A DNA stretch of 64,000 nucleotides from Burkholderiaceae bacterium (GTDB lineage: Bacteria; Pseudomonadota; Gammaproteobacteria; Burkholderiales; Burkholderiaceae_A), in assembly GCA_004214155.1 (NCBI GenBank), contig SGYQ01000007.1, positions 1 to 64,000 of the forward strand. Direction: 5' to 3'. Both the position numbers and the translations under genes were made by a program. Below the pieces are notes generated by a model. That model ran no database searches. It was not told the origin of the DNA and was given only the letters and a program-made list of their open reading frames with translations. The stretch's first letter is position 1. Each line of letters opens with the position of its first letter. Shown in pieces: positions 1 to 64,000 of this stretch.

Positions 1-797
1 TTGTACTCGTATTCAAGATCTTTCAATTTAGTCGTATCTGCATCAAGCGTAGCTCTCAATGTTAGAACTTTACTCTTTATATCCTCTTCTTTACAATTCA
101 GGATTTCACACTCTACCTCAAGTTTTTTCCGAACTTTTTCTTGATACTTTGCTGCAGATTCGGCCTGTGCAGTAAGACCTTCAATTTGTTGGTCCAGTTC
201 TTGAATAAGATCATCAACCCGTAAAAGGTTTGCCTTACTATCTCTGAGGCGAATTTCCGTCTCTCTCCTACGTGTTCGATACTTTGAAACTCCGGCAGCC
301 TCTTCAACAAAAAATCTTAATTCCTCGGGTCGTGCCTCAATTATATTTTTTATAGAGCCTTGTCCAACAATGGCATAGGCCCTTGGGCCAAGACCTGTTC
401 CCGCAAATAAATCCTGAACATCCCTTTTTCTAACAGGTTGACCATTTATGGAAAGATTAGAAGACCCATCCGAAGTTATAGCTCGTTGCACAGAGATCTC
501 ACTAAAACCACCCCACATCCCCTTTAATGCACCATCCGAATTGTCAAATATTAATTCAACACTGGCTCGTCCAGCCGCTGCTCGCGACCCCGACCCATTG
601 AAAATAATGTCTTTTGATTGCCCGCTTCTCAATTCAGAGACTCTGGATTCTCCTAACACCCATTTAACCGCATCAACAACGTTAGACTTTCCACAACCAT
701 TAGGCCCAACAATTCCTGTCAAGCCTGTCGACAATTTTATCTCCGCAGAATCTACGAAAGATTTAAATCCAGAGAGTCTAATTTTTGTTAATAACAC
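1..797 (-). CDS. smc: Chromosome segregation protein SMC, N-terminal part (runs off the window)
   Basis: Minus-strand frame from GTG at 797 reads VLLTKIRLSGFKSFVDSAEIKLSTGLTGIVGPNGCGKSNVVDAVKWVLGES..., then coiled coil; Walker A GPNGCGKSN; open to window edge. Confidence 0.9.
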   Translation of the reverse strand, partial: MLLTKIRLSGFKSFVDSAEIKLSTGLTGIVGPNGCGKSNVVDAVKWVLGESRVSELRSGQSKDIIFNGSGSRAAAGRASVELIFDNSDGALKGMWGGFSEISVQRAITSDGSSNLSINGQPVRKRDVQDLFAGTGLGPRAYAIVGQGSIKNIIEARPEELRFFVEEAAGVSKYRTRRRETEIRLRDSKANLLRVDDLIQELDQQIEGLTAQAESAAKYQEKVRKKLEVECEILNCKEEDIKSKVLTLRATLDADTTKLKDLEYEY

Positions 798-903
798 GAG
801 TTTTTTTATAACTTAAGTAAAAACAGCCGAAAGGAGTGGAATCTGTATTATATTAACCGTAGTGTAACTAATTAGAAATATCCTGTCAGCGGAAAACCAT
901 TTT

Positions 904-1290
904 ATGGCCCTAAAAAAAGAAAAAAATCTTCAAACATTTCCCAACCCAAACTTAACAAGCAATTACACTGTCAAATTTGAGATCCCGGAATTTACTTGTA
1001 TTTGCCCATTAACTTCTCAACCAGATTTTGCTGTGATTCAGATAGAATATGTGCCTGACCTGGTTAACGTGGAATTGAAATCCCTGAAAAGCTATTTCTG
1101 GGCATATAGAGATGAAGCAGGGTTCCACGAATCTGTAACAAATAGAATCATGGATGATTTAGTTGTTCTTTTGAGCCCGCGTTATTTAAAAATTATTGCG
1201 AAATGGAATGTTCGCGGAGGAATTTACACCACTGTTGAAATTGAAAAATTCAACAATAAGACAAAGGAAAACAATACAAATGAATCTTGA
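904..1290 (+). CDS. queF: NADPH-dependent 7-cyano-7-deazaguanine reductase (short QueF)
   Basis: ORF contains [14 protein letters not shown] and [17 protein letters not shown], QueF signature segments. Confidence 0.9.
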
Positions 1291-2089
1291 TTTACAAACT
1301 AAAATTGAATATCTTTGGGATAATCAGACTGAACTGGCGAACAAAGAGTCGCAAAAAATCGTTAGGAGTGTTTTGGAGCTGCTTGATAATGGCACAGTTC
1401 GAGTTGCCGAGCCCCAAAATGGGTCCTGGAAGGTAAATGACTGGCTTAAAAAAACAGTTTTGATGAGTTTTAAAATATCAAATAACACTCACGTAAGAGC
1501 CGGTGATTTAAATTTCTATGACAAAGTACAAAGCAAGTTTGCTGGATACAATTCTGAAAATTTTAAAAACTTGAAAACAAGAGTGGTGCCAATAGCTTCG
1601 GTCCGTTTTGGTAGCTTCATAGGGGAAAATACGGTTTTAATGCCTTCGTTTGTAAATATTGGAGCCTATGTGGGCAATGGAACAATGGTAGATACATGGG
1701 CTACTGTTGGTTCTTGTGCTCAAATTGGTGAAAATGTTCACTTATCGGGCGGTGTTGGAATTGGAGGTGTATTAGAACCTCTTCAAGCTGCACCAACGAT
1801 TATCGAAGATAATTGTTTCATAGGAGCACGAAGTGAGGTTGTTGAGGGCGTTGTAGTTAAAAAAAACTCGGTCATATCTATGGGAGTTTTTATCGGAAAA
1901 TCGACAAAAATTCTCGACCGGGAAACAGGGGATATACTTTACGGCACTATCCCAGAGGGTAGCGTCGTGGTCTCAGGCTCCTTACCCGGAAAAGGCGGCG
2001 TACATCTCTATTGCGCAGTAATAGTGAAAAAAGTCGATGAGAGAACGAGAAAAAAGACAGCTATTAACGATTTATTAAGAGAGGAATGA
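1280..2089 (+). CDS. dapD: 2,3,4,5-tetrahydropyridine-2,6-dicarboxylate N-succinyltransferase
   Basis: Start trimmed to [15 protein letters not shown]; left-handed beta-helix hexapeptide repeats; [28 protein letters not shown]. Confidence 0.92.
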
Positions 2090-2094
2090 GTTTT

Positions 2095-2556
2095 TTATTG
2101 AATGCTCTTCGGCTTTTTCTTCACGACGCCAACTGGTATTGAAAAGATATCTATTCCCTCGTCTCTAAGCTCTTTTGATTCCTCGGTTGTGACAGTCCCA
2201 TAAATGGATCGTTCTTCAGCTTCTTTCCTATGAATTTTTCTTGCCTCTTTTGCAAACCGGCTGCCAACATTTTCAGCATTTTCCAAAATGTGTTTCGCAA
2301 CTTCTAAAAGTTTTCTGTTAACCTCGCTTTGAAGAACACTGTTTTTGGCTGTATCAGAAGATCCCTTCAATCCAGAAGAAGTAGAAGTCTTTTGTGCTTG
2401 AATATGCGCTGCAGATGGTAGTCGGGTAACAACATTGTCGTCACATACTGGACATGACAAAATACCCTTATCACTTTGAACCAAAAACTCGTCATTCGAA
2501 CGAAACCAACCTTCGAAAGAGTGACCATACTGACATTTTAGATTATAAACTTTCAT
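2095..2556 (-). CDS. DUF1178 family protein
   Basis: MKVYNLKCQYGHSFEGWFRSNDEF...CPVCDDNVVTRLPSAAHI; start trimmed to MKVYNL. Confidence 0.8.
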   Translation of the reverse strand: MKVYNLKCQYGHSFEGWFRSNDEFLVQSDKGILSCPVCDDNVVTRLPSAAHIQAQKTSTSSGLKGSSDTAKNSVLQSEVNRKLLEVAKHILENAENVGSRFAKEARKIHRKEAEERSIYGTVTTEESKELRDEGIDIFSIPVGVVKKKPKSIQ

Positions 2557-2557
2557 T

Positions 2558-3643
2558 ATGACGATACTGTACCAACTTTTACACTCTAAAGCCACGGATA
2601 TTTACTCAGTTATAGAAAAGCCTGATCGATTTTCAGAAATTGTTGACGTAAGATCTCCTAGCGAATTTCAGGATGATCATATTCCAGGTGCGATTAATTT
2701 ACCTGTGCTTTCAGATGAAGAGCGCAACCTAGTTGGTACACTTTACAAACAAGACTCATTTGAAGGGAAAAAATTAGGTGCTGAATTAATATGCAAAAAC
2801 ATATCCAAAATGTTTGAGAGCGTACTCAAATACAAAAATAAGGATTGGCAGCCCTTGATATATTGCCAACGGGGAGGTGAAAGAAGTAAGTCACTAGCAA
2901 CAATTTTACTTAGAACAGGTTTCAAGACTAATATATTGAGTGGAGGATACAAGTCTTACCGACGATACGTGATAAACGAATTGGAAAAGTTAGGGAACAA
3001 AATTGAGTTTCAAGTTATATGCGGGTTGACCGGTTCCGGAAAAACAAAACTACTAACTGAACTACGTAAGCATGGATTACAAACGTTAGATTTAGAAGAT
3101 ATAGCGAAGCACTATGGCTCACTTTTAGGTCAATACCCATCAGTTATTCAACCAAGTCAAAAACAATTTGAGTCTAACTTGTTAATTACTATGTTAAGAC
3201 TCAATGCTGAACAACATGTTTTCGTAGAATCCGAAAGCAGAAAAATTGGAAACAGACAAATTCCTACGGCAATTATCAAAAAAATGCGGGGCTCGAAATG
3301 TTTGTGGATACAGATGACGATAGAAGAAAGAATAAATTTTCTCCTAAAAGAGTATGCTCACTTCGTAAAAAACCCGGAAAGATTTTTAAACATTATTGCA
3401 AAATTTGAAAATTATTTGGACAAAGATAAGTTTAATCAATTAGTCGAAATGTATAAAAAAAGATATTGGAAAGACTTTGTAAGAATGCTTTTACGAGAAC
3501 ACTATGACCCTTCTTATCTGAGGTCGATACGTAAAAATTTCACCAAAATCAAAGAAGCTAAAATATTAAAATCAGAGGATAACTCACAAAATCCAGAACT
3601 TCACTGTGCAATGGCTGAGTCTGTAAGTAAAACTTTTAAGTAA
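2558..3643 (+). CDS. mnmH: tRNA 2-selenouridine synthase (rhodanese + P-loop)
   Basis: Rhodanese VDVRSPSEFQDDHIPGAINLPVL, catalytic YCQRGGERS, P-loop GLTGSGKT. Confidence 0.9.
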   Translation: MTILYQLLHSKATDIYSVIEKPDRFSEIVDVRSPSEFQDDHIPGAINLPVLSDEERNLVGTLYKQDSFEGKKLGAELICKNISKMFESVLKYKNKDWQPLIYCQRGGERSKSLATILLRTGFKTNILSGGYKSYRRYVINELEKLGNKIEFQVICGLTGSGKTKLLTELRKHGLQTLDLEDIAKHYGSLLGQYPSVIQPSQKQFESNLLITMLRLNAEQHVFVESESRKIGNRQIPTAIIKKMRGSKCLWIQMTIEERINFLLKEYAHFVKNPERFLNIIAKFENYLDKDKFNQLVEMYKKRYWKDFVRMLLREHYDPSYLRSIRKNFTKIKEAKILKSEDNSQNPELHCAMAESVSKTFK

Positions 3644-5088
3644 CGATCAACCTTCATCTGCTCTTCATAATCACGAAGCCAGGCCTTGACGACAAGATCA
3701 GTCTCCGCACTATTAAATATTCCAAATATATTCTCAAGTGATTCAACTACTCTTTTACTGGAAGCTTCTTCAAGTTCCGAGGACAGAAAAAAAACTAAGG
3801 CAGCACCGCTCGGGCCCAAACTTAGAACAGTTCCTTGATTTATTTCCAATTCATGTGAAAACAGTTCTCCCTTAAATTGTCTCAGAAGCTGAGAATACTG
3901 GTCACTATTTTGATCTTGATTGCTACGAAAAGGTAACACCACCTTTCGTAAAGATTTTTTCAATTTGCTATCCGCATTAACTTCTTCGAAAAAAGTATCT
4001 GCCTCCTCTTTAGCCACCTTATTCATTTTTTGCAACAAAATTTCAGACTTAATTTGATCTTTGACCACGTCAAATTGCATAGGAACCGCTTCATGTTGTT
4101 TCACTAAGTTTGCAGCGATGTGAAGCCCCTTTGCTACTTGAATCAGCTCCGTATTATAGTTTTCTATCAAAAAATCGTCAGAAAATAATTCAGACCTGAA
4201 TTTTGCATCGTTAAGAGCTCGCAAAGCATTATTATTAAGTTTTCCACCTCCTATAGCAGGTGCGTTTAAATCTAACCTAGTAATTCTTTGAACCTTCAAA
4301 TTAAACTTCTCGGCGACAGGATCTAAACTGGAGTTCTCCTCATAAAGCAGGTTCCCTATTTCATCGACCCCATCATCTCCTTCTAAAACTATAAAATCTA
4401 TATCGTACGTGGCAGGTATCACAAACCTTGATCCGTTATCATCAAAGAAATTCTTTACTTCCGTGTCCATAACCTTTACTTTATTTTTATATGATAAAGG
4501 TGAAAAAAGCTTCACACCGAAGGTTCTTTTTTCATTTTCTGCTCGGGCTAATTTCCTGACAATAGTTCTGGGAACAAAATTTGAAGCATTTAAAATCTCA
4601 GGAATCAAAGCTAAAGATAAGTCTGCTTTAAGGCGATTTTCAAAGTCAACCGTAGACATTCCCTGGCGACCTAATACTTTCTTTGCTTGATCTAAATTAA
4701 AAACACCTTTCTCATCATGAAACTCAGGTATTCCTAAAATTATAGTTTTTACATCACTATCCGAAACCCCTATTCTGGATGTTGAAACAACCTTCTGCAG
4801 AATAAATTGGTTAATCATATTATCAAGAGTTGCTCTCTTTACCTCATCCGAGTTCAACATCTCATCAGGTATATTATTTCCAACCCTGTTTTTAAAGTTT
4901 GTAACGAATTCCTGATGAACATTCTCCCAATTTCGTTTATATATATCGACCCCATCAACACTCGCAACAACTGGTTCCCTGTTAGGACTGAACTGATCCC
5001 AAGCACCAACAACTATAAAAGGCGGTATTACCAGCGCCAACAAAACAAATAAAAGAACCTTCTTTTTTTCTCTGATAATTTCAAACAT
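3601..5088 (-). CDS. ppiD: SurA_N/PpiD-like peptidyl-prolyl isomerase, membrane anchored
   Basis: MFEIIREKKKVLLFVLLALVIPPFIVVGAWDQFSPN N-terminal anchor; SurA_N-type helical region; overall PpiD-like layout. Confidence 0.7.
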   Translation of the reverse strand: MFEIIREKKKVLLFVLLALVIPPFIVVGAWDQFSPNREPVVASVDGVDIYKRNWENVHQEFVTNFKNRVGNNIPDEMLNSDEVKRATLDNMINQFILQKVVSTSRIGVSDSDVKTIILGIPEFHDEKGVFNLDQAKKVLGRQGMSTVDFENRLKADLSLALIPEILNASNFVPRTIVRKLARAENEKRTFGVKLFSPLSYKNKVKVMDTEVKNFFDDNGSRFVIPATYDIDFIVLEGDDGVDEIGNLLYEENSSLDPVAEKFNLKVQRITRLDLNAPAIGGGKLNNNALRALNDAKFRSELFSDDFLIENYNTELIQVAKGLHIAANLVKQHEAVPMQFDVVKDQIKSEILLQKMNKVAKEEADTFFEEVNADSKLKKSLRKVVLPFRSNQDQNSDQYSQLLRQFKGELFSHELEINQGTVLSLGPSGAALVFFLSSELEEASSKRVVESLENIFGIFNSAETDLVVKAWLRDYEEQMKVDRYLKVLLTDSAIAQ

Positions 5089-5557
5089 AGAGTACTCTCA
5101 AAATAAGTGCGGTTTCGGAAATAAGGATTAGAAATTAAGTCTGTACACAGTTCAGCAAATAGTATTAATTTTAAACCGTATTTTTTTCTGTGTAACTAAT
5201 TAACCCACTTTTTGTGCAGTTAGCTAAAAAAGTCTGCTTTGCTTTGCTAACAAAAGCCTAGTAACTGCATCCAATTGAGTGCAGCGTTTATATTTGGGAC
5301 GTATGGAAACCCCTAGCATCATTCCATTGGGTTGCATAATCAGCGACATCATAACAAGTACCCGCGAACTCAAATATATCCTCAGCTCCGTTGCAATACA
5401 AGCCATGTAAGCACTTAAAGTAATTTATTTATAAAATATTTACGCACTTGCTTTAACCGCAACTTAGAAAAACTTAATGCAAACAATAGACTTTCACAAA
5501 TTTTTTCTTAAAAAATAGAAATAACGCTTGGAACTGAAGGTTAGATAAATTTTTAAT

Positions 5558-6190
5558 TTAATGTAACTTTGCCAGCCCCAAATAGTTATATCCTGCAAAT
5601 TTCGGAACACCTTCAACATACCCCTGGGACAGTTGATCAATTTGGAACCCAGACTGAGAAATAATTGAAGGAATATCACGGGTCAATTGACATCCTCCAG
5701 CTATTTTTTTCCAATAAGGATTAATCATCTTTTGTAATTTCGCATCTTTATCGTTGATAGCAATTCCATGTTCGCAAAATAATAAATTGCCGTCTTTTTT
5801 CAAAACCCTCCTAATCTCAATATTAGCTTTAATAGGTTCAAGAATAGTACACATTGTGTAAGTAATTAAAACATTATCGACTGAGTCGTCAGGTAAGGGA
5901 ATATCCTCAGCGAAGCAGTTTAAAATATCTAGCGAAAAGCTAGTGTTTTTAATATTCCGTTTTGCGAGCTGCAATAGTTTTTTCGAGGGCTCAAGCGCCC
6001 ACAAATGATGGACTTTATCCTGGTTATAAAATGGTAAATTTAGACCCGAGCCAAAACCAATTTCAAGAACAGTGCCGCTAACTTTTGGCACTATAATTGA
6101 TCGCTGTACATCGAAGGCTTTATTATTACACGCGCAGTCGAGTAAGTGAGGTAAAACATTCTCATCATAAAATTTTTTTACGATTTCCAT
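5558..6190 (-). CDS. Class I SAM-dependent methyltransferase
   Basis: Motif I VLEIGFGSGLNLPFY, motif DSVDNVLITYTMCTI. Confidence 0.8.
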   Translation of the reverse strand: MEIVKKFYDENVLPHLLDCACNNKAFDVQRSIIVPKVSGTVLEIGFGSGLNLPFYNQDKVHHLWALEPSKKLLQLAKRNIKNTSFSLDILNCFAEDIPLPDDSVDNVLITYTMCTILEPIKANIEIRRVLKKDGNLLFCEHGIAINDKDAKLQKMINPYWKKIAGGCQLTRDIPSIISQSGFQIDQLSQGYVEGVPKFAGYNYLGLAKLH

Positions 6191-6245
6191 TTAATTTTAG
6201 TAAAATTTTGGGTTTGTGCTTTCCAGAATAGATACATTAGCCTTA

Positions 6246-6788
6246 TTAAATTGCTTTAATTATCGCTTCTTCCAATTTTTCCTTTGACGTTTCCCCCAAA
6301 AACTTTGCAATAAAATTATTGTCGGCATCAATAACAACCATATATGGAAGTCCTTTGCGCAAATTCCCCATTTGTTTTGAAAGATCGATGGCATCGTTGC
6401 CGCCGATGAGTATTTCGAATGTAATTCCGTTTTTTTTGACAAAATCTCTCACCTTGTCCGTGTTATCTACAGCGATACCAAGAAATGACACATTTTTATC
6501 CCTATATTGCTCCTCCAATTCTTTCAACATAGTTGTTTCTCTCACGCAAGATGCGCACCACGTGGCCCAAAAGTAGGCGATCATAACCTTACCCTCATAC
6601 TTTCTTAACGGCTGCATAGACCTATCAAATGCCTTGAAACTAGAATTAAAAAAGGCATCAACTTTTTTTCTATCAGCGACAATACGCTCCGAGTCTCTAT
6701 TATTGTTTATCGATCCATCTTCCACGCAACCAAATAGAAACACAGAAATGATGATCATATTGAACTTTAGAAGAATGTTACTCATCAT
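6246..6788 (-). CDS. TlpA-like thioredoxin-fold lipoprotein
   Basis: Lipobox-like LFGC; AYFWATWCASCVRE (CxxC); thioredoxin fold. Confidence 0.8.
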   Translation of the reverse strand: MMSNILLKFNMIIISVFLFGCVEDGSINNNRDSERIVADRKKVDAFFNSSFKAFDRSMQPLRKYEGKVMIAYFWATWCASCVRETTMLKELEEQYRDKNVSFLGIAVDNTDKVRDFVKKNGITFEILIGGNDAIDLSKQMGNLRKGLPYMVVIDADNNFIAKFLGETSKEKLEEAIIKAI

Positions 6789-6794
6789 ATACCC

Positions 6795-7256
6795 ATGGTT
6801 TTTGTAAAAATGTTTGCTACTTTATTTATAGTCTCTCCGACCGTTTTGGCCGAAGAAAAATCCCGGTTTCTTTTAAAAGATACTGAAATTTCTGTTGTTA
6901 AAGAAGGTAAAAAGGTTTACGGGACATATTGTGCCGCATGCCATGGTAAAAATCTAGAAGGTCAGCCTAATTGGGAGACATTTGGAGCGGACGGTCGTCT
7001 TCCTGCGCCACCCCACGATGAAAATGGGCACACCTGGCACCATCCTGACTCATATTTAGTTGATGTTGTATTGAACGGTTTCACGCCAGGAAAAAATAAA
7101 CCATTAGAATATGAAAGTAATATGCCTGCGTTTAAAAATATTCTAGACATAGACCAGATCATTTCGGCATTGAGCTACATCAAAAGCACGTGGTCCATTG
7201 ACTATCGAGAGTGGCAGGAAAATGCGACAAGAAATGACATGTCTACAGGCCAGTAG
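6795..7256 (+). CDS. Periplasmic c-type cytochrome
   Basis: Signal peptide; CAACHG haem motif; distal Met in NMPAFKNIL. Confidence 0.8.
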   Translation: MVFVKMFATLFIVSPTVLAEEKSRFLLKDTEISVVKEGKKVYGTYCAACHGKNLEGQPNWETFGADGRLPAPPHDENGHTWHHPDSYLVDVVLNGFTPGKNKPLEYESNMPAFKNILDIDQIISALSYIKSTWSIDYREWQENATRNDMSTGQ

Positions 7257-8643
7257 ATTTCAATTCAATGAAAGATTTTGCAAATTCTTCTTCATCCATA
7301 AGACATCGTAAATCTAAAAATAATGAGTCTTCCTTAATTCTGCCAATGATCGGAATGCTAAGTTTTCTAAAACTTCGCTCCAGTTTTGTAATTTGACTAC
7401 TTCTTTTACTTTTTTTGCTGTTGCTGCTAATTTTATATCCAAAACTAGGTAATTTATCTTCTGGTAGAGAACCGCTACCTACTTGTCCTTTCATATTAAC
7501 CATCTCTACTCTGAATTCCGGTTCCAACGCATTTTGGACCAAAAAGCAATTGCTTTCTGTCTGAGCTTTTATAAAGTCAACGCTTTTGGTTAATAGCCGC
7601 ATTGTAGTTAATTCTGTGGTCAAAGTTTCTTCTTTTAAATACATTCTCAGAACAGAATCTAACGCACACAAAGTGAGCTTACCCACGCGCAGGCATCTTC
7701 TCAAAGGATTTCTTTTTATTCTTTTAATTAATTCTTTATTGCCTGCAATTATCCCCGCCTGCGGTCCACCAAGCAGCTTGTCGCAACTAAAAAGAACGAG
7801 ATCAGTTCCTTTTATCAGAGAGCTTTGAATTGTCGGCTCCCGAGGAAGGCCAAACTTCTCCATTTCTAATAAAGTACCGCTACCTAAATCCTCGATGAAA
7901 GGAATTTTTCTTTTTTTACACAGGTCAGCTAGAGTCTCCTGATCTACGGAGGCAGTGAAACCCGTGATTTTGAAATTACTCCAGTGAACTCTCATGACCA
8001 TAGCCGTTTTCTCGGTTATTGCATCTTCAAAATCTTCCAAATGCGTCCTATTAGTAGTGCCGACTTCCACTAGTCGACAACCGGCTTTTCGCATAATATC
8101 AGGTATTCTAAAAGACCCTCCAATTTCAACTAATTCTGATCTGGAAACTATGACTTCCCTTTTTTGAGCAAGACTATTTAATGTAAGAAATACCGCTGCC
8201 GCGTTATTATTAACTATCGTGGCATCCTCAGCGTTAGTAAGTTCCTTTATTAGGCCAACGATATGATCATCTCTATCTCCGCGTTTTCCTTTAGAAATAT
8301 CATATTCAAGGGTCACAGGATTCGCATACTTATCTGCCACCTCCTCTATAGTTTTGCTTGGCAGCAGTGCTCTTCCCAAGTTAGTGTGTAGTACTGTTCC
8401 CGTAAGGTTGATAACTTTTTTCAGGGAGGGTTGACTAGATTCCTCCAACGCTTCTTCACATTTTTTCAAAATTAATTCTGCAGTAACGGATCTTATTTCG
8501 CCCGAAACTATCTTTTTCCGAAACTCAGCAGTTGTCCTGCGCAGGGTCTTGACGACGCTTTTCCTACCGTAGTTGAAGGCTAGCCCTTTACCATCTTCGA
8601 GGGATAGCATGAAATCGATACTCGGAATTAAATTGGCGTTCAT
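7243..8643 (-). CDS. selA: L-seryl-tRNA(Sec) selenium transferase
   Basis: NLTGTVLHTNLGRALLP; GTDLVLFSCDKLLGGPQAGIIAGNKELI PLP-lysine region; adjacent to selC and selB. Confidence 0.95.
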   Translation of the reverse strand: MNANLIPSIDFMLSLEDGKGLAFNYGRKSVVKTLRRTTAEFRKKIVSGEIRSVTAELILKKCEEALEESSQPSLKKVINLTGTVLHTNLGRALLPSKTIEEVADKYANPVTLEYDISKGKRGDRDDHIVGLIKELTNAEDATIVNNNAAAVFLTLNSLAQKREVIVSRSELVEIGGSFRIPDIMRKAGCRLVEVGTTNRTHLEDFEDAITEKTAMVMRVHWSNFKITGFTASVDQETLADLCKKRKIPFIEDLGSGTLLEMEKFGLPREPTIQSSLIKGTDLVLFSCDKLLGGPQAGIIAGNKELIKRIKRNPLRRCLRVGKLTLCALDSVLRMYLKEETLTTELTTMRLLTKSVDFIKAQTESNCFLVQNALEPEFRVEMVNMKGQVGSGSLPEDKLPSFGYKISSNSKKSKRSSQITKLERSFRKLSIPIIGRIKEDSLFLDLRCLMDEEEFAKSFIELKSTGL

Positions 8644-8652
8644 AAGAAATTT

Positions 8653-8749
8653 TGGCGGAAGAGAATAGGAGTCGAACCTACCGAGAATGACCTAACCACC
8701 CTCCCTGGATTTGAAGTCCAGACGCCCCACCGGGAAACGTTTCTCTTCC
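8653..8749 (-). tRNA. selC: tRNA-Sec (anticodon UCA)
   Basis: Reverse complement GGAAGAGAAACGTTTCCCGGTGGGGCGTCTGGACTTCAAATCCAGGGAGGGTGGTTAGGTCATTCTCGGTAGGTTCGACTCCTATTCTCTTCCGCCA; 8-bp acceptor, long variable arm, CUUCAAA anticodon loop, encoded CCA. Confidence 0.96.
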
Positions 8750-8754
8750 TTAGA

Positions 8755-10695
8755 TTAGTAGTCATCGAAACCAAAGACAGTAGAACACGAATTTTTAATT
8801 CTTCTTCCAGTGCTAAATCTGGTTGTTAATCCGGATCTGTCAAAAAACTCTAAAAATGGAATCGTAAGGCCTCTCGAAAGCTTCGTAACGGTTCTAAATT
8901 CGGCCATTGTAAATTTCTCCTTCCCTTTTGAGTTAGCGAGCTCTTCAACCTTTTTAGCTAGCCTTTGCACAGTCTCTGCCAGAAAATATTGGTTTTTTCT
9001 GATTTTGCATACGTGGCCTAACTCTTCAAGTTTCGCCATTAGAATCTCCCCTTTTTTAGCATTTATTTGTAATTCTGGAAATAACTCTGTAATTTGTGGA
9101 GGGCTAAGTTCATCTTCATGAATAACCTTTTCAATTTTTTGAAATAATATACGGTCTTCGTCAACCAATTTTGGGCGATGCTCAGGGTGGTAATATCTCG
9201 CCATCTTAACTTTAATAATCCCCAACTCCGTGATAAATTTTAGTAAAAAATTAAATGACTCTAAAGACATATCTCCCCCAACACCTTCAAAGAATGTATT
9301 TATGTCGGGTCCGTATATATCGAAATTATTTTTATGGTAGGCTTTTAACCACTGAACAACTCTTAGTTTAAAATTATCAACAAATGTTCGCTCAAAAACT
9401 AATGAGCCTCCCGTATATGGGATCTTTACAAGTCCACTATCATCAAGCCATTCAGCGATGTTATTCCTTCTTATATTAAAAATCTTTACTAACCAATCGT
9501 AATCAAAACCATTTCTCGCAAGTTTCATTAACCGGCCTTCAAGTCTTTCGGAGTTACTTTGTATACCTTCCAACAGAGCTTTTAGCAAGACAATGTTTTT
9601 TTTCTTTCGTCTGAATTTGCATTTTGCATCGGGATTCAATATTAGACCGCCACCCAACGTTCTGGTAGAATTTTCGTCTCTTACAATAAAGTGGTCTCCA
9701 CAAGTGGAAACAAAATTTTTCGCTGAGATAAATTGAACGAAACCAGAATGTCCAGGCAAAATTTCTTCTCCATGCAAAACCGCTAATTTTATTACTGTAT
9801 TCTGAGTACCAATGTGTAAATGAATTATGGAATTATGCTTCAAAGCTTTAGGTTCTGAATCCGATAAATGTAAAAACCCATCGACTCTTCTGGTGACCAG
9901 ACTTAAACCCGTTTCGACAATCCAGTTCCCTCGGCTGATCTCATTTTTCTTTAAGTTATTTCCCGTCAAATTTAAAGCACATCTATCGCCTACCCGTCCG
10001 ATAGTAGTTTCTTTAGACTGTGCTCGAATGCCCTTTACTCGCAGCTTTTTACCTTGAGGCAGAAGTGTAACATAATCGTTCTTTTTTATTTCGCCAGAAA
10101 ATATTGTGCCTGTAACAACTGTCCCGGCTCCATCTTTCGTAAAACATCGATCAATCGGTAAGCGAAAGTTTTGACTTATTTTCTTTGATCTTTTAACGAT
10201 ATTAGTGCTTAGCAAATAGTCTTTTAACTGTCGAATACCGTCCAAATTTTTATTCGAAGCCTGAAAAAATTGACAATCCTTTAAAAAAGATTTTCTGAGA
10301 AATTTTTTTATTCTTTCTATGACTATTTCGCACTCAGCGGGCCCTACCAAGTCCGTTTTCGTTACTACTACAGCACCGTCAGTAATTCCCAAATTTTCGC
10401 ATATAAGCAAATGCTCTTTTGTTTGTGGCATAACACCATCATCTGCTGCAACAACTAATAAACAAAAATCTATTCCGCATGCCCCCGCTAACATATTAGT
10501 AATAAATTTTTCGTGTCCTGGAACGTCTACAAATCCAATCATGTTACCCATCGGTGTAGATAGATAAGCAAAACCAATGTTTATGCTTATACCTCTTTTT
10601 TTTTCCTCTTCAAGAGAATCTGTATCAACTGAGGTAAGAGATTTTATAAGCGTAGTTTTCCCGTGATCAATATGTCCAGCAGTTCCAACAATCAC
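8755..10695 (-). CDS. selB: Selenocysteine-specific elongation factor SelB (GTG start)
   Basis: IVGTAGHIDHGKTTLIKSLT, DVPGHEKFITNMLAG, TKTDLVG; C-terminal winged-helix region; adjacent to selC/selA. Confidence 0.95.
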   Translation of the reverse strand: MIVGTAGHIDHGKTTLIKSLTSVDTDSLEEEKKRGISINIGFAYLSTPMGNMIGFVDVPGHEKFITNMLAGACGIDFCLLVVAADDGVMPQTKEHLLICENLGITDGAVVVTKTDLVGPAECEIVIERIKKFLRKSFLKDCQFFQASNKNLDGIRQLKDYLLSTNIVKRSKKISQNFRLPIDRCFTKDGAGTVVTGTIFSGEIKKNDYVTLLPQGKKLRVKGIRAQSKETTIGRVGDRCALNLTGNNLKKNEISRGNWIVETGLSLVTRRVDGFLHLSDSEPKALKHNSIIHLHIGTQNTVIKLAVLHGEEILPGHSGFVQFISAKNFVSTCGDHFIVRDENSTRTLGGGLILNPDAKCKFRRKKKNIVLLKALLEGIQSNSERLEGRLMKLARNGFDYDWLVKIFNIRRNNIAEWLDDSGLVKIPYTGGSLVFERTFVDNFKLRVVQWLKAYHKNNFDIYGPDINTFFEGVGGDMSLESFNFLLKFITELGIIKVKMARYYHPEHRPKLVDEDRILFQKIEKVIHEDELSPPQITELFPELQINAKKGEILMAKLEELGHVCKIRKNQYFLAETVQRLAKKVEELANSKGKEKFTMAEFRTVTKLSRGLTIPFLEFFDRSGLTTRFSTGRRIKNSCSTVFGFDDY

Positions 10696-10702
10696 AAAAA
10701 CA

Positions 10703-10736
10703 AACCCCCCTTTCTAGCAGGTATAAAAGGGGGGTT
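10703..10736 (-). terminator. Strong hairpin: terminator of the substrate-binding protein gene and/or selB leader structure
   Basis: Minus strand AACCCCCCTTT-(T)ATACCTGCTAG-AAAGGGGGGTT followed by TTGTTTTT; selB GTG follows directly. Confidence 0.8.
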
Positions 10737-10749
10737 GTTCGTCACGAGT

Positions 10750-12276
10750 TCACCTTACGGTTGTCTCAGCTAACTCCAAAACAGTTGTACGATAAGGGGT
10801 AAAGTTAACCCTGTTCGACACTGCATAGAGTTTTGACGGGGCGTATAAGAATAAAGCAAAAGCCTGCTCATGCACATATGCCTCAAGCTCTCTTGTCAAA
10901 CTTTCCTGATTGTCAGGACTATTTACAATTTTTTTGCCAATATCCTCAAAACCCTTATTAACAGGCATTGATCTGAATCCACCGTCTTGACCAAAAAACT
11001 CCCTATGAACAACTCCGTAAGGATGGTTGGGTGACCAATCGAAATGTTCAACAAGTTTTATGTCCCAACCATCGGACCCTGATGTATCCACTTTTGCAGA
11101 AATCCCGACAGCAGATAGATTTTTTGCTATGGAATCGGCAACCGCTTTATGACCTGCTCCCGTTGCAATAACAAAATCTTTAATTCCTGCTCCCTTCAAA
11201 ACCGCCTGAGCTTTTTTAGGCTCATAAGCATAAGGAGAAAGTGAACTGTTGTAACCAAAAGAACCACCAGTAATCATCGCGGGCATTATTGTCCCATATC
11301 CGAGATGCCCTTCTTGTAAAACAAGGTTCTTATCAACGGCATGATTTATTGCCTGGCGTAATTCTTTATTTTTCCATTTCGAACCAGACTTATTTTGATT
11401 AAAAACACCAACCAAAACAGTTTTTGCTCTGCTTTCGACAACACCGGCTTTGCTGCTCTCACTTACCTTCATTGCTTCCGCCGGAGTAAGTTCTGTGACG
11501 ATATCGATTTTACCGCCTTTGATTACCTCGTCAATTGCTTCCGCTTTTGAAATGATGTTATCGAACTTAATCCTAACTTTTGGAATTCTTGTAGGATTCC
11601 AGTAGTCGTTGTTAGGCTCCATAATCACAGTTGGTGATCTTTTATCCAAAACAGAAACTCCTTCTTTTAATACGAATGGGCCAGTCCCCCACGGACCAGC
11701 TTCATCTATGACTCACCAATGCCCTTCGGCATTTTTAGTCTTCGCATCAATAAAAGCTAACTGGTTCCAAAATTTTGTGCTGCCAACGTGCATACCCCTA
11801 AATTTCATTATTGCTGAAGCATCAGGCTCTGGAAACGTAAATCGAACAGAATATTTACCCAGAACTTCAAGTTTCGTCTTAGGATGAAAATTTAGAAAAG
11901 CACCAGGTGGATGAGGATTCTTCCATCTTTGAACCTCATCAAAGCTTTTTCTAAAAACTTTGGCTGTCAATAGTTCGCCATCATGAAATCTGATATTTGG
12001 CCTCAAAACCATTTCAAGTGTAGTTTTATTTTTCCATGTGTAACTTTCAGCAAGATCAAGGATTTCATTTCCTTCACTATCAACTCTCACAATTTCATCC
12101 ATCGTATTCCAGGTAATCCACAACCAGTTAACTGGAGAAGGGTCTACTACCGTTACCGTTGGCAAATTCTTCTTGTCAGCATGCACAGAAGTAAATCCCA
12201 AAATACCGGCGGATAAAATTAAACAACTGAGAGCTTGCTTCACGCCGTGCTTTTTGAACAAACTTAAAAGCGACAT
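10750..12276 (-). CDS. Selenocysteine-containing ABC transporter periplasmic substrate-binding protein (SBP_bac_5-like); UGA at 11713-11715 read as Sec at codon 188
   Basis: ORFs 11713..12276 and 10750..11649 are in the same frame, separated only by one TGA: ...NAEGHW-U-VIDEAGPWGTGPFVLKEG...; signal peptide; SD GAGGAG; SECIS-like hairpin downstream of UGA; selA/selB/selC adjacent. Confidence 0.9.
11680..11700 (-). promoter_or_regulatory. Bacterial SECIS element (bSECIS)
   Basis: TGA + 12 nt + GCTGGTCC-GTGGG-GGACTGGC: 8-bp stem (two G-U pairs), 5-nt loop beginning GU; loop starts 20 nt after UGA. Confidence 0.85.
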
Positions 12277-12409
12277 ATATCTCTCCTCAAAAAAAATTAA
12301 AAAAATCTCAACCTGCAGAGACTATAAAAATGTAGCACGCGATTAGTTATCGCACAATATAAATAGGAAAGTTTTATGAAAAAAAGGAAAATTTACATCA
12401 GTAAGCCTT

Positions 12410-12925
12410 CTATGAGAGGCGGAGGTTTAATCTAGGGCTGTCGGTAAGTTCTAAAACTTTGTTAAGTTCGTTAATGGAATCCCTGAGGTCACAATAGTCT
12501 TGATGGATTAGACCCGTTTGGCAACTAACATCCTCCTGAATTTTTGATACAGTCTCTTTAAGTTCATTCCCTTTTTGAGTCAAATTTAAGTTAATCGTTC
12601 GCTCGTCCTTTGCAGATCTAATCTTCAGCAACAACCCATTGTTTTGCATTCTTTTCAAAACTGGAGACAAACTTCCCGAACCCAATTTGAGCTTTTCCGA
12701 AAGGTAACTTAGTGTTGTGCCGGGTGTTTCCCAAAGCACCAGTAATACTAGATATTGCGTATAAGTTAAGTTATATTTCCCAAGCTTCTTATTGTATGCC
12801 CTCATCACCGCGTTACACGCACTGTAAAGAGCAAAACAAAGCTGGTGATTTAATAATAAATTATTTTTTTTACCTGTCTCCACCCACATAGTATACAGCA
12901 CCTTGCAACCTGATAGGGCCACCAA
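12410..12925 (-). CDS. MarR family regulator, OhrR-like
   Basis: LCFALYSACNAVMRAYNKKLGKYNLTYTQYLVLLVLWE including the OhrR-type reactive Cys position; wHTH; likely start is internal (MWVETGKK). Confidence 0.8.
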   Translation of the reverse strand: MVALSGCKVLYTMWVETGKKNNLLLNHQLCFALYSACNAVMRAYNKKLGKYNLTYTQYLVLLVLWETPGTTLSYLSEKLKLGSGSLSPVLKRMQNNGLLLKIRSAKDERTINLNLTQKGNELKETVSKIQEDVSCQTGLIHQDYCDLRDSINELNKVLELTDSPRLNLRLS

Positions 12926-13148
12926 TTAATTTCAGTTTTTATTGCAAAGTAAATCGTCAAACAACTTTTAGTTTGAATAAATTAGAGATTTACTTCTTGT
13001 CTTATAATGAAAAAAAACAATTAGACCTTTCTTTAGATAAATGTATCAATTCGAAAAATTAATTTAGTTCAATCGGAAATATCCAAAAAAGTTTTTAGAT
13101 CCTCACTTTCACGGTGAGCAACAAAAAAACTTTAAGAGAAAGAAAAAA

Positions 13149-13265
13149 ATGTCTGCCTCTAATATTCGTGAGGACGATAAAATTTACCTTTGTGTTCTTA
13201 AACTAGAATACAGAAACCCAGATCTTCCTATTAAACAAAAAATCACAAAACACCCCAAAAACTGA
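13149..13265 (+). CDS. Possible small protein (38 aa), no recognised family
   Basis: MSASNIREDDKIYLCVLKLEYRNPDLPIKQKITKHPKN; isolated unit with upstream AT-rich promoter-like DNA and a downstream terminator. Confidence 0.35.
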   Translation: MSASNIREDDKIYLCVLKLEYRNPDLPIKQKITKHPKN

Positions 13266-13283
13266 AGTGTTCGGATCCGATCT

Positions 13284-13317
13284 GTTCGTGTCCTTACACC
13301 TAGACACGAACCTTTTT
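13284..13317 (+). terminator. Rho-independent terminator
   Basis: GTTCGTGTC-CTTACACCTA-GACACGAAC-CTTTTT. Confidence 0.7.
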
Positions 13318-13514
13318 CGAGGGTTAAAAGGGGGAGCTAGCTTTTTTAGGCATGCCAGAGTAAGCATGGGTAAGCCTTCATGTGCTAAGATATGCAGTCG
13401 TACTTGAAGTGTTACAGTATCTGCAAAAAACGAGGGGTAAATGAAAGAATGGCTTAACTGTGAGGGTTTAGAGCGGATCTCTACGGAAATTGTATAGACC
13501 CTGGCTCTAAAAAG

Positions 13515-13591
13515 TGGCGGAGCGGACGGGACTCGAACCCGCGACCTCCGGCGTGACAGGCCGATATTCTAACCAGCTGAACTACCGCTCC
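13515..13591 (-). tRNA. tRNA-Asp (GUC)
   Basis: Reverse complement GGAGCGGTAGTTCAGCTGGTTAGAATATCGGCCTGTCACGCCGGAGGTCGCGGGTTCGAGTCCCGTCCGCTCCGCCA. Confidence 0.95.
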
Positions 13592-13605
13592 GCAATACAT
13601 AATTT

Positions 13606-13681
13606 TGGTGGGTGCTGAGAGGATCGAACTCCCGACCTACGCCTTGTAAGGGCGCCGCTCTACCAGCTGAGCTAAGCACCC
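13606..13681 (-). tRNA. tRNA-Val (UAC)
   Basis: Reverse complement GGGTGCTTAGCTCAGCTGGTAGAGCGGCGCCCTTACAAGGCGTAGGTCGGGAGTTCGATCCTCTCAGCACCCACCA. Confidence 0.95.
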
Positions 13682-13753
13682 AGGGTACCAATCAAATACA
13701 CAAGTATATTAGGTTATCACTTCTTCGCCAATAATATTTTACTTTTATTTACT

Positions 13754-16201
13754 CTAGTGGGCCAACGGCTCACTAGATGTCCTGCTCTTTTTACTACCTC
13801 TAACTGATGAGGCCAATTTGCCCGGATCTTCTGTCAGAGAAGTAGGCAATTCAGATAACGCAAGCTCAAAGACTTGATCTATCCACCTTACAGGTATGAT
13901 GTTTAATTCTGTAATAATCTTTTCAGGGATCTCAGTAAGATCCTTTTTGTTCTCCTCCGGAATAAGAACATCTTTCAGACCTCCTCGATGAGCAGCCAAA
14001 AGCTTCTCTTTTAGCCCGCCGATCTGCAAAACTTCTCCCCTAAGAGTGATCTCTCCTGTCATAGCCACAGAATGTTTGACAGGAATACTAGTTAAAGCTG
14101 AAACTATCGCGGTTGTCATCGCGATCCCGGCACTGGGCCCATCCTTGGGGGTTGCGCCTTCAGGTGCATGCACATGGAGGTCGAGTGTCTCAAAAAAATC
14201 GTCTTTAATACCCAGCGATGCAGCTCTCGATCTCACTACAGACCTCGCCGCCTCTACTGACTCCTTCATTACATCACCTAAAGAACCGGTTCTGATAATT
14301 TTTCCTTGTCCTGGCATGGCGCTGGCCTCTATTGTCAATAACTCCCCTCCAACTTCTGTCCATGCCAGCCCCATTACCTGACCAACCTTATCTTCATTCT
14401 CAGCGACACCATAAGTATACTTTCTGACACCTAGGAAATCGCTTAATCTATCTGCAGTCACGTCAACCTTTGTAACCTTTGACTCAGTTAATATTGTTTT
14501 TGTCGCCTTACGGCATAGTTTGGAAATTTCCCGTTCCAACCCACGAACACCCGCCTCTTTGGTGTAGTACCGTATTATATCTGTAATTACGCCATCGCAT
14601 GGAGTATTCATTTCTGCCTTCCGCAATCCAGCGAACTTTATTTGCTTGGGTAAAAGATATTTCTTTGCAATGCTTATTTTTTCATCTTCTGTGTAGCCGG
14701 AAAGCCTTATAACTTCAAGCCTGTCCAACAAAGCTGGCGGAATGCTCAAACTGTTGGCCGTCGCGACAAACATTACATCAGACAAGTCATATTCAACCTC
14801 AATGTAATGATCAACAAACGAGTTGTTCTGCTCTGGGTCGAGAACCTCTAACAGTGCACTCGCCGGATCTCCTCGGAAGTCTGTTCCTATCTTATCAACC
14901 TCATCCAGCAAAAACAAAGGGTTCTTAACTCCCATTTTTGAGATATTCGTTAAAATTTTCCCAGGCATAGAGCCTATATAGGTCTTTCTATGTCCGCGAA
15001 TCTCTGCCTCATCCCTTACTCCCCCAAGAGCCATCCTAACAAACTTCCGTCCCGTAGCCCTCGCGATTGATTGTCCAAGAGATGTTTTTCCAACCCCAGG
15101 TGGACCTACTAAACACAAAATTGGTGCCTTTACTTTTTTAACCCTTTGTTGAACTGCGAGATATTCTAGAATCCTTTCTTTCACTTTCTCCAATCCATGA
15201 TGATCTTCATCAAGTATCTTTTGCGCATTTTTTAAGTTTTTACTAACCTTGCTTTTTCTTTTCCACGGCAAAGCAAGTAACGAGTCTACATAATTTCGAA
15301 CAACTGTAGCCTCGGCAGACATTGGGGACATTAGTTTAAGCTTTTTTACCTCCGATTTAGCTTTCTCGAGCGCTTCCGAACTCATTCCTGCGCTTGCAAT
15401 TTTCTTTTCAAGATCATCAAGTTCGCTATCCTCTCCCTCTCCCAACTCCTTTTGAATAGCCTTGACTTGCTCATTTAGATAATAGTCTCTTTGACTCTTT
15501 TCCATCTGCCGTTTTACTCTCCCTCGAATTCGCTTCTCAACCTGCAATATATCTAATTCAGTCTCGATATGTTCTAAGATCTTTTCCATACGCTTGACAA
15601 CTGAACTAGTTTCAAGAATTTCTTGCTTATCCTCTATTTTCAGGGGTAAGTGAGCGACTATCGTATCCGAAAGCCGACTGAACTCTTCAAGGGAAGAAAC
15701 AGAGCTAAAAAGATCAGCAGAAATCTTTTTATTCAATTTTACAAACTGTTCAAATTGTCCCAAGATTGTGCGCCGAAGAGCTTCATGTTCTGGGCCTACA
15801 ACGGTATCGTCTTTAATTAACTCACAATGAACTGAAAAATAATCATTGTTATTAGATAGGTCTAAAATAGATGCTCGCTGTATCCCCTCAACCAATACCT
15901 TTACGGTACCATCTGGCAATTTTAGCATTTGGAGTATGTTAGCGACACATCCTACTCTGTACAGATCGTTATATGAGGGCTCGTTTTGCGAAGCATTCCT
16001 CTGTGTTGCCAACAAGATATGTTGCCCCCCTTCCATAGATATTTCCATGGCCTTTATCGATTTAGCCCTCCCAACAAACAATGGAATTACCATGTGCGGG
16101 AATACAACAACATCACGCAAGGGCAATAAAGGTAATGGCGAAGTCACATCGACTACTTCGGGGTCGATCTTTTCAATTTCACTCTTGCTATCGTCTTCCA
16201 T
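13754..16201 (-). CDS. lon: ATP-dependent protease La
   Basis: LPLLPLRDVVVFPHMVIPLFVGR; GPPGVGKTSLGQSIA; PKDGPSAG catalytic Ser region. Confidence 0.97.
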   Translation of the reverse strand: MEDDSKSEIEKIDPEVVDVTSPLPLLPLRDVVVFPHMVIPLFVGRAKSIKAMEISMEGGQHILLATQRNASQNEPSYNDLYRVGCVANILQMLKLPDGTVKVLVEGIQRASILDLSNNNDYFSVHCELIKDDTVVGPEHEALRRTILGQFEQFVKLNKKISADLFSSVSSLEEFSRLSDTIVAHLPLKIEDKQEILETSSVVKRMEKILEHIETELDILQVEKRIRGRVKRQMEKSQRDYYLNEQVKAIQKELGEGEDSELDDLEKKIASAGMSSEALEKAKSEVKKLKLMSPMSAEATVVRNYVDSLLALPWKRKSKVSKNLKNAQKILDEDHHGLEKVKERILEYLAVQQRVKKVKAPILCLVGPPGVGKTSLGQSIARATGRKFVRMALGGVRDEAEIRGHRKTYIGSMPGKILTNISKMGVKNPLFLLDEVDKIGTDFRGDPASALLEVLDPEQNNSFVDHYIEVEYDLSDVMFVATANSLSIPPALLDRLEVIRLSGYTEDEKISIAKKYLLPKQIKFAGLRKAEMNTPCDGVITDIIRYYTKEAGVRGLEREISKLCRKATKTILTESKVTKVDVTADRLSDFLGVRKYTYGVAENEDKVGQVMGLAWTEVGGELLTIEASAMPGQGKIIRTGSLGDVMKESVEAARSVVRSRAASLGIKDDFFETLDLHVHAPEGATPKDGPSAGIAMTTAIVSALTSIPVKHSVAMTGEITLRGEVLQIGGLKEKLLAAHRGGLKDVLIPEENKKDLTEIPEKIITELNIIPVRWIDQVFELALSELPTSLTEDPGKLASSVRGSKKSRTSSEPLAH

Positions 16202-16312
16202 AAAATCTCACAGTGTTAAGTTTAGTGGAGCACACATAATGTATCGGATTTTAAAACTATTAATTTACTAGAAAAGGTGGGGGCAATAAGCCCTTTTTCA
16301 ACCATCTTTTCC

Positions 16313-17614
16313 CTAATTTTTACTCACCTTTCTTTTCACAACCCTGCCTTTGTCTTCATATATGAGAATAGGTTCAGATTCTTCCAAAATAACGTTTTCC
16401 TCAACAACTACCTTAGCTAAATTAGGTAAGTCCGGAATTTCATACATTGTTTTCATCAAACTTGCCTCTAGAATAGACCGTAATCCTCTAGCCCCTGTTC
16501 TTCTTTTGACCGCCTTTGCCGCAATTGCTTTCAAAGCTGAGGGTCTAATTTCAAGAGTTACCCCATCTAATTGAAACAACGTCTGATACTGTTTCACCAG
16601 CGCATTTTTGGGTTCTGTTAAAATTTCGATCAAGGCAGTTTCATCTAATTCATCTAAAGTCGCAACAACAGGCAATCTGCCAACAAGCTCGGGTATTATG
16701 CCGAATTTCGTTAAATCAATTGGTTCAACCTCCCTAAAAAGAATTCCCAATCCCTTTTGATTCTTTGACCTAACGTCCGCATCGAATCCAATTGATGTTT
16801 TCTCCGTTCTACCTCTAATTACCTTTTCTAACCCATCAAAGGCACCCCCACAAATGAATAAAATATCAGTTGTATCCATTTGCACGAAATCTTGATTTGG
16901 ATGTTTTCTACCTCCTTGTGGGGGCACCGAAGCCACTGTACCCTCAATTAACTTTAGTAAGGCCTGCTGAACGCCCTCACCCGACACATCTCTGGTAATG
17001 GAGGGATTATCAGACTTTCTAGAAATTTTATCAATCTCGTCTATATAAACAATCCCATGACGCGCCGCCTCCGTATCATAATTGCATTTTTGCAACAATT
17101 TTTGGACTATGTTTTCAACATCTTCTCCTACATATCCTGCCTCTGTCAGTGTCGTTGCATCGGCTATAACGAATGGAACGTTAAGAAATCGTGCGAGGGT
17201 TTGAGCTAGAAATGTTTTTCCCGAACCGGTTGGCCCGATCAAAAGAATATTACTTTTGGAAAGTTCAACGTTGTCGCTTCCTTTACTGATACTATGCTGC
17301 TTTTTTTTTGACCCAATTCTTTTATAATGATTATAGACAGCAACCGCCAAACTAATTTTAGCCTTTGTCTGACCAATGACGTACTGGTCTAAGAAACCAG
17401 TTATTTCTCTGGGAGTTGGGAGAAAATCCTTCCTCTCTTTTTTTGACCCTTTTTCTCCAAGAACTTCATCACGCACAATTTCATTGCAAAGATCGATACA
17501 TTCATCACATATAAACACTGAAGGACCAGCAATTAATTTTTTAACTTCGTGCTGGCTTTTCCCACAAAAGGAACAGTATAGTAATTTATCAGAGGCGTTA
17601 TCTTTGTTTGTCAT
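16313..17614 (-). CDS. clpX: ATP-dependent Clp protease ATP-binding subunit
   Basis: Zn finger [45 protein letters not shown]. Confidence 0.97.
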
Positions 17615-17635
17615 AAAATGGGTAAAAACCTTACG

Positions 17636-18253
17636 CTACTCTCTTTTTTCAATCACGTTATCAACTATCCCATATTTTAGAGCATCCTGCGCTGACATAA
17701 AATTATCTCTATCGGTATCTTTAGCAATAGTTTTAAGGGACTGTCCTGTTTGTTGGGATAAAATCTTATTTAATTGATTCTTCAACGCCAAAATTTCTTT
17801 TGCGTGTATCTCGATATCTGTTGCTTGCCCGGAGACACCTCCTAATGGCTGGTGAATCATCACCCTACTGTTCGGCAAACAAAGCCTCTTCCCTTTTGTC
17901 CCAGCAGCAAGCAAAAAAGCTCCCATACTTGCAGCCATGCCTATGCATAATGTGCTGACATCCGGCTTAATGAAATTTATCGTGTCAAATATCGCCAGGC
18001 CCGAGGAAACAGCTCCTCCGGGAGAATTAATATATAGGGAGATATCTTTATCCGGATTCTCCGACTCTAGAAACAACATTTGAGCAATGACCAAATTCGC
18101 AACATGGTCGTTTAGTGGGCCTATTAGAAAGACGACTCTTTCCTTTAACAGACGAGAATAAATATCATAAGCCCGCTCTCCCCTGCCAGACTGCTCAACT
18201 ACCATTGGGACAAGCCCTAAATTTTCCACTTGTTTATAATTATTATTATTCAT
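17636..18253 (-). CDS. clpP: ATP-dependent Clp protease proteolytic subunit
   Basis: [55 protein letters not shown]. Confidence 0.97.
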
Positions 18254-18255
18254 CC

Positions 18256-19602
18256 TTACTCGCTAACCTCCGTGCCTTTTGCAGCATCACTTAATAATTC
18301 GATCGCATCAATTTCTTCAGTTTCAATTACAGCAGAATCCATAATCCACGACGCCACGTTGCGTTCCAAAGCTATCGCTTCTGCCTGAGCTCTTCTTTTA
18401 GGATCCTGCAAAAACCACTTTTTAAAGGCTTCTGGGTCCTCGTAAACACCGCTCATCTCCTTAACAACCAAAGAAATCTGCTCTTCGTTCGGGTTTAATT
18501 CATTTGCCTCAACTACTTTATTCACAAGCAGCCCCAATTTGACTCTGCGTCTTGCCCGTTCCAGAAAAATTTCTGGGGGTAAATTTGTTTGTTCAGCAAA
18601 CATTCCCTGCTGCTTCATAGTAGCCTTGGTTCTTTCTGCCAACCTATCGCTCTCCAGCTTAACCATTACCTCTGGAATTTCGAACTCGCTTGCCTGCAAC
18701 AGTGCTTCTAAAGCAGAGTTGTTTGTCTTTGAAGAGCAACGGGACTCAACCTCCCTCTTCAAATTTTTCTCAACCTCTTTTTCCAGTTTTTCGATACTTC
18801 CATCATCTATACCAAACTGTTTAGCAAAATTCTCATCTATTTTGGGTAATCTCCCCTCTTCTACACTCCTTACTTTAATATCAAATTCAACAGCCTTACC
18901 GGAAAGCTCTTTTGCAGGATAGTCCGTTGGAAAAGTGATTGTATCTAGCTTTTGTTCACCCTTCTTCATACCAACAATCAACTTGTCAAATTCGGGAATC
19001 ATCTGACCGGATCCCAACACATAGCTTACATCCTGAGCCTGACCCCCTTTAAAGGGTTTACCATCTAATTTGCCCAAAAAGTCTATCGAGACCCTATCCT
19101 GTATCGATGCTCCTTTCTTTGATTCAGAATAAACTATCTTTTGCTTCTGCAATGTTTCTATCGTTCTTTCGACATCTTTTTCCGTGACTTTAGAAACTGC
19201 TTTTTTTACAACAAGCTCATTAAGATTTGGAAGACTAATTTCCGGAAATAACTCTATTTCTGCTCGAAAAACCAACTTATCAGATTTCTTGTCAGGGTTT
19301 TTATTGTCAACAAGAGGTTGAATATTCGGGGGACCAGCCGGTTGAAAATTTTGCTTTTCAACCGCCTCAAGATATTTTTTATTTATCACCTCATTTATAG
19401 CATCAGATTGAACCTCAAGTTCATGTGTCTGTTTGACAATGTCAATCGGCACTTTTCCTGGTCTAAATCCAGGCGCTTTCATGGTTTTTGCAATTTTTCT
19501 AATCTTACTTTCTACGATTGGCTGAGTATCTGAGGGTAGCACTTCTATGTCAAAATACTTTATCAATTCGCTAGATTCTTTTTTCTTAATATCACTCAAC
19601 AA
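18256..19602 (-). CDS. tig: Trigger factor
   Basis: [20 protein letters not shown]-type domain; gene order tig-clpP-clpX-lon. Confidence 0.95.
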
Positions 19603-19798
19603 AATATTCCTAAAAGCACTATCAATTTACCGTTTAAGCTAAATATCAACAAAGGTTCGTATATCAAACCTTCGACAGTTCATAGTATAGCATCCAACAG
19701 TACGCAACCTTAGAAGAAAAACAAAGATTTTACCTACTGTTTAAAACTGAATTTCTAACTTTTCCTGCTCGCCAAAAGTTATGTTTAAATTTTAAAAA

Positions 19799-19880
19799 TG
19801 CGAAGGGGGGGACTCGAACCCCCACACCTTGCGGCGCCAGGACCTAAACCTGGTGCGTCTACCAATTTCGCCACCTTCGC
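19799..19880 (-). tRNA. tRNA-Leu (UAG)
   Basis: Reverse complement GCGAAGGTGGCGAAATTGGTAGACGCACCAGGTTTAGGTCCTGGCGCCGCAAGGTGTGGGGGTTCGAGTCCCCCCCTTCGCA. Confidence 0.95.
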
Positions 19881-19950
19881 TGGATGCGTGTAATTATAAT
19901 ATGTTTGAATCATGCGATAATAAGATATTACTACGTTTATCCGTCTGCAA

Positions 19951-20847
19951 ATGCAACCTAGCTATCTAAATTCCGTTAATCACTACGAAAACTTTCCCGT
20001 AGCCTCAATTCTAATGCCCAAAAAAATCCGTAACGCAGTAAAACCATTTTATGCTTTCGCTAGGACTGCGGATGACATAGCTGACTGCAGTGACCTGAAT
20101 ACGGAAACAAAAATCCGCCTACTAAACATGTTTCGAAATGAAATCACTATGAGTAAAAACTGTGGCGAGGCCAGAAATTCTGTAGAAACACATATAAAAG
20201 AAATTTCAAAAAAATTAGTTGCTGTTCTTGAAGAGTATGATATCGACCCCTATTCCGTGTGTGACTTACTCAAGGCATTTGAAATAGACTCGACGTTCAG
20301 CTCATTTTCCACATGGTCTGAACTGATAAATTATTGTAGCTATTCAGCAAACCCAGTCGGTCGATTTTTGTTAGCAACTGTGGGGCTAAACACAAAAATA
20401 CATGATAAAGATAAAGCTGAATTTACAGAGCTATCCGATAAAATATGTACCGGTTTGCAACTAATAAATTTTGCTCAAGATATAAAAGAAGATGCTGAAA
20501 ACAACAGGTGTTACGTCCCTAAGTCTGAGTGGCCAAAATCGTTAGAGGAAAACAATTTGATCTCTGTTTCAAGACTCACCGGTGAAAATAAAAATAAACT
20601 TGTTATGAAATTAGTAGTGAAAGGAGAACAAAACCTTTTGACAGGGTCTCTCCTGCCCAGGAAAATTAGAAAATCTAAGGTCAGGTATGCCACTAGATTT
20701 TCTATGGAAATTGCATTAATCATTGAATGCGGAAAAAACATTGTCCAACAAATTAAAAAAGATCCGTCCATAGTCTGGACCCAACCCCCTAAATTAGAAA
20801 CAAAAAAAATTCCTATTTTTTTATATAATTCTATTTTGAATATTTGA
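19951..20847 (+). CDS. hpnC: Squalene synthase-like HpnC
   Basis: HYENFPVASILMPKKIRNAVKPFYAFARTADDIAD; followed by hpnD/hpnE. Confidence 0.9.
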   Translation: MQPSYLNSVNHYENFPVASILMPKKIRNAVKPFYAFARTADDIADCSDLNTETKIRLLNMFRNEITMSKNCGEARNSVETHIKEISKKLVAVLEEYDIDPYSVCDLLKAFEIDSTFSSFSTWSELINYCSYSANPVGRFLLATVGLNTKIHDKDKAEFTELSDKICTGLQLINFAQDIKEDAENNRCYVPKSEWPKSLEENNLISVSRLTGENKNKLVMKLVVKGEQNLLTGSLLPRKIRKSKVRYATRFSMEIALIIECGKNIVQQIKKDPSIVWTQPPKLETKKIPIFLYNSILNI

Positions 20848-20854
20848 GAGAACG

Positions 20855-21703
20855 ATGTCTCCCACTGAGTTTTGCAGAAATAAAGTCGTAAGAAGCAATT
20901 CAAACTTTACAGTAGCTTTTGCTCTTTTAAATAATGAAAAAAGAGAGGCTATGGAAGCACTGTACTCATATTGCAGAGAAATAGACGATATTGGGGATTC
21001 CGGATTAGAAACAGATATTGCAAGAAGAAAACTTGATTGGTGGGAAGAAGAGATTTGCAATGCATTAGATGCTCCAACACACCCGATAACTATTGCATTG
21101 CGAAAACCTATTGAAAGTTGCTCACTCCCCATAACTGATTTGCTCAAAATTATAGGCGGTGTCAGACAAGATTTGAATCACAAGCCATTCGCCAGCTTTA
21201 TTGAATTAGAAAGCTATAGCGATCATGTTGCTGGTGCTGTTGGACGTTTATCCGCTAGAATTTTCGGAGATGTTCGAAACGCAGAAGTTTTAACTTATGC
21301 TTCTGAGCTTGGTATAGCATGTCAGTTTACTAATATATTACGAGACATTGCTGAAGACAGAGAAAATCGCAGAGTATATATTCCACTAGAGTTATCACAA
21401 AAGTATGATTTGAGTTTATTACACAGTGAAGCGAATGATACAGAAACAGTTAGATCAATGTGCCAGGAATTTTACGCTATCACAGCTAAAAGATATAGAA
21501 GTGCATTTTCATCACTACCAAACGAAAATTATAAAGAACAACGACCCGGAATAATCATGGGTATGATTTATTTGAACCTATTAAAAAAAATAAAAAAAAC
21601 TAAATTTAATGTTTTCGATAAAAGAATCTCATTAAATACCATTGAAAAATTAAATGCGGTCTTAAAAGGTTTGTGGGGCAAAATTTCAGATATGAAGATA
21701 TGA
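20855..21703 (+). CDS. hpnD: Presqualene diphosphate synthase HpnD
   Basis: ALYSYCREIDDIGD; GIACQFTNILRDIAEDRENRRVYIP. Confidence 0.9.
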   Translation: MSPTEFCRNKVVRSNSNFTVAFALLNNEKREAMEALYSYCREIDDIGDSGLETDIARRKLDWWEEEICNALDAPTHPITIALRKPIESCSLPITDLLKIIGGVRQDLNHKPFASFIELESYSDHVAGAVGRLSARIFGDVRNAEVLTYASELGIACQFTNILRDIAEDRENRRVYIPLELSQKYDLSLLHSEANDTETVRSMCQEFYAITAKRYRSAFSSLPNENYKEQRPGIIMGMIYLNLLKKIKKTKFNVFDKRISLNTIEKLNAVLKGLWGKISDMKI

Positions 21704-23064
21704 AAGTAGCTATTATCGGAGCAGGGATATCAGGACTTTCCATTGCAAAAAAACTTTCGGAAAAAAACAATGGCTTCGTGATAGATATTTATGAGGCAGC
21801 TCCTAGATCAGGTGGACGAATCTCATCCTTTGATTGGCGACTCAAAAATGAAACTATCTTTTCCTGCGACAACGGTCAACATTTTACAATCGGGGCATAC
21901 ACAAACTTTATTGAACTGCTCGATAAGTGCGATGCTTTAAAATATTGGAGTAGACACACCTTCGAGTGGAATATGCTAAAACTTCAGGGGGACGAATTGC
22001 AAGAGCTTCTTCGATTTAGATTAGAAAAACTTATGCTTTTTAAAAAACCACTTGTGCCATACATTAAATTTGTCAAAACGCCAACGAATCTTTTCTTCCT
22101 AAAGTTCTATTTTTCACTTTTTCTTCTAAAGAGGAAATTTTTTAATGAGCGCTCACTCAATTACCTTTACAAAACATTTTTTTTTAGTAATGCAACCATC
22201 AATCTTTTCTGGAAATCATTTGTTGAAAACTCCATGAATACAGAATTTGATAATTCGGATCTCAGTACTCTTTCGTTTTTGGTAAATGAGTGCATAAAAG
22301 ATATACCAAATAGTCTTGAAATATTGATGCCTGAAACTGATTATTACTCATGTGCAATAAAACCAATAGAAAAGCACCTTCAGAAAAATGGAGTTAACTT
22401 TCACTTCAATTCGTTAGTCCAAAGAATCCAACCAGGCAAAAAAATTGAATGTAGAGGGATGCTTTCACAATCTTATGACACTATTTTTCTAGCTGTGCCA
22501 GGTCATATCGCAGCAAAAATATGGAAGAAGAGCGGGTATCCTAATACAAAAGAATCGATCTTATGGGAAAACCAAAAATATCGTCATATTTTAAATATGT
22601 GGGTTGTTATCCCATCATTACAGGCTGAGAATATTTATCACAAAAAAGAAGAAAGTTTCTTTTGGAATCCCATCGAATTTAAGGGTTCGTCTTATGTCGT
22701 TGTAACTCAAAAAAAAACCAGGGAATTTACCATAGTATCTATCATCAGAAGCGCCTGTAACAATGTAAACTCAAGAAAAGAAGAAGAAAAGTTATATGAA
22801 TTTGCACAAAAATTTTTATACAAACAATATTCAGTTAATCTGAAGCATCTCGATTATAAACTTATTAGGGCCAAACGGGCCACGATTGCATGTACACATG
22901 ACCAGTGTAAACGCGCAGCTATTTGGTCAGGCACAAGAACGGGCATAAAGGATATTTACAAATGTTCTGACGAAGCAAGTTTTAATTATCCATCAACAAT
23001 AGAAGGGGCAGTTAGGGCTGGCTATTCTGCTGCAGAAAACATAGAAAATTCGATTAGTAGCTAA
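21700..23064 (+). CDS. hpnE: Hydroxysqualene-associated FAD-dependent oxidoreductase HpnE
   Basis: MKVAIIGAGISGLSIAKKLSE Rossmann motif; ATGA overlap with hpnD. Confidence 0.85.
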   Translation: MKVAIIGAGISGLSIAKKLSEKNNGFVIDIYEAAPRSGGRISSFDWRLKNETIFSCDNGQHFTIGAYTNFIELLDKCDALKYWSRHTFEWNMLKLQGDELQELLRFRLEKLMLFKKPLVPYIKFVKTPTNLFFLKFYFSLFLLKRKFFNERSLNYLYKTFFFSNATINLFWKSFVENSMNTEFDNSDLSTLSFLVNECIKDIPNSLEILMPETDYYSCAIKPIEKHLQKNGVNFHFNSLVQRIQPGKKIECRGMLSQSYDTIFLAVPGHIAAKIWKKSGYPNTKESILWENQKYRHILNMWVVIPSLQAENIYHKKEESFFWNPIEFKGSSYVVVTQKKTREFTIVSIIRSACNNVNSRKEEEKLYEFAQKFLYKQYSVNLKHLDYKLIRAKRATIACTHDQCKRAAIWSGTRTGIKDIYKCSDEASFNYPSTIEGAVRAGYSAAENIENSISS

Positions 23065-23071
23065 GACGGCT

Positions 23072-24184
23072 TCACATTATTTCGCGCGTCACTCTACTGG
23101 TGATTCCAGTAAATAACTCATAGCAAAGCCTCCCGCTAAACCGGGCTACTTCTGTAATTGGCATTTGTTTTCCCCAAAATTCAACCACGCTTCCTAGACT
23201 TGCCTCTGGACATTTACTCAAGTCAATATGGATTAAATCCATCGAAACTACGCCCACGATAGGGCATCTTTTCCCTTCAACAATACAACATGTACCTTTC
23301 TTTATGCTGCGGGGGTATCCGTCGGCATAACCAATTGCAGCAATGCCAACTATCATGTCGTTTGGAGCCACAAAAGTTTTTCCGTAACCTATGGCCTCGC
23401 CAGCTTTCACGACTTGAGTTGCGATAATCTCTGATTGCAAGGATTGGCATGGTTGTAACGAATTTAAGACGGTCTTAGTGTCGAAATTAGGATTTAGTGA
23501 AGATGGGGCCCCATAGAGAAGTATTCCTGGTCTCACCCAGTCTGAACAGAATTTAGAATTGTTTATAATTGCATCCGAATTACTATAACTAATACTCTCA
23601 CCATCCTTAAAACCGAGAAGGGTAATAGTTTTTTCAAACTCTTCCCCTTGCTCAAGACAAAATTTAGTTGATTCGCCAACAGCGAAATGTGTCATCCAAC
23701 CTAACACCCCCCTGTGTGAACAAGCAGCCCTCAATTGGTTTAGAGTTTCTTTGGTACCAATAGATAAGGATAAACTACTCCCCTTGAATCCCAAACGATT
23801 CATTCCTGTATTAATCTTAACCCAAATTTTTCTGAACTTTCTCTTCGCGCTTAAGCACCACGCAATCTGCTGTGAGTTATGGACAACAATCTCCAAATCT
23901 AAGTTAGAAATACTCTGTAATTCTTGTCTGGCAAAAACACCTTCAAGCAGTAATATTGGTTTTTGCCAGCCTAATTCTCGAGCCTCCCTGGCCTCTCGTA
24001 TTTCGAGGACTGCTAGTCCATCTGCTTCTTTAAGACCTTCAACAATACTCTCCATGCCATGGCCATAAGCACCAGCTTTGACACAAGCCCAAATTTTCGC
24101 GTCTTTAGTTTTCGCTTTTAAAACATTAAGGTTGTGTTTAAAAGAATTTGTGTAAATAATAAGCTTTGCCGGACGACTCATCAC
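23072..24184 (-). CDS. alr: Alanine racemase
   Basis: KIWACVKAGAYGHGMESI PLP Lys; AIGYADGYPRSI. Confidence 0.92.
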   Translation of the reverse strand: MMSRPAKLIIYTNSFKHNLNVLKAKTKDAKIWACVKAGAYGHGMESIVEGLKEADGLAVLEIREAREARELGWQKPILLLEGVFARQELQSISNLDLEIVVHNSQQIAWCLSAKRKFRKIWVKINTGMNRLGFKGSSLSLSIGTKETLNQLRAACSHRGVLGWMTHFAVGESTKFCLEQGEEFEKTITLLGFKDGESISYSNSDAIINNSKFCSDWVRPGILLYGAPSSLNPNFDTKTVLNSLQPCQSLQSEIIATQVVKAGEAIGYGKTFVAPNDMIVGIAAIGYADGYPRSIKKGTCCIVEGKRCPIVGVVSMDLIHIDLSKCPEASLGSVVEFWGKQMPITEVARFSGRLCYELFTGITSRVTREIM

Positions 24185-24222
24185 TAAATTGTAATAAGTT
24201 TCGTGATTTAATGTTAGTTAAT

Positions 24223-25497
24223 ATGAAAAAAGGTTTTTACACAATTATATTCGCCCAATTTTTTTCCTCTCTGGCGGATAATGCCCTTCTCATAGTCGCT
24301 ATATCAATTCTTGTCGATATGCTAGCACCCAGTTGGATGACACCCTTGCTAAAACTATTTTTTACAATTTCCTATGTTTTTTTGGCTCCATTTGTAGGTC
24401 CATTTGCAGACTCTATCGAAAAAGGAAAAGTTATGTTTCTTACGAATAGTATAAAAATACTAGGGTGTATTCTGTTTTTTTTTCATATCCATCCGCTTGT
24501 TGCTTACACCGTAGTTGGATTCGGCGCTGCCTCTTATGCACCAGCAAAGTATGGTATTTTGACTGAGCTACTTCCCCCGGACAAATTAGTCTTTGCGAAT
24601 GGTTGGCTAGAATCTACAACGGTAGTCTCGATTTTGCTCGGTACATTGCTTGGAGGATTCCTCATATCAAATATCTTCTCAACTTTTTTCTTATCTCTGC
24701 CCATCGCAACGATGTTGAACATCACATATACCTATGAAGCTGGGTTAATCGTTATTGTAATAATTTACATACTTGCCACTGTGTTTAACCTGTTTATCCC
24801 GAAAACGTATGCTGAGTACACAATCCTGTCAAAGAATCCAGTGTTTCTCTTACAACGATTTTTAGCGAGTAATAAGATTTTGTGGAATGACAAAGTAGGT
24901 CAAATTTCTTTAGCTGTGACTACCTTGTTTTGGGGGGCGGGGGCAACATTACAATTTATTGTCCTTTTGTGGGCACAGGTGAACCTAAATATGACTTTGG
25001 ATAAAGCTGCCATGTTACAAGGGATTGTCGCAGTTGGGATCATCCTTGGCTCTGTGATTGCGGGTAAATTGATTAGCCTAAAAAACTCAATAAAAGTACT
25101 CCCTACTGGAGTACTGATGGGCCTGGTTGTGCCTATGATGACCCTGACCTCGTCAATAATCCCTGCTAGCGTACTGCTAATAACCATTGGTGTCTTGGCG
25201 GGGTCATTCGTCGTTCCGATGAATGCTCTGCTACAGCATCGGGGGTATGTTACACTCTCCGCCGGACAGTCTATAGCAGTTCAAAATTTCAATGAAAATC
25301 TTAATGTTCTTTTTATGCTTGGTATCTATTCATTTTTGCTTTATGCAAATTTCGAGGTAAATACAATCGTCGCAATTTTCGGAGCATTTGTTGCGATTAC
25401 AATGTGGGCTGTCACAGTAAAGTGCGCTCGGAATCAAAAGAAAGTAAACTTCGACACCATGATTGGTGATAAACGAGCAGCGACACTGCAAAAATAA
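24223..25497 (+). CDS. lplT: MFS transporter, LplT-like lysophospholipid transporter
   Basis: MKKGFYTIIFAQFFSSLADNALLIVAISIL; multi-TM; start trimmed to MKKGF. Confidence 0.75.
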   Translation: MKKGFYTIIFAQFFSSLADNALLIVAISILVDMLAPSWMTPLLKLFFTISYVFLAPFVGPFADSIEKGKVMFLTNSIKILGCILFFFHIHPLVAYTVVGFGAASYAPAKYGILTELLPPDKLVFANGWLESTTVVSILLGTLLGGFLISNIFSTFFLSLPIATMLNITYTYEAGLIVIVIIYILATVFNLFIPKTYAEYTILSKNPVFLLQRFLASNKILWNDKVGQISLAVTTLFWGAGATLQFIVLLWAQVNLNMTLDKAAMLQGIVAVGIILGSVIAGKLISLKNSIKVLPTGVLMGLVVPMMTLTSSIIPASVLLITIGVLAGSFVVPMNALLQHRGYVTLSAGQSIAVQNFNENLNVLFMLGIYSFLLYANFEVNTIVAIFGAFVAITMWAVTVKCARNQKKVNFDTMIGDKRAATLQK

Positions 25498-25507
25498 CAT
25501 AGAAGTG

Positions 25508-25870
25508 TTAATCAGACTTTCGTTTAAGAAACATAGACAAATCACTCCAAATTTTTTCCTTCAGGGTAGGCTCCTCTAGGATTTTCCTAAAGTATGGTAA
25601 ACCAATTACGTTTTCTGCAGATGGAACCAATCCCGCAAAATCTACAACAGTATCGTCTGTCTTAGCCCATTTAGGTAATGATTGAACAATGAACGTTTCC
25701 CTTTCACAGTAATTTAAATTTATTGAAAAACAAATGCTCTTCACTAAATACAACTCCTCTTCACTTAGCTCTCCAACTACAACAATAAGTCGTTTTTTGA
25801 AAATAGTTCTTCTCTCCCAGAATGTATCAATCCCTAGAATACGAAGTCCATATAAATTTAGTTCTTTCAT
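25508..25870 (-). CDS. Possible DNA polymerase III psi subunit (HolD-like)
   Basis: LYGLRILGIDTFWERR N-terminal resemblance and position next to rimI; weak sequence evidence. Confidence 0.45.
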   Translation of the reverse strand: MKELNLYGLRILGIDTFWERRTIFKKRLIVVVGELSEEELYLVKSICFSINLNYCERETFIVQSLPKWAKTDDTVVDFAGLVPSAENVIGLPYFRKILEEPTLKEKIWSDLSMFLKRKSD

Positions 25871-27108
25871 TAAATAAGTATTGTCCTCTTCATTACGAGA
25901 GCATCTTCCCTAGACTCTTTTCCTGGGTAATAATTTTTTCTTCTTCCTATAATTGAAAAACCAAATTTTGAATACAATGATATTGCTGTGTTATTGCTAG
26001 GCCGTACCTCTAAATAGATAGCAGTGATACTTTTAGCTTTCAAGGATAGTAAAAGTTGAGATAACATCCAATTTCCTAAACCTCTGCGTTGCCTCTCACT
26101 GGCTATTGTAAAATTCAGCAGATGGCATTCGTCTAGTACTTTTTGCCAAAAGTAATAACCGACCATTACGGAATTGTTGATTAACGCTTTAGCGATATAG
26201 TTTTCATTCAATGCATCGACAAAATTTCTCTCTGACCATCCAAAATCGTACGCGTTTTCTTCAATTTGTTTCAATAGAGGCACGTCTCGTTCTGATAAAT
26301 CTCTTAGATTTAATGAGGGTTCAATTTGTCTCTCAATACTTGACTGTGCCACTTTATTTTTAACGTATAACGGATAAATTTCCTGCGGATTACTCCAATT
26401 TCTTTTCATAATGAGTTGATAAAGCATTGCTAAAACTGAAAGCGACACTCTATCAGTATTCAGGTTTAACTCTTTAAGAAGTTCCACAAAAGAAAAGTCC
26501 GATAAATCAGGACAGAACAAAACATTTTCCTGACCCCTCCAACTTGAAATCTCAGCACTTGTTTTAACATTCGGCATATCTTTAAAATCAATCTTCCATG
26601 GAAAAATTTGTCTCTCTCGATTTACTCTAGTCTCGCCCTGACATGTACATTCAATCAAACCACAAAAATACTCTCCTAAACGGGCATTCAGAACAACATT
26701 CAAAATAACTTTTTTCGATTTGATTGATTTTCCCCTTCTGTCCGAAGCTAACCATGCGAAAGCAAATAATTCGAACAAACTTACTGACGCAACGTGTCTG
26801 TTCAACCCGAACGCTATTCCATGAATTAAGCTATTTACAACACGGAGACCAGTAAAAGAACCGGGCCCATTGATTAATACAAACTTACTAATTCTTTGTA
26901 TACTTCCAACACTTGATTCTGCAATTTTTTCTATGAGAGGAAGAAGACTGTCTTTAACTCCTTCTCGCGACTCGACCTGCTCAGTTATAATCTGTAAACG
27001 ATTATTTTTTTGAAAAACAATTGCCAAAGAAGCACTTTTCCCTACTGACTCTATGCTAAGCCATGGAAGCGTTTCAAAAACGCTGTTTTTGTCATTGATT
27101 TCCACCAT
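25870..27108 (-). CDS. tsaB-rimI: Fused TsaB (YeaZ) - RimI N-acetyltransferase
   Basis: N-term INGPGSFTGLRVVNSLIHGIAFGL (TsaB); C-term SERQRRGLGNWMLSQLLL...YLEVRPSNNTAISLYSKFGFSIIGRRKNYYPG (RimI GNAT). Confidence 0.88.
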   Translation of the reverse strand: MVEINDKNSVFETLPWLSIESVGKSASLAIVFQKNNRLQIITEQVESREGVKDSLLPLIEKIAESSVGSIQRISKFVLINGPGSFTGLRVVNSLIHGIAFGLNRHVASVSLFELFAFAWLASDRRGKSIKSKKVILNVVLNARLGEYFCGLIECTCQGETRVNRERQIFPWKIDFKDMPNVKTSAEISSWRGQENVLFCPDLSDFSFVELLKELNLNTDRVSLSVLAMLYQLIMKRNWSNPQEIYPLYVKNKVAQSSIERQIEPSLNLRDLSERDVPLLKQIEENAYDFGWSERNFVDALNENYIAKALINNSVMVGYYFWQKVLDECHLLNFTIASERQRRGLGNWMLSQLLLSLKAKSITAIYLEVRPSNNTAISLYSKFGFSIIGRRKNYYPGKESREDALVMKRTILI

Positions 27109-28415
27109 TACTTCGATAAAAGAGACACCGAAGCCATTGCAGCTATTCCCTCTTTTCTCCCGATACTTCCCAACCTTTCCGTGGTTGTTGCCTTAATGTT
27201 GACAAAAGAACAGTTTGTTTCCATCGTCAAAATTTCCTTCATTTTTTCCTTGTGAGGCGTAATTTTTGGCTCTTCACAAATAACAGTAGCGTCAATCTGG
27301 TAGACAACTAAGCTTCTGGTCTTCAAGGCTGAAATTATTTTTTTTAACATTTTTCGACTATCTAACCCCTTATTTTTGAGTTCGTTGTTCGGGAACCATT
27401 CCCCTATATCCCCAAGTCCAGCGGCTCCTAAAATGGCATCGCAAATAGCATGTATTAAAACATCCGCATCGGAATGCCCCAACAAACCTGAAGAATGTTG
27501 TATTTTTACTCCCCCTAAAATCACAAATTTTCCTTCATCACTAAATTTATGAACATCGAAACCTTGCCCAATACGCATTATATGTCCTGTCGTAAATTCT
27601 GCTTCTTTTAATTGCCAATTTTCTGCAATTTCTAAATCATCAGGTGTTGTAATCTTAATATTTTTTTTTCCCCCAAGAACCAACCTTGGTTTTTTTCCTA
27701 AACTCTCCACTGCAGATGCTTCATCTGTAAATGAAAAAGCTTTTCCTTGAAAGACGTCTAGGAGTAATTCAAGCTTAAACATTTGGGGAGTCTGCGCAAG
27801 CCAATAGTTTTCTCTATTTTCGGTTTTATTAATGTAAACACTTGTAGAATCATGTTGCTGCTTGTCAACCAACCCTAGCTTTAAAGTATCTGATACAGGA
27901 ATAGCCAAAATCGCTCCATCTGGCTCCTCACTTCCTATATCCCACAGTCGTTCTAAAGCTTCTGGAGAAACAAAAGGCCGTACGGCATCGTGCACAACTA
28001 TCCAATCATCCATAGAAGCAATATTTTTTAAAAAACCTACTCCCGCATATACTGATTCGCATCTAGTGGTTCCACCACAACGCAATGCAATAATGGGAAC
28101 ACCCTTATTCAAATCACTAGAACTTTTTGCAAACTTTAAAAACTCACAATGTTTATCCTCTCTGGAAACGATCAAAATTATGCAAGCTAAAGATGCTCTT
28201 TCAGGAAGTTCCAGTAAAGAAGCCACGCTCCTCTCTAATAGCGTGATCCCGTTTAAATGAATATACTGTTTGGGAATGTTACTTTTAAATCTTTTCCCCG
28301 ACCCGCCGGCGGGTATAATACACCATGTTGCGTTTTTTGGCCCACCGTTATTTTCTGCGAACAATATTTTTTTTAAAAACTTTTCTGCAGATTTGTAGTC
28401 ATCGAATATATGCAT
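27108..28415 (-). CDS. ispDF: Bifunctional IspD/IspF
   Basis: IspD IIPAGGSGKRFKSNIPKQY, VHDAVRPFV; IspF MRIGQGFDVHKF, GHSDADVLIHAICDAILGAAGLGDIG. Confidence 0.93.
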   Translation of the reverse strand: MHIFDDYKSAEKFLKKILFAENNGGPKNATWCIIPAGGSGKRFKSNIPKQYIHLNGITLLERSVASLLELPERASLACIILIVSREDKHCEFLKFAKSSSDLNKGVPIIALRCGGTTRCESVYAGVGFLKNIASMDDWIVVHDAVRPFVSPEALERLWDIGSEEPDGAILAIPVSDTLKLGLVDKQQHDSTSVYINKTENRENYWLAQTPQMFKLELLLDVFQGKAFSFTDEASAVESLGKKPRLVLGGKKNIKITTPDDLEIAENWQLKEAEFTTGHIMRIGQGFDVHKFSDEGKFVILGGVKIQHSSGLLGHSDADVLIHAICDAILGAAGLGDIGEWFPNNELKNKGLDSRKMLKKIISALKTRSLVVYQIDATVICEEPKITPHKEKMKEILTMETNCSFVNIKATTTERLGSIGRKEGIAAMASVSLLSK

Positions 28416-28437
28416 AGTTTTGATAGAGTTTAACTGA

Positions 28438-31400
28438 ATGTTTACCAACCCTAATTTGCGCGACCAGAACGACAATTTACCGTTTAATCAACCAAAACAA
28501 AAACACGATCCATCAGATTCTTCTTTTCCAGACTCTTTTATTTTAGCAAAACTACTGGCTGAGGAGAAAAAAAACACTGGTAGCGGGGCGAAGGCATTAA
28601 TTATAACCGAGAATCAGGAAAATGCTGAAAAGATATCTGCCGAAATAAATTTTTTTGATAAAGATATAAATATTAAACTTTTTCCCGATTGGGAAATTCT
28701 ACCGTATGAACCCTTTTCTCCTCACGAAGATCTTGTATCTAACCGCCTACTAACACTTTACGAAGCGATTAAAGGTAACTTGGATGGAATAATCTTAAGC
28801 GCTCATACCGCATTAATGCGATTACCTCCTAAAGATTTTGTTGCGGGACATACTTTTTTCTTGAAAAAAAATCAGAAAATTAGACTTAAGGGGTTAATAG
28901 ACCAATTAAATATTGCTGGTTATACTAATAATACTCATGTGGTCTCCCCGAGGGAATACTCTACACGGGGTAATATAATTGACTTATTCCCGATGGGATC
29001 TTCGACTCCATATCGATTGGAGCTTATTGATGACGAAATTGAGACTATAAAAATTTTTGACCCTGATACACAGAGAACATTATATCCCGCAGAAGAAATT
29101 CGCATCCTTCCTAGCCGAGAATTTCCGATAGGCAAAAGCTCCGCAGATCGTTTTCGAATTAATTGGAGAAAAAATTTTGAAGGAGACCCTCTCAAGTGCA
29201 CTTTGTACAGGGATGTGGGTAAAGAAATTTTTGGATCAGGAATTGAATATTACTTACCTTTTTTACACGAAAAATTGGATACCATTTTTTCGTATCTTAA
29301 GAATGATGGAAAAATATATGAGATAGGTGAAACCGCCAGGGCTATTGAAAAACAAGCATTAGAGATAAATCAGAGGTATGATTATCTTAAACATGACATG
29401 GCGAGACCGATCTGTCCTCCAGAATCAATATCGATTCAACAGCATCAATTTACCGCTGCGAAAAAAAATTTTAAAAATATTGATATTTATGCAATAAGTA
29501 AACCTTTAAAAATTTCCCTACTGCCTAACTTAGGAATAGACGGAGGAATCAATAATGATTTAGATAAATTTAAAGTTGCTCTTGAGGATAATAAACTCGG
29601 GCACAAAGTCCTAGTAGTAACAAGTAATGCGGGTAGGGCTGAGACTATACATACGTTGATGAATAAAATTAGTATTCCTAGCCGTGTTGTAAGTACTTTT
29701 AAAGAATTTGAAACCAATTCAAAAAAAGATAATTCTTCAAAACTATGTCTTTCAATTGTTAAAGGTTTTATGGTCCATGGTTTTAAAATTCCCGAATTTT
29801 CCGTTATTACTGAGTTTGATTTATTTCGAGGACTTCACCATGTAGCAGATAAAAATGAAAAAAAGAACGAACGTAATGTTGAAAATTTCATTAAAAACCT
29901 CTCTGAACTGCAAATAGGTTCTCCGGTTGTGCATATTGATCATGGTATCGGAAGGTATAGAGGACTAAAGGAAGTAGATATTGGTGAGGAAGCAAATGAA
30001 TTTCTACACCTTGAATATGCAAACTCTGCTAGTTTATACGTCCCCGTCTCTCAATTAGCTTGTATTAATAGGTACTGCGGTAGCGATCCAGAAAATGCGC
30101 CCTTGCATGTATTAGGATCAGAACGTTGGAATAAAGAAAAAACAAAGGCAATCAAGCAGGTACGAGATACAGCAGCTAAATTATTAGGTCTTTATGCCAA
30201 ACGAGCCGCTAAAAAAGGATACTCATTTCAATTTAACCAGAGTGAATTCGAAGAATTTAGTAATGGTTTTGAATATATCGAAACGACTGATCAAAAATCA
30301 GCCATTCAAGCAGTTGTCCAAGATATGATTAGCGAAAAACCCATGGATAGACTAATCTGTGGTGATGTTGGCTTTGGGAAAACAGAAGTTGCCCTTAGGG
30401 CAAGCTTTCTAGCTGTTTCTTCAGGAAAACAGGTAGCTGTCCTTGCACCAACTACTTTGCTTGCGGAACAACATTATCAAACATTTAAAGATCGCTTTGC
30501 ATCTTTTCCCTTTGAAATATGTGAACTATCAAGATTTAGAAAAAAATCTGAAAATATCAAGAGTGTTAAGGATATCGAAAATGGACGGGTAGATATAGTT
30601 ATTGGAACGCACAAATTAATAGCCGGTAATATTAAATTCAAAGATCTTGGACTCATAATTATTGATGAAGAACATCGTTTTGGAGTCCGGCAAAAAGAAA
30701 AATTTAGAGAAATTCGATCTGAAATTGATACAATCGCGATGACTGCAACCCCAATCCCACGAACTCTTTCCATGAGTATGGAAGGAATAAGAGATTTCTC
30801 AATCATTGCAAGCGCACCTCAAAAAAGGTTAGCAATAAAGACATTTGTCAGACATGAGGATAATTTTTTTGTCAAAGAAGCACTTATTAGAGAACTCAGA
30901 AGAGGTGGCCAAGCTTATGTAATACATAACGAAGTGAGGACCATCAATCATAAGTTAGAAAAATTACAAAAGCTTGTTCCTGAAGCAAGAATTGGAATAG
31001 CACATGGTCAAATGGCTGAAAAAGAATTGGAGTTGGTCATGCGTAATTTCAATCAAAAGAAGTTTAATGTTTTATTATCCTCTACTATCATTGAAACAGG
31101 AATTGATATTCCCTCTGCGAACACCATAATTATATATAGAGCCGATAAGTTTGGATTGGCACAGTTACACCAATTGAGAGGAAGGGTTGGCAGATCGCAC
31201 CATCAAGCGTATGCATATCTTCTTACTCCTGGGCAGGAAAGTTTGAATAAAAATGCGAAAAAAAGACTAGAAGCAATTCAGTCAATGGAGGAATTGGGTT
31301 CGGGGTTTTTTCTTGCTATGCATGATTTAGAAATTAGAGGAGCCGGAGAGGTTTTGGGTGAAAATCAATCAGGTAACATAACTGAAATTGGTTTTTCTTT

Positions 31401-31932
31401 ATACGCTGAAATGTTAGAAAACGCAGTGAGATATCTCAAAGAGGGCAAGAAGGAAAATTTCGATTTGCTTGATACACCCACTGTAGAAATTAAATTGCAT
31501 GTGCCCAGTATCTTACCCAAAAACTACTGTCCAGATGTTAATGAGCGATTAATTTTATATAAAAAATTAGCAGAGTCGCATACAGAACTAGATCTCCTAA
31601 AAGTAGAAGAGGAGTTGATTGATCGGTTTGGTCTATTACCGAAGGAAGCAAAAAATTTAGTGTTATCCCACCAAATAAGAATTAAGGCGAAAGATTATGA
31701 TTTAATCAAGCTAGATGCTACTGAGAAATCTATTACCATTACACTAAATGAAAAACCCAAGATAAATGTTGAAAGGCTCCTCCAAAAGATACAGCAAAAT
31801 GATTCGATAAAACTTATTGGAGAAAATAAAATTAGATTTGTTGTGACCAGTAACAACATTGCTGATTACAAAAGGAATATAGAGGAAGTATTTTTCACAG
31901 TATCAAATAAGAAAATTATCCTGGGTATTTAG
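28438..31932 (+). CDS. mfd: Transcription-repair coupling factor
   Basis: VHIDHGIGRYRGL, GDVGFGKTEVALRA, DEEHRFGVRQKE, TATPIPRTL. Confidence 0.96.
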   Translation: MFTNPNLRDQNDNLPFNQPKQKHDPSDSSFPDSFILAKLLAEEKKNTGSGAKALIITENQENAEKISAEINFFDKDINIKLFPDWEILPYEPFSPHEDLVSNRLLTLYEAIKGNLDGIILSAHTALMRLPPKDFVAGHTFFLKKNQKIRLKGLIDQLNIAGYTNNTHVVSPREYSTRGNIIDLFPMGSSTPYRLELIDDEIETIKIFDPDTQRTLYPAEEIRILPSREFPIGKSSADRFRINWRKNFEGDPLKCTLYRDVGKEIFGSGIEYYLPFLHEKLDTIFSYLKNDGKIYEIGETARAIEKQALEINQRYDYLKHDMARPICPPESISIQQHQFTAAKKNFKNIDIYAISKPLKISLLPNLGIDGGINNDLDKFKVALEDNKLGHKVLVVTSNAGRAETIHTLMNKISIPSRVVSTFKEFETNSKKDNSSKLCLSIVKGFMVHGFKIPEFSVITEFDLFRGLHHVADKNEKKNERNVENFIKNLSELQIGSPVVHIDHGIGRYRGLKEVDIGEEANEFLHLEYANSASLYVPVSQLACINRYCGSDPENAPLHVLGSERWNKEKTKAIKQVRDTAAKLLGLYAKRAAKKGYSFQFNQSEFEEFSNGFEYIETTDQKSAIQAVVQDMISEKPMDRLICGDVGFGKTEVALRASFLAVSSGKQVAVLAPTTLLAEQHYQTFKDRFASFPFEICELSRFRKKSENIKSVKDIENGRVDIVIGTHKLIAGNIKFKDLGLIIIDEEHRFGVRQKEKFREIRSEIDTIAMTATPIPRTLSMSMEGIRDFSIIASAPQKRLAIKTFVRHEDNFFVKEALIRELRRGGQAYVIHNEVRTINHKLEKLQKLVPEARIGIAHGQMAEKELELVMRNFNQKKFNVLLSSTIIETGIDIPSANTIIIYRADKFGLAQLHQLRGRVGRSHHQAYAYLLTPGQESLNKNAKKRLEAIQSMEELGSGFFLAMHDLEIRGAGEVLGENQSGNITEIGFSLYAEMLENAVRYLKEGKKENFDLLDTPTVEIKLHVPSILPKNYCPDVNERLILYKKLAESHTELDLLKVEEELIDRFGLLPKEAKNLVLSHQIRIKAKDYDLIKLDATEKSITITLNEKPKINVERLLQKIQQNDSIKLIGENKIRFVVTSNNIADYKRNIEEVFFTVSNKKIILGI

Positions 31933-33020
31933 GTGTTTTTGATTACTATTTTCGGAAATTTTCCTGAATTACTTTTTTTGAGCGCCGATATATGTCTGGC
32001 CAGCGCGAAAGACACATCACCGTACGCTTTTGCGATACCTGGGTTGCTCTTTGATATAACGGATGGAACCCCATTGTCAGAGTCTTCTCGTATAGATACA
32101 TTTAAGGGTAACGAACCTAAAAAGTTTGTGTCATATTTTTTTGCGGTGTGGATCCCTCCTCCAGAACCAAAAATCTCCTCAACGTTGCCACATATAGGAC
32201 AAGCGTACGATGCCATATTCTCAACGATACCTAATATTGGGACTGAAACTTTTTTGAACATTTTGATACCTTTTCTAGCGTCTAAAAGAGCAATTTCCTG
32301 CGGTGTGGTGACTATAACTGCCCCCGTAAGCGGGACTTTCTGTGCCAATGTAAGATGTATATCGCCGGTTCCTGGCGGCAGATCTATAAACAAATAGTCA
32401 AGATTATTCCATGCAGTTTGCCGCAATAACTGTTCTAAGGCCTGCGTTACCATTGGTCCACGCCAAACCATAGCTTCATCCTTAGGAATTAAATAACCGA
32501 TACTGTTTGTCTGTACTCCGTGCCCAATCATCGGAACGATCGTTTTACCATCAGGAGACTCAGGCTTTCCATCGACTCCTAAAAGCGCTGGAATGCTCGG
32601 GCCGTAGATATCGCCATCTAATATTCCTACATTAGCTCCCTCGAGATGCAACGATAGGGCTAAATTTACTGTGGTGGTTGACTTACCTACACCTCCTTTC
32701 CCAGATGCTATCGCAATAATATTTTTCACACCTGGAATCAACTGAGTACCTTTCTCTATGGAATGCGCAACTATATTTGTTTCTAGCAGAACATTCACAG
32801 TTTTTAGGTTGAATAAACCTTTCAGATGGGAAACAATTTCATCTCTAATTTTTTGCTTCCTGCTCTTGACAGGATAACCAAACTTAACTTTTAAACTAAG
32901 GTCGTCACCAACTTGCTTAATGTCGGTAACCATATCTTTAAAAACATGATCTTTACTCAATTCACTCAAAAAAGCATGCTCACAAAAAGCAGCTTCAATT
33001 TTTTCCGCATTTACGTTCAA
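31929..33020 (-). CDS. mrp: Mrp/ApbC Fe-S carrier P-loop ATPase
   Basis: IIAIASGKGGVGKSTTTVNLALSL; CPICGN CxxC. Confidence 0.93.
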   Translation of the reverse strand: MNVNAEKIEAAFCEHAFLSELSKDHVFKDMVTDIKQVGDDLSLKVKFGYPVKSRKQKIRDEIVSHLKGLFNLKTVNVLLETNIVAHSIEKGTQLIPGVKNIIAIASGKGGVGKSTTTVNLALSLHLEGANVGILDGDIYGPSIPALLGVDGKPESPDGKTIVPMIGHGVQTNSIGYLIPKDEAMVWRGPMVTQALEQLLRQTAWNNLDYLFIDLPPGTGDIHLTLAQKVPLTGAVIVTTPQEIALLDARKGIKMFKKVSVPILGIVENMASYACPICGNVEEIFGSGGGIHTAKKYDTNFLGSLPLNVSIREDSDNGVPSVISKSNPGIAKAYGDVSFALARHISALKKSNSGKFPKIVIKNT

Positions 33021-33023
33021 CTT

Positions 33024-34346
33024 TTATTCCCCACTTTCTTGCAGCCCATCAAAGATCAATACACTAACCTTATCACCAGCTTTATAGGTCTGTTCATCAT
33101 GCTCCAATATCACCAGGCAGTCTGCCTCGCTCATAGAGCTGAGTATACCCGATCCTTGATTCTCCTGAACTTTAACAAAAATATTTCCATTTACGCTAAC
33201 TAAATTACCTCTTCTGAATTCCGTGCGACCCTTCTTTTTATTAATAGAAGTGATTAACGGAAATTTTAATTTCCTATTTAAGTATCTTATGTTCCCAACC
33301 ATTCTTCGAATTGCGGGCAACACGAAGATAAAGAATGTCACCATGACAGCAACGGGATTGCCCGGAAGGCCAAAGACAATAGTGTGCTTAGAACCTACTT
33401 CGTTAGGTTTCTTTATTGTTCCAACTGCCATTGGTCTTCCTGGTCTCATGGCAATTTTCCAAAATTCAACACTTCCAAGAGACTTCATTACCTGCTTGGT
33501 AAAGTCAGACTCCCCTACGCTTACACCCCCGCTTGTAACGATAAGGTCAACCTTTGAAGCTGCATTTTTAAAAGCCGACTCCAAAATTCTGTGATTATCT
33601 ACAACAACACCGAAGTCGATAACATCAACAGGCAACCGGTTCAACATTGCTGACATCGTATATCGATTGCTATCGTAAATACAACCTTCATTCAATTCTT
33701 GACCAGGACTCTTCAGTTCATTTCCAGTAGAAAAATATCCAACACGTAATTTTTTATAAACTCCTATCTCAGGAATCCCCAGGGAAGCAACAAGACCAAC
33801 ATCTGCTGCACTTAAAAGCCTACCTCTTTGCAAAACAGGATTGCCGAATTTCAAATCTTCACCTTTCTTTCTTCTGTTATCACCCTCTTTTACAATACTA
33901 GATTCGAAACAGGCCATACCATCAGATATAGAAACAAACTCCTGAGGAACTACCGTATCGCACATGTCAGGCATTTTGGCTCCGGTCATTATCTTTACAC
34001 ACTCTCCCTGAAAAATTTCATCAGATATAATTTCACCCGCACTAATACTTCCGCGGATTTTTAATTTTGCCGTTTCGTTTTTTTTCTCTAAGGACTTGTG
34101 TGCGAATGCATAACCATCCATCGCAGCATTGTCTTGTGCGGGTACATCAAGTGTAGAAATTAAGTCATTGTATAAAATTCTACCCGGAGCATCCGTGAGA
34201 GGAACAAACTCAGAACCAAGACTTTCGCAATGATCTTGTGTTAATTCCAAAATAATATCTAACGCCCCACTAACTGACATTGAGTCTGGATCATATCCCG
34301 ATAAGCATGAAATTATATGGTCTATTGACTTATTAATTTCAATCAT
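33024..34346 (-). CDS. moeA: Molybdopterin molybdenumtransferase
   Basis: VPAQDNAAMDGYAF; TSGGVSVGESDF; FGLPGNPVAVMVTF. Confidence 0.92.
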   Translation of the reverse strand: MIEINKSIDHIISCLSGYDPDSMSVSGALDIILELTQDHCESLGSEFVPLTDAPGRILYNDLISTLDVPAQDNAAMDGYAFAHKSLEKKNETAKLKIRGSISAGEIISDEIFQGECVKIMTGAKMPDMCDTVVPQEFVSISDGMACFESSIVKEGDNRRKKGEDLKFGNPVLQRGRLLSAADVGLVASLGIPEIGVYKKLRVGYFSTGNELKSPGQELNEGCIYDSNRYTMSAMLNRLPVDVIDFGVVVDNHRILESAFKNAASKVDLIVTSGGVSVGESDFTKQVMKSLGSVEFWKIAMRPGRPMAVGTIKKPNEVGSKHTIVFGLPGNPVAVMVTFFIFVLPAIRRMVGNIRYLNRKLKFPLITSINKKKGRTEFRRGNLVSVNGNIFVKVQENQGSGILSSMSEADCLVILEHDEQTYKAGDKVSVLIFDGLQESGE

Positions 34347-34351
34347 AGTGA

Positions 34352-35971
34352 CTAACGTTCCTTCATTGAAAGATATTCATCATAAGTACCGCTAAAATCA
34401 TGGATTTTATTCTGCTTAATATCAATAACCCATATCCTTTTCGCAATCGAATTGACAAACTCTCTGTCATGGGACACTAGCAAAACGGTCCCATCAAATT
34501 TTTCTAACGCTAACTGCAGCGATTCAATGGATTCCATGTCAAGATGATTAGTGGGCTCATCCAAAAGCAAAATATTTGCCTTTAAAAGCATCAATTTTCC
34601 AAAATACATTCGGTGTTTTTCTCCACCCGATATAACGGACGCTGGTTTGCTTACACTACTTCCTGAAAACAACAATTTACCAAGGGTTGACCGAATACTT
34701 TGATCATTATCCTCATCTCCACCATATTGCAATAGCCAATCATTCAAAGATTTATTTGTTTCAAACTCGGGGTAGACGTCCTGCATCATATAACCTAACT
34801 CCGCATTTTCTGCCCATTTACAAACACCTGAGTCTACATCAAAACCACCGTTGTCAGGACCAACAATCAAATTTAAAAGTGTGGATTTGCCCGCCCCATT
34901 CGGACCAATAATTGCAATTTTCTCTCCAGATTCAACTATGGCTGAAAAAGATTCTATAACGTTCCCCTTCTCACTATCAAAACCTTTACTTAAACTTTGC
35001 AAATGCACCGCCTGTCGAAATAATTTCTTTTTTTGGGTAAATCTAATATAAGGATTTTGACGGGAAGAAGGACGAACGGAAACTGCATCCGACTGAAGCT
35101 TGTCAATCAGTTTTCTCCTTGAAGTCGCTTGCTTTGCTTTTGACTTGTTCGCTGCAAACCTCCTGATAAATTCTTGCAACTCAGAAATCTTTTCTTTGCT
35201 TCTAGTACTCTCAGCCATCAACCTAGCTCTAGCTTCTGATGACGCAAGCATGTAATCATCGTAATTTCCGGGATATATCTTTATTTCCCCGTAATCAAGG
35301 TCTGCCATGTGTGTACAAACAGAATTCAGAAAATGTCGGTCGTGGGAAATTATAATCATCGTACAAGTTTTCTCATCCAACACCCCTTCTAGCCATCGAA
35401 TTGTATCGATATCTAGGTTATTGGTTGGCTCATCCAGAAGTAATATATCTGGATCTGAAAATAAAGCTTGTGCTAACAAAACTCTAACTTTCCAACCAGG
35501 CGGGACATTTTTCATGGGTCCCTTATGGAGATCTAAGTCTATTCCCGCGCCGATCAGTAATTCACCAGCCCTTGCTTCAGAGGAATAACCACCAAATTCT
35601 GCATACTTACTTTCTAGCTCTGCAGCTTTAATATAGTCTTCATCAGTCGCATCTATGTTAGCGTAAATGGAGTCTCTTTCTGTCATCGCAGACCACATTT
35701 CTTCATGGCCCATCATAACTACATCCAGTACATTTACCTCCTCGTATGCGAACTGATCTTGTCCAAGTTTACCTAATCTAGTGTTGGTGTCGATAACAAC
35801 CTCACCGGAAGATGCTTCCTGCTCCCCACTTAAAATTTTCATAAACGTTGATTTTCCACAACCATTAGCACCAATTAGACCGTATCTGTTCCCACTAGAA
35901 AATTTAATAGAAACATTTTCAAACAATGGTTTTTCTCCGAACTGAACGGATAAATTTACTGTTGAAATCAT
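34352..35971 (-). CDS. ybiT: ABC-F family ATPase, YbiT-like
   Basis: Two ABC domains ([28 protein letters not shown]), [18 protein letters not shown]; YbiT-like N-terminus. Confidence 0.82.
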
Positions 35972-38900
35972 TGATCCTTAATCCATTTGTAAACATTTTC
36001 AAAAATAAGTGCCCACGGAGAAAAGTCGCCCGCACCACTCCAACTTTTAGGTTTCCATGAAAACAAGTTCCCCCGGAAATTTCTTTCAGGATGAGGCATC
36101 ATCATCAATATCCTACCATCGGTGGACGAGAAACCCGTCAGCCCTGATGAAGAACCGTTTGGATTATAAGGATAAGATTCAGTTGGCCTACCTTGCAGGT
36201 CAACAAATCTCAACACTGACTTAACACTTTCATTCTCGTTCCTAAATCCTTCAACTTTACCATACCCATGCGCAACACTTATTGGAAGAATAAGATTTTC
36301 CATACCCTTAAAATAAACTGAATTACTCGGAAGAATTTCAACTAACGACTGACGAGCTTCAAAGCGTCCTGAAATATTGCCCGAAAAATTAGGCCAATCA
36401 TCTTTTTTTCCTGGCATTATCGGGGCTAATTCACTCAAAAATTGACAACCATTACACACACCAAAGATAAATTTTTCTGGATTGCAAAAGAAAGAAAAGA
36501 ATGCTTCCCTCAAAAAATTATTTGCTAGAACGACCTGTGCCCATCCTCTTCCCGCTCCAAGTACATCTCCGTAAGAAAAGCCTCCGCTAATAGCTAATCC
36601 ATCAAAACGAGATAGGTCAAAAGTTTTTGAAATCAGGTCTTGCATATGCACATCAACACAATTAAACCCAACTTGATGAAATGCCGCCGCCATCTCTCGA
36701 TGACCATTCACTCCTTGCTCCCTCAAAATCGCAATTTTCGGAACTTTTTTGATAATTGCACGATTACTGGCAGTTTTCTCTCTAACTGCATCAAGTTGCT
36801 GGAAACGCTCAACAAAACCGGTAAATCTTTCTTTGAATTGTTCTTTAATTATATGATCGGGTGATATTACATCAGCTACACTATCAAACTCATCCTGAGC
36901 ACATTTTTCGTTATCTCTAATTTTAGCTATTTCAAAAGAATTTTGAGACCAGACCTTTTGAAGATACTCTCTCTTTTTTCTAAAAATACACTTCGCATCT
37001 CTATAAAATACAACCTCGTCAGTTTTATTTAGGTTACCTACTTCAAAAATATTTTTACCTAATCCAACTGATCGAAATATATCAAATAAAGCAGAGCGCT
37101 TTTGCTTTGTTGTCTGCAACACTACACCGAGTTCCTCATTAAACAAAGTTGCTATTGTCAAACTATCTCTTCGCTCAGAAACCTGGTCAGTTCTGATTTT
37201 AAAGTCCCCCCAATCCTTAGCTACACTATCAATTGTCAAAAGATCTAAATTAAGTGTTATCCCCACTCTACCCGCAAATGCCATTTCACATACAGTAGCA
37301 AGCAATCCTCCATCCGATCGGTCGTGATAAGCATGGACCAGCTCTGTGCTGTGCATTTTTTCATAGAGCCTAATCTTATGACAAGCCTCCGAAAACGCTT
37401 TTATTATTTCGACGCTATCAACATCTGGACACTTTCCCGATGAGATTGAAAAAACTGACTGAAAGATAGAGCCTCTCATCCTCTTCTTCCCTTCAGCAAG
37501 GTCAAGAAAAATCAAACAAGAGTCTTGTATATCACGGTCTAAGCAGGGGGTCCATGTTCTCTCTGTATCGTAAAGTTTAGATACTCCGGATAAATTAAGT
37601 GATATCGGAGAACGTACTTTCTTGGAAGTATTATTTTCAATTCTTGTTGCACTCATTGAAAGTGAATCTTTGCCGACTGGAATACTAATGTCACAGTCAA
37701 TACAAATATTACTTAGTGCCGAAACAGCTGAGTACAAGTCGTAATTACTACATTCGTCATCCACTGCTCCCATCCAGTTAGCACTCAATTTGATATCAGA
37801 AATATTATGGACTGGTGCAGCTAAGATATTTGTAATCAATTCACCCAAACACATTCTAACTGAAGCATTAACGTCAAAAACAGCTATCGGAGGTCTTTCA
37901 CCTAAGGCTAACGCAACTCCTTGTTTTCCCCAAAAAGAGGTAAGCGTTACAGCACAATCAGCTACTGGAGTTTGCCAAGGCCCTACCATCTGATCACGAC
38001 TAGTACAGCCCCCTACAGTTCGATCACCTATCGTTATCAAAAAACTCTTGGAAGAGACAGTTGGATGCTTCAAGACTTCAACAATACTCTGCTCTAGGTT
38101 GATGTTTGAATATTCCTCTTCACAAATCACATATTCACGTTTACTACAGTTTCTTATTAAATTGTTTTCCACATTCAAAAGAAAATCTAAAGATACGTCA
38201 ATTGGAAAAATGTTTGTACTCAAATATTTTCGAGATTCAATAATGAGTTCAGGTTTTTCTATAAACTTTCCAATCACTGCATAGGGCGCCTTTTCTCTTA
38301 CGCACAATGCATTGAATTCAGCTAGACTTTTTTCTTCGATCGCTAAAACATAACGTTCCTGTGATTCATTTGTCCAAATTTCTAAAGGATTCATAGAATT
38401 ATCGGAGACTGGTATTGAGTCAAGGTCCACTCGAACACCCAAACCCGACTCATGGGCTAATTCTGGAATGGCATTTGACAAACCTCCTGCACCTACGTCA
38501 TGAATCGATTTAATTATATTTTCCTTTTCGCCGGACATGGCACAGAAATTTATAACTTCTTGTGCCCTTCTCTGCATCTCTGGATTTCCTCTTTGAACCG
38601 ATTCAAAATCCAATTCATAGTTATTAAGCCCCGAGGAAACCGATGAGGCAGCTCCTCCGCCAATTCCAATTTTAAATCCTGGGCCTCCGAGAACAATAAG
38701 TAAGTCTCCATGGTCAACTTTCCATTTTTCTACGTTATTCGAAGAAATCAAGCCAACCCCCCCGGCTAACATAATTGGTTTTCTAAAACCCCACGTTTGG
38801 CCATGATGATTTTCTTCAAACACTCTAAAATAACCAGCGACGGTTGGTCTACCAAATTCATTATTAAACTCTGAACTGCCTAAAGGACCACTTAACATGA

Positions 38901-40008
38901 TACCCAAACCTGTGGCACGGCCAAACTTAGTAAGATCATCTGTAAACTTTAGATCTGAGATAGCAAAACCTACAAAACCTCCTAGGGGAAGCCCTCCTCT
39001 CCCAGTTGCAGACTCATCACGTATCTCCCCACCTGCTCCTGTTGCAGCCCCTGGAAATGGAGAAATGCCCGTCGGATGGTTATGAGTCTCAGCTTTAAAT
39101 GTTAGATCTAAACTCACATCTAGTGATGTGTAATTCCAGTTTTTTGATTTTGAAGCTATAAATATTTTTTGTTGAAACCCTGAGATAACTGCCGCATTGT
39201 CATTGTATGCTTTTTCGACGCCGCCCGGATTATTTCTAAAGGTTTCCTTAATTAGTTCAAACGGGGTTTTCTTTAGCTTTCCATTAACGACAAAATTGGA
39301 GTTAAATATCTTGTGTCTACAATGCTCTGAATTTACCTGAGCGAACATCATTAACTCAAGATCACTTATTTTCCTACCCTTACCGGTATAGTAGTCTACT
39401 ATGTAATTTACCTCCGCCTTTGTTAGACCAAGACCATTATTCTTACTATGCTTTGTGATTGCTTCGCCATTACTATCAATTACACATGTTTCACGATAAG
39501 TTCTTTCGATAAAAATATCTATTGGTAGTCTGTTAGAAACAAGATCTTCAATGAGAGGATCAAAAGCCTTGTTTTGTACCAAAAACTCTTTTAAATTATG
39601 AACATCTTGTGATGAAAAATTTTTATTTTGTTCGTTTAAATCAAAAAGAAATAATTGGCACCGTTCAACCCTATCAATTACACCTTGAAAAGTATTGTCT
39701 AAAATATTTTGGGCCTTACTTGCCCAAGGTGAAATTGTTCCTAATCTAGGAAAGACAAATAAAAATGCACTATTAACCGTTTTCTCGGAAAATAAAGTCT
39801 CAGAAATATCACTGGGCTCAACATCAAATAATTCAAAGAATGTTTTACTACCTTTAACGTAAAAATTTTCGTAATCTAGAGAAGTGTAAAATGCGATAAC
39901 CTCAAAAGCACCGACAAATTCATTTGAAATACCCTTTTTATTTTTCCCATCTAGCGTGACGCTTGTCTGGAGAGTAAGATTACGTCCTTTTAAAAAAAAG
40001 GTATTCAT
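35968..40008 (-). CDS. purL: Phosphoribosylformylglycinamidine synthase (large single-chain form)
   Basis: [30 protein letters not shown]-terminal glutaminase [13 protein letters not shown]; 1346 aa. Confidence 0.96.
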
Positions 40009-40698
40009 TTAAGAATACATCCTTCCTGCCCTCAACTTAAGTATGCTATCGCAACGACTTGCAAGATCTTTATCATGCGTTACAATAACTAGCGTTGTTT
40101 TATTAGTTGCATTTAATTTGAATAATAATTCTTCAATTACATCACCATTAGCACTATCCAAACTCCCTGTTGGTTCGTCCGCGAATATAAATTGAGGTTC
40201 AGTAGAAAAAGCCCTAGCGAGAGCTACGCGTTGCTTTTCGCCACCAGAAAGTGTCTTGGGCATATGATTGATCCTATCCATCAACCCCACGGTTTCTAAT
40301 TGTTTTTCCGCAGTTTTTCTTACTCCCCGCCCGAATGTAATTTCTAACGGTAACATCACATTTTCTAACACAGTTAAATGATCAATCAGGTGGAAATCTT
40401 GAAACACGAAGCCTAACCTACCATTTCGTAAGTTAGCTCTCTTTTCCTCGTCTAATTCAGAGATGTTTTCACCGTTCCAAAAAACATCCCCGTCGGTTGG
40501 AACATCCAAACCCGCGATAATGTTGAGCAAAGTCGATTTGCCACAACCAGAAGGCCCTACAACTGCCATGGACTTACCGCGTTCCAACTTAAACGATATA
40601 TCGTGTAGAATCTCTAATTTCTGCTGTCCGCTTTGAACTACTTTTGAAATTGAATCAACCGAAAGAGCCGTATATTTTATTATTTCTTTTCTTTCCAC
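40009..40698 (-). CDS. ybbA: ABC transporter ATPase, YbbA/LolD-like
   Basis: VGPSGCGKSTLLNIIAGLD; LSGGEKQRVALARA; divergent from a tesA-like gene as in tesA-ybbA. Confidence 0.78.
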   Translation of the reverse strand: MERKEIIKYTALSVDSISKVVQSGQQKLEILHDISFKLERGKSMAVVGPSGCGKSTLLNIIAGLDVPTDGDVFWNGENISELDEEKRANLRNGRLGFVFQDFHLIDHLTVLENVMLPLEITFGRGVRKTAEKQLETVGLMDRINHMPKTLSGGEKQRVALARAFSTEPQFIFADEPTGSLDSANGDVIEELLFKLNATNKTTLVIVTHDKDLASRCDSILKLRAGRMYS

Positions 40699-40703
40699 AA
40701 TTT

Positions 40704-41345
40704 ATGCTAAAACCCCTAAAACCCCTAAAACCAAAGATTATCAAACTTTTTATTAGTGTCTCTTTCCTGCTCTTTTGTTCAATAATCTTTGCCGAGCATA
40801 GAATTTTGGTATTTGGCGATAGCCTTTCCAATGCTTACGGAATTGAGAAAAAGGCGAGTTGGGTCGCATTACTTAAAAACAGGATTAAGTCACAAAATAT
40901 TAATGCACTTGTCATTAATAAGAGTATATCAGGAGAAACTACTGCCGGTGGATTGAGAAGAATTGAAGGAATACTCAAGTCTGATAAGCCAACTATAGTA
41001 ATTTTAGAACTAGGGGCGAACGATGGATTACGAGGACTTCCTCTAGAAAAAATGTCCTCAAATATTGAACAAATGATCGATCTATCAAAAACTTACGACG
41101 CAAAATGCCTTGTAATCGGAATGCATATTCCACCGAATTATGGACTAGAGTATACGAAACGCTTTCATGAGGTTTTTATTAACTTATCAGCGAAAACGAA
41201 TTCAGAATTGGTACCTTTCATGCTTGAGGGTTTTGAACTAAATGAAGACTTTTTTCTGTCAGATCTGATTCATCCTAATGAAAGTGCTCAACCAATCATA
41301 CTGGAGACTATTTGGAAAAAACTAAGAATAATGATTACTTCTTGA
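40704..41345 (+). CDS. tesA: SGNH/GDSL arylesterase/lysophospholipase L1-like
   Basis: ILVFGDSLSNAYGI, LELGANDGLRGLP, DLIHPNESAQ; start trimmed to MLKPLKP. Confidence 0.85.
   Translation: MLKPLKPLKPKIIKLFISVSFLLFCSIIFAEHRILVFGDSLSNAYGIEKKASWVALLKNRIKSQNINALVINKSISGETTAGGLRRIEGILKSDKPTIVILELGANDGLRGLPLEKMSSNIEQMIDLSKTYDAKCLVIGMHIPPNYGLEYTKRFHEVFINLSAKTNSELVPFMLEGFELNEDFFLSDLIHPNESAQPIILETIWKKLRIMITS
40707..40732 (+). repeat. 9-bp in-frame tandem repeat (CTAAAACCC x ~3)
   Basis: ctaaaacccctaaaacccctaaaacc encodes LKPLKPLKP at the start of the TesA-like signal peptide. Confidence 0.8.
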
Positions 41346-41368
41346 TACTGCAAACTTTTTCTTGTTGA

Positions 41369-42643
41369 ATGACAGAACGAAAAGCCTCCTTTCTTGACAC
41401 CTGGAAATTTTTTGCGGTCGCAGCTCTTCCTGGTTTCCTATCAAATTTTTGGGTAATTCTTCGTTCACCAAATTTTCTTAATACGAATGATTTTATTGAA
41501 TGGGCAGTGCTAGCATCATCACTTGTATTGTTATGTTGTTTAAGTCAGCTGGGTATCAAACCTGGTTACATGCAAGAGGTTACTGACAAAGGAGTCAACA
41601 AAAGGTACTCAGCGTTGATTTCTTCTGTATGTGTTCTTTCAGCAACAGGATTATTAGCAGGGATTTCTCTTGTTTGTCTTTTCAAAGTGCTGAATTATTT
41701 TCAACTTTGGAAAAATACGAACGTGCTTTTTAGTTTACCGATATTTTGCCTTACAACGAACCTTTACGTTATTTTCCAAACGGACATGCGAATACGACAA
41801 AAAGCGCGAGAATTGGCGAAATTATCTATCATTCAAACAATGCTTTCGCTAATAATCTTTGAAGCTATGTTAGCAACCGGATTTGACTTTTTGCTTGCGG
41901 TCTTTCTATCCAGCGGGATTAGCAATGGAATTATTTGCATCTTACTTTTTCGCAGTATAAAAATACCTACAAAGTGGAACATTGACTCAATATTCCTAAC
42001 GAAAGCCTTAAAAATTGGTAGCTTTTTTTTATTTGCTCTTTTGTGCCGATATGCGTCTGATTCTATCGTCTTCAGTAGCTTCAAATGGATTGCTTCTGAA
42101 ACAGTAGGGGGATATCTGGGCGTTAGCATAAAATTGTGCGAACCCATATCCATTCTGTACGTGTCTGCGATACAGATGGCATGGGGAAGCCACGTTTACG
42201 GATGGATAAAATATTCAATCCATGACCTTCCTAAGTTATCAACATGGGCATCAAAAATATTGCTTTATGGATTTTTACTAGGAAATATAGTCGCTATTCT
42301 AATGTGGTTTTTTTTATTTAGAGATCTATCGTTTACTTATCTACTGCCATTTGTAGTAATGACTCTATCGCGAGTAATAGCCTTTGGAGTTTTAACCACA
42401 ACCGGCTATGGTCAGACAATCCAGCGCAGTTATGTCAACGGATTTAAAATTAATTTTATGGAACTTATTATAACAATTGTCCTAGTCCCCCTTTCTTTAG
42501 CCTACATACATTGGTCAGTTTGCCTACTAATTTGCGGGTTACTACCGTGGACAAGCGTATTGCGAGTTTATTTACATTCAAGGGCTGTAATCAATCTTCG
42601 AAAATTCGAAAGCAAGTCAAATCCAACGACGAACACTTTTTAA
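41369..42643 (+). CDS. Polytopic membrane protein, polysaccharide flippase-like
   Basis: About 12 hydrophobic segments over 424 aa; Wzx/MATE-like character, no diagnostic motif. Confidence 0.45.
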   Translation: MTERKASFLDTWKFFAVAALPGFLSNFWVILRSPNFLNTNDFIEWAVLASSLVLLCCLSQLGIKPGYMQEVTDKGVNKRYSALISSVCVLSATGLLAGISLVCLFKVLNYFQLWKNTNVLFSLPIFCLTTNLYVIFQTDMRIRQKARELAKLSIIQTMLSLIIFEAMLATGFDFLLAVFLSSGISNGIICILLFRSIKIPTKWNIDSIFLTKALKIGSFFLFALLCRYASDSIVFSSFKWIASETVGGYLGVSIKLCEPISILYVSAIQMAWGSHVYGWIKYSIHDLPKLSTWASKILLYGFLLGNIVAILMWFFLFRDLSFTYLLPFVVMTLSRVIAFGVLTTTGYGQTIQRSYVNGFKINFMELIITIVLVPLSLAYIHWSVCLLICGLLPWTSVLRVYLHSRAVINLRKFESKSNPTTNTF

Positions 42644-43060
42644 ATAATTAATGTATTCATCTCCAAATTCTTTTTTCAAAATCTCTTCTTCATAAATTAT
42701 TTGCTTATGAGTAATGTAAATAATAAAAGCAGGAATTAAAAAAATAGAAATATGAGACCCTAAGTAAACTCCAAAAGCCACTTGAATGGAAGAGAGGCCG
42801 AGATACATTGGGTTTCGCGTAAAGGAATATATTCCAGATGTTATCAGTCTAGAAGTCTCATGTGCTTTAAAGGGATTAATAGTGGTTTGGTTTTTTCTAA
42901 ACAGGCGTATTGATACAAAAATTATAATTACTCCTTCCAGTCCAATCAAAATTCCGAGTATTGATTGCCCGGTAAATTCAAATGATGGTATTAAAAGAGT
43001 AGAGAGATATAACAAAAAAATATTGCCGGCAGCAATAAATGGTGGTGGTATCTTGTTCAT
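42617..43060 (-). CDS. Isoprenylcysteine carboxyl methyltransferase-like / phospholipid methyltransferase-like membrane protein
   Basis: RLITSGIYSFTRNPMYLGLSSIQVAFGVYLGS and EEEILKKEFGDEYINYLKSVRRWI. Confidence 0.82.
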   Translation of the reverse strand: MNKIPPPFIAAGNIFLLYLSTLLIPSFEFTGQSILGILIGLEGVIIIFVSIRLFRKNQTTINPFKAHETSRLITSGIYSFTRNPMYLGLSSIQVAFGVYLGSHISIFLIPAFIIYITHKQIIYEEEILKKEFGDEYINYLKSVRRWI

Positions 43061-43178
43061 ATGCTCACAATTTTACTGCCAAAACGCAGTAATTTGGACT
43101 TTCGAAATACCGTTGTGATTTGGACAGCATAATCAAACTTAAACATGAAATTCTTTATTACTAACGAAATAAAAAACT

Positions 43179-43997
43179 TCATGTTATTAACCTCAAGTGC
43201 GTACTCCAGCCTAATTTTTTCTTAAATATATGCACGTGAAAACCTGGTTGCTCACCCGTCGGAACACTGTTACCTCTCTTCATAAAAATGGGATATTGAA
43301 ATACAGCGCTAGGACAAAAAACAATTTGGCTTCCCGCGAATGATGTAAAAATTGACCTATGTACGTGGCCACATATAATTAATTGAACATTCTTATGAAA
43401 AAGAAGTAGTTCTTCCAACTCATCTGGATTTTTTAAGGAAATATTATCCATAACTTCACTAAAACAACGAACCGGCGGGTGATGTAATGCAAGAATGTTT
43501 GTATCTGACACAGAGTTACTCAATATCTTTTCTAACCAATCCAGGGCATCACTCGAGATTTTCCCCCATGCCTCATCTTTGACGGAACTATTCAGTACAA
43601 TTAATTTGGATATCTGAAAGTCAATGCAGTAACTCAATTCAGCCTTTGTATCGAGAGAATTTATATCCACTATTGACGATTTATTTAGTGTCTGGGGAAA
43701 ACGGTCAAGAAAAACTCTGGAGAACGCATCGATATCATCGTGATTTCCAAGACAAAACAGTACAGGAATCTTCCGATTAAGATGATTTAGGATTTGTTTT
43801 AAGTGAACATACTCATCCTCTATGCCCTCTTCTACCAAATCTCCCGTAATAAGCAAACAATCAATTGTATAATTCTCAGCATTTATAATCTCAATTGCCC
43901 TTTTGAGCGCGTAATTGCTATCAAAATTGTTCTTGAGCAATCGATCGGGCATACGGACGTGGGTATCTGATATTTGCACGATACATATCTCATCCAT
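43179..43997 (-). CDS. Metallophosphoesterase, CpdA-like
   Basis: ISDTHVRM, LLITGDLVEEG, CLGNHDD, CGHVHRS. Confidence 0.85.
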   Translation of the reverse strand: MDEICIVQISDTHVRMPDRLLKNNFDSNYALKRAIEIINAENYTIDCLLITGDLVEEGIEDEYVHLKQILNHLNRKIPVLFCLGNHDDIDAFSRVFLDRFPQTLNKSSIVDINSLDTKAELSYCIDFQISKLIVLNSSVKDEAWGKISSDALDWLEKILSNSVSDTNILALHHPPVRCFSEVMDNISLKNPDELEELLLFHKNVQLIICGHVHRSIFTSFAGSQIVFCPSAVFQYPIFMKRGNSVPTGEQPGFHVHIFKKKLGWSTHLRLIT

Positions 43998-44091
43998 CGC
44001 AGAAACAAACCAATAAAGTTTTCATAGTCTATTAAACAAAGAAAAGGATGCCAACTCCTATCAACACCAGCAAAAGTGCAAACCTCATAAG

Positions 44092-45036
44092 TTATTTGAT
44101 GGGTATAAAGTTTACCCTTCCTCCATCCGCTGTAGCTTTCATCATCTCGGGAACGACTAAAAATTTACCATCTGAAGTTACGTCAATATCTGCGGGATTT
44201 GTAAACCCTTTCTTAAAAAGCTTAGGATTTTGACCAGGCGCAGTAAGATCGATACTCCAAATTTTCCCGCCTCTCCAATCCGAGATGTATAACTTCGTTC
44301 CAGAAAAGGCTAATCCGTCACCTCCTCCAAAACCTTCTGCCATTTTTTTCACAGAAAAATTACGAAGACGAATTCGCGATAATACTCCAGTTGTAAAATC
44401 TGCCACCATCAAAAACCCCCTTTGAAAAGCTAACAGACCATTAGGCGCCTGAATATTTGGATCATTTGCACTGTCAACGAGAAGGGATATCTTACCAGTG
44501 GATGATATACGATAAACTGCTCCACCACGGCGCTCGCCATTAACAACTGCCCCGCTATCGGATACATAGATAATAGTGTTACGGTCGATAGTTAGATCAT
44601 TCAAAAATGAAATTTTTCTAGGGAAATCCTTAGGGCCAATCCATGGGCTAACATTCCCGTCAAATGAGACTTTCTTTATTTCGTCCACATCTGTCACATA
44701 GATTGTGTTTCCTTCCACCAATAATCCCTTAGGGTCATTTAAACCAGAGGCGATAACTTTCTTGTCCCCATTTGTGAAAATTTCTAAAATTCTTCCGTCA
44801 CCCTTTTTCCCAACCCCACCAATTTCGCTTATAAAAATCCTACCATCGCGAGTAGTACATGCAGACTCGGGATGCACAATTCCATCAATTGTAATAACTT
44901 CTGCTGATACAGAAAAACAGAGGAGGTTCGTGACTAGTCCAATCAAAATTAAGCTGCCTTGCACAAGTATCCTCGATGAAAAATTTCGAGACTTCAAAAA
45001 ATTCAAAGCATGAAAACTTGAAAAAAATCGTTGCAT
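44092..45036 (-). CDS. Secreted SMP-30/gluconolactonase-like beta-propeller
   Basis: Signal peptide; VEGNTIYVTDVDEIKKVSFDG, DPNIQAPNGLLAFQ, LAFSGTKLYISDWRGGKIW. Confidence 0.7.
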   Translation of the reverse strand: MQRFFSSFHALNFLKSRNFSSRILVQGSLILIGLVTNLLCFSVSAEVITIDGIVHPESACTTRDGRIFISEIGGVGKKGDGRILEIFTNGDKKVIASGLNDPKGLLVEGNTIYVTDVDEIKKVSFDGNVSPWIGPKDFPRKISFLNDLTIDRNTIIYVSDSGAVVNGERRGGAVYRISSTGKISLLVDSANDPNIQAPNGLLAFQRGFLMVADFTTGVLSRIRLRNFSVKKMAEGFGGGDGLAFSGTKLYISDWRGGKIWSIDLTAPGQNPKLFKKGFTNPADIDVTSDGKFLVVPEMMKATADGGRVNFIPIK

Positions 45037-45249
45037 AATAATCACCCCAATTAAATAACTGTCACAAAACAATCCAACTTATTATAAACAGACCGCTTTT
45101 CTCTAACAACGTTCAACACCTTGAAAAACAATTTGTAAACTACTGCACTATTCTCACTAGATTATAGTTTTTTCAAGATTTACCTGTTCCACATCTATTA
45201 TAGGTTTCTGTAAAACTATCCCATAAAAAGGTTAATTTATTTCCATAAG

Positions 45250-45825
45250 CTAACGCAAAGTCTTAAATTTATTGAAAAAGGCTAATTTCCTAAGATAATT
45301 TCCTGGAAAGGGCTTTTCGCCTGTACCTGAACCAAAATCTGCCGCTAAATTAAATATGTTTGCTTGATATATGGATGTAATATCTTTTACTTGAAAATAT
45401 GGCTTTAGTATTAGTTCATAATCCACCTTTTCAGTCCAGTTCTCACAATGATTTCTATCAACCTGATGCATCTCAAATATATTGTCTATTTTTTCATCGT
45501 CGCCCATGCTATAGTCTTTCCAGTTTTTTTTATCATTACTATATTGATAGTGTGACCCTTTGGTTTCCTGCGTTTCCCAGCGGTTGAAATATGAATCAAG
45601 TACCTTAAAACCACAACAATGAAAAATCCATAAATCTTTTGGCTTTGCTAATAGCTTTTTTAGTTTTTCTTTTGAGTGTTTACTTGATACCAGTGTGGAA
45701 ACATCCCCTTTTTGGAATCTCGCATAACGAAGATATAAGTTGTGTTTTAAATCCGAGTAATAAAAGGATACCCCTTCCTGTCCCTGTTTCACTTCATTAT
45801 GATATAGCAAGAAATAATTTTTCAT
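45250..45825 (-). CDS. Hypothetical protein, no recognised family
   Basis: ORF from MKNYFLLYHNEVKQGQEG; no motif recognised. Confidence 0.55.
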   Translation of the reverse strand: MKNYFLLYHNEVKQGQEGVSFYYSDLKHNLYLRYARFQKGDVSTLVSSKHSKEKLKKLLAKPKDLWIFHCCGFKVLDSYFNRWETQETKGSHYQYSNDKKNWKDYSMGDDEKIDNIFEMHQVDRNHCENWTEKVDYELILKPYFQVKDITSIYQANIFNLAADFGSGTGEKPFPGNYLRKLAFFNKFKTLR

Positions 45826-45869
45826 AATCAATATCCAATTTGCGAACAAACTGTTAAGCAAAGAGTTCT

Positions 45870-47075
45870 TTAAACCTGCTGCACACCAATGAGTTGCTCA
45901 TCAATACTTGTGTCAGCATCACTAGCACCTCTGCCTAATACATTTTGATATAAAGCGTTTATATATTCATCGTCCGTTGGATTTTCTCCGTACATATTTT
46001 TAAACTCGGGAGAGGCCATAAAGTTAGAGGCGATTTGCAGTATTGATAGTCCATTACTTTCCATGTCGTTCATATGATAGGCCACACCAGGCATATCAGG
46101 TGTTCTTGCAAACGCAGCTTGGTACAGTCTATAAGCTTGACCTGCTGTTTCTCCTGCATCGATGTCTAATGCTAATGTGCCATCAGAAAACTCTAATCTC
46201 TTAAAATTCTGTAGTGTATCGTTTCCAATATTTGACGCAGACATTGTCCATGAATCACCGTCTGAATTTCTTGAAATACTATAATCGCCTCTACTTCCTG
46301 TGATTTGTAATTTTGTAACAGTTGACGATCCGGAAAATATTTCATTAGCCTGATTAATTAAAAAGGCTACAACATCATTTGTAGATAGATTATCATTCGT
46401 AGATACATTACTGTCCGTAGATTCCGAGCTGTCTGTAGATTCCGAGCTAACTGACTGCGCATTTACATAGTCTTGAAGTAACTGGGAATAAGATCTCGTA
46501 GTTCCATCTCCAAACGAGAAAATCTCAACATTTGAAACAAAAAGTGATTCATCCGCATGTGGAGCATCTACCTGGACAACATTTCTGTTTCCGTCAAATC
46601 CAGAAAATGTATAGACATCTTGGCTTCGACTAAGCGACAAAGTGTCAGTCCCACCCTGACCATTCAGTGATATGTCGTTTTGCGACGAAAACCAAGCTAA
46701 TTGATCATCACTACTCCCACCATAAATTGTAGAGTTCGGTTCAGTATTTAGTGCAGCCATTGCATGATTCCACCAGCCAAGTTGAACTGCTTGCACACCT
46801 GGATCGTCTTCTCTGTAATAAGCTACTGTTTCAGCAACTGTGACCGAGGCATTATCGAGAATCCATTGCTTGACGCCATTATACTCGTAATCAGCAAACG
46901 TGATAGTGCCTGAGATAGGTTGCGCGCCATTATATCTTAGATCCCGTCCACCCCATTGATATTGCTCATCAGAAGTCCGCCAATGGCCATTAGTAGTTCC
47001 AAGGTAGTAATCAAATGACAATTGGCCTGGAACAACTAAATCTAAGTAGTCACCGTATACGAATAATCGCGCCAT
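45870..47075 (-). CDS. Secreted RTX-like protein with DUF4214-like C-terminus
   Basis: STIYGGSSDDQLAWFSSQNDISLNGQGGTDTLSLS RTX-like; AGQAYRLYQAAFARTPDMPGVAYHMNDMESNG...EYINALYQNVLGR DUF4214. Confidence 0.75.
   Translation of the reverse strand: MARLFVYGDYLDLVVPGQLSFDYYLGTTNGHWRTSDEQYQWGGRDLRYNGAQPISGTITFADYEYNGVKQWILDNASVTVAETVAYYREDDPGVQAVQLGWWNHAMAALNTEPNSTIYGGSSDDQLAWFSSQNDISLNGQGGTDTLSLSRSQDVYTFSGFDGNRNVVQVDAPHADESLFVSNVEIFSFGDGTTRSYSQLLQDYVNAQSVSSESTDSSESTDSNVSTNDNLSTNDVVAFLINQANEIFSGSSTVTKLQITGSRGDYSISRNSDGDSWTMSASNIGNDTLQNFKRLEFSDGTLALDIDAGETAGQAYRLYQAAFARTPDMPGVAYHMNDMESNGLSILQIASNFMASPEFKNMYGENPTDDEYINALYQNVLGRGASDADTSIDEQLIGVQQV
46042..46173 (-). repeat. Paralogous DUF4214 segment, copy A
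   Basis: Encodes the same 44 aa as 56148-56279 with many synonymous differences. Confidence 0.85.
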
Positions 47076-47250
47076 ATTTTTAACCTAGCCATAAAAAGAA
47101 TCTGACACCTAAATTTTACGAAAATCTAAACTTTTTTCAATTAATTAATTAAAAAAATTTGTAGAATTACTAGAAATAATTTATTTTTGTGCTGTCTTAT
47201 CATACCTTCGTCTATCCTTTATAATGCGACAAATACTAGTAGCTTGTTAC

Positions 47251-48204
47251 CTAAATCGATAAAAACGTACCATTATTTTGCTCTGTAACAGCTCGCATTA
47301 GAATTGGAAAACGGTTGGTAGATCTTGGTGAGCTAAATTCAATTGCATGAATTCTAGCAATCTTGGACTTAGTTATCTTGTTAAAATTAAGAGCATTGAT
47401 TTCGTTTAATGCTTGATCAAAATTCCCTCCTGAAAAATCATCACCAAAGACATAAATAGATAACTTTTGATTTGCTTTCCCATACGTTTTCAGTGCTTCC
47501 TTAATGCCTTCTACAGGACTACTATTTGACATAGCAGTCCATATTTTAAAAAGATCTATGGAATTTTTACGCATCTTCTTTGTGTCTGTAATCCATTTTC
47601 CTTTGTAAGCAGTTATTAAATATTCGCCATTATCATTTAGGATCTGAAACCCTTTCACCGTGGGGTGGATGTTAATTATATTTTCGATATGTCTTGTAAC
47701 CTTATTCCATATATCTTTCATAGAGCCAGATGTATCAACAATGAAAACTACATATTCACTATCTACAGGAATTCCTCCAACTTCTTCTACTCTTCTTTTT
47801 GCAGTAGTACTTCGAATACTTGCTCTTTTTTTTGTTGCAATATCATCAACCAATGAATCTAACATGACCTGCATACTTGCTAACTCAGAGAGTTGATTCT
47901 CTAAAATTGTTTCTTTTGAAGACAACCTCTCTGCTAGCATCTCATTTACTTCTGATGTATCTGCAACACCGGAACTCTTCTTTTTTTGTCCCTCAGAAAT
48001 ACTCATTAGGTCCGACTTCAAATTTGCCAATTTTGAGATTTGTACACTTAATTCATCGTACTTCGTTTCCATTGCCTCTTCATTGACAGCAAAATCAGAA
48101 ATTAATACTAGCAATACAACTGCACCGAATCCGCACGATATGATATCTAAAAACGACAACCCAAAAACATCACTATCACTCCTTCGTTTTTTCATCATGG
48201 CCAC
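47251..48204 (-). CDS. N-terminally anchored vWA protein (TolR/ExbD-like TM segment)
   Basis: TM GLSFLDIISCGFGAVVLLVLIS; coiled coil; MIDAS VVFIVDTSGSMKD. Confidence 0.8.
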   Translation of the reverse strand: MAMMKKRRSDSDVFGLSFLDIISCGFGAVVLLVLISDFAVNEEAMETKYDELSVQISKLANLKSDLMSISEGQKKKSSGVADTSEVNEMLAERLSSKETILENQLSELASMQVMLDSLVDDIATKKRASIRSTTAKRRVEEVGGIPVDSEYVVFIVDTSGSMKDIWNKVTRHIENIINIHPTVKGFQILNDNGEYLITAYKGKWITDTKKMRKNSIDLFKIWTAMSNSSPVEGIKEALKTYGKANQKLSIYVFGDDFSGGNFDQALNEINALNFNKITKSKIARIHAIEFSSPRSTNRFPILMRAVTEQNNGTFLSI

Positions 48205-49256
48205 GTACCTGCAGGGCTGATTAACATTCCTCTAGTAGAACGAGCCCAATTAACATATGCGGGAGCTGCGATAGGGTCTCCCTCAAGAGGTAATAAAATT
48301 ACATTGACCCTGGTTCCCGGCAAGGAATGCTTCCGTACCGCATGACTAAAAAGCTCCACTCTACACTGACCTGAGATAATATTTTTATTTTTGTAAAAGG
48401 AATTGCAACCACTTATACTACCCAAAAGCTTTTCGTTCATTTCACCTTGCGTAGGTAATCCATCTGTAATGACATAAATATCCGTTGGTTTTTGTTTAGC
48501 AGCAACTTTTAACGCTTTCTCGAAATTTGTTGGCCCAAGAGGAACTAGCTTTTTTAACTCTAATTGTGTCATTCTCAACGCGGCAGAATCCGCTGCACTA
48601 CTCCAAAATCCAGGTTGCAATACCTTCGCTTTATCATTGTAGGATATGACCTGATATTGAGATGCTTTCGGAAGCCTAGCTAAAAGCCATAAAACAATTC
48701 TTTGAGTCCTTCTCCACTTAGCAGCAGAGACCTTTGCTCTATTTGAGGAACTTTTCGTTTTTAAAATATCGATAAGTTTTTCATTGGTCATCGAGGAACT
48801 GGTATCCAATAAAATTGCAATCTTTTTTCCTTCAACCTTTAATCCTATTAAATATTCCTCTTCTCCTGTGCCAGATAATTTTACTTTGTCTGTCTTCACC
48901 TTGTTAGATACGCTATCTGCTATTCTGCTCTTTGCTTCAATTCTTTTCTGGATAGATATTAGTTCACGCTCGTTGCGAGCAATTTGTTGGTCAAGCGACT
49001 GGATCTCTTTCGCAATTTCGTTAGTTCGATTCTTCTGACTAGTTTCTTGATTCAGCATGTCTTGACCGCGAGAAGTTAAACTCCTTTTTTTTTCTTCTAA
49101 CTCAGTAATTTCTTCCATTAAGTCAGAATCTGTTGGGCTATTTTCCAAACCCTTCGGAGCGTCTTTTATTAAAATAAATAAAAATACTAACGCTCCCAGT
49201 CCACAACACATAATGTCAATGAAAGCTATGCTGAATCCGGAAACTTGTCTTCTCAT
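48195..49256 (-). CDS. N-terminally anchored vWA protein (TolR/ExbD-like TM segment), second copy
   Basis: TM GFSIAFIDIMCCGLGALVFLFILI; coiled coil; MIDAS IAILLDTSSSMTNEK. Confidence 0.8.
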   Translation of the reverse strand: MRRQVSGFSIAFIDIMCCGLGALVFLFILIKDAPKGLENSPTDSDLMEEITELEEKKRSLTSRGQDMLNQETSQKNRTNEIAKEIQSLDQQIARNERELISIQKRIEAKSRIADSVSNKVKTDKVKLSGTGEEEYLIGLKVEGKKIAILLDTSSSMTNEKLIDILKTKSSSNRAKVSAAKWRRTQRIVLWLLARLPKASQYQVISYNDKAKVLQPGFWSSAADSAALRMTQLELKKLVPLGPTNFEKALKVAAKQKPTDIYVITDGLPTQGEMNEKLLGSISGCNSFYKNKNIISGQCRVELFSHAVRKHSLPGTRVNVILLPLEGDPIAAPAYVNWARSTRGMLISPAGTWP

Positions 49257-49304
49257 ATTCCTTTGCCAACAATATTTACAAAAGAATTAATTGATTTAAT
49301 CCCA

Positions 49305-50063
49305 CTAAGTTTTGCTAATCCTAGACAATAACTTAGCTTCACAATACTCTCTTATCTCAACCACCTCTCCATCTTGTAACCTTTGTAGTTGATGTAAAAA
49401 AAACATAAGGATGATACTGATAATCAAGGCGACAAATGTAGAGTTAAACGCAACGCCTAAGCTATTGGTCATACCCGTAATATCACCCTGGACCGCCTGG
49501 TCCGCCTTAGCTAGCGCCTCTCCAATCCCACGCACAGTTCCAATAAATCCGATAGAGGGTATTGCCCAAATTAAATACCGTATCATAGAGTTTTCAGCAT
49601 CTTGTTTCGAAGCAAGTGCTTCTAAAGAAGAATCAATCGATTCAGAAGTATTCTGAATATTATTCGTGGTTTTGAATCTTCTCAAGCTTGTAAGCGCTAT
49701 CTCAATCAGAGGTTTTTTTTGCTCCTTAAAGCCCAAACTTAAAAGTTTTTCTAAAATTTTATTAACCTGGCTAAGATTAGCAGACAAGTCCCCCAAAAAA
49801 TCAACATCATAGAGATATCTTGATTTCATAATGGATGACATCTTCGAAAGGATTAAAAATAAAGTCCACAAAAAAAGAATTATGCAAACTTCCTGTTCAA
49901 GATCTTTTAAAATCACTGCAAATGTTCTCGGGACCGCGAGTCCCGCTTCGGCTGCGGTCTGGATTGCGAGATCAGAAACAGGCCAGATATACCCAACGTA
50001 TATAAGATGAACAAGCAATATAGCAATTACTAGAACAGAAATATTTATTGTTGTATCTTTCAT
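49305..50063 (-). CDS. MotA/TolQ/ExbB-like proton channel
   Basis: RYLIWAIPSIGFIGTVRGIGEALAKA...GVAFNSTFVALIISIILMFFLHQLQRLQDGE. Confidence 0.82.
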   Translation of the reverse strand: MKDTTINISVLVIAILLVHLIYVGYIWPVSDLAIQTAAEAGLAVPRTFAVILKDLEQEVCIILFLWTLFLILSKMSSIMKSRYLYDVDFLGDLSANLSQVNKILEKLLSLGFKEQKKPLIEIALTSLRRFKTTNNIQNTSESIDSSLEALASKQDAENSMIRYLIWAIPSIGFIGTVRGIGEALAKADQAVQGDITGMTNSLGVAFNSTFVALIISIILMFFLHQLQRLQDGEVVEIREYCEAKLLSRISKT

Positions 50064-50065
50064 AT

Positions 50066-50194
50066 TTAAATCCCAACAGGAAAAGTTACAGGAGCATTCA
50101 AACTTATAGTCCCCTGGTTACCAGAAAAACCATACTTGTAGGAAACAAATAACAAACCAAAAATACACAGGAACATCACTAGTTTTTTATTCAT
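50066..50194 (-). CDS. Small single-TM/secreted peptide (42 aa) inside the operon
   Basis: MNKKLVMFLCIFGLLFVSYKYGFSGNQGTISLNAPVTFPVGI; stop lies 2 nt before the channel gene ATG, start 3 nt after the previous stop. Confidence 0.6.
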   Translation of the reverse strand: MNKKLVMFLCIFGLLFVSYKYGFSGNQGTISLNAPVTFPVGI

Positions 50195-50197
50195 GCC

Positions 50198-52198
50198 TTA
50201 CTCCGCATTTCTTGCAATCCTAAACCCAACATCTTCCCTCTTTCCTATCAATCCCTCACGGTAAGATGCCCGTAATTCAGTAACACTACTAGACTTCCAA
50301 CTAGATCCTTTTATAACATTTGACTTTGAAGGACGGCTATTTACTAAATCTTCATATATTTTTTTACTATCGTAAGGGTTCAGTGAATAATAGTCACCCA
50401 CCCACTCACTCACATTTCCAAACATGTCAAAAAGCCCATTTTTTTCTGCAGCAAAACTCTTTACAGGAGCAATTTCCGCATGACTATCAGTATACCGTGC
50501 AACATAACCCTTCGTAATTCCCTTTGCTGATTCGTCAGCGATATTGCCTGCCCCAGAAGGGATTTTATTTCTATTTCCCCAAGAATAGATAGTAGGTGCT
50601 CTTTTCTTAAACTTTCGACTTACCCACTCCCATTCAGATTCACTTGGCAAACGGTACCCATCAGAATTCTTTGAAAAAACCACACCGTTTCCTCGAATTG
50701 TGTAATACGGTTTCAATCCTTCTCTCTTACTTAACTCGTTACAGAATCTTACCGCCTCAATCCATGTCACATTGGTAACTGGTAGGTTTGAGGATTTACC
50801 TTTTCCAACAATTTGCTGGTACTGCTTTTCCGTCACCTCGTGCTCAGCGACATAAAACGCTCTACTCATTTTCACACTTCGCAAAAACTCATTAGCTCTT
50901 TGACCAACTTCATTTCTAGGCGCCCCAAGAATAGCAACATCTCCCCGTGGTTTAAACAAACGCATTGCCATTGCAATTGATGACACACTATACCTTTTTT
51001 TCTGTTGCGCTCTTTTCTGCTCTATAACACTAACCAATGTTTTTTCAATATATACCTTTTGATCTTTTTCCGGTTTCACAGAAAATTTTTCATCTACGTA
51101 CCCATTCTTTCTTAGTACTACCTCGTGGGAAATTACAGGGAGCTCTATGGTTAAAGGAGTATTCCCCATATTTTTTTTATTAATGTAAACATTAGAACCT
51201 GGTTTGGAATTCAAAACTACTGTACCTTGAGCACCCTCTAAGTTGACTGCAACTTTTTTCCCGACATAATCTCTAGGATAAAATCGCACACTTTTTCTAG
51301 CGAACCCTTTTTTTTCATACGATACTACGTACTCTTTATCAGGGGAGAGAGAAAACGATTTACCGGGATCGCTCTTTTTCCCACCAAAGATAAAAACTCC
51401 TCCCTTAGGAAAAACATCAAATTGTACTGTTACGTTATCCTTACTTAGTCGGATAGTCTTTACAAGAGAATTTTTTCCATATGGCAAATTAATTTTCTCT
51501 TGATAACTTTTATAACTTTTTTTATTTACTAACACCTCATACTGACCAGAGAAAAGAGTTGTTTTCGCTACTTCAGTGTCTTTGTATGATTTTCCATTAA
51601 TCATAATTTCACCGGGACCATTTTCGAGCTGAACAATTAGTTCGGACATTGACCTCTCTACCTCAAAAGTTTTCTCTACAACTTTGCCAACACCTAAAGA
51701 GAAATCAAATTGAATTGGTTTAAAAAACTTTGATTCGATTGTTAACTGATATTCTCCCGATTCGAGATCCGACTGAAACTTATTTCCAACGGCTACCACA
51801 TCGTCAGACAATATCCATTTAACGTCAGGAAAATTAGAAGATACGTTCAAATTAACACCCGATGGTTGTGGCAATAAAGTTACACTAAAAACCCTATTAT
51901 TTTCATTTTCTCCTAAATCAATTATTTTCTTTTGATAACCTGGAGCCTCAACCTGTACAGAAATTGCATCTGATAATTTTATAATTTTCGAGCCAAGTGA
52001 AAAACCAGTCCCAGATTTTATGGATAAGGTGGAGAGACTACTTATCTCAGAAGGAAGGACCTTTATTGAAATAGCACTAGTATAGAGAAAGAACCCCGCT
52101 AAAATAATCCCTATAACCCCAGCAAATAATGATAATTTGCTATATAAAGAAAGTTGCTTATCTCTTGCCTGTTTTAACTCTTCTTCAAATCCGCTCAT
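50198..52198 (-). CDS. Membrane-anchored PEGA-repeat protein with C-terminal FGE-sulfatase/SUMF1-like domain
   Basis: N-terminal TM; GTVVLNSKPGSNVYINKKNMGNTPLTIELP (PEGA); EHEVTEKQYQQIVG...GYRLPSESEWEWVSR...NGLFDMFGNVSEWVGD...FRIARNAE (FGE). Confidence 0.85.
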   Translation of the reverse strand: MSGFEEELKQARDKQLSLYSKLSLFAGVIGIILAGFFLYTSAISIKVLPSEISSLSTLSIKSGTGFSLGSKIIKLSDAISVQVEAPGYQKKIIDLGENENNRVFSVTLLPQPSGVNLNVSSNFPDVKWILSDDVVAVGNKFQSDLESGEYQLTIESKFFKPIQFDFSLGVGKVVEKTFEVERSMSELIVQLENGPGEIMINGKSYKDTEVAKTTLFSGQYEVLVNKKSYKSYQEKINLPYGKNSLVKTIRLSKDNVTVQFDVFPKGGVFIFGGKKSDPGKSFSLSPDKEYVVSYEKKGFARKSVRFYPRDYVGKKVAVNLEGAQGTVVLNSKPGSNVYINKKNMGNTPLTIELPVISHEVVLRKNGYVDEKFSVKPEKDQKVYIEKTLVSVIEQKRAQQKKRYSVSSIAMAMRLFKPRGDVAILGAPRNEVGQRANEFLRSVKMSRAFYVAEHEVTEKQYQQIVGKGKSSNLPVTNVTWIEAVRFCNELSKREGLKPYYTIRGNGVVFSKNSDGYRLPSESEWEWVSRKFKKRAPTIYSWGNRNKIPSGAGNIADESAKGITKGYVARYTDSHAEIAPVKSFAAEKNGLFDMFGNVSEWVGDYYSLNPYDSKKIYEDLVNSRPSKSNVIKGSSWKSSSVTELRASYREGLIGKREDVGFRIARNAE

Positions 52199-53666
52199 CT
52201 GTTCTGATATCAAAGGAAAGGTTATTTTTGTTTTTTGGGTCAATCGATATGGACACACTCTTCGATTTATAACCCTCTCTAGAGGCTTCTAAAACATAAT
52301 TTCCAGCAGACAATTTAATAGTTTTTTCCTTAAACGTACCCACTACACCTACCCTTCTGACAATAACTTTTGATTTTCCGTCAGACACCAACATCACATC
52401 AAGCTTTTTAGAATATTCCTCTAAAACCTTTTGTAATTGAATAAGTCTAGTATTCAATGAAGGACTTAGCTCTTCGACTCTATCAGATGCAGAAACAAAT
52501 TGATTCATACGCTTTCGGCTCTTCTGCTTCAAGAGTATATCCTTGTTAGCAAGCACTTTTTCCACCTCATCTTGAATAAGCACTATTTCCTTAGCAATTT
52601 TCAATTCACCCTTTAAATAATCATTATCTTTATCCATAAGACTCGCCTTTTGTAAGGCATCCAGTCTTGGCTTCCATTGATCATCCGCTTTATGCTTATT
52701 AGCAATATCTACTAGCTTTTCAATTTTTATACGTAATTCAGCTGTTTGTATTTTTTGATCTAGATTTTTAATATCTATATTTTGAGGATCAATTCGTCTT
52801 GCTTTGCCCAAAATCTCTTTTGCCTCTGCGTATCTCCCATCCTCAAATGCTTTATGTGTTTTTTCGAGTAAATTGTTTAACCTTCCCGTTCTCATCTGAG
52901 AATTTAAGTAACTTAATCTATTTTTATATTCCGAATTCTTCGGCAAAATCTGTAGAATTTTTTCTAACTCTTTAATCTCATCTTTGTACCTTCCGGCATT
53001 TTTTAATGTTGCTATGGAATTCTCGATATCAATAATTTCCGGCAGTTTTAAAATTTGCTTTTGTAGTCTTTCTGCTTCATCAGTCTTTTTAACCTCAATT
53101 GTTTTAGTAATAGAATCAGATGCATTTTGTAAGTCCCGAGCTACGAAATAGGCATTTGCCTTTTTGAAATATTTTGTATATTCTTCTTCCCGCTCCTTGA
53201 AATACGTTTTAGCAAGAGAACTAGCACCATTTATTTTTTCCAGCGCTACTAGGTAATTTTTCTGCGAATAGTCATTTAACGATTTGTTTTTTTTCTCAAC
53301 TATTTTGACCAACTCATTGCTTTTCCATTTCGTGTTTCCAGCATCTTCTATCTTGTCTGCGTAAGTAGCTTCGAATTCTTCTAGTTTAGACTCATATTTA
53401 TTTTTTACTTTTTCATCATCTCCGTTAGAGGGAGACTTAGTGATGATACTATCAGGGACTGCTTTTTCTGGATTTTTTAAACTCTCCGGATTTTTTTTAT
53501 CGGAGATTTGTTCGGTCTGAGATAGACTCGCGACGATATCATCAATGAAAAATAAATAAGCAGTAACTAAAACTAAACCCGCAAGAAAAAATCCAATGAT
53601 CAATACAAAGTTTTGTTTATTTTGATTTTTAGCGGATTCTAGTTGAGAGCCTAACTCTTCTTTCAC
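52185..53666 (-). CDS. Membrane-anchored TPR/coiled-coil protein with C-terminal PEGA-like domain
   Basis: N-terminal TM NFVLIIGFFLAGLVLVTAYLFF; helical repeats; KTIKLSAGNYVLEASREGYKSKSVSISID. Confidence 0.7.
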   Translation of the reverse strand: MKEELGSQLESAKNQNKQNFVLIIGFFLAGLVLVTAYLFFIDDIVASLSQTEQISDKKNPESLKNPEKAVPDSIITKSPSNGDDEKVKNKYESKLEEFEATYADKIEDAGNTKWKSNELVKIVEKKNKSLNDYSQKNYLVALEKINGASSLAKTYFKEREEEYTKYFKKANAYFVARDLQNASDSITKTIEVKKTDEAERLQKQILKLPEIIDIENSIATLKNAGRYKDEIKELEKILQILPKNSEYKNRLSYLNSQMRTGRLNNLLEKTHKAFEDGRYAEAKEILGKARRIDPQNIDIKNLDQKIQTAELRIKIEKLVDIANKHKADDQWKPRLDALQKASLMDKDNDYLKGELKIAKEIVLIQDEVEKVLANKDILLKQKSRKRMNQFVSASDRVEELSPSLNTRLIQLQKVLEEYSKKLDVMLVSDGKSKVIVRRVGVVGTFKEKTIKLSAGNYVLEASREGYKSKSVSISIDPKNKNNLSFDIRTDERI

Positions 53667-54932
53667 CTACAACTGGACCTCTGGAGTTTTTTCAACTGCA
53701 TAAATTTCTTTTAGGAAAACCCTCCACTTAGTAAACTGCTCCTTCGCATCACCCGTTAATTCTTGTGTTTTTTCTTCAAACTCCACAACTTGAGGAGACA
53801 ATGCAATATCAACAGATTGTCCTAATTCTTCTAATGCTTCTGCATGTATTTTTGCCTCTTTATTTTTTTTAAAACTGTTCCCTATCATTGCCGCACCTGC
53901 AACACCTGCAGCAACTGCTCCAATAGCTCCAGCCGCATCCTTTGTCGCGTTGTAATCTTTGTCATTTGGATTCCCGCCAGCTCCTGCAGCTGCTACTGCA
54001 AGTCCCAGTAAAAGAGCTCCAACGATAGCATCTCCTGTAGCTTTTGATTTTGCTTTTTCAATTGCAAGCGCTTCAAGATGACTTTGCTCCTGCCACTCTA
54101 AATAAGAAACATTCATTTGCTCACTGAATTCACTGTAATGAGACTGAAGATTATCAATAAAAAGTTGGTCTCTAACTTTAATAGCTTGCACTCTTTTGTA
54201 CATTGGATCCGAATCACTCGGAAGCATTGTGAGTTTATATGCCTTTCCACCTATACCCAACATTCCAGCATCTTCATACGCAAGATACTGTTGAAACTTT
54301 TCATCTAAATAACTAGCTGCAAACCGAAGATCGGTAACCTTTTTAATTTCAGCCAGCTTTGAATCATCTTTTTTCATTAAAAGCTTTACAACATAACTAC
54401 TAATTTTCTTAAAAACAGGCTCATATGCATCTATGTTTTCGTTACGCGCGATTTCGTGAAATTTATCCGGCACTTCATAACTGAAAGACTTACTGCCCCA
54501 CTTGCGACCCGTGCTATCAGTGACAAGTACTTTTAATTTTAAATCTCTTCCATCAGATTGCTCTATCGTGCCTTGAACATAAATATCCGAACTAGCCCTC
54601 AAATCAGGAACTACTCTAACAGCGCCAAAACGGGATTCCTTTTCAAGCGTTTCTTTTAACATCCATGCAAATCGATTTGCTTCAGCATTTCGTAGCTCAG
54701 GCCAAACACCAAGCTCTTCCCATTTTGACTGATCTGCCGGTATACCAGGATCAAATGATGGTATTGCAACATCAATGAATTGCTTTCCTACCCCTTTAAA
54801 TGCAGGGTTCTCTTCCTCTAAAATTGTGGAGGATAATTTAGGGCCTACAAGAGGAATCTCCTTCATTGTGGCAACACAACCTGAAAGTAAAAATGAAACT
54901 AAAGTGATGTAAACCGTAATATTTCGAAACAT
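53667..54932 (-). CDS. Lipoprotein of unknown function, glycine/alanine-rich C-terminal segment
   Basis: Lipobox SFLLSGCVA; AIVGALLLGLAVAAAGAGG...AAGAIGAVAAGVAGAAMIG. Confidence 0.7.
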   Translation of the reverse strand: MFRNITVYITLVSFLLSGCVATMKEIPLVGPKLSSTILEEENPAFKGVGKQFIDVAIPSFDPGIPADQSKWEELGVWPELRNAEANRFAWMLKETLEKESRFGAVRVVPDLRASSDIYVQGTIEQSDGRDLKLKVLVTDSTGRKWGSKSFSYEVPDKFHEIARNENIDAYEPVFKKISSYVVKLLMKKDDSKLAEIKKVTDLRFAASYLDEKFQQYLAYEDAGMLGIGGKAYKLTMLPSDSDPMYKRVQAIKVRDQLFIDNLQSHYSEFSEQMNVSYLEWQEQSHLEALAIEKAKSKATGDAIVGALLLGLAVAAAGAGGNPNDKDYNATKDAAGAIGAVAAGVAGAAMIGNSFKKNKEAKIHAEALEELGQSVDIALSPQVVEFEEKTQELTGDAKEQFTKWRVFLKEIYAVEKTPEVQL

Positions 54933-54961
54933 TCCCTTACCCTCTCTTTAATCCAAAAATG

Positions 54962-55632
54962 CTATTTTTCCGATAAACCCTTATATCTTCGATACTCATT
55001 CCACAACTTCTTTTTCTTTTGAGGATCTTTTTCTGCTATCGCAGCTTGCCTTAACTGCGCCTCCACTACAGAATCATTATCTGCAGGAGGTATATCTTCT
55101 GGAAGCTTCCCATTGTCGCTAAATTTGTCATTTTTTTCAACATTTCCACTTGTCAAGCTATCTGTTTGTGTAGCAGATTCCTCTGCGCTTTCCTGATTAC
55201 CAGATGCACTCTGATTTGACTCACTAGCTTTTTCGGTGCCCGATATACCCTTACTCGGACTTGACGCGTCAGATTGAGACGAGCCTTGCATTTGAGACCC
55301 ATTTCCGTCCACGCCACCTGATGAACTGCTCGCGGAATCTGCAGAAGAACCACCACCACCTCCTCCAGCTGAACCTCCCCCACCCCCGCTACTACTACTA
55401 GAACTACTGGAACTTTCAGAACAATGTTCAAACTCGCTCAGTGAGTCGTAAAATGCATCGTCCATTTCCTGAAGTTTTTCATTTATATCTGTAGTATCTG
55501 AATCTAATTCAATAGTGATATCTGAGCAATCCACTTCTTCAGTAATGCTTTTTTCCAGGGCATAAGAGTTCGACATCGTTAACGAAGTAAAAGAAAAAAA
55601 GACAAAAATTATTCCAAGTTGCTTCTTTCTCA
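54962..55632 (-). CDS. Secreted Ser/Gly-rich low-complexity protein
   Basis: Signal peptide; CSESSSSSSSSSGGGGGSAGGGGGGSSADSASSSSGG; start at MRKKQLG is approximate. Confidence 0.6.
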
Positions 55633-55643
55633 TTTTGCCTGCC

Positions 55644-55847
55644 TTATGGAGGACAGTCTCCTCCACGTTGTTTTCTATTGTGACAATGGTACTCACCAGT
55701 TTTTCTATTAAAGTGACAACCACATTTGTCGGTACCACCACTATGCTGAACTACTTGCTTTGAACAATTTTTAAGGTGGGTTTCTTCATGGCTATAAACC
55801 GAAAAAGGAGATACTACAATAAGAAATAGAAATAAGCCTTTTTTCAT
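55644..55847 (-). CDS. Small secreted Cys/His-rich protein
   Basis: MKKGLFLFLIVVSPFSVYSHEETHLKNCSKQVVQHSGGTDKCGCHFNRKTGEYHCHNRKQRGGDCPP. Confidence 0.65.
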   Translation of the reverse strand: MKKGLFLFLIVVSPFSVYSHEETHLKNCSKQVVQHSGGTDKCGCHFNRKTGEYHCHNRKQRGGDCPP

Positions 55848-55883
55848 ATTTTGAAATCCATAAAATGTACAAAAACTACCCAG

Positions 55884-58016
55884 TTAAACTGGCATCCAAA
55901 TCCCTGATTCAATTTGTGGTGCAACCAACGATATATTTTCTGGAGACTCTGCAAAAAATACTAAAGTCGTTTCCCAGTCAGTTGTTCCTTGCTCAAATCT
56001 ATCTTTATAATAATCGACTTCAAATTCTTGTGGGGTTCTTCCTAGAACATTCTGGTACAGAAGGTTAATATATTCTTCTTCTGTAGGGTTTTCTCCGTAC
56101 TGAGTTTTAAACTCAGGCGATGCAATAAAGTTAGCTGCTACCTGCGTGATTGATAGTCCATTACTTTCCATATCATTCATATGATATGCAACACCCGGCA
56201 TGTCTGGTGTACGCGCAAAAGCTGCTTGATATAGTCTGTAGGCCTGGCCTGCAGTCTCACCAGCATCAATATCTAGTGCGATGTTCATCGTAATATTACC
56301 ATTTATACCAAATTCAATTCTTTCTACGTCATGCAAAATATCAGTCCCTCTTGAATTACCACCAGCATTAATATGACTCAGACGGAAAACCCCGGGCTCA
56401 ATGTTTTCAATATCCCATGTACCATACTTGTCATGCCACCAATCTATAAAATAGACATCTAATCCATTTCCAGCATAAATCAAATCATCGCCCTGCGAGT
56501 TGTGTATCCTATCATCACCATTTAAGCCTCGAACAATATCGTCTCCCCCTTGAGGATGAAAGATGTCATTACCTACTCCTCCATATAAAATATTCGTGTC
56601 TTCATCCCCATTTACTTCTAATCTATCCTCATTAGTCGTATCTAATAGGACTCCACTAATTTCTTTATTCCCGATACGGATAGAAAATGTCTCGTCTCCC
56701 TCCGTAATATTATCTCCCGCAAAATGAAGTGTAACTGTATGTTCGATCTCAGAACCCATTTTTTCTAAGTAGTGCCCTTCATCCGAATAAAACGACCCTT
56801 CCTCTCCCGGGAATGAGCTTGCACTGTATAACTTGAGATTCCCAGTCAACTCCGTGATGTCGTGGTCGTCGAAATACCATTTCCTTTCTTGAAAATCTTG
56901 TGGACTCAATCCAGAAATTGAGTAGTCCACGACGGTATCAGATTCACCAGAGTAATATATACTGCAAAAATACCATCTCCCTTCAGGAGAATTTTGAGTT
57001 TGTCCCGGGGTAAGCTCAAATCTAATGTTTTCGTAATTTATCGCATAAGAGGTATCATTTACTAAAATACTAGACGTTACGTTATTCACTGTTAAATTTA
57101 ATTGTTCCGTACCCTCAGTCTTATTATCATTCAAAAGGCTGATATTAATTGTAGATGTACCATCACTTCCAACTACAGATTGTCCAACCAGCGAATTAGA
57201 CAGTATGTCGTCTACTTGCAACCCCGATATCGAATAATCAAATATTGAACCTGCTGGTAAATTTGTTGACACTTGAAATGATGCGGTTTCCCCTTCGTTA
57301 ACACTGTTTTGTAATGCCCTGACGCTGTGACTAGGTACATTGGTCTGATTCAAATCGTTAGAACTTAAAGCATTTTCCAACCAATATCTGTGGCCTTCCA
57401 TGGCAGTTAACCATGATCCAGTAGAGACTATGCCAACAGCATATACGCCTGTTGAATCTTGATAAAAAACTGGACCTCCAGAATTTCCCGGATTAATCTC
57501 GAGATTTGAAATGCTAATAAAATTATCAACAATGTTTTTTGACGCAAACCCGGAATCATACATCGGTTGAGTCCCGTAACCACCTGGATGTCCTATAACC
57601 TCAACTGCTCCTGATGAAAAATTCCAATCTATACCAAAAGACCCATAGGTATCTGCCAGGTTTGTATCCATGCTAAGCAAAGCAATATCGAGTTCAGAGC
57701 CTGCTTGCGAAAGAAAACGAAAATCCCCTGCAAGTAGGTATCCGTCGTTGTTGGGGTCAAAATTCGGAAAATACTCTACTTTATTTGGTCTATAAAAAAC
57801 ATTATTAAAATCATCAGGGTCATAGGAAGGATAAACTTTTATTGAATCTGCTACTCGGCCAAAATGACCATCGTAAATTACATGCGCAGCGGTAAGAACA
57901 TCATTATTTTGACCGACTATAAATCCGGTACCTATGTATGTTTGGTTCCCCCAAGTGCTCTCAATAAAACAAACAGCAGTGGCAGGGTATAAATCATCAT
58001 TAATTTCATAACTCAT
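55884..58016 (-). CDS. Secreted trypsin-like serine protease with Calx-beta-like, RTX and DUF4214-like regions
   Basis: Triad motifs LTAAHVIYDG, ELDIALLSMD, NPGNSGGPVF; EGTEQLNLTV/EGDETFSIRIGN; GGVGNDIFHPQGGDDIVRGLNGDDRI; DUF4214 C-terminus. Confidence 0.85.
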   Translation of the reverse strand: MSYEINDDLYPATAVCFIESTWGNQTYIGTGFIVGQNNDVLTAAHVIYDGHFGRVADSIKVYPSYDPDDFNNVFYRPNKVEYFPNFDPNNDGYLLAGDFRFLSQAGSELDIALLSMDTNLADTYGSFGIDWNFSSGAVEVIGHPGGYGTQPMYDSGFASKNIVDNFISISNLEINPGNSGGPVFYQDSTGVYAVGIVSTGSWLTAMEGHRYWLENALSSNDLNQTNVPSHSVRALQNSVNEGETASFQVSTNLPAGSIFDYSISGLQVDDILSNSLVGQSVVGSDGTSTINISLLNDNKTEGTEQLNLTVNNVTSSILVNDTSYAINYENIRFELTPGQTQNSPEGRWYFCSIYYSGESDTVVDYSISGLSPQDFQERKWYFDDHDITELTGNLKLYSASSFPGEEGSFYSDEGHYLEKMGSEIEHTVTLHFAGDNITEGDETFSIRIGNKEISGVLLDTTNEDRLEVNGDEDTNILYGGVGNDIFHPQGGDDIVRGLNGDDRIHNSQGDDLIYAGNGLDVYFIDWWHDKYGTWDIENIEPGVFRLSHINAGGNSRGTDILHDVERIEFGINGNITMNIALDIDAGETAGQAYRLYQAAFARTPDMPGVAYHMNDMESNGLSITQVAANFIASPEFKTQYGENPTEEEYINLLYQNVLGRTPQEFEVDYYKDRFEQGTTDWETTLVFFAESPENISLVAPQIESGIWMPV
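56148..56279 (-). repeat. Paralogous DUF4214 segment, copy B
   Basis: Encodes ALDIDAGETAGQAYRLYQAAFARTPDMPGVAYHMNDMESNGLSI, identical to copy A. Confidence 0.85.
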
Positions 58017-58292
58017 TCATCTACTTTCCGTACTCATACAAATTTAATATATTGAACCAAACAATTTTAATTATCACAAACTCACTACGATTACTCTTCA
58101 ACTTAATTGCATTGAGTTTAGAAAAAACTGTATTAACTTTTATCGTAGTAAAAAAAATTATGTTACCCAATTGTTTGAGCATTTCCGAGTGTATATAGGT
58201 AGCGGGACTCCTAAACAGATTTAGGGGGTACCCCATGGGTGGGGGTCTGGTATCAAGAATTTGTGATGGGGGTGGGGTCTTGCAAAGGAATT

Positions 58293-58316
58293 GTGTGGGT
58301 CAAAGTGTGGGTCAAA
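58293..58316 (+). repeat. Tandem 12-bp repeat GTGTGGGTCAAA x2
   Basis: gtgtgggtcaaagtgtgggtcaaa, 50 bp from the tRNA-Ser 3' end. Confidence 0.9.
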
Positions 58317-58366
58317 ATGTTGCTTATTTAAAACAATGGCTTAATAAAGCCAAAAAAAGACTTGCG

Positions 58367-58456
58367 TGGCGGAGGGTGTGAGATTCGAACTCACGGAGAG
58401 GTTGCCCCCTCGCTGGTTTTCAAGACCAGTGCAATCGACCACTCTGCCAACCCTCC
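58367..58456 (-). tRNA. tRNA-Ser (UGA)
   Basis: Reverse complement GGAGGGTTGGCAGAGTGGTCGATTGCACTGGTCTTGAAAACCAGCGAGGGGGCAACCTCTCCGTGAGTTCGAATCTCACACCCTCCGCCA. Confidence 0.96.
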
Positions 58457-58512
58457 AACGCCTTTGATTATACATTAGCAATTTTAATGAAGCGCATCTG
58501 TGATAATAACTA

Positions 58513-58728
58513 CTAACGCCTTTCACCGGATAATTCGTGAAAGTCTTTAATACCTTTAGCTCCAAAAACTTTGTACAACTGAACTAAAAACAATCCTTGT
58601 TTTCGAATCGAATCTCTAGAATCTTGTATCACAGGACAATGAAATATTAGAAAAAACGCTACTATTGCGCTTAATAAAAACATACTAAGGGCAAACATAT
58701 TCAATTCTTTTTTTAAACTTTTTTTCAT
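58513..58728 (-). CDS. Small membrane protein, unknown
   Basis: 71 aa, one hydrophobic segment FALSMFLLSAIVAFFLIF. Confidence 0.45.
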   Translation of the reverse strand: MKKSLKKELNMFALSMFLLSAIVAFFLIFHCPVIQDSRDSIRKQGLFLVQLYKVFGAKGIKDFHELSGERR

Positions 58729-58739
58729 CTGTAAACTAC

Positions 58740-59027
58740 TTATTTTTCAGTTGCTTTTGTTTCGGATGCTTTTTCTTCCGCTATTTTGGTATTTTTACTC
58801 TCGACACTTTTTGCCATTTGCTCGCTTTCTTTCGCCTCTGGGGTCTTCAGTTTTTCCTTCTGTGTTGTTTCTTTTGTTTCGTCTTTCAGGGACTTAGGTT
58901 TGTTTAAGTCAAATTTCGTAACTAAATATTCATCTAAGCGCTTAGTTGCTTCCCGCACCTCTTCTTCTCTCTTTAAATTATGCCTGGTCAAATCCGAAAT
59001 AGGCTCTTTTTTATCCTCCCTACCCAT
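58740..59027 (-). CDS. Hypothetical Lys/Glu-rich protein
   Basis: 95 aa charged low-complexity ORF, start overlaps the end of the NUDIX gene. Confidence 0.45.
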   Translation of the reverse strand: MGREDKKEPISDLTRHNLKREEEVREATKRLDEYLVTKFDLNKPKSLKDETKETTQKEKLKTPEAKESEQMAKSVESKNTKIAEEKASETKATEK

Positions 59028-59628
59028 TATCTATTTCCCATTTCATTTTGATGGTTTTATCCCTTATACGCAAAAGCCAAAATGCTAATGCAATGGTTTT
59101 TGCGTCTATTATTTCCAAATTTTGCACTTTTGCAAGGAACTCTTCAACAGTAATATCCACTAGATTAATACATTCTCCGGGTTCGGTGGTTTGCTCGCAC
59201 TCCCTGACTAAATCTTTTGCGCAAAATAAAAATATCTTTTCATCGGAATAGGCCGGAACCGGAAATAACTCTCCAAGTTTACACCAACTCTTTGCAATAT
59301 AACCGGTTTCCTCTAAAAGCTCTCTTTTAGCTGTTGTTAAAGGGCTTTCCCCTCTATCGATTTTTCCTGCAGGAAATTCAAAAATTTCTTGTTTAATTGG
59401 GAATCTCCATTGTTTCTCAATCAAGAGTTTTTCTGTGCTCAAAAACGGTAATATCGCAACAGCACCTGGATGCTTGAAATACTCTCTAACGCTTTTTTGG
59501 TTATCAGCAGTAAGAACCTCATCCTTATACAAATTTAGAAAGATCCCCTCAAAAATTTTAGTGCTACTAATACTCCTTTCTTCTAATAAAATATTCTTGA
59601 GCTTGCTATTTTTCTCGTATTTGTGCAT
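59020..59628 (-). CDS. NUDIX hydrolase, ADP-ribose pyrophosphatase-like
   Basis: Nudix box GESPLTTAKRELLEETGYIA (GX5EX7REUXEEXGU). Confidence 0.88.
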   Translation of the reverse strand: MHKYEKNSKLKNILLEERSISSTKIFEGIFLNLYKDEVLTADNQKSVREYFKHPGAVAILPFLSTEKLLIEKQWRFPIKQEIFEFPAGKIDRGESPLTTAKRELLEETGYIAKSWCKLGELFPVPAYSDEKIFLFCAKDLVRECEQTTEPGECINLVDITVEEFLAKVQNLEIIDAKTIALAFWLLRIRDKTIKMKWEIDNG

Positions 59629-59638
59629 CCAACCTACC

Positions 59639-61144
59639 CTAATTCGAAAAAAAAGAAAATTCCACTAATCTAGTTACTGGTTCAAACATTATGTCGGGAA
59701 AAAGCCCGAGAATTAATATAATCGAACCATTGATAATTAGGAATGCAGAGGACATAAAACTTAGCTGAACTTTTTTTACTGATTCGTTTATATACATGCC
59801 GTCAAATAATATTACCTTGACAATGCGCAAATAATAAAAAGCCCCGACTACTGAAAATAGAACAGCGAATACAGCCAACCATACTAAATCTGCAGCTACC
59901 ATTGACTCAAGAATTACAAACTTAGTATAAAACCCAATTGTAGGAGGAATTCCTGCCATCGATAACATAAATAGCACCATACACCACGCTACTACTGGGT
60001 TAGCTTTGACCATAAATCTCAAGTCAGAAATCAAATCACTAGAAATTTTCTCTTCTTTTGCGAGTAACAAAACACACCCTAGTGCACCTAAAAAAGATAA
60101 CAAATAAATAAAAATATAAGCAAATAGTCCCATAATTACTGAAATCTCTAACACCAGATTTTCAGTTAACTCATAATTCATAGAAGCTATTGCCCCAACT
60201 AAAAATCCCACGTGACCAATGGTAGAGTATCCCATTAGTCGCTTGAAACTTTTTTGCAATATTGCGACTAAATTACCCAGTCCAAGTGATAAGAATGCCA
60301 AAATAATAAACATTCCCTTCCAATCTTCTAACAAGGGATAAAAACCATCAAATAATATTCGATATATCATTAAAACCGCAGCAACTTTGGGGGTGGAGCC
60401 AATCAGTAAAGTTGACGGCAATGCAGCACCCTGATATATATCAGGGACCCACATATGGAACGGCACTGCTCCTAATTTGAATGCAAGCCCACAAACCACA
60501 AAAACAAGCCCAAAAACTACTATGATGGGGTTTGCTCCATCGGACAAAATTTGATCAGCTATTTCATTTAATTGTAAGGTACCGGTTGCCCCGTAAATCA
60601 TTGAAATGCCATAAAGAAGAAAGCCGGATGCCAACGCAGCCAAAACAAAAAATTTAATAGCCGCTTCAATAGAAGCGCTACTCTCTCTATTGAGAGCGAT
60701 TAAAGATATCAGCGACAGGGAGACCAATTCAATTCCTAAGTAAATTATAAGAAGATGACTAGCAGACATCATTAGGAACTGGCCTAAAAGACCAAAACTC
60801 GATAAGAGAAAAAACTCTGATTGAGAAATTTTCATCAAATTCAAAAATTGTTCGCAATAAAGGAGAGCTAGCGCAAATACTATACAAATAAAGCCTTTCG
60901 AAAACACAGAGATTGGATCAATTACATACATGCCATTAAACCCGTATTCAATGGTTGGATTTGAAAACGAGTCAATAACCATATAAAACCCAAAAACAAA
61001 CAAAGAAACTAAAAATGCTCTAGACAAAAAGAGTTCTTTACTTTTTCCGACAAGCAAAGAAAGCAAAAGAAAGAGAATTATTAAGCCGAATAATATGATC
61101 TCTGTGCTAGCAAGTAATATGTTTAGGCTATTGAATGTGTGCAT
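59639..61144 (-). CDS. nuoN: NADH-quinone oxidoreductase subunit N
   Basis: Polytopic antiporter-like; FKLGAVPFHMWVPDIYQGAALPST. Confidence 0.93.
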   Translation of the reverse strand: MHTFNSLNILLASTEIILFGLIILFLLLSLLVGKSKELFLSRAFLVSLFVFGFYMVIDSFSNPTIEYGFNGMYVIDPISVFSKGFICIVFALALLYCEQFLNLMKISQSEFFLLSSFGLLGQFLMMSASHLLIIYLGIELVSLSLISLIALNRESSASIEAAIKFFVLAALASGFLLYGISMIYGATGTLQLNEIADQILSDGANPIIVVFGLVFVVCGLAFKLGAVPFHMWVPDIYQGAALPSTLLIGSTPKVAAVLMIYRILFDGFYPLLEDWKGMFIILAFLSLGLGNLVAILQKSFKRLMGYSTIGHVGFLVGAIASMNYELTENLVLEISVIMGLFAYIFIYLLSFLGALGCVLLLAKEEKISSDLISDLRFMVKANPVVAWCMVLFMLSMAGIPPTIGFYTKFVILESMVAADLVWLAVFAVLFSVVGAFYYLRIVKVILFDGMYINESVKKVQLSFMSSAFLIINGSIILILGLFPDIMFEPVTRLVEFSFFSN

Positions 61145-61168
61145 ATCTCTTAATTCGTATAAATAAAT

Positions 61169-62659
61169 TTAATATGCCTTACCACGTCCAACATGGTCGA
61201 CAAGGTTAGTTATACTCGCTTCAGTTACGCTAGTAATTAGATCTGGCTTTACCCCTAACAAAAGGATAAATCCGGAAAAAATTACAAGTAATATGAGCTC
61301 TCTTTTGTTAACATCAACAAGGTTCATTACGTTATTGTTTGAAACTTCCCCGTAAAAAACTTTTTTAACTAGTAATAGTGAATAACCAGCACCGAGTATT
61401 AAAGTCAATGCAGCAAACAGACCGATTACAATGTCTTGCTTAACAGCGGCCAGTATCACAAAAAATTCCCCTACAAATCCGCTTGTTGCCGGTAATCCAC
61501 AGTTCGCTAACGCAAAAAAAACGAAAAATGCGGAAAAAATTGGCATTTTATTACAAACACCTCCGTAATCGTCAATTTTTCTGCTGTGCATGCGATCATA
61601 TAAAACTCCTATTGAAAAAAACATCGCCCCAGAAATAAATCCGTGAGAAATCATCTGAAAAATTGCTCCCTGTATTCCAAGGGACGAAAACAGAAATGTT
61701 CCTAGAGTAACAAAGCCCATATGAGCTATTGAAGAGTATGCGATTAACTTTTTCATATCTTCCTGAACCAAAGCAACCAACGCAATATAGCTAATCGCTA
61801 CAAGTGACAACACTATGATTGCCTGGGCCAAAAATACAGAGGCGTCTGGTAATATTGGCAATGTGAGCCTTAAAAATCCATACCCTCCAAGCTTCAACAT
61901 GATCGCAGCTAAAATAATTGAGCCACCAGTGGGCGCTTCAACATGGGCATCAGGCAACCATGTATGCACAGGCCACATTGGAATTTTTACCGCGAATGCT
62001 AGAAAGAGTGCAGCAAATAGATATAGCTGCACTGGTAAATCAAGTGCAAATTTATGCCACTCTAAAATCGAAAAAGAATTCGTCGTTATATAAAGGTAAA
62101 TTAATGCTACAAGTGCAAGCAATGAACCTAGCAAAGTATATAGAAAGAATTTAACGGCAGCGTAAATCCTGTTTTGTCCTCCCCAAATACCGATGATAAA
62201 ATACATTGGAATCAAGGTTGCCTCGAAAAAAACATAGAATAACACACCGTCCAAAGCACAAAACACTCCGATGAGCAGACCAGACATAATCAAGAAATTC
62301 CCGAGATAAAGGGGAACATTTTCCTTTATCACATCCCATGCTGAGATGATCACAATTAAAGTAATTAACGATGTTAGTGGCAGAAAAAATATAGATATGC
62401 CATCAACACCTAGAAAATAGTTAATGCCAAAATCTTTTATCCATACTACCTTCTCCATAAACTGCATTTTAGAATATGCTGGCTCAAAAAAAATCAACGG
62501 AATTAAACTCAAAATGAGGGAAACAAAAGAAATACCTAATGCAACAAACTTTAATGTACTACTTTGGATTTTTTCAAATAAGGAGCCACATAGCAAAACC
62601 ATGAGACCACCTATGATAGGAAACCATAAGGCAAAAGAAAGAATCGGAGAGTTAATCAT
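61169..62659 (-). CDS. nuoM: NADH-quinone oxidoreductase subunit M
   Basis: VKIPMWPVHTWLPDAHVEAPTGGSIILA. Confidence 0.95.
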   Translation of the reverse strand: MINSPILSFALWFPIIGGLMVLLCGSLFEKIQSSTLKFVALGISFVSLILSLIPLIFFEPAYSKMQFMEKVVWIKDFGINYFLGVDGISIFFLPLTSLITLIVIISAWDVIKENVPLYLGNFLIMSGLLIGVFCALDGVLFYVFFEATLIPMYFIIGIWGGQNRIYAAVKFFLYTLLGSLLALVALIYLYITTNSFSILEWHKFALDLPVQLYLFAALFLAFAVKIPMWPVHTWLPDAHVEAPTGGSIILAAIMLKLGGYGFLRLTLPILPDASVFLAQAIIVLSLVAISYIALVALVQEDMKKLIAYSSIAHMGFVTLGTFLFSSLGIQGAIFQMISHGFISGAMFFSIGVLYDRMHSRKIDDYGGVCNKMPIFSAFFVFFALANCGLPATSGFVGEFFVILAAVKQDIVIGLFAALTLILGAGYSLLLVKKVFYGEVSNNNVMNLVDVNKRELILLVIFSGFILLLGVKPDLITSVTEASITNLVDHVGRGKAY

Positions 62660-62668
62660 CTACAGTTC

Positions 62669-64000
62669 CTAATTTATTTCTGCAGCAGGAATAAACCACC
62701 ACAAAAATGTTGCAATTCCTAAAATCATCCCCATGGCGTAGTGGAAAACAAAACCAGTTTGGGAAATCTTCATGGTGCCAGCAAGCCTTTTTGTAAGATT
62801 TACCGTTCCATGAACCATCCACTTATCTATCACTATTTTTTCCGAAATGGCGTACAACTTTTCACCAATCTTAATGACATTCTTGACCAGTATTTTTAAA
62901 TAAAATAGATCGAAGAAATATTTTTCCCGAAATAATCGGAAAAAATAATTGTCACTGTCAGAACAATCATTTGAAAATGACGGATAAAACTTATAAACAC
63001 TAACTGCTAAAACTATGCCAACACCGACCAACACAATTGGCATAGAATAAAATCCATGAATGGCGAAATCAATGGCTGATGAGAAATTCTCGATTATGTT
63101 CGATACGATATTATTTCCTTCCATTACAAAAATTTCCTGTTGCAGAAAGTTGTTTATAACAAAAGGTTGAACAAGCAAGCCCCCGAGAAATATTGAGGGA
63201 ATGGCAAGCAACAAGAGAGGAAACCATACAACTGCCGGTGACTCTTTTGGTATAAGTTCTTTGGTGTTGAAGCGAGGTTTTCCGTGAAATACAAGGAGCA
63301 TAAGTCTCGTACTGTAAAAAGCTGTGACAATTACTCCAATATTTAAAAACCAATAAATCAATTCAGATAAGTTACCAACTCTTTCATTCACCGCTAACAA
63401 TATAAGATCTTTTGAATAGAAACCGGATAAAAAAGGTATGCCCATAAGTGACAAAGAGCCAATAAGCATCAACGAATAAGTTAATGGCATGTACCTAAAT
63501 AATCCGCCCATTTTTCTTATATCTTGCTCGTGATGCATTCCAATAATCACCGACCCAGCGCCAAGAAAAAGAAGTGCCTTGAAAAAGGCGTGCGTTACGA
63601 GATGAAAGATTGCAAGGCTGTAAGCTGAACAACCTAGAGCTACGGTCATATACCCCAACTGCGACAATGTAGAATAAGCAACGATCCTTTTTATATCATT
63701 TTGGAACATGCCTAAAATTCCAGTAAAAAAAGCCGTGAAACCACCGATTATAAAGATAATTGATAGAGCGTTTTGAGAAAGCTCGAAGATTGGTGATAGT
63801 CTAACAACCATAAATATCCCAGCCGTAACCATTGTTGCTGCATGTATTAAAGCCGAAATTGGAGTAGGACCCTCCATCGAATCAGGTAACCATACATGCA
63901 GAGGAATCTGTGCAGACTTACCCATCGCTCCGATAAACAGACAACAACACATCAAAAATAACAAATCAAATTCAAAACCAAAAAAGCCTATAGTTGTATC
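62669..64000 (-). CDS. nuoL: NADH-quinone oxidoreductase subunit L (partial, runs off the window)
   Basis: GKSAQIPLHVWLPDSMEGPTPISALIHAATMVTAGIFMVVRL; frame open to 64000. Confidence 0.93.
   Translation of the reverse strand, partial: DTTIGFFGFEFDLLFLMCCCLFIGAMGKSAQIPLHVWLPDSMEGPTPISALIHAATMVTAGIFMVVRLSPIFELSQNALSIIFIIGGFTAFFTGILGMFQNDIKRIVAYSTLSQLGYMTVALGCSAYSLAIFHLVTHAFFKALLFLGAGSVIIGMHHEQDIRKMGGLFRYMPLTYSLMLIGSLSLMGIPFLSGFYSKDLILLAVNERVGNLSELIYWFLNIGVIVTAFYSTRLMLLVFHGKPRFNTKELIPKESPAVVWFPLLLLAIPSIFLGGLLVQPFVINNFLQQEIFVMEGNNIVSNIIENFSSAIDFAIHGFYSMPIVLVGVGIVLAVSVYKFYPSFSNDCSDSDNYFFRLFREKYFFDLFYLKILVKNVIKIGEKLYAISEKIVIDKWMVHGTVNLTKRLAGTMKISQTGFVFHYAMGMILGIATFLWWFIPAAEIN

Follow-up and report, generated by a model that had tools for sequence, protein, structure and literature searches.

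A pair of membrane-anchored vWA proteins as probable axle of a MotA/TolQ/ExbB-type motor encoded in a conserved eight-gene operon

To our knowledge, few kinds of 5:2 ion motor exist, and each of the known ones drives a different process: flagella, outer-membrane uptake and stability, gliding, secretion or defence. TMH-vWA genes forming heterologous pairs with tolQ homologues, and accompanied by neither tolR nor exbD, were described in 2025 (Mol Biol Evol, PMC12204202). According to the portion of that paper used here, the transpore helix of the encoded proteins carries the Asp of MotB, ExbD and TolR, and AlphaFold3 complexes place this Asp inside the Thr ring. Pairs of transpore-helix vWA (TPH-vWA) genes by tolQ-like genes are presented in its Fig. 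4c,d, with Idiomarina loihiensis as the seed. The same portion reports no phenotype for vWA transducers, and no experimental report on the phenotype of the pair studied here was found in the literature.

The pair is located in a 64,000-nucleotide stretch of a Burkholderiaceae contig (SGYQ01000007.1, positions 1 to 64,000; the window), in which the minus strand carries, between 47251 and 55741, the genes sgr, lip, tpr, fge, micro, mot, vA and vB in this order (Table 1). As in the TPH-vWA proteins, in so far as these are described in the part of PMC12204202 considered, vA and vB start with one TM helix that is followed by a vWA domain, the helix contains an invariant Asp of the axle type, and the two genes form a heterologous pair adjoining a tolQ-like gene. 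There is no tolR, exbD or motB nearby and no SHLS motif in the vA/vB helices read, the exception being a MotB match at one related locus (L178, see below). Every defining feature of TPH-vWA that was tested, as set by the description in that part of the paper, is present in the window pair.

Table 1. Genes of the operon and their positions in the window
Gene	Product	Coordinates	Strand	Remarks
sgr	predicted secreted Ser/Gly-rich protein	54962..55741	-	conserved C-terminal stretch LWNEYRKYKG
lip	lipoprotein	53667..54932	-	invariant Cys19; modelled domain weakly like TolB N-domain and PelC
tpr	TPR-repeat protein with a single TM helix and a PEGA/CarboxypepD-like end	52185..53666	-	N-terminal helix by hydropathy
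fge	one N-terminal TM helix, PEGA domains, FGE-sulfatase fold	50198..52258	-	PorK/GldK-like by sequence
micro	42-aa predicted secreted protein	50066..50194	-	C-terminus ISLNAPVTFPVGI; FPVDI in most other copies
mot	channel of the MotA/TolQ/ExbB type, probably with four TM helices	49305..50063	-	invariant Thr176 and Thr209; Glu of TolQ/ExbB replaced
vA	first of two TM-coiled-coil-vWA proteins; putative subunit of the axle	48195..49256	-	MIDAS DTSSS
vB	second of two TM-coiled-coil-vWA proteins; putative subunit of the axle	47251..48204	-	MIDAS DTSGS

The original prediction had placed one Asp in the single N-terminal TM helix of both vWA proteins and had listed a C-G-x-G-A pattern, a coiled coil and a MIDAS DTSxS as common to them, and these features were all recovered. 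Peptide GLSFLDIISCGFGAVVLLVLIS is present in the open reading frame of vB and peptide GFSIAFIDIMCCGLGALVFLFILI in that of vA, and the Asp residues were located as D20 of vB (codon 48147-48145) and D14 of vA (codon 49217-49215). Hydropathy analysis gave exactly one hydrophobic helix in each protein, and the Asp falls within the first part of this helix. From the amino end, both proteins consist of a short Arg/Lys-rich segment, the TM helix, the C-G-x-G-A motif, the coiled coil and the vWA domain. The Arg/Lys-rich segment in front of the helix implies an N-in topology, which would place the vWA domain in the periplasm. vA scored above the Pfam VWA_2 cut-off (36.5 bits vs 27), and vB reached no Pfam vWA cut-off. 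A structure-database search with the vB sequence returned almost only coiled-coil matches. The AlphaFold2 model of vB (pLDDT mostly 73-94 in the vWA domain and 70 over the whole chain) matched vWA folds with a Foldseek probability of 1.0 and a TM-score, by target, of up to 0.70. Judged from this model, the C-terminal part of vB is a vWA fold, although it lies below the Pfam cut-offs.

The Asp of the helix does not vary among the 13 vA and the 27 vB sequences that were aligned. It is also present in vA and vB of further families, which were retrieved by HMM and not by motif, in a reading that leaves out the vB helix of L180, where the open frame is over-long. As judged from these alignments, its conservation is beyond chance. 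The two proteins are homologous (cross-matches of 1e-5 to 1e-12; hhalign 99.5% between the helix profiles), thus the common Asp is to be counted as one inherited feature and not as two independent observations. Most of the coiled coil drifts while the Asp stays invariant in both paralogues.

The helix had been predicted to be TolR/ExbD-like, and this was not borne out by HMM comparison. Neither vA nor vB had a Pfam match to ExbD/TolR (PF02472), and comparison of the helix profile with this family gave an hhalign probability of only 0.5-3%, with a score equalled by 21 of 100 column shuffles. Membership of the two proteins in the ExbD/TolR family was rejected on the grounds of the missing Pfam match and the low hhalign value. 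Compared with MotB, the helix profile aligned with Asp-on-Asp register over 24-45 columns at a probability of 9-29% (1.6% for vA alone). The score was reached by none of 100 column shuffles, which is a lenient control because shuffling destroys the hydrophobic pattern as well. MotB_plug (PF13677) and the OmpA-like domain had no Pfam match in vA or vB at E values up to 1. The comparison suggests that the vA/vB helix may be homologous to that of MotB. With a profile that is not that of ExbD and only weakly that of MotB, homology to the axle helices falls short of proof.

A distant type of relative, with the helix SALDLFASAMGAFIL, was encountered in L182, L183 and a third sequence; L182 and L183 represent this distant type among the surveyed loci. 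In L183 a single vWA protein carries it, encoded close to a MotA-type gene in an operon (4659-9591) with FHA, PP2C-type and trypsin-FHA genes. The L182 operon (5563-10171) has FHA, PP2C-type, trypsin-FHA and protein-kinase-like genes, and its protein has the helix and a coiled coil, but no vWA match.

The gene directly upstream of vA and vB, mot, scored above the curated cut-off of PF01618 (MotA/TolQ/ExbB; 55.9 bits vs 22.9). Three TM helices are clear by hydropathy, and a more polar GTV helix brings the probable number to four. The channel-lining residues Thr176 and Thr209, invariant in 13 sequences, align with the matching Thr residues of TolQ and MotA of the same genome, and the Glu of TolQ/ExbB is replaced, as in MotA. 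A search for solved structures with the mot profile gave none at E 0.001, and a plasmid protein search with the channel gave three partial matches only. Four channel genes of the genome are intact, and one more match, on contig C33, is only a fragment of 66 residues. Three of the intact genes adjoin a canonical partner, in the arrangements MotA-MotB (C1), TolQ-type with ExbD-type (C13) and ExbB-ExbD-ExbD (C30); mot is the sole intact channel gene without a canonical axle and has vA and vB as neighbours instead. The ExbD and MotB profiles detected both positive controls, and with them neither the 30 related neighbourhoods examined nor the window between 40000 and 60000 yielded a gene of these kinds. 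In a later survey, a MotB-profile match (1e-7) was seen behind vB at L178 (12227-13025).

The operon, including vA and vB beside mot, recurs in about 20 bacterial families. Where the contig was long enough, L009-L022, L063-L078 and the majority of L162-L186 showed these genes in an unchanged order, except that mot follows vB in L176 and L181. Relatives with names include the Betaproteobacteria MAGs TMED82 and TMED41, Methylophaga, a Thiotrichaceae MAG and other Gammaproteobacteria MAGs. vB was detected in three of the eight genomes searched of the window's own genus, in 17 of 399 genomes across the phylum and in 39 of 369 across the class (28 with strong matches). When 41 genomes were searched for vA, it was found in two congeners besides the window and in one genome elsewhere in the order (G430), and in none of the other genomes of the window's family. 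Such a patchy distribution suggests transfer or repeated loss. Wherever a vB-bearing locus could be read far enough, a full vB was accompanied by an adjoining vA.

Two peculiarities of the related loci were noted. Many copies, e.g. L063, L064 and L164, contain between mot and vA an extra gene of ~1.3 kb that the window lacks; its product (about 430-450 aa) had no Pfam match and, by eye, is perhaps actin/Hsp70-like. In the copies read from L068-L078, no ATG, GTG or TTG stands ahead of the vA TM helix. A conserved CTG, which in most of these copies comes a few bases after an AGTAGG-like stretch, suggests that CTG may serve there as the vA start codon.

We consider it likely that the region 47251-50063 (mot, vA and vB) encodes an ion-driven rotary motor of the 5:2 type, with vA and vB as the axle and with vWA heads that bind partners from the operon. 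The proposed axle pair carrying vWA heads has good support. From the heteromeric stator pair proposed originally, we retain the different axle subunits and the replacement of the periplasmic domain by vWA, for which the partnerless channel, the pair kept together across families and the invariant channel Thr residues argue; the ExbD/TolR-like helix was given up. We infer the assembly, and with it stoichiometry (1:1 pairing), rotation, ion use, direction of force, target and biological role, as follows. mot would form a pentameric ring, inside which one vA helix and one vB helix would make up a two-helix axle, with the Asp of each acting as ion carrier and facing the threonines of the ring. Ion flow would rotate the periplasmic coiled coil carrying the two vWA heads, whose MIDAS sites would bind partners. 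The likeliest of these are the operon's own TPR/PEGA, FGE/PEGA, lipoprotein and small secreted products, and energy of the inner membrane would thereby be passed to the outer membrane.

Two separate motors, one of mot rings with vA homodimers and the other of mot rings with vB homodimers, would give the same genomic picture with one common channel gene. The situation would resemble the debate on AglRQ and AglRS of Myxococcus, where AglRQS also comprises one channel gene and two axle genes (PMC9389320), and it would agree with the homology of vA and vB and with the presence of an Asp in each. We regard this arrangement as rather unlikely. The constant company of vA beside full vB in loci read far enough, together with the different vWA domains and MIDAS surroundings that the two proteins retain, favours the heterodimer, without proving it. 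Still less probable is a plain membrane-anchored vWA pair, active in adhesion or assembly, with a structural Asp and a channel working separately. MIDAS-bearing vWA domains usually serve binding, and the match of the helix profile to known axles is weak, but such a pair accounts poorly for an Asp that is invariant in both paralogues while the coiled coil mostly drifts, and for the partnerless channel gene constantly alongside. That vA and vB are TonB/TolA-like transducers docked outside the ring, with an unlinked ExbD/TolR as the axle, is very improbable: a first vWA family of such layout exists (PMC12204202, in the part used here) and there are three ExbD-type genes elsewhere in the genome, but these adjoin their own channels, the vA/vB helices read have no SHLS/His docking motif, and the invariant residue is Asp, as in axle helices.

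Among the candidate partners of the proposed vA/vB axle, lip has a modelled domain with a weak likeness to the TolB N-terminal domain and PelC (E only 0.014-0.024), and a sequence search for solved structures related to lip found none. PorK/GldK were among the best relatives of fge in the structure database. fge is without the usual Cys pair, which we take to be the catalytic pair of FGE enzymes, and an active formylglycine enzyme was rejected for this reason. DUF4214/RTX-type proteins are encoded on both flanks of the operon (window 45870-47075 and 55884-58016, minus strand); they were rejected as operon members because the search of related loci revealed no homologue. A PHROGs search gave nothing useful, and our literature search found no paper on an FGE/PEGA/TolQ/vWA operon.

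The smallest gene, micro, lies between fge and mot, encodes a signal-peptide-like start and is absent from ORF lists made at 80 or 100 aa. Being below the usual ORF size limits, it was probably missed by annotation. Besides the window, it was located in L009-L022, L063-L078 and L162-L186. In 46 sequences, some of them near-duplicates, the C-terminal residues are conserved and mostly read FPVDI at the very end; in the window and near relatives the tail is FPVGI. Codon differences at positions 1, 2 and 3 numbered 4380, 3073 and 8994 (all pairs, non-independent), that is, third positions vary most, as expected of a coding gene. No paper on the FPVDI tail was found in the literature search. MIDAS sites tend to bind an acidic group, and it is from this preference that the idea of the FPVDI tail as a MIDAS ligand derives. 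As the tail of the window has Gly for Asp, the C-terminal carboxylate would have to serve at the MIDAS there. We tentatively suggest that the operon may encode a complete, undescribed envelope-spanning machine, made up of a rotary motor with a vWA-heterodimer axle, a scaffold of FGE fold and PEGA domains similar to GldK, a lipoprotein with a TolB domain and a secreted microprotein. The conserved FPVDI tail of the microprotein would then be the ligand of a MIDAS site in one of the vWA heads or of some other component in the periplasm.

Compared with known systems, vA and vB resemble MotB, weakly, in the position of the Asp and in a helix pattern that is in register, whereas MotB has MotB_plug and an OmpA domain where they carry vWA. 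They agree with ExbD/TolR (PF02472) in general layout, in that the tail on the cytoplasmic side is short, the only TM helix contains an Asp, a domain lies in the periplasm and the channel partner is of the TolQ/ExbB type; unlike ExbD, with which there is no detectable sequence match, their periplasmic part consists of a coiled coil and vWA. The operon is reminiscent of GldL/GldM with GldK/PorK of the type IX system in combining a 5:2-type motor with a non-enzymatic envelope protein of the FGE fold. In contrast to GldK, fge combines PEGA domains with one TM helix at its N-terminus; its score is far below the GldK cut-off, and nothing else in the operon was recognised as a T9SS gene. In Zorya defence, ZorAB similarly joins a MotA-type channel to an axle protein; assignment to Zorya was rejected, as the ZorA2 match was only 20 bits and there was no ZorB-type protein. 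The idea of an axle pair is sound, but it was already published in 2025 (PMC12204202, in the part considered), and vA and vB add a member to the pairs described there. The eight-gene operon is likely new beyond that paper, in the considered part of which neither the wider operon nor the microprotein is mentioned. If the proposed motor is real, its axle with adhesion-type vWA heads at the end would represent a distinct route for force through the envelope, and the eight-gene operon with its microprotein offers concrete partners for testing the 2025 prediction of the gene pair.
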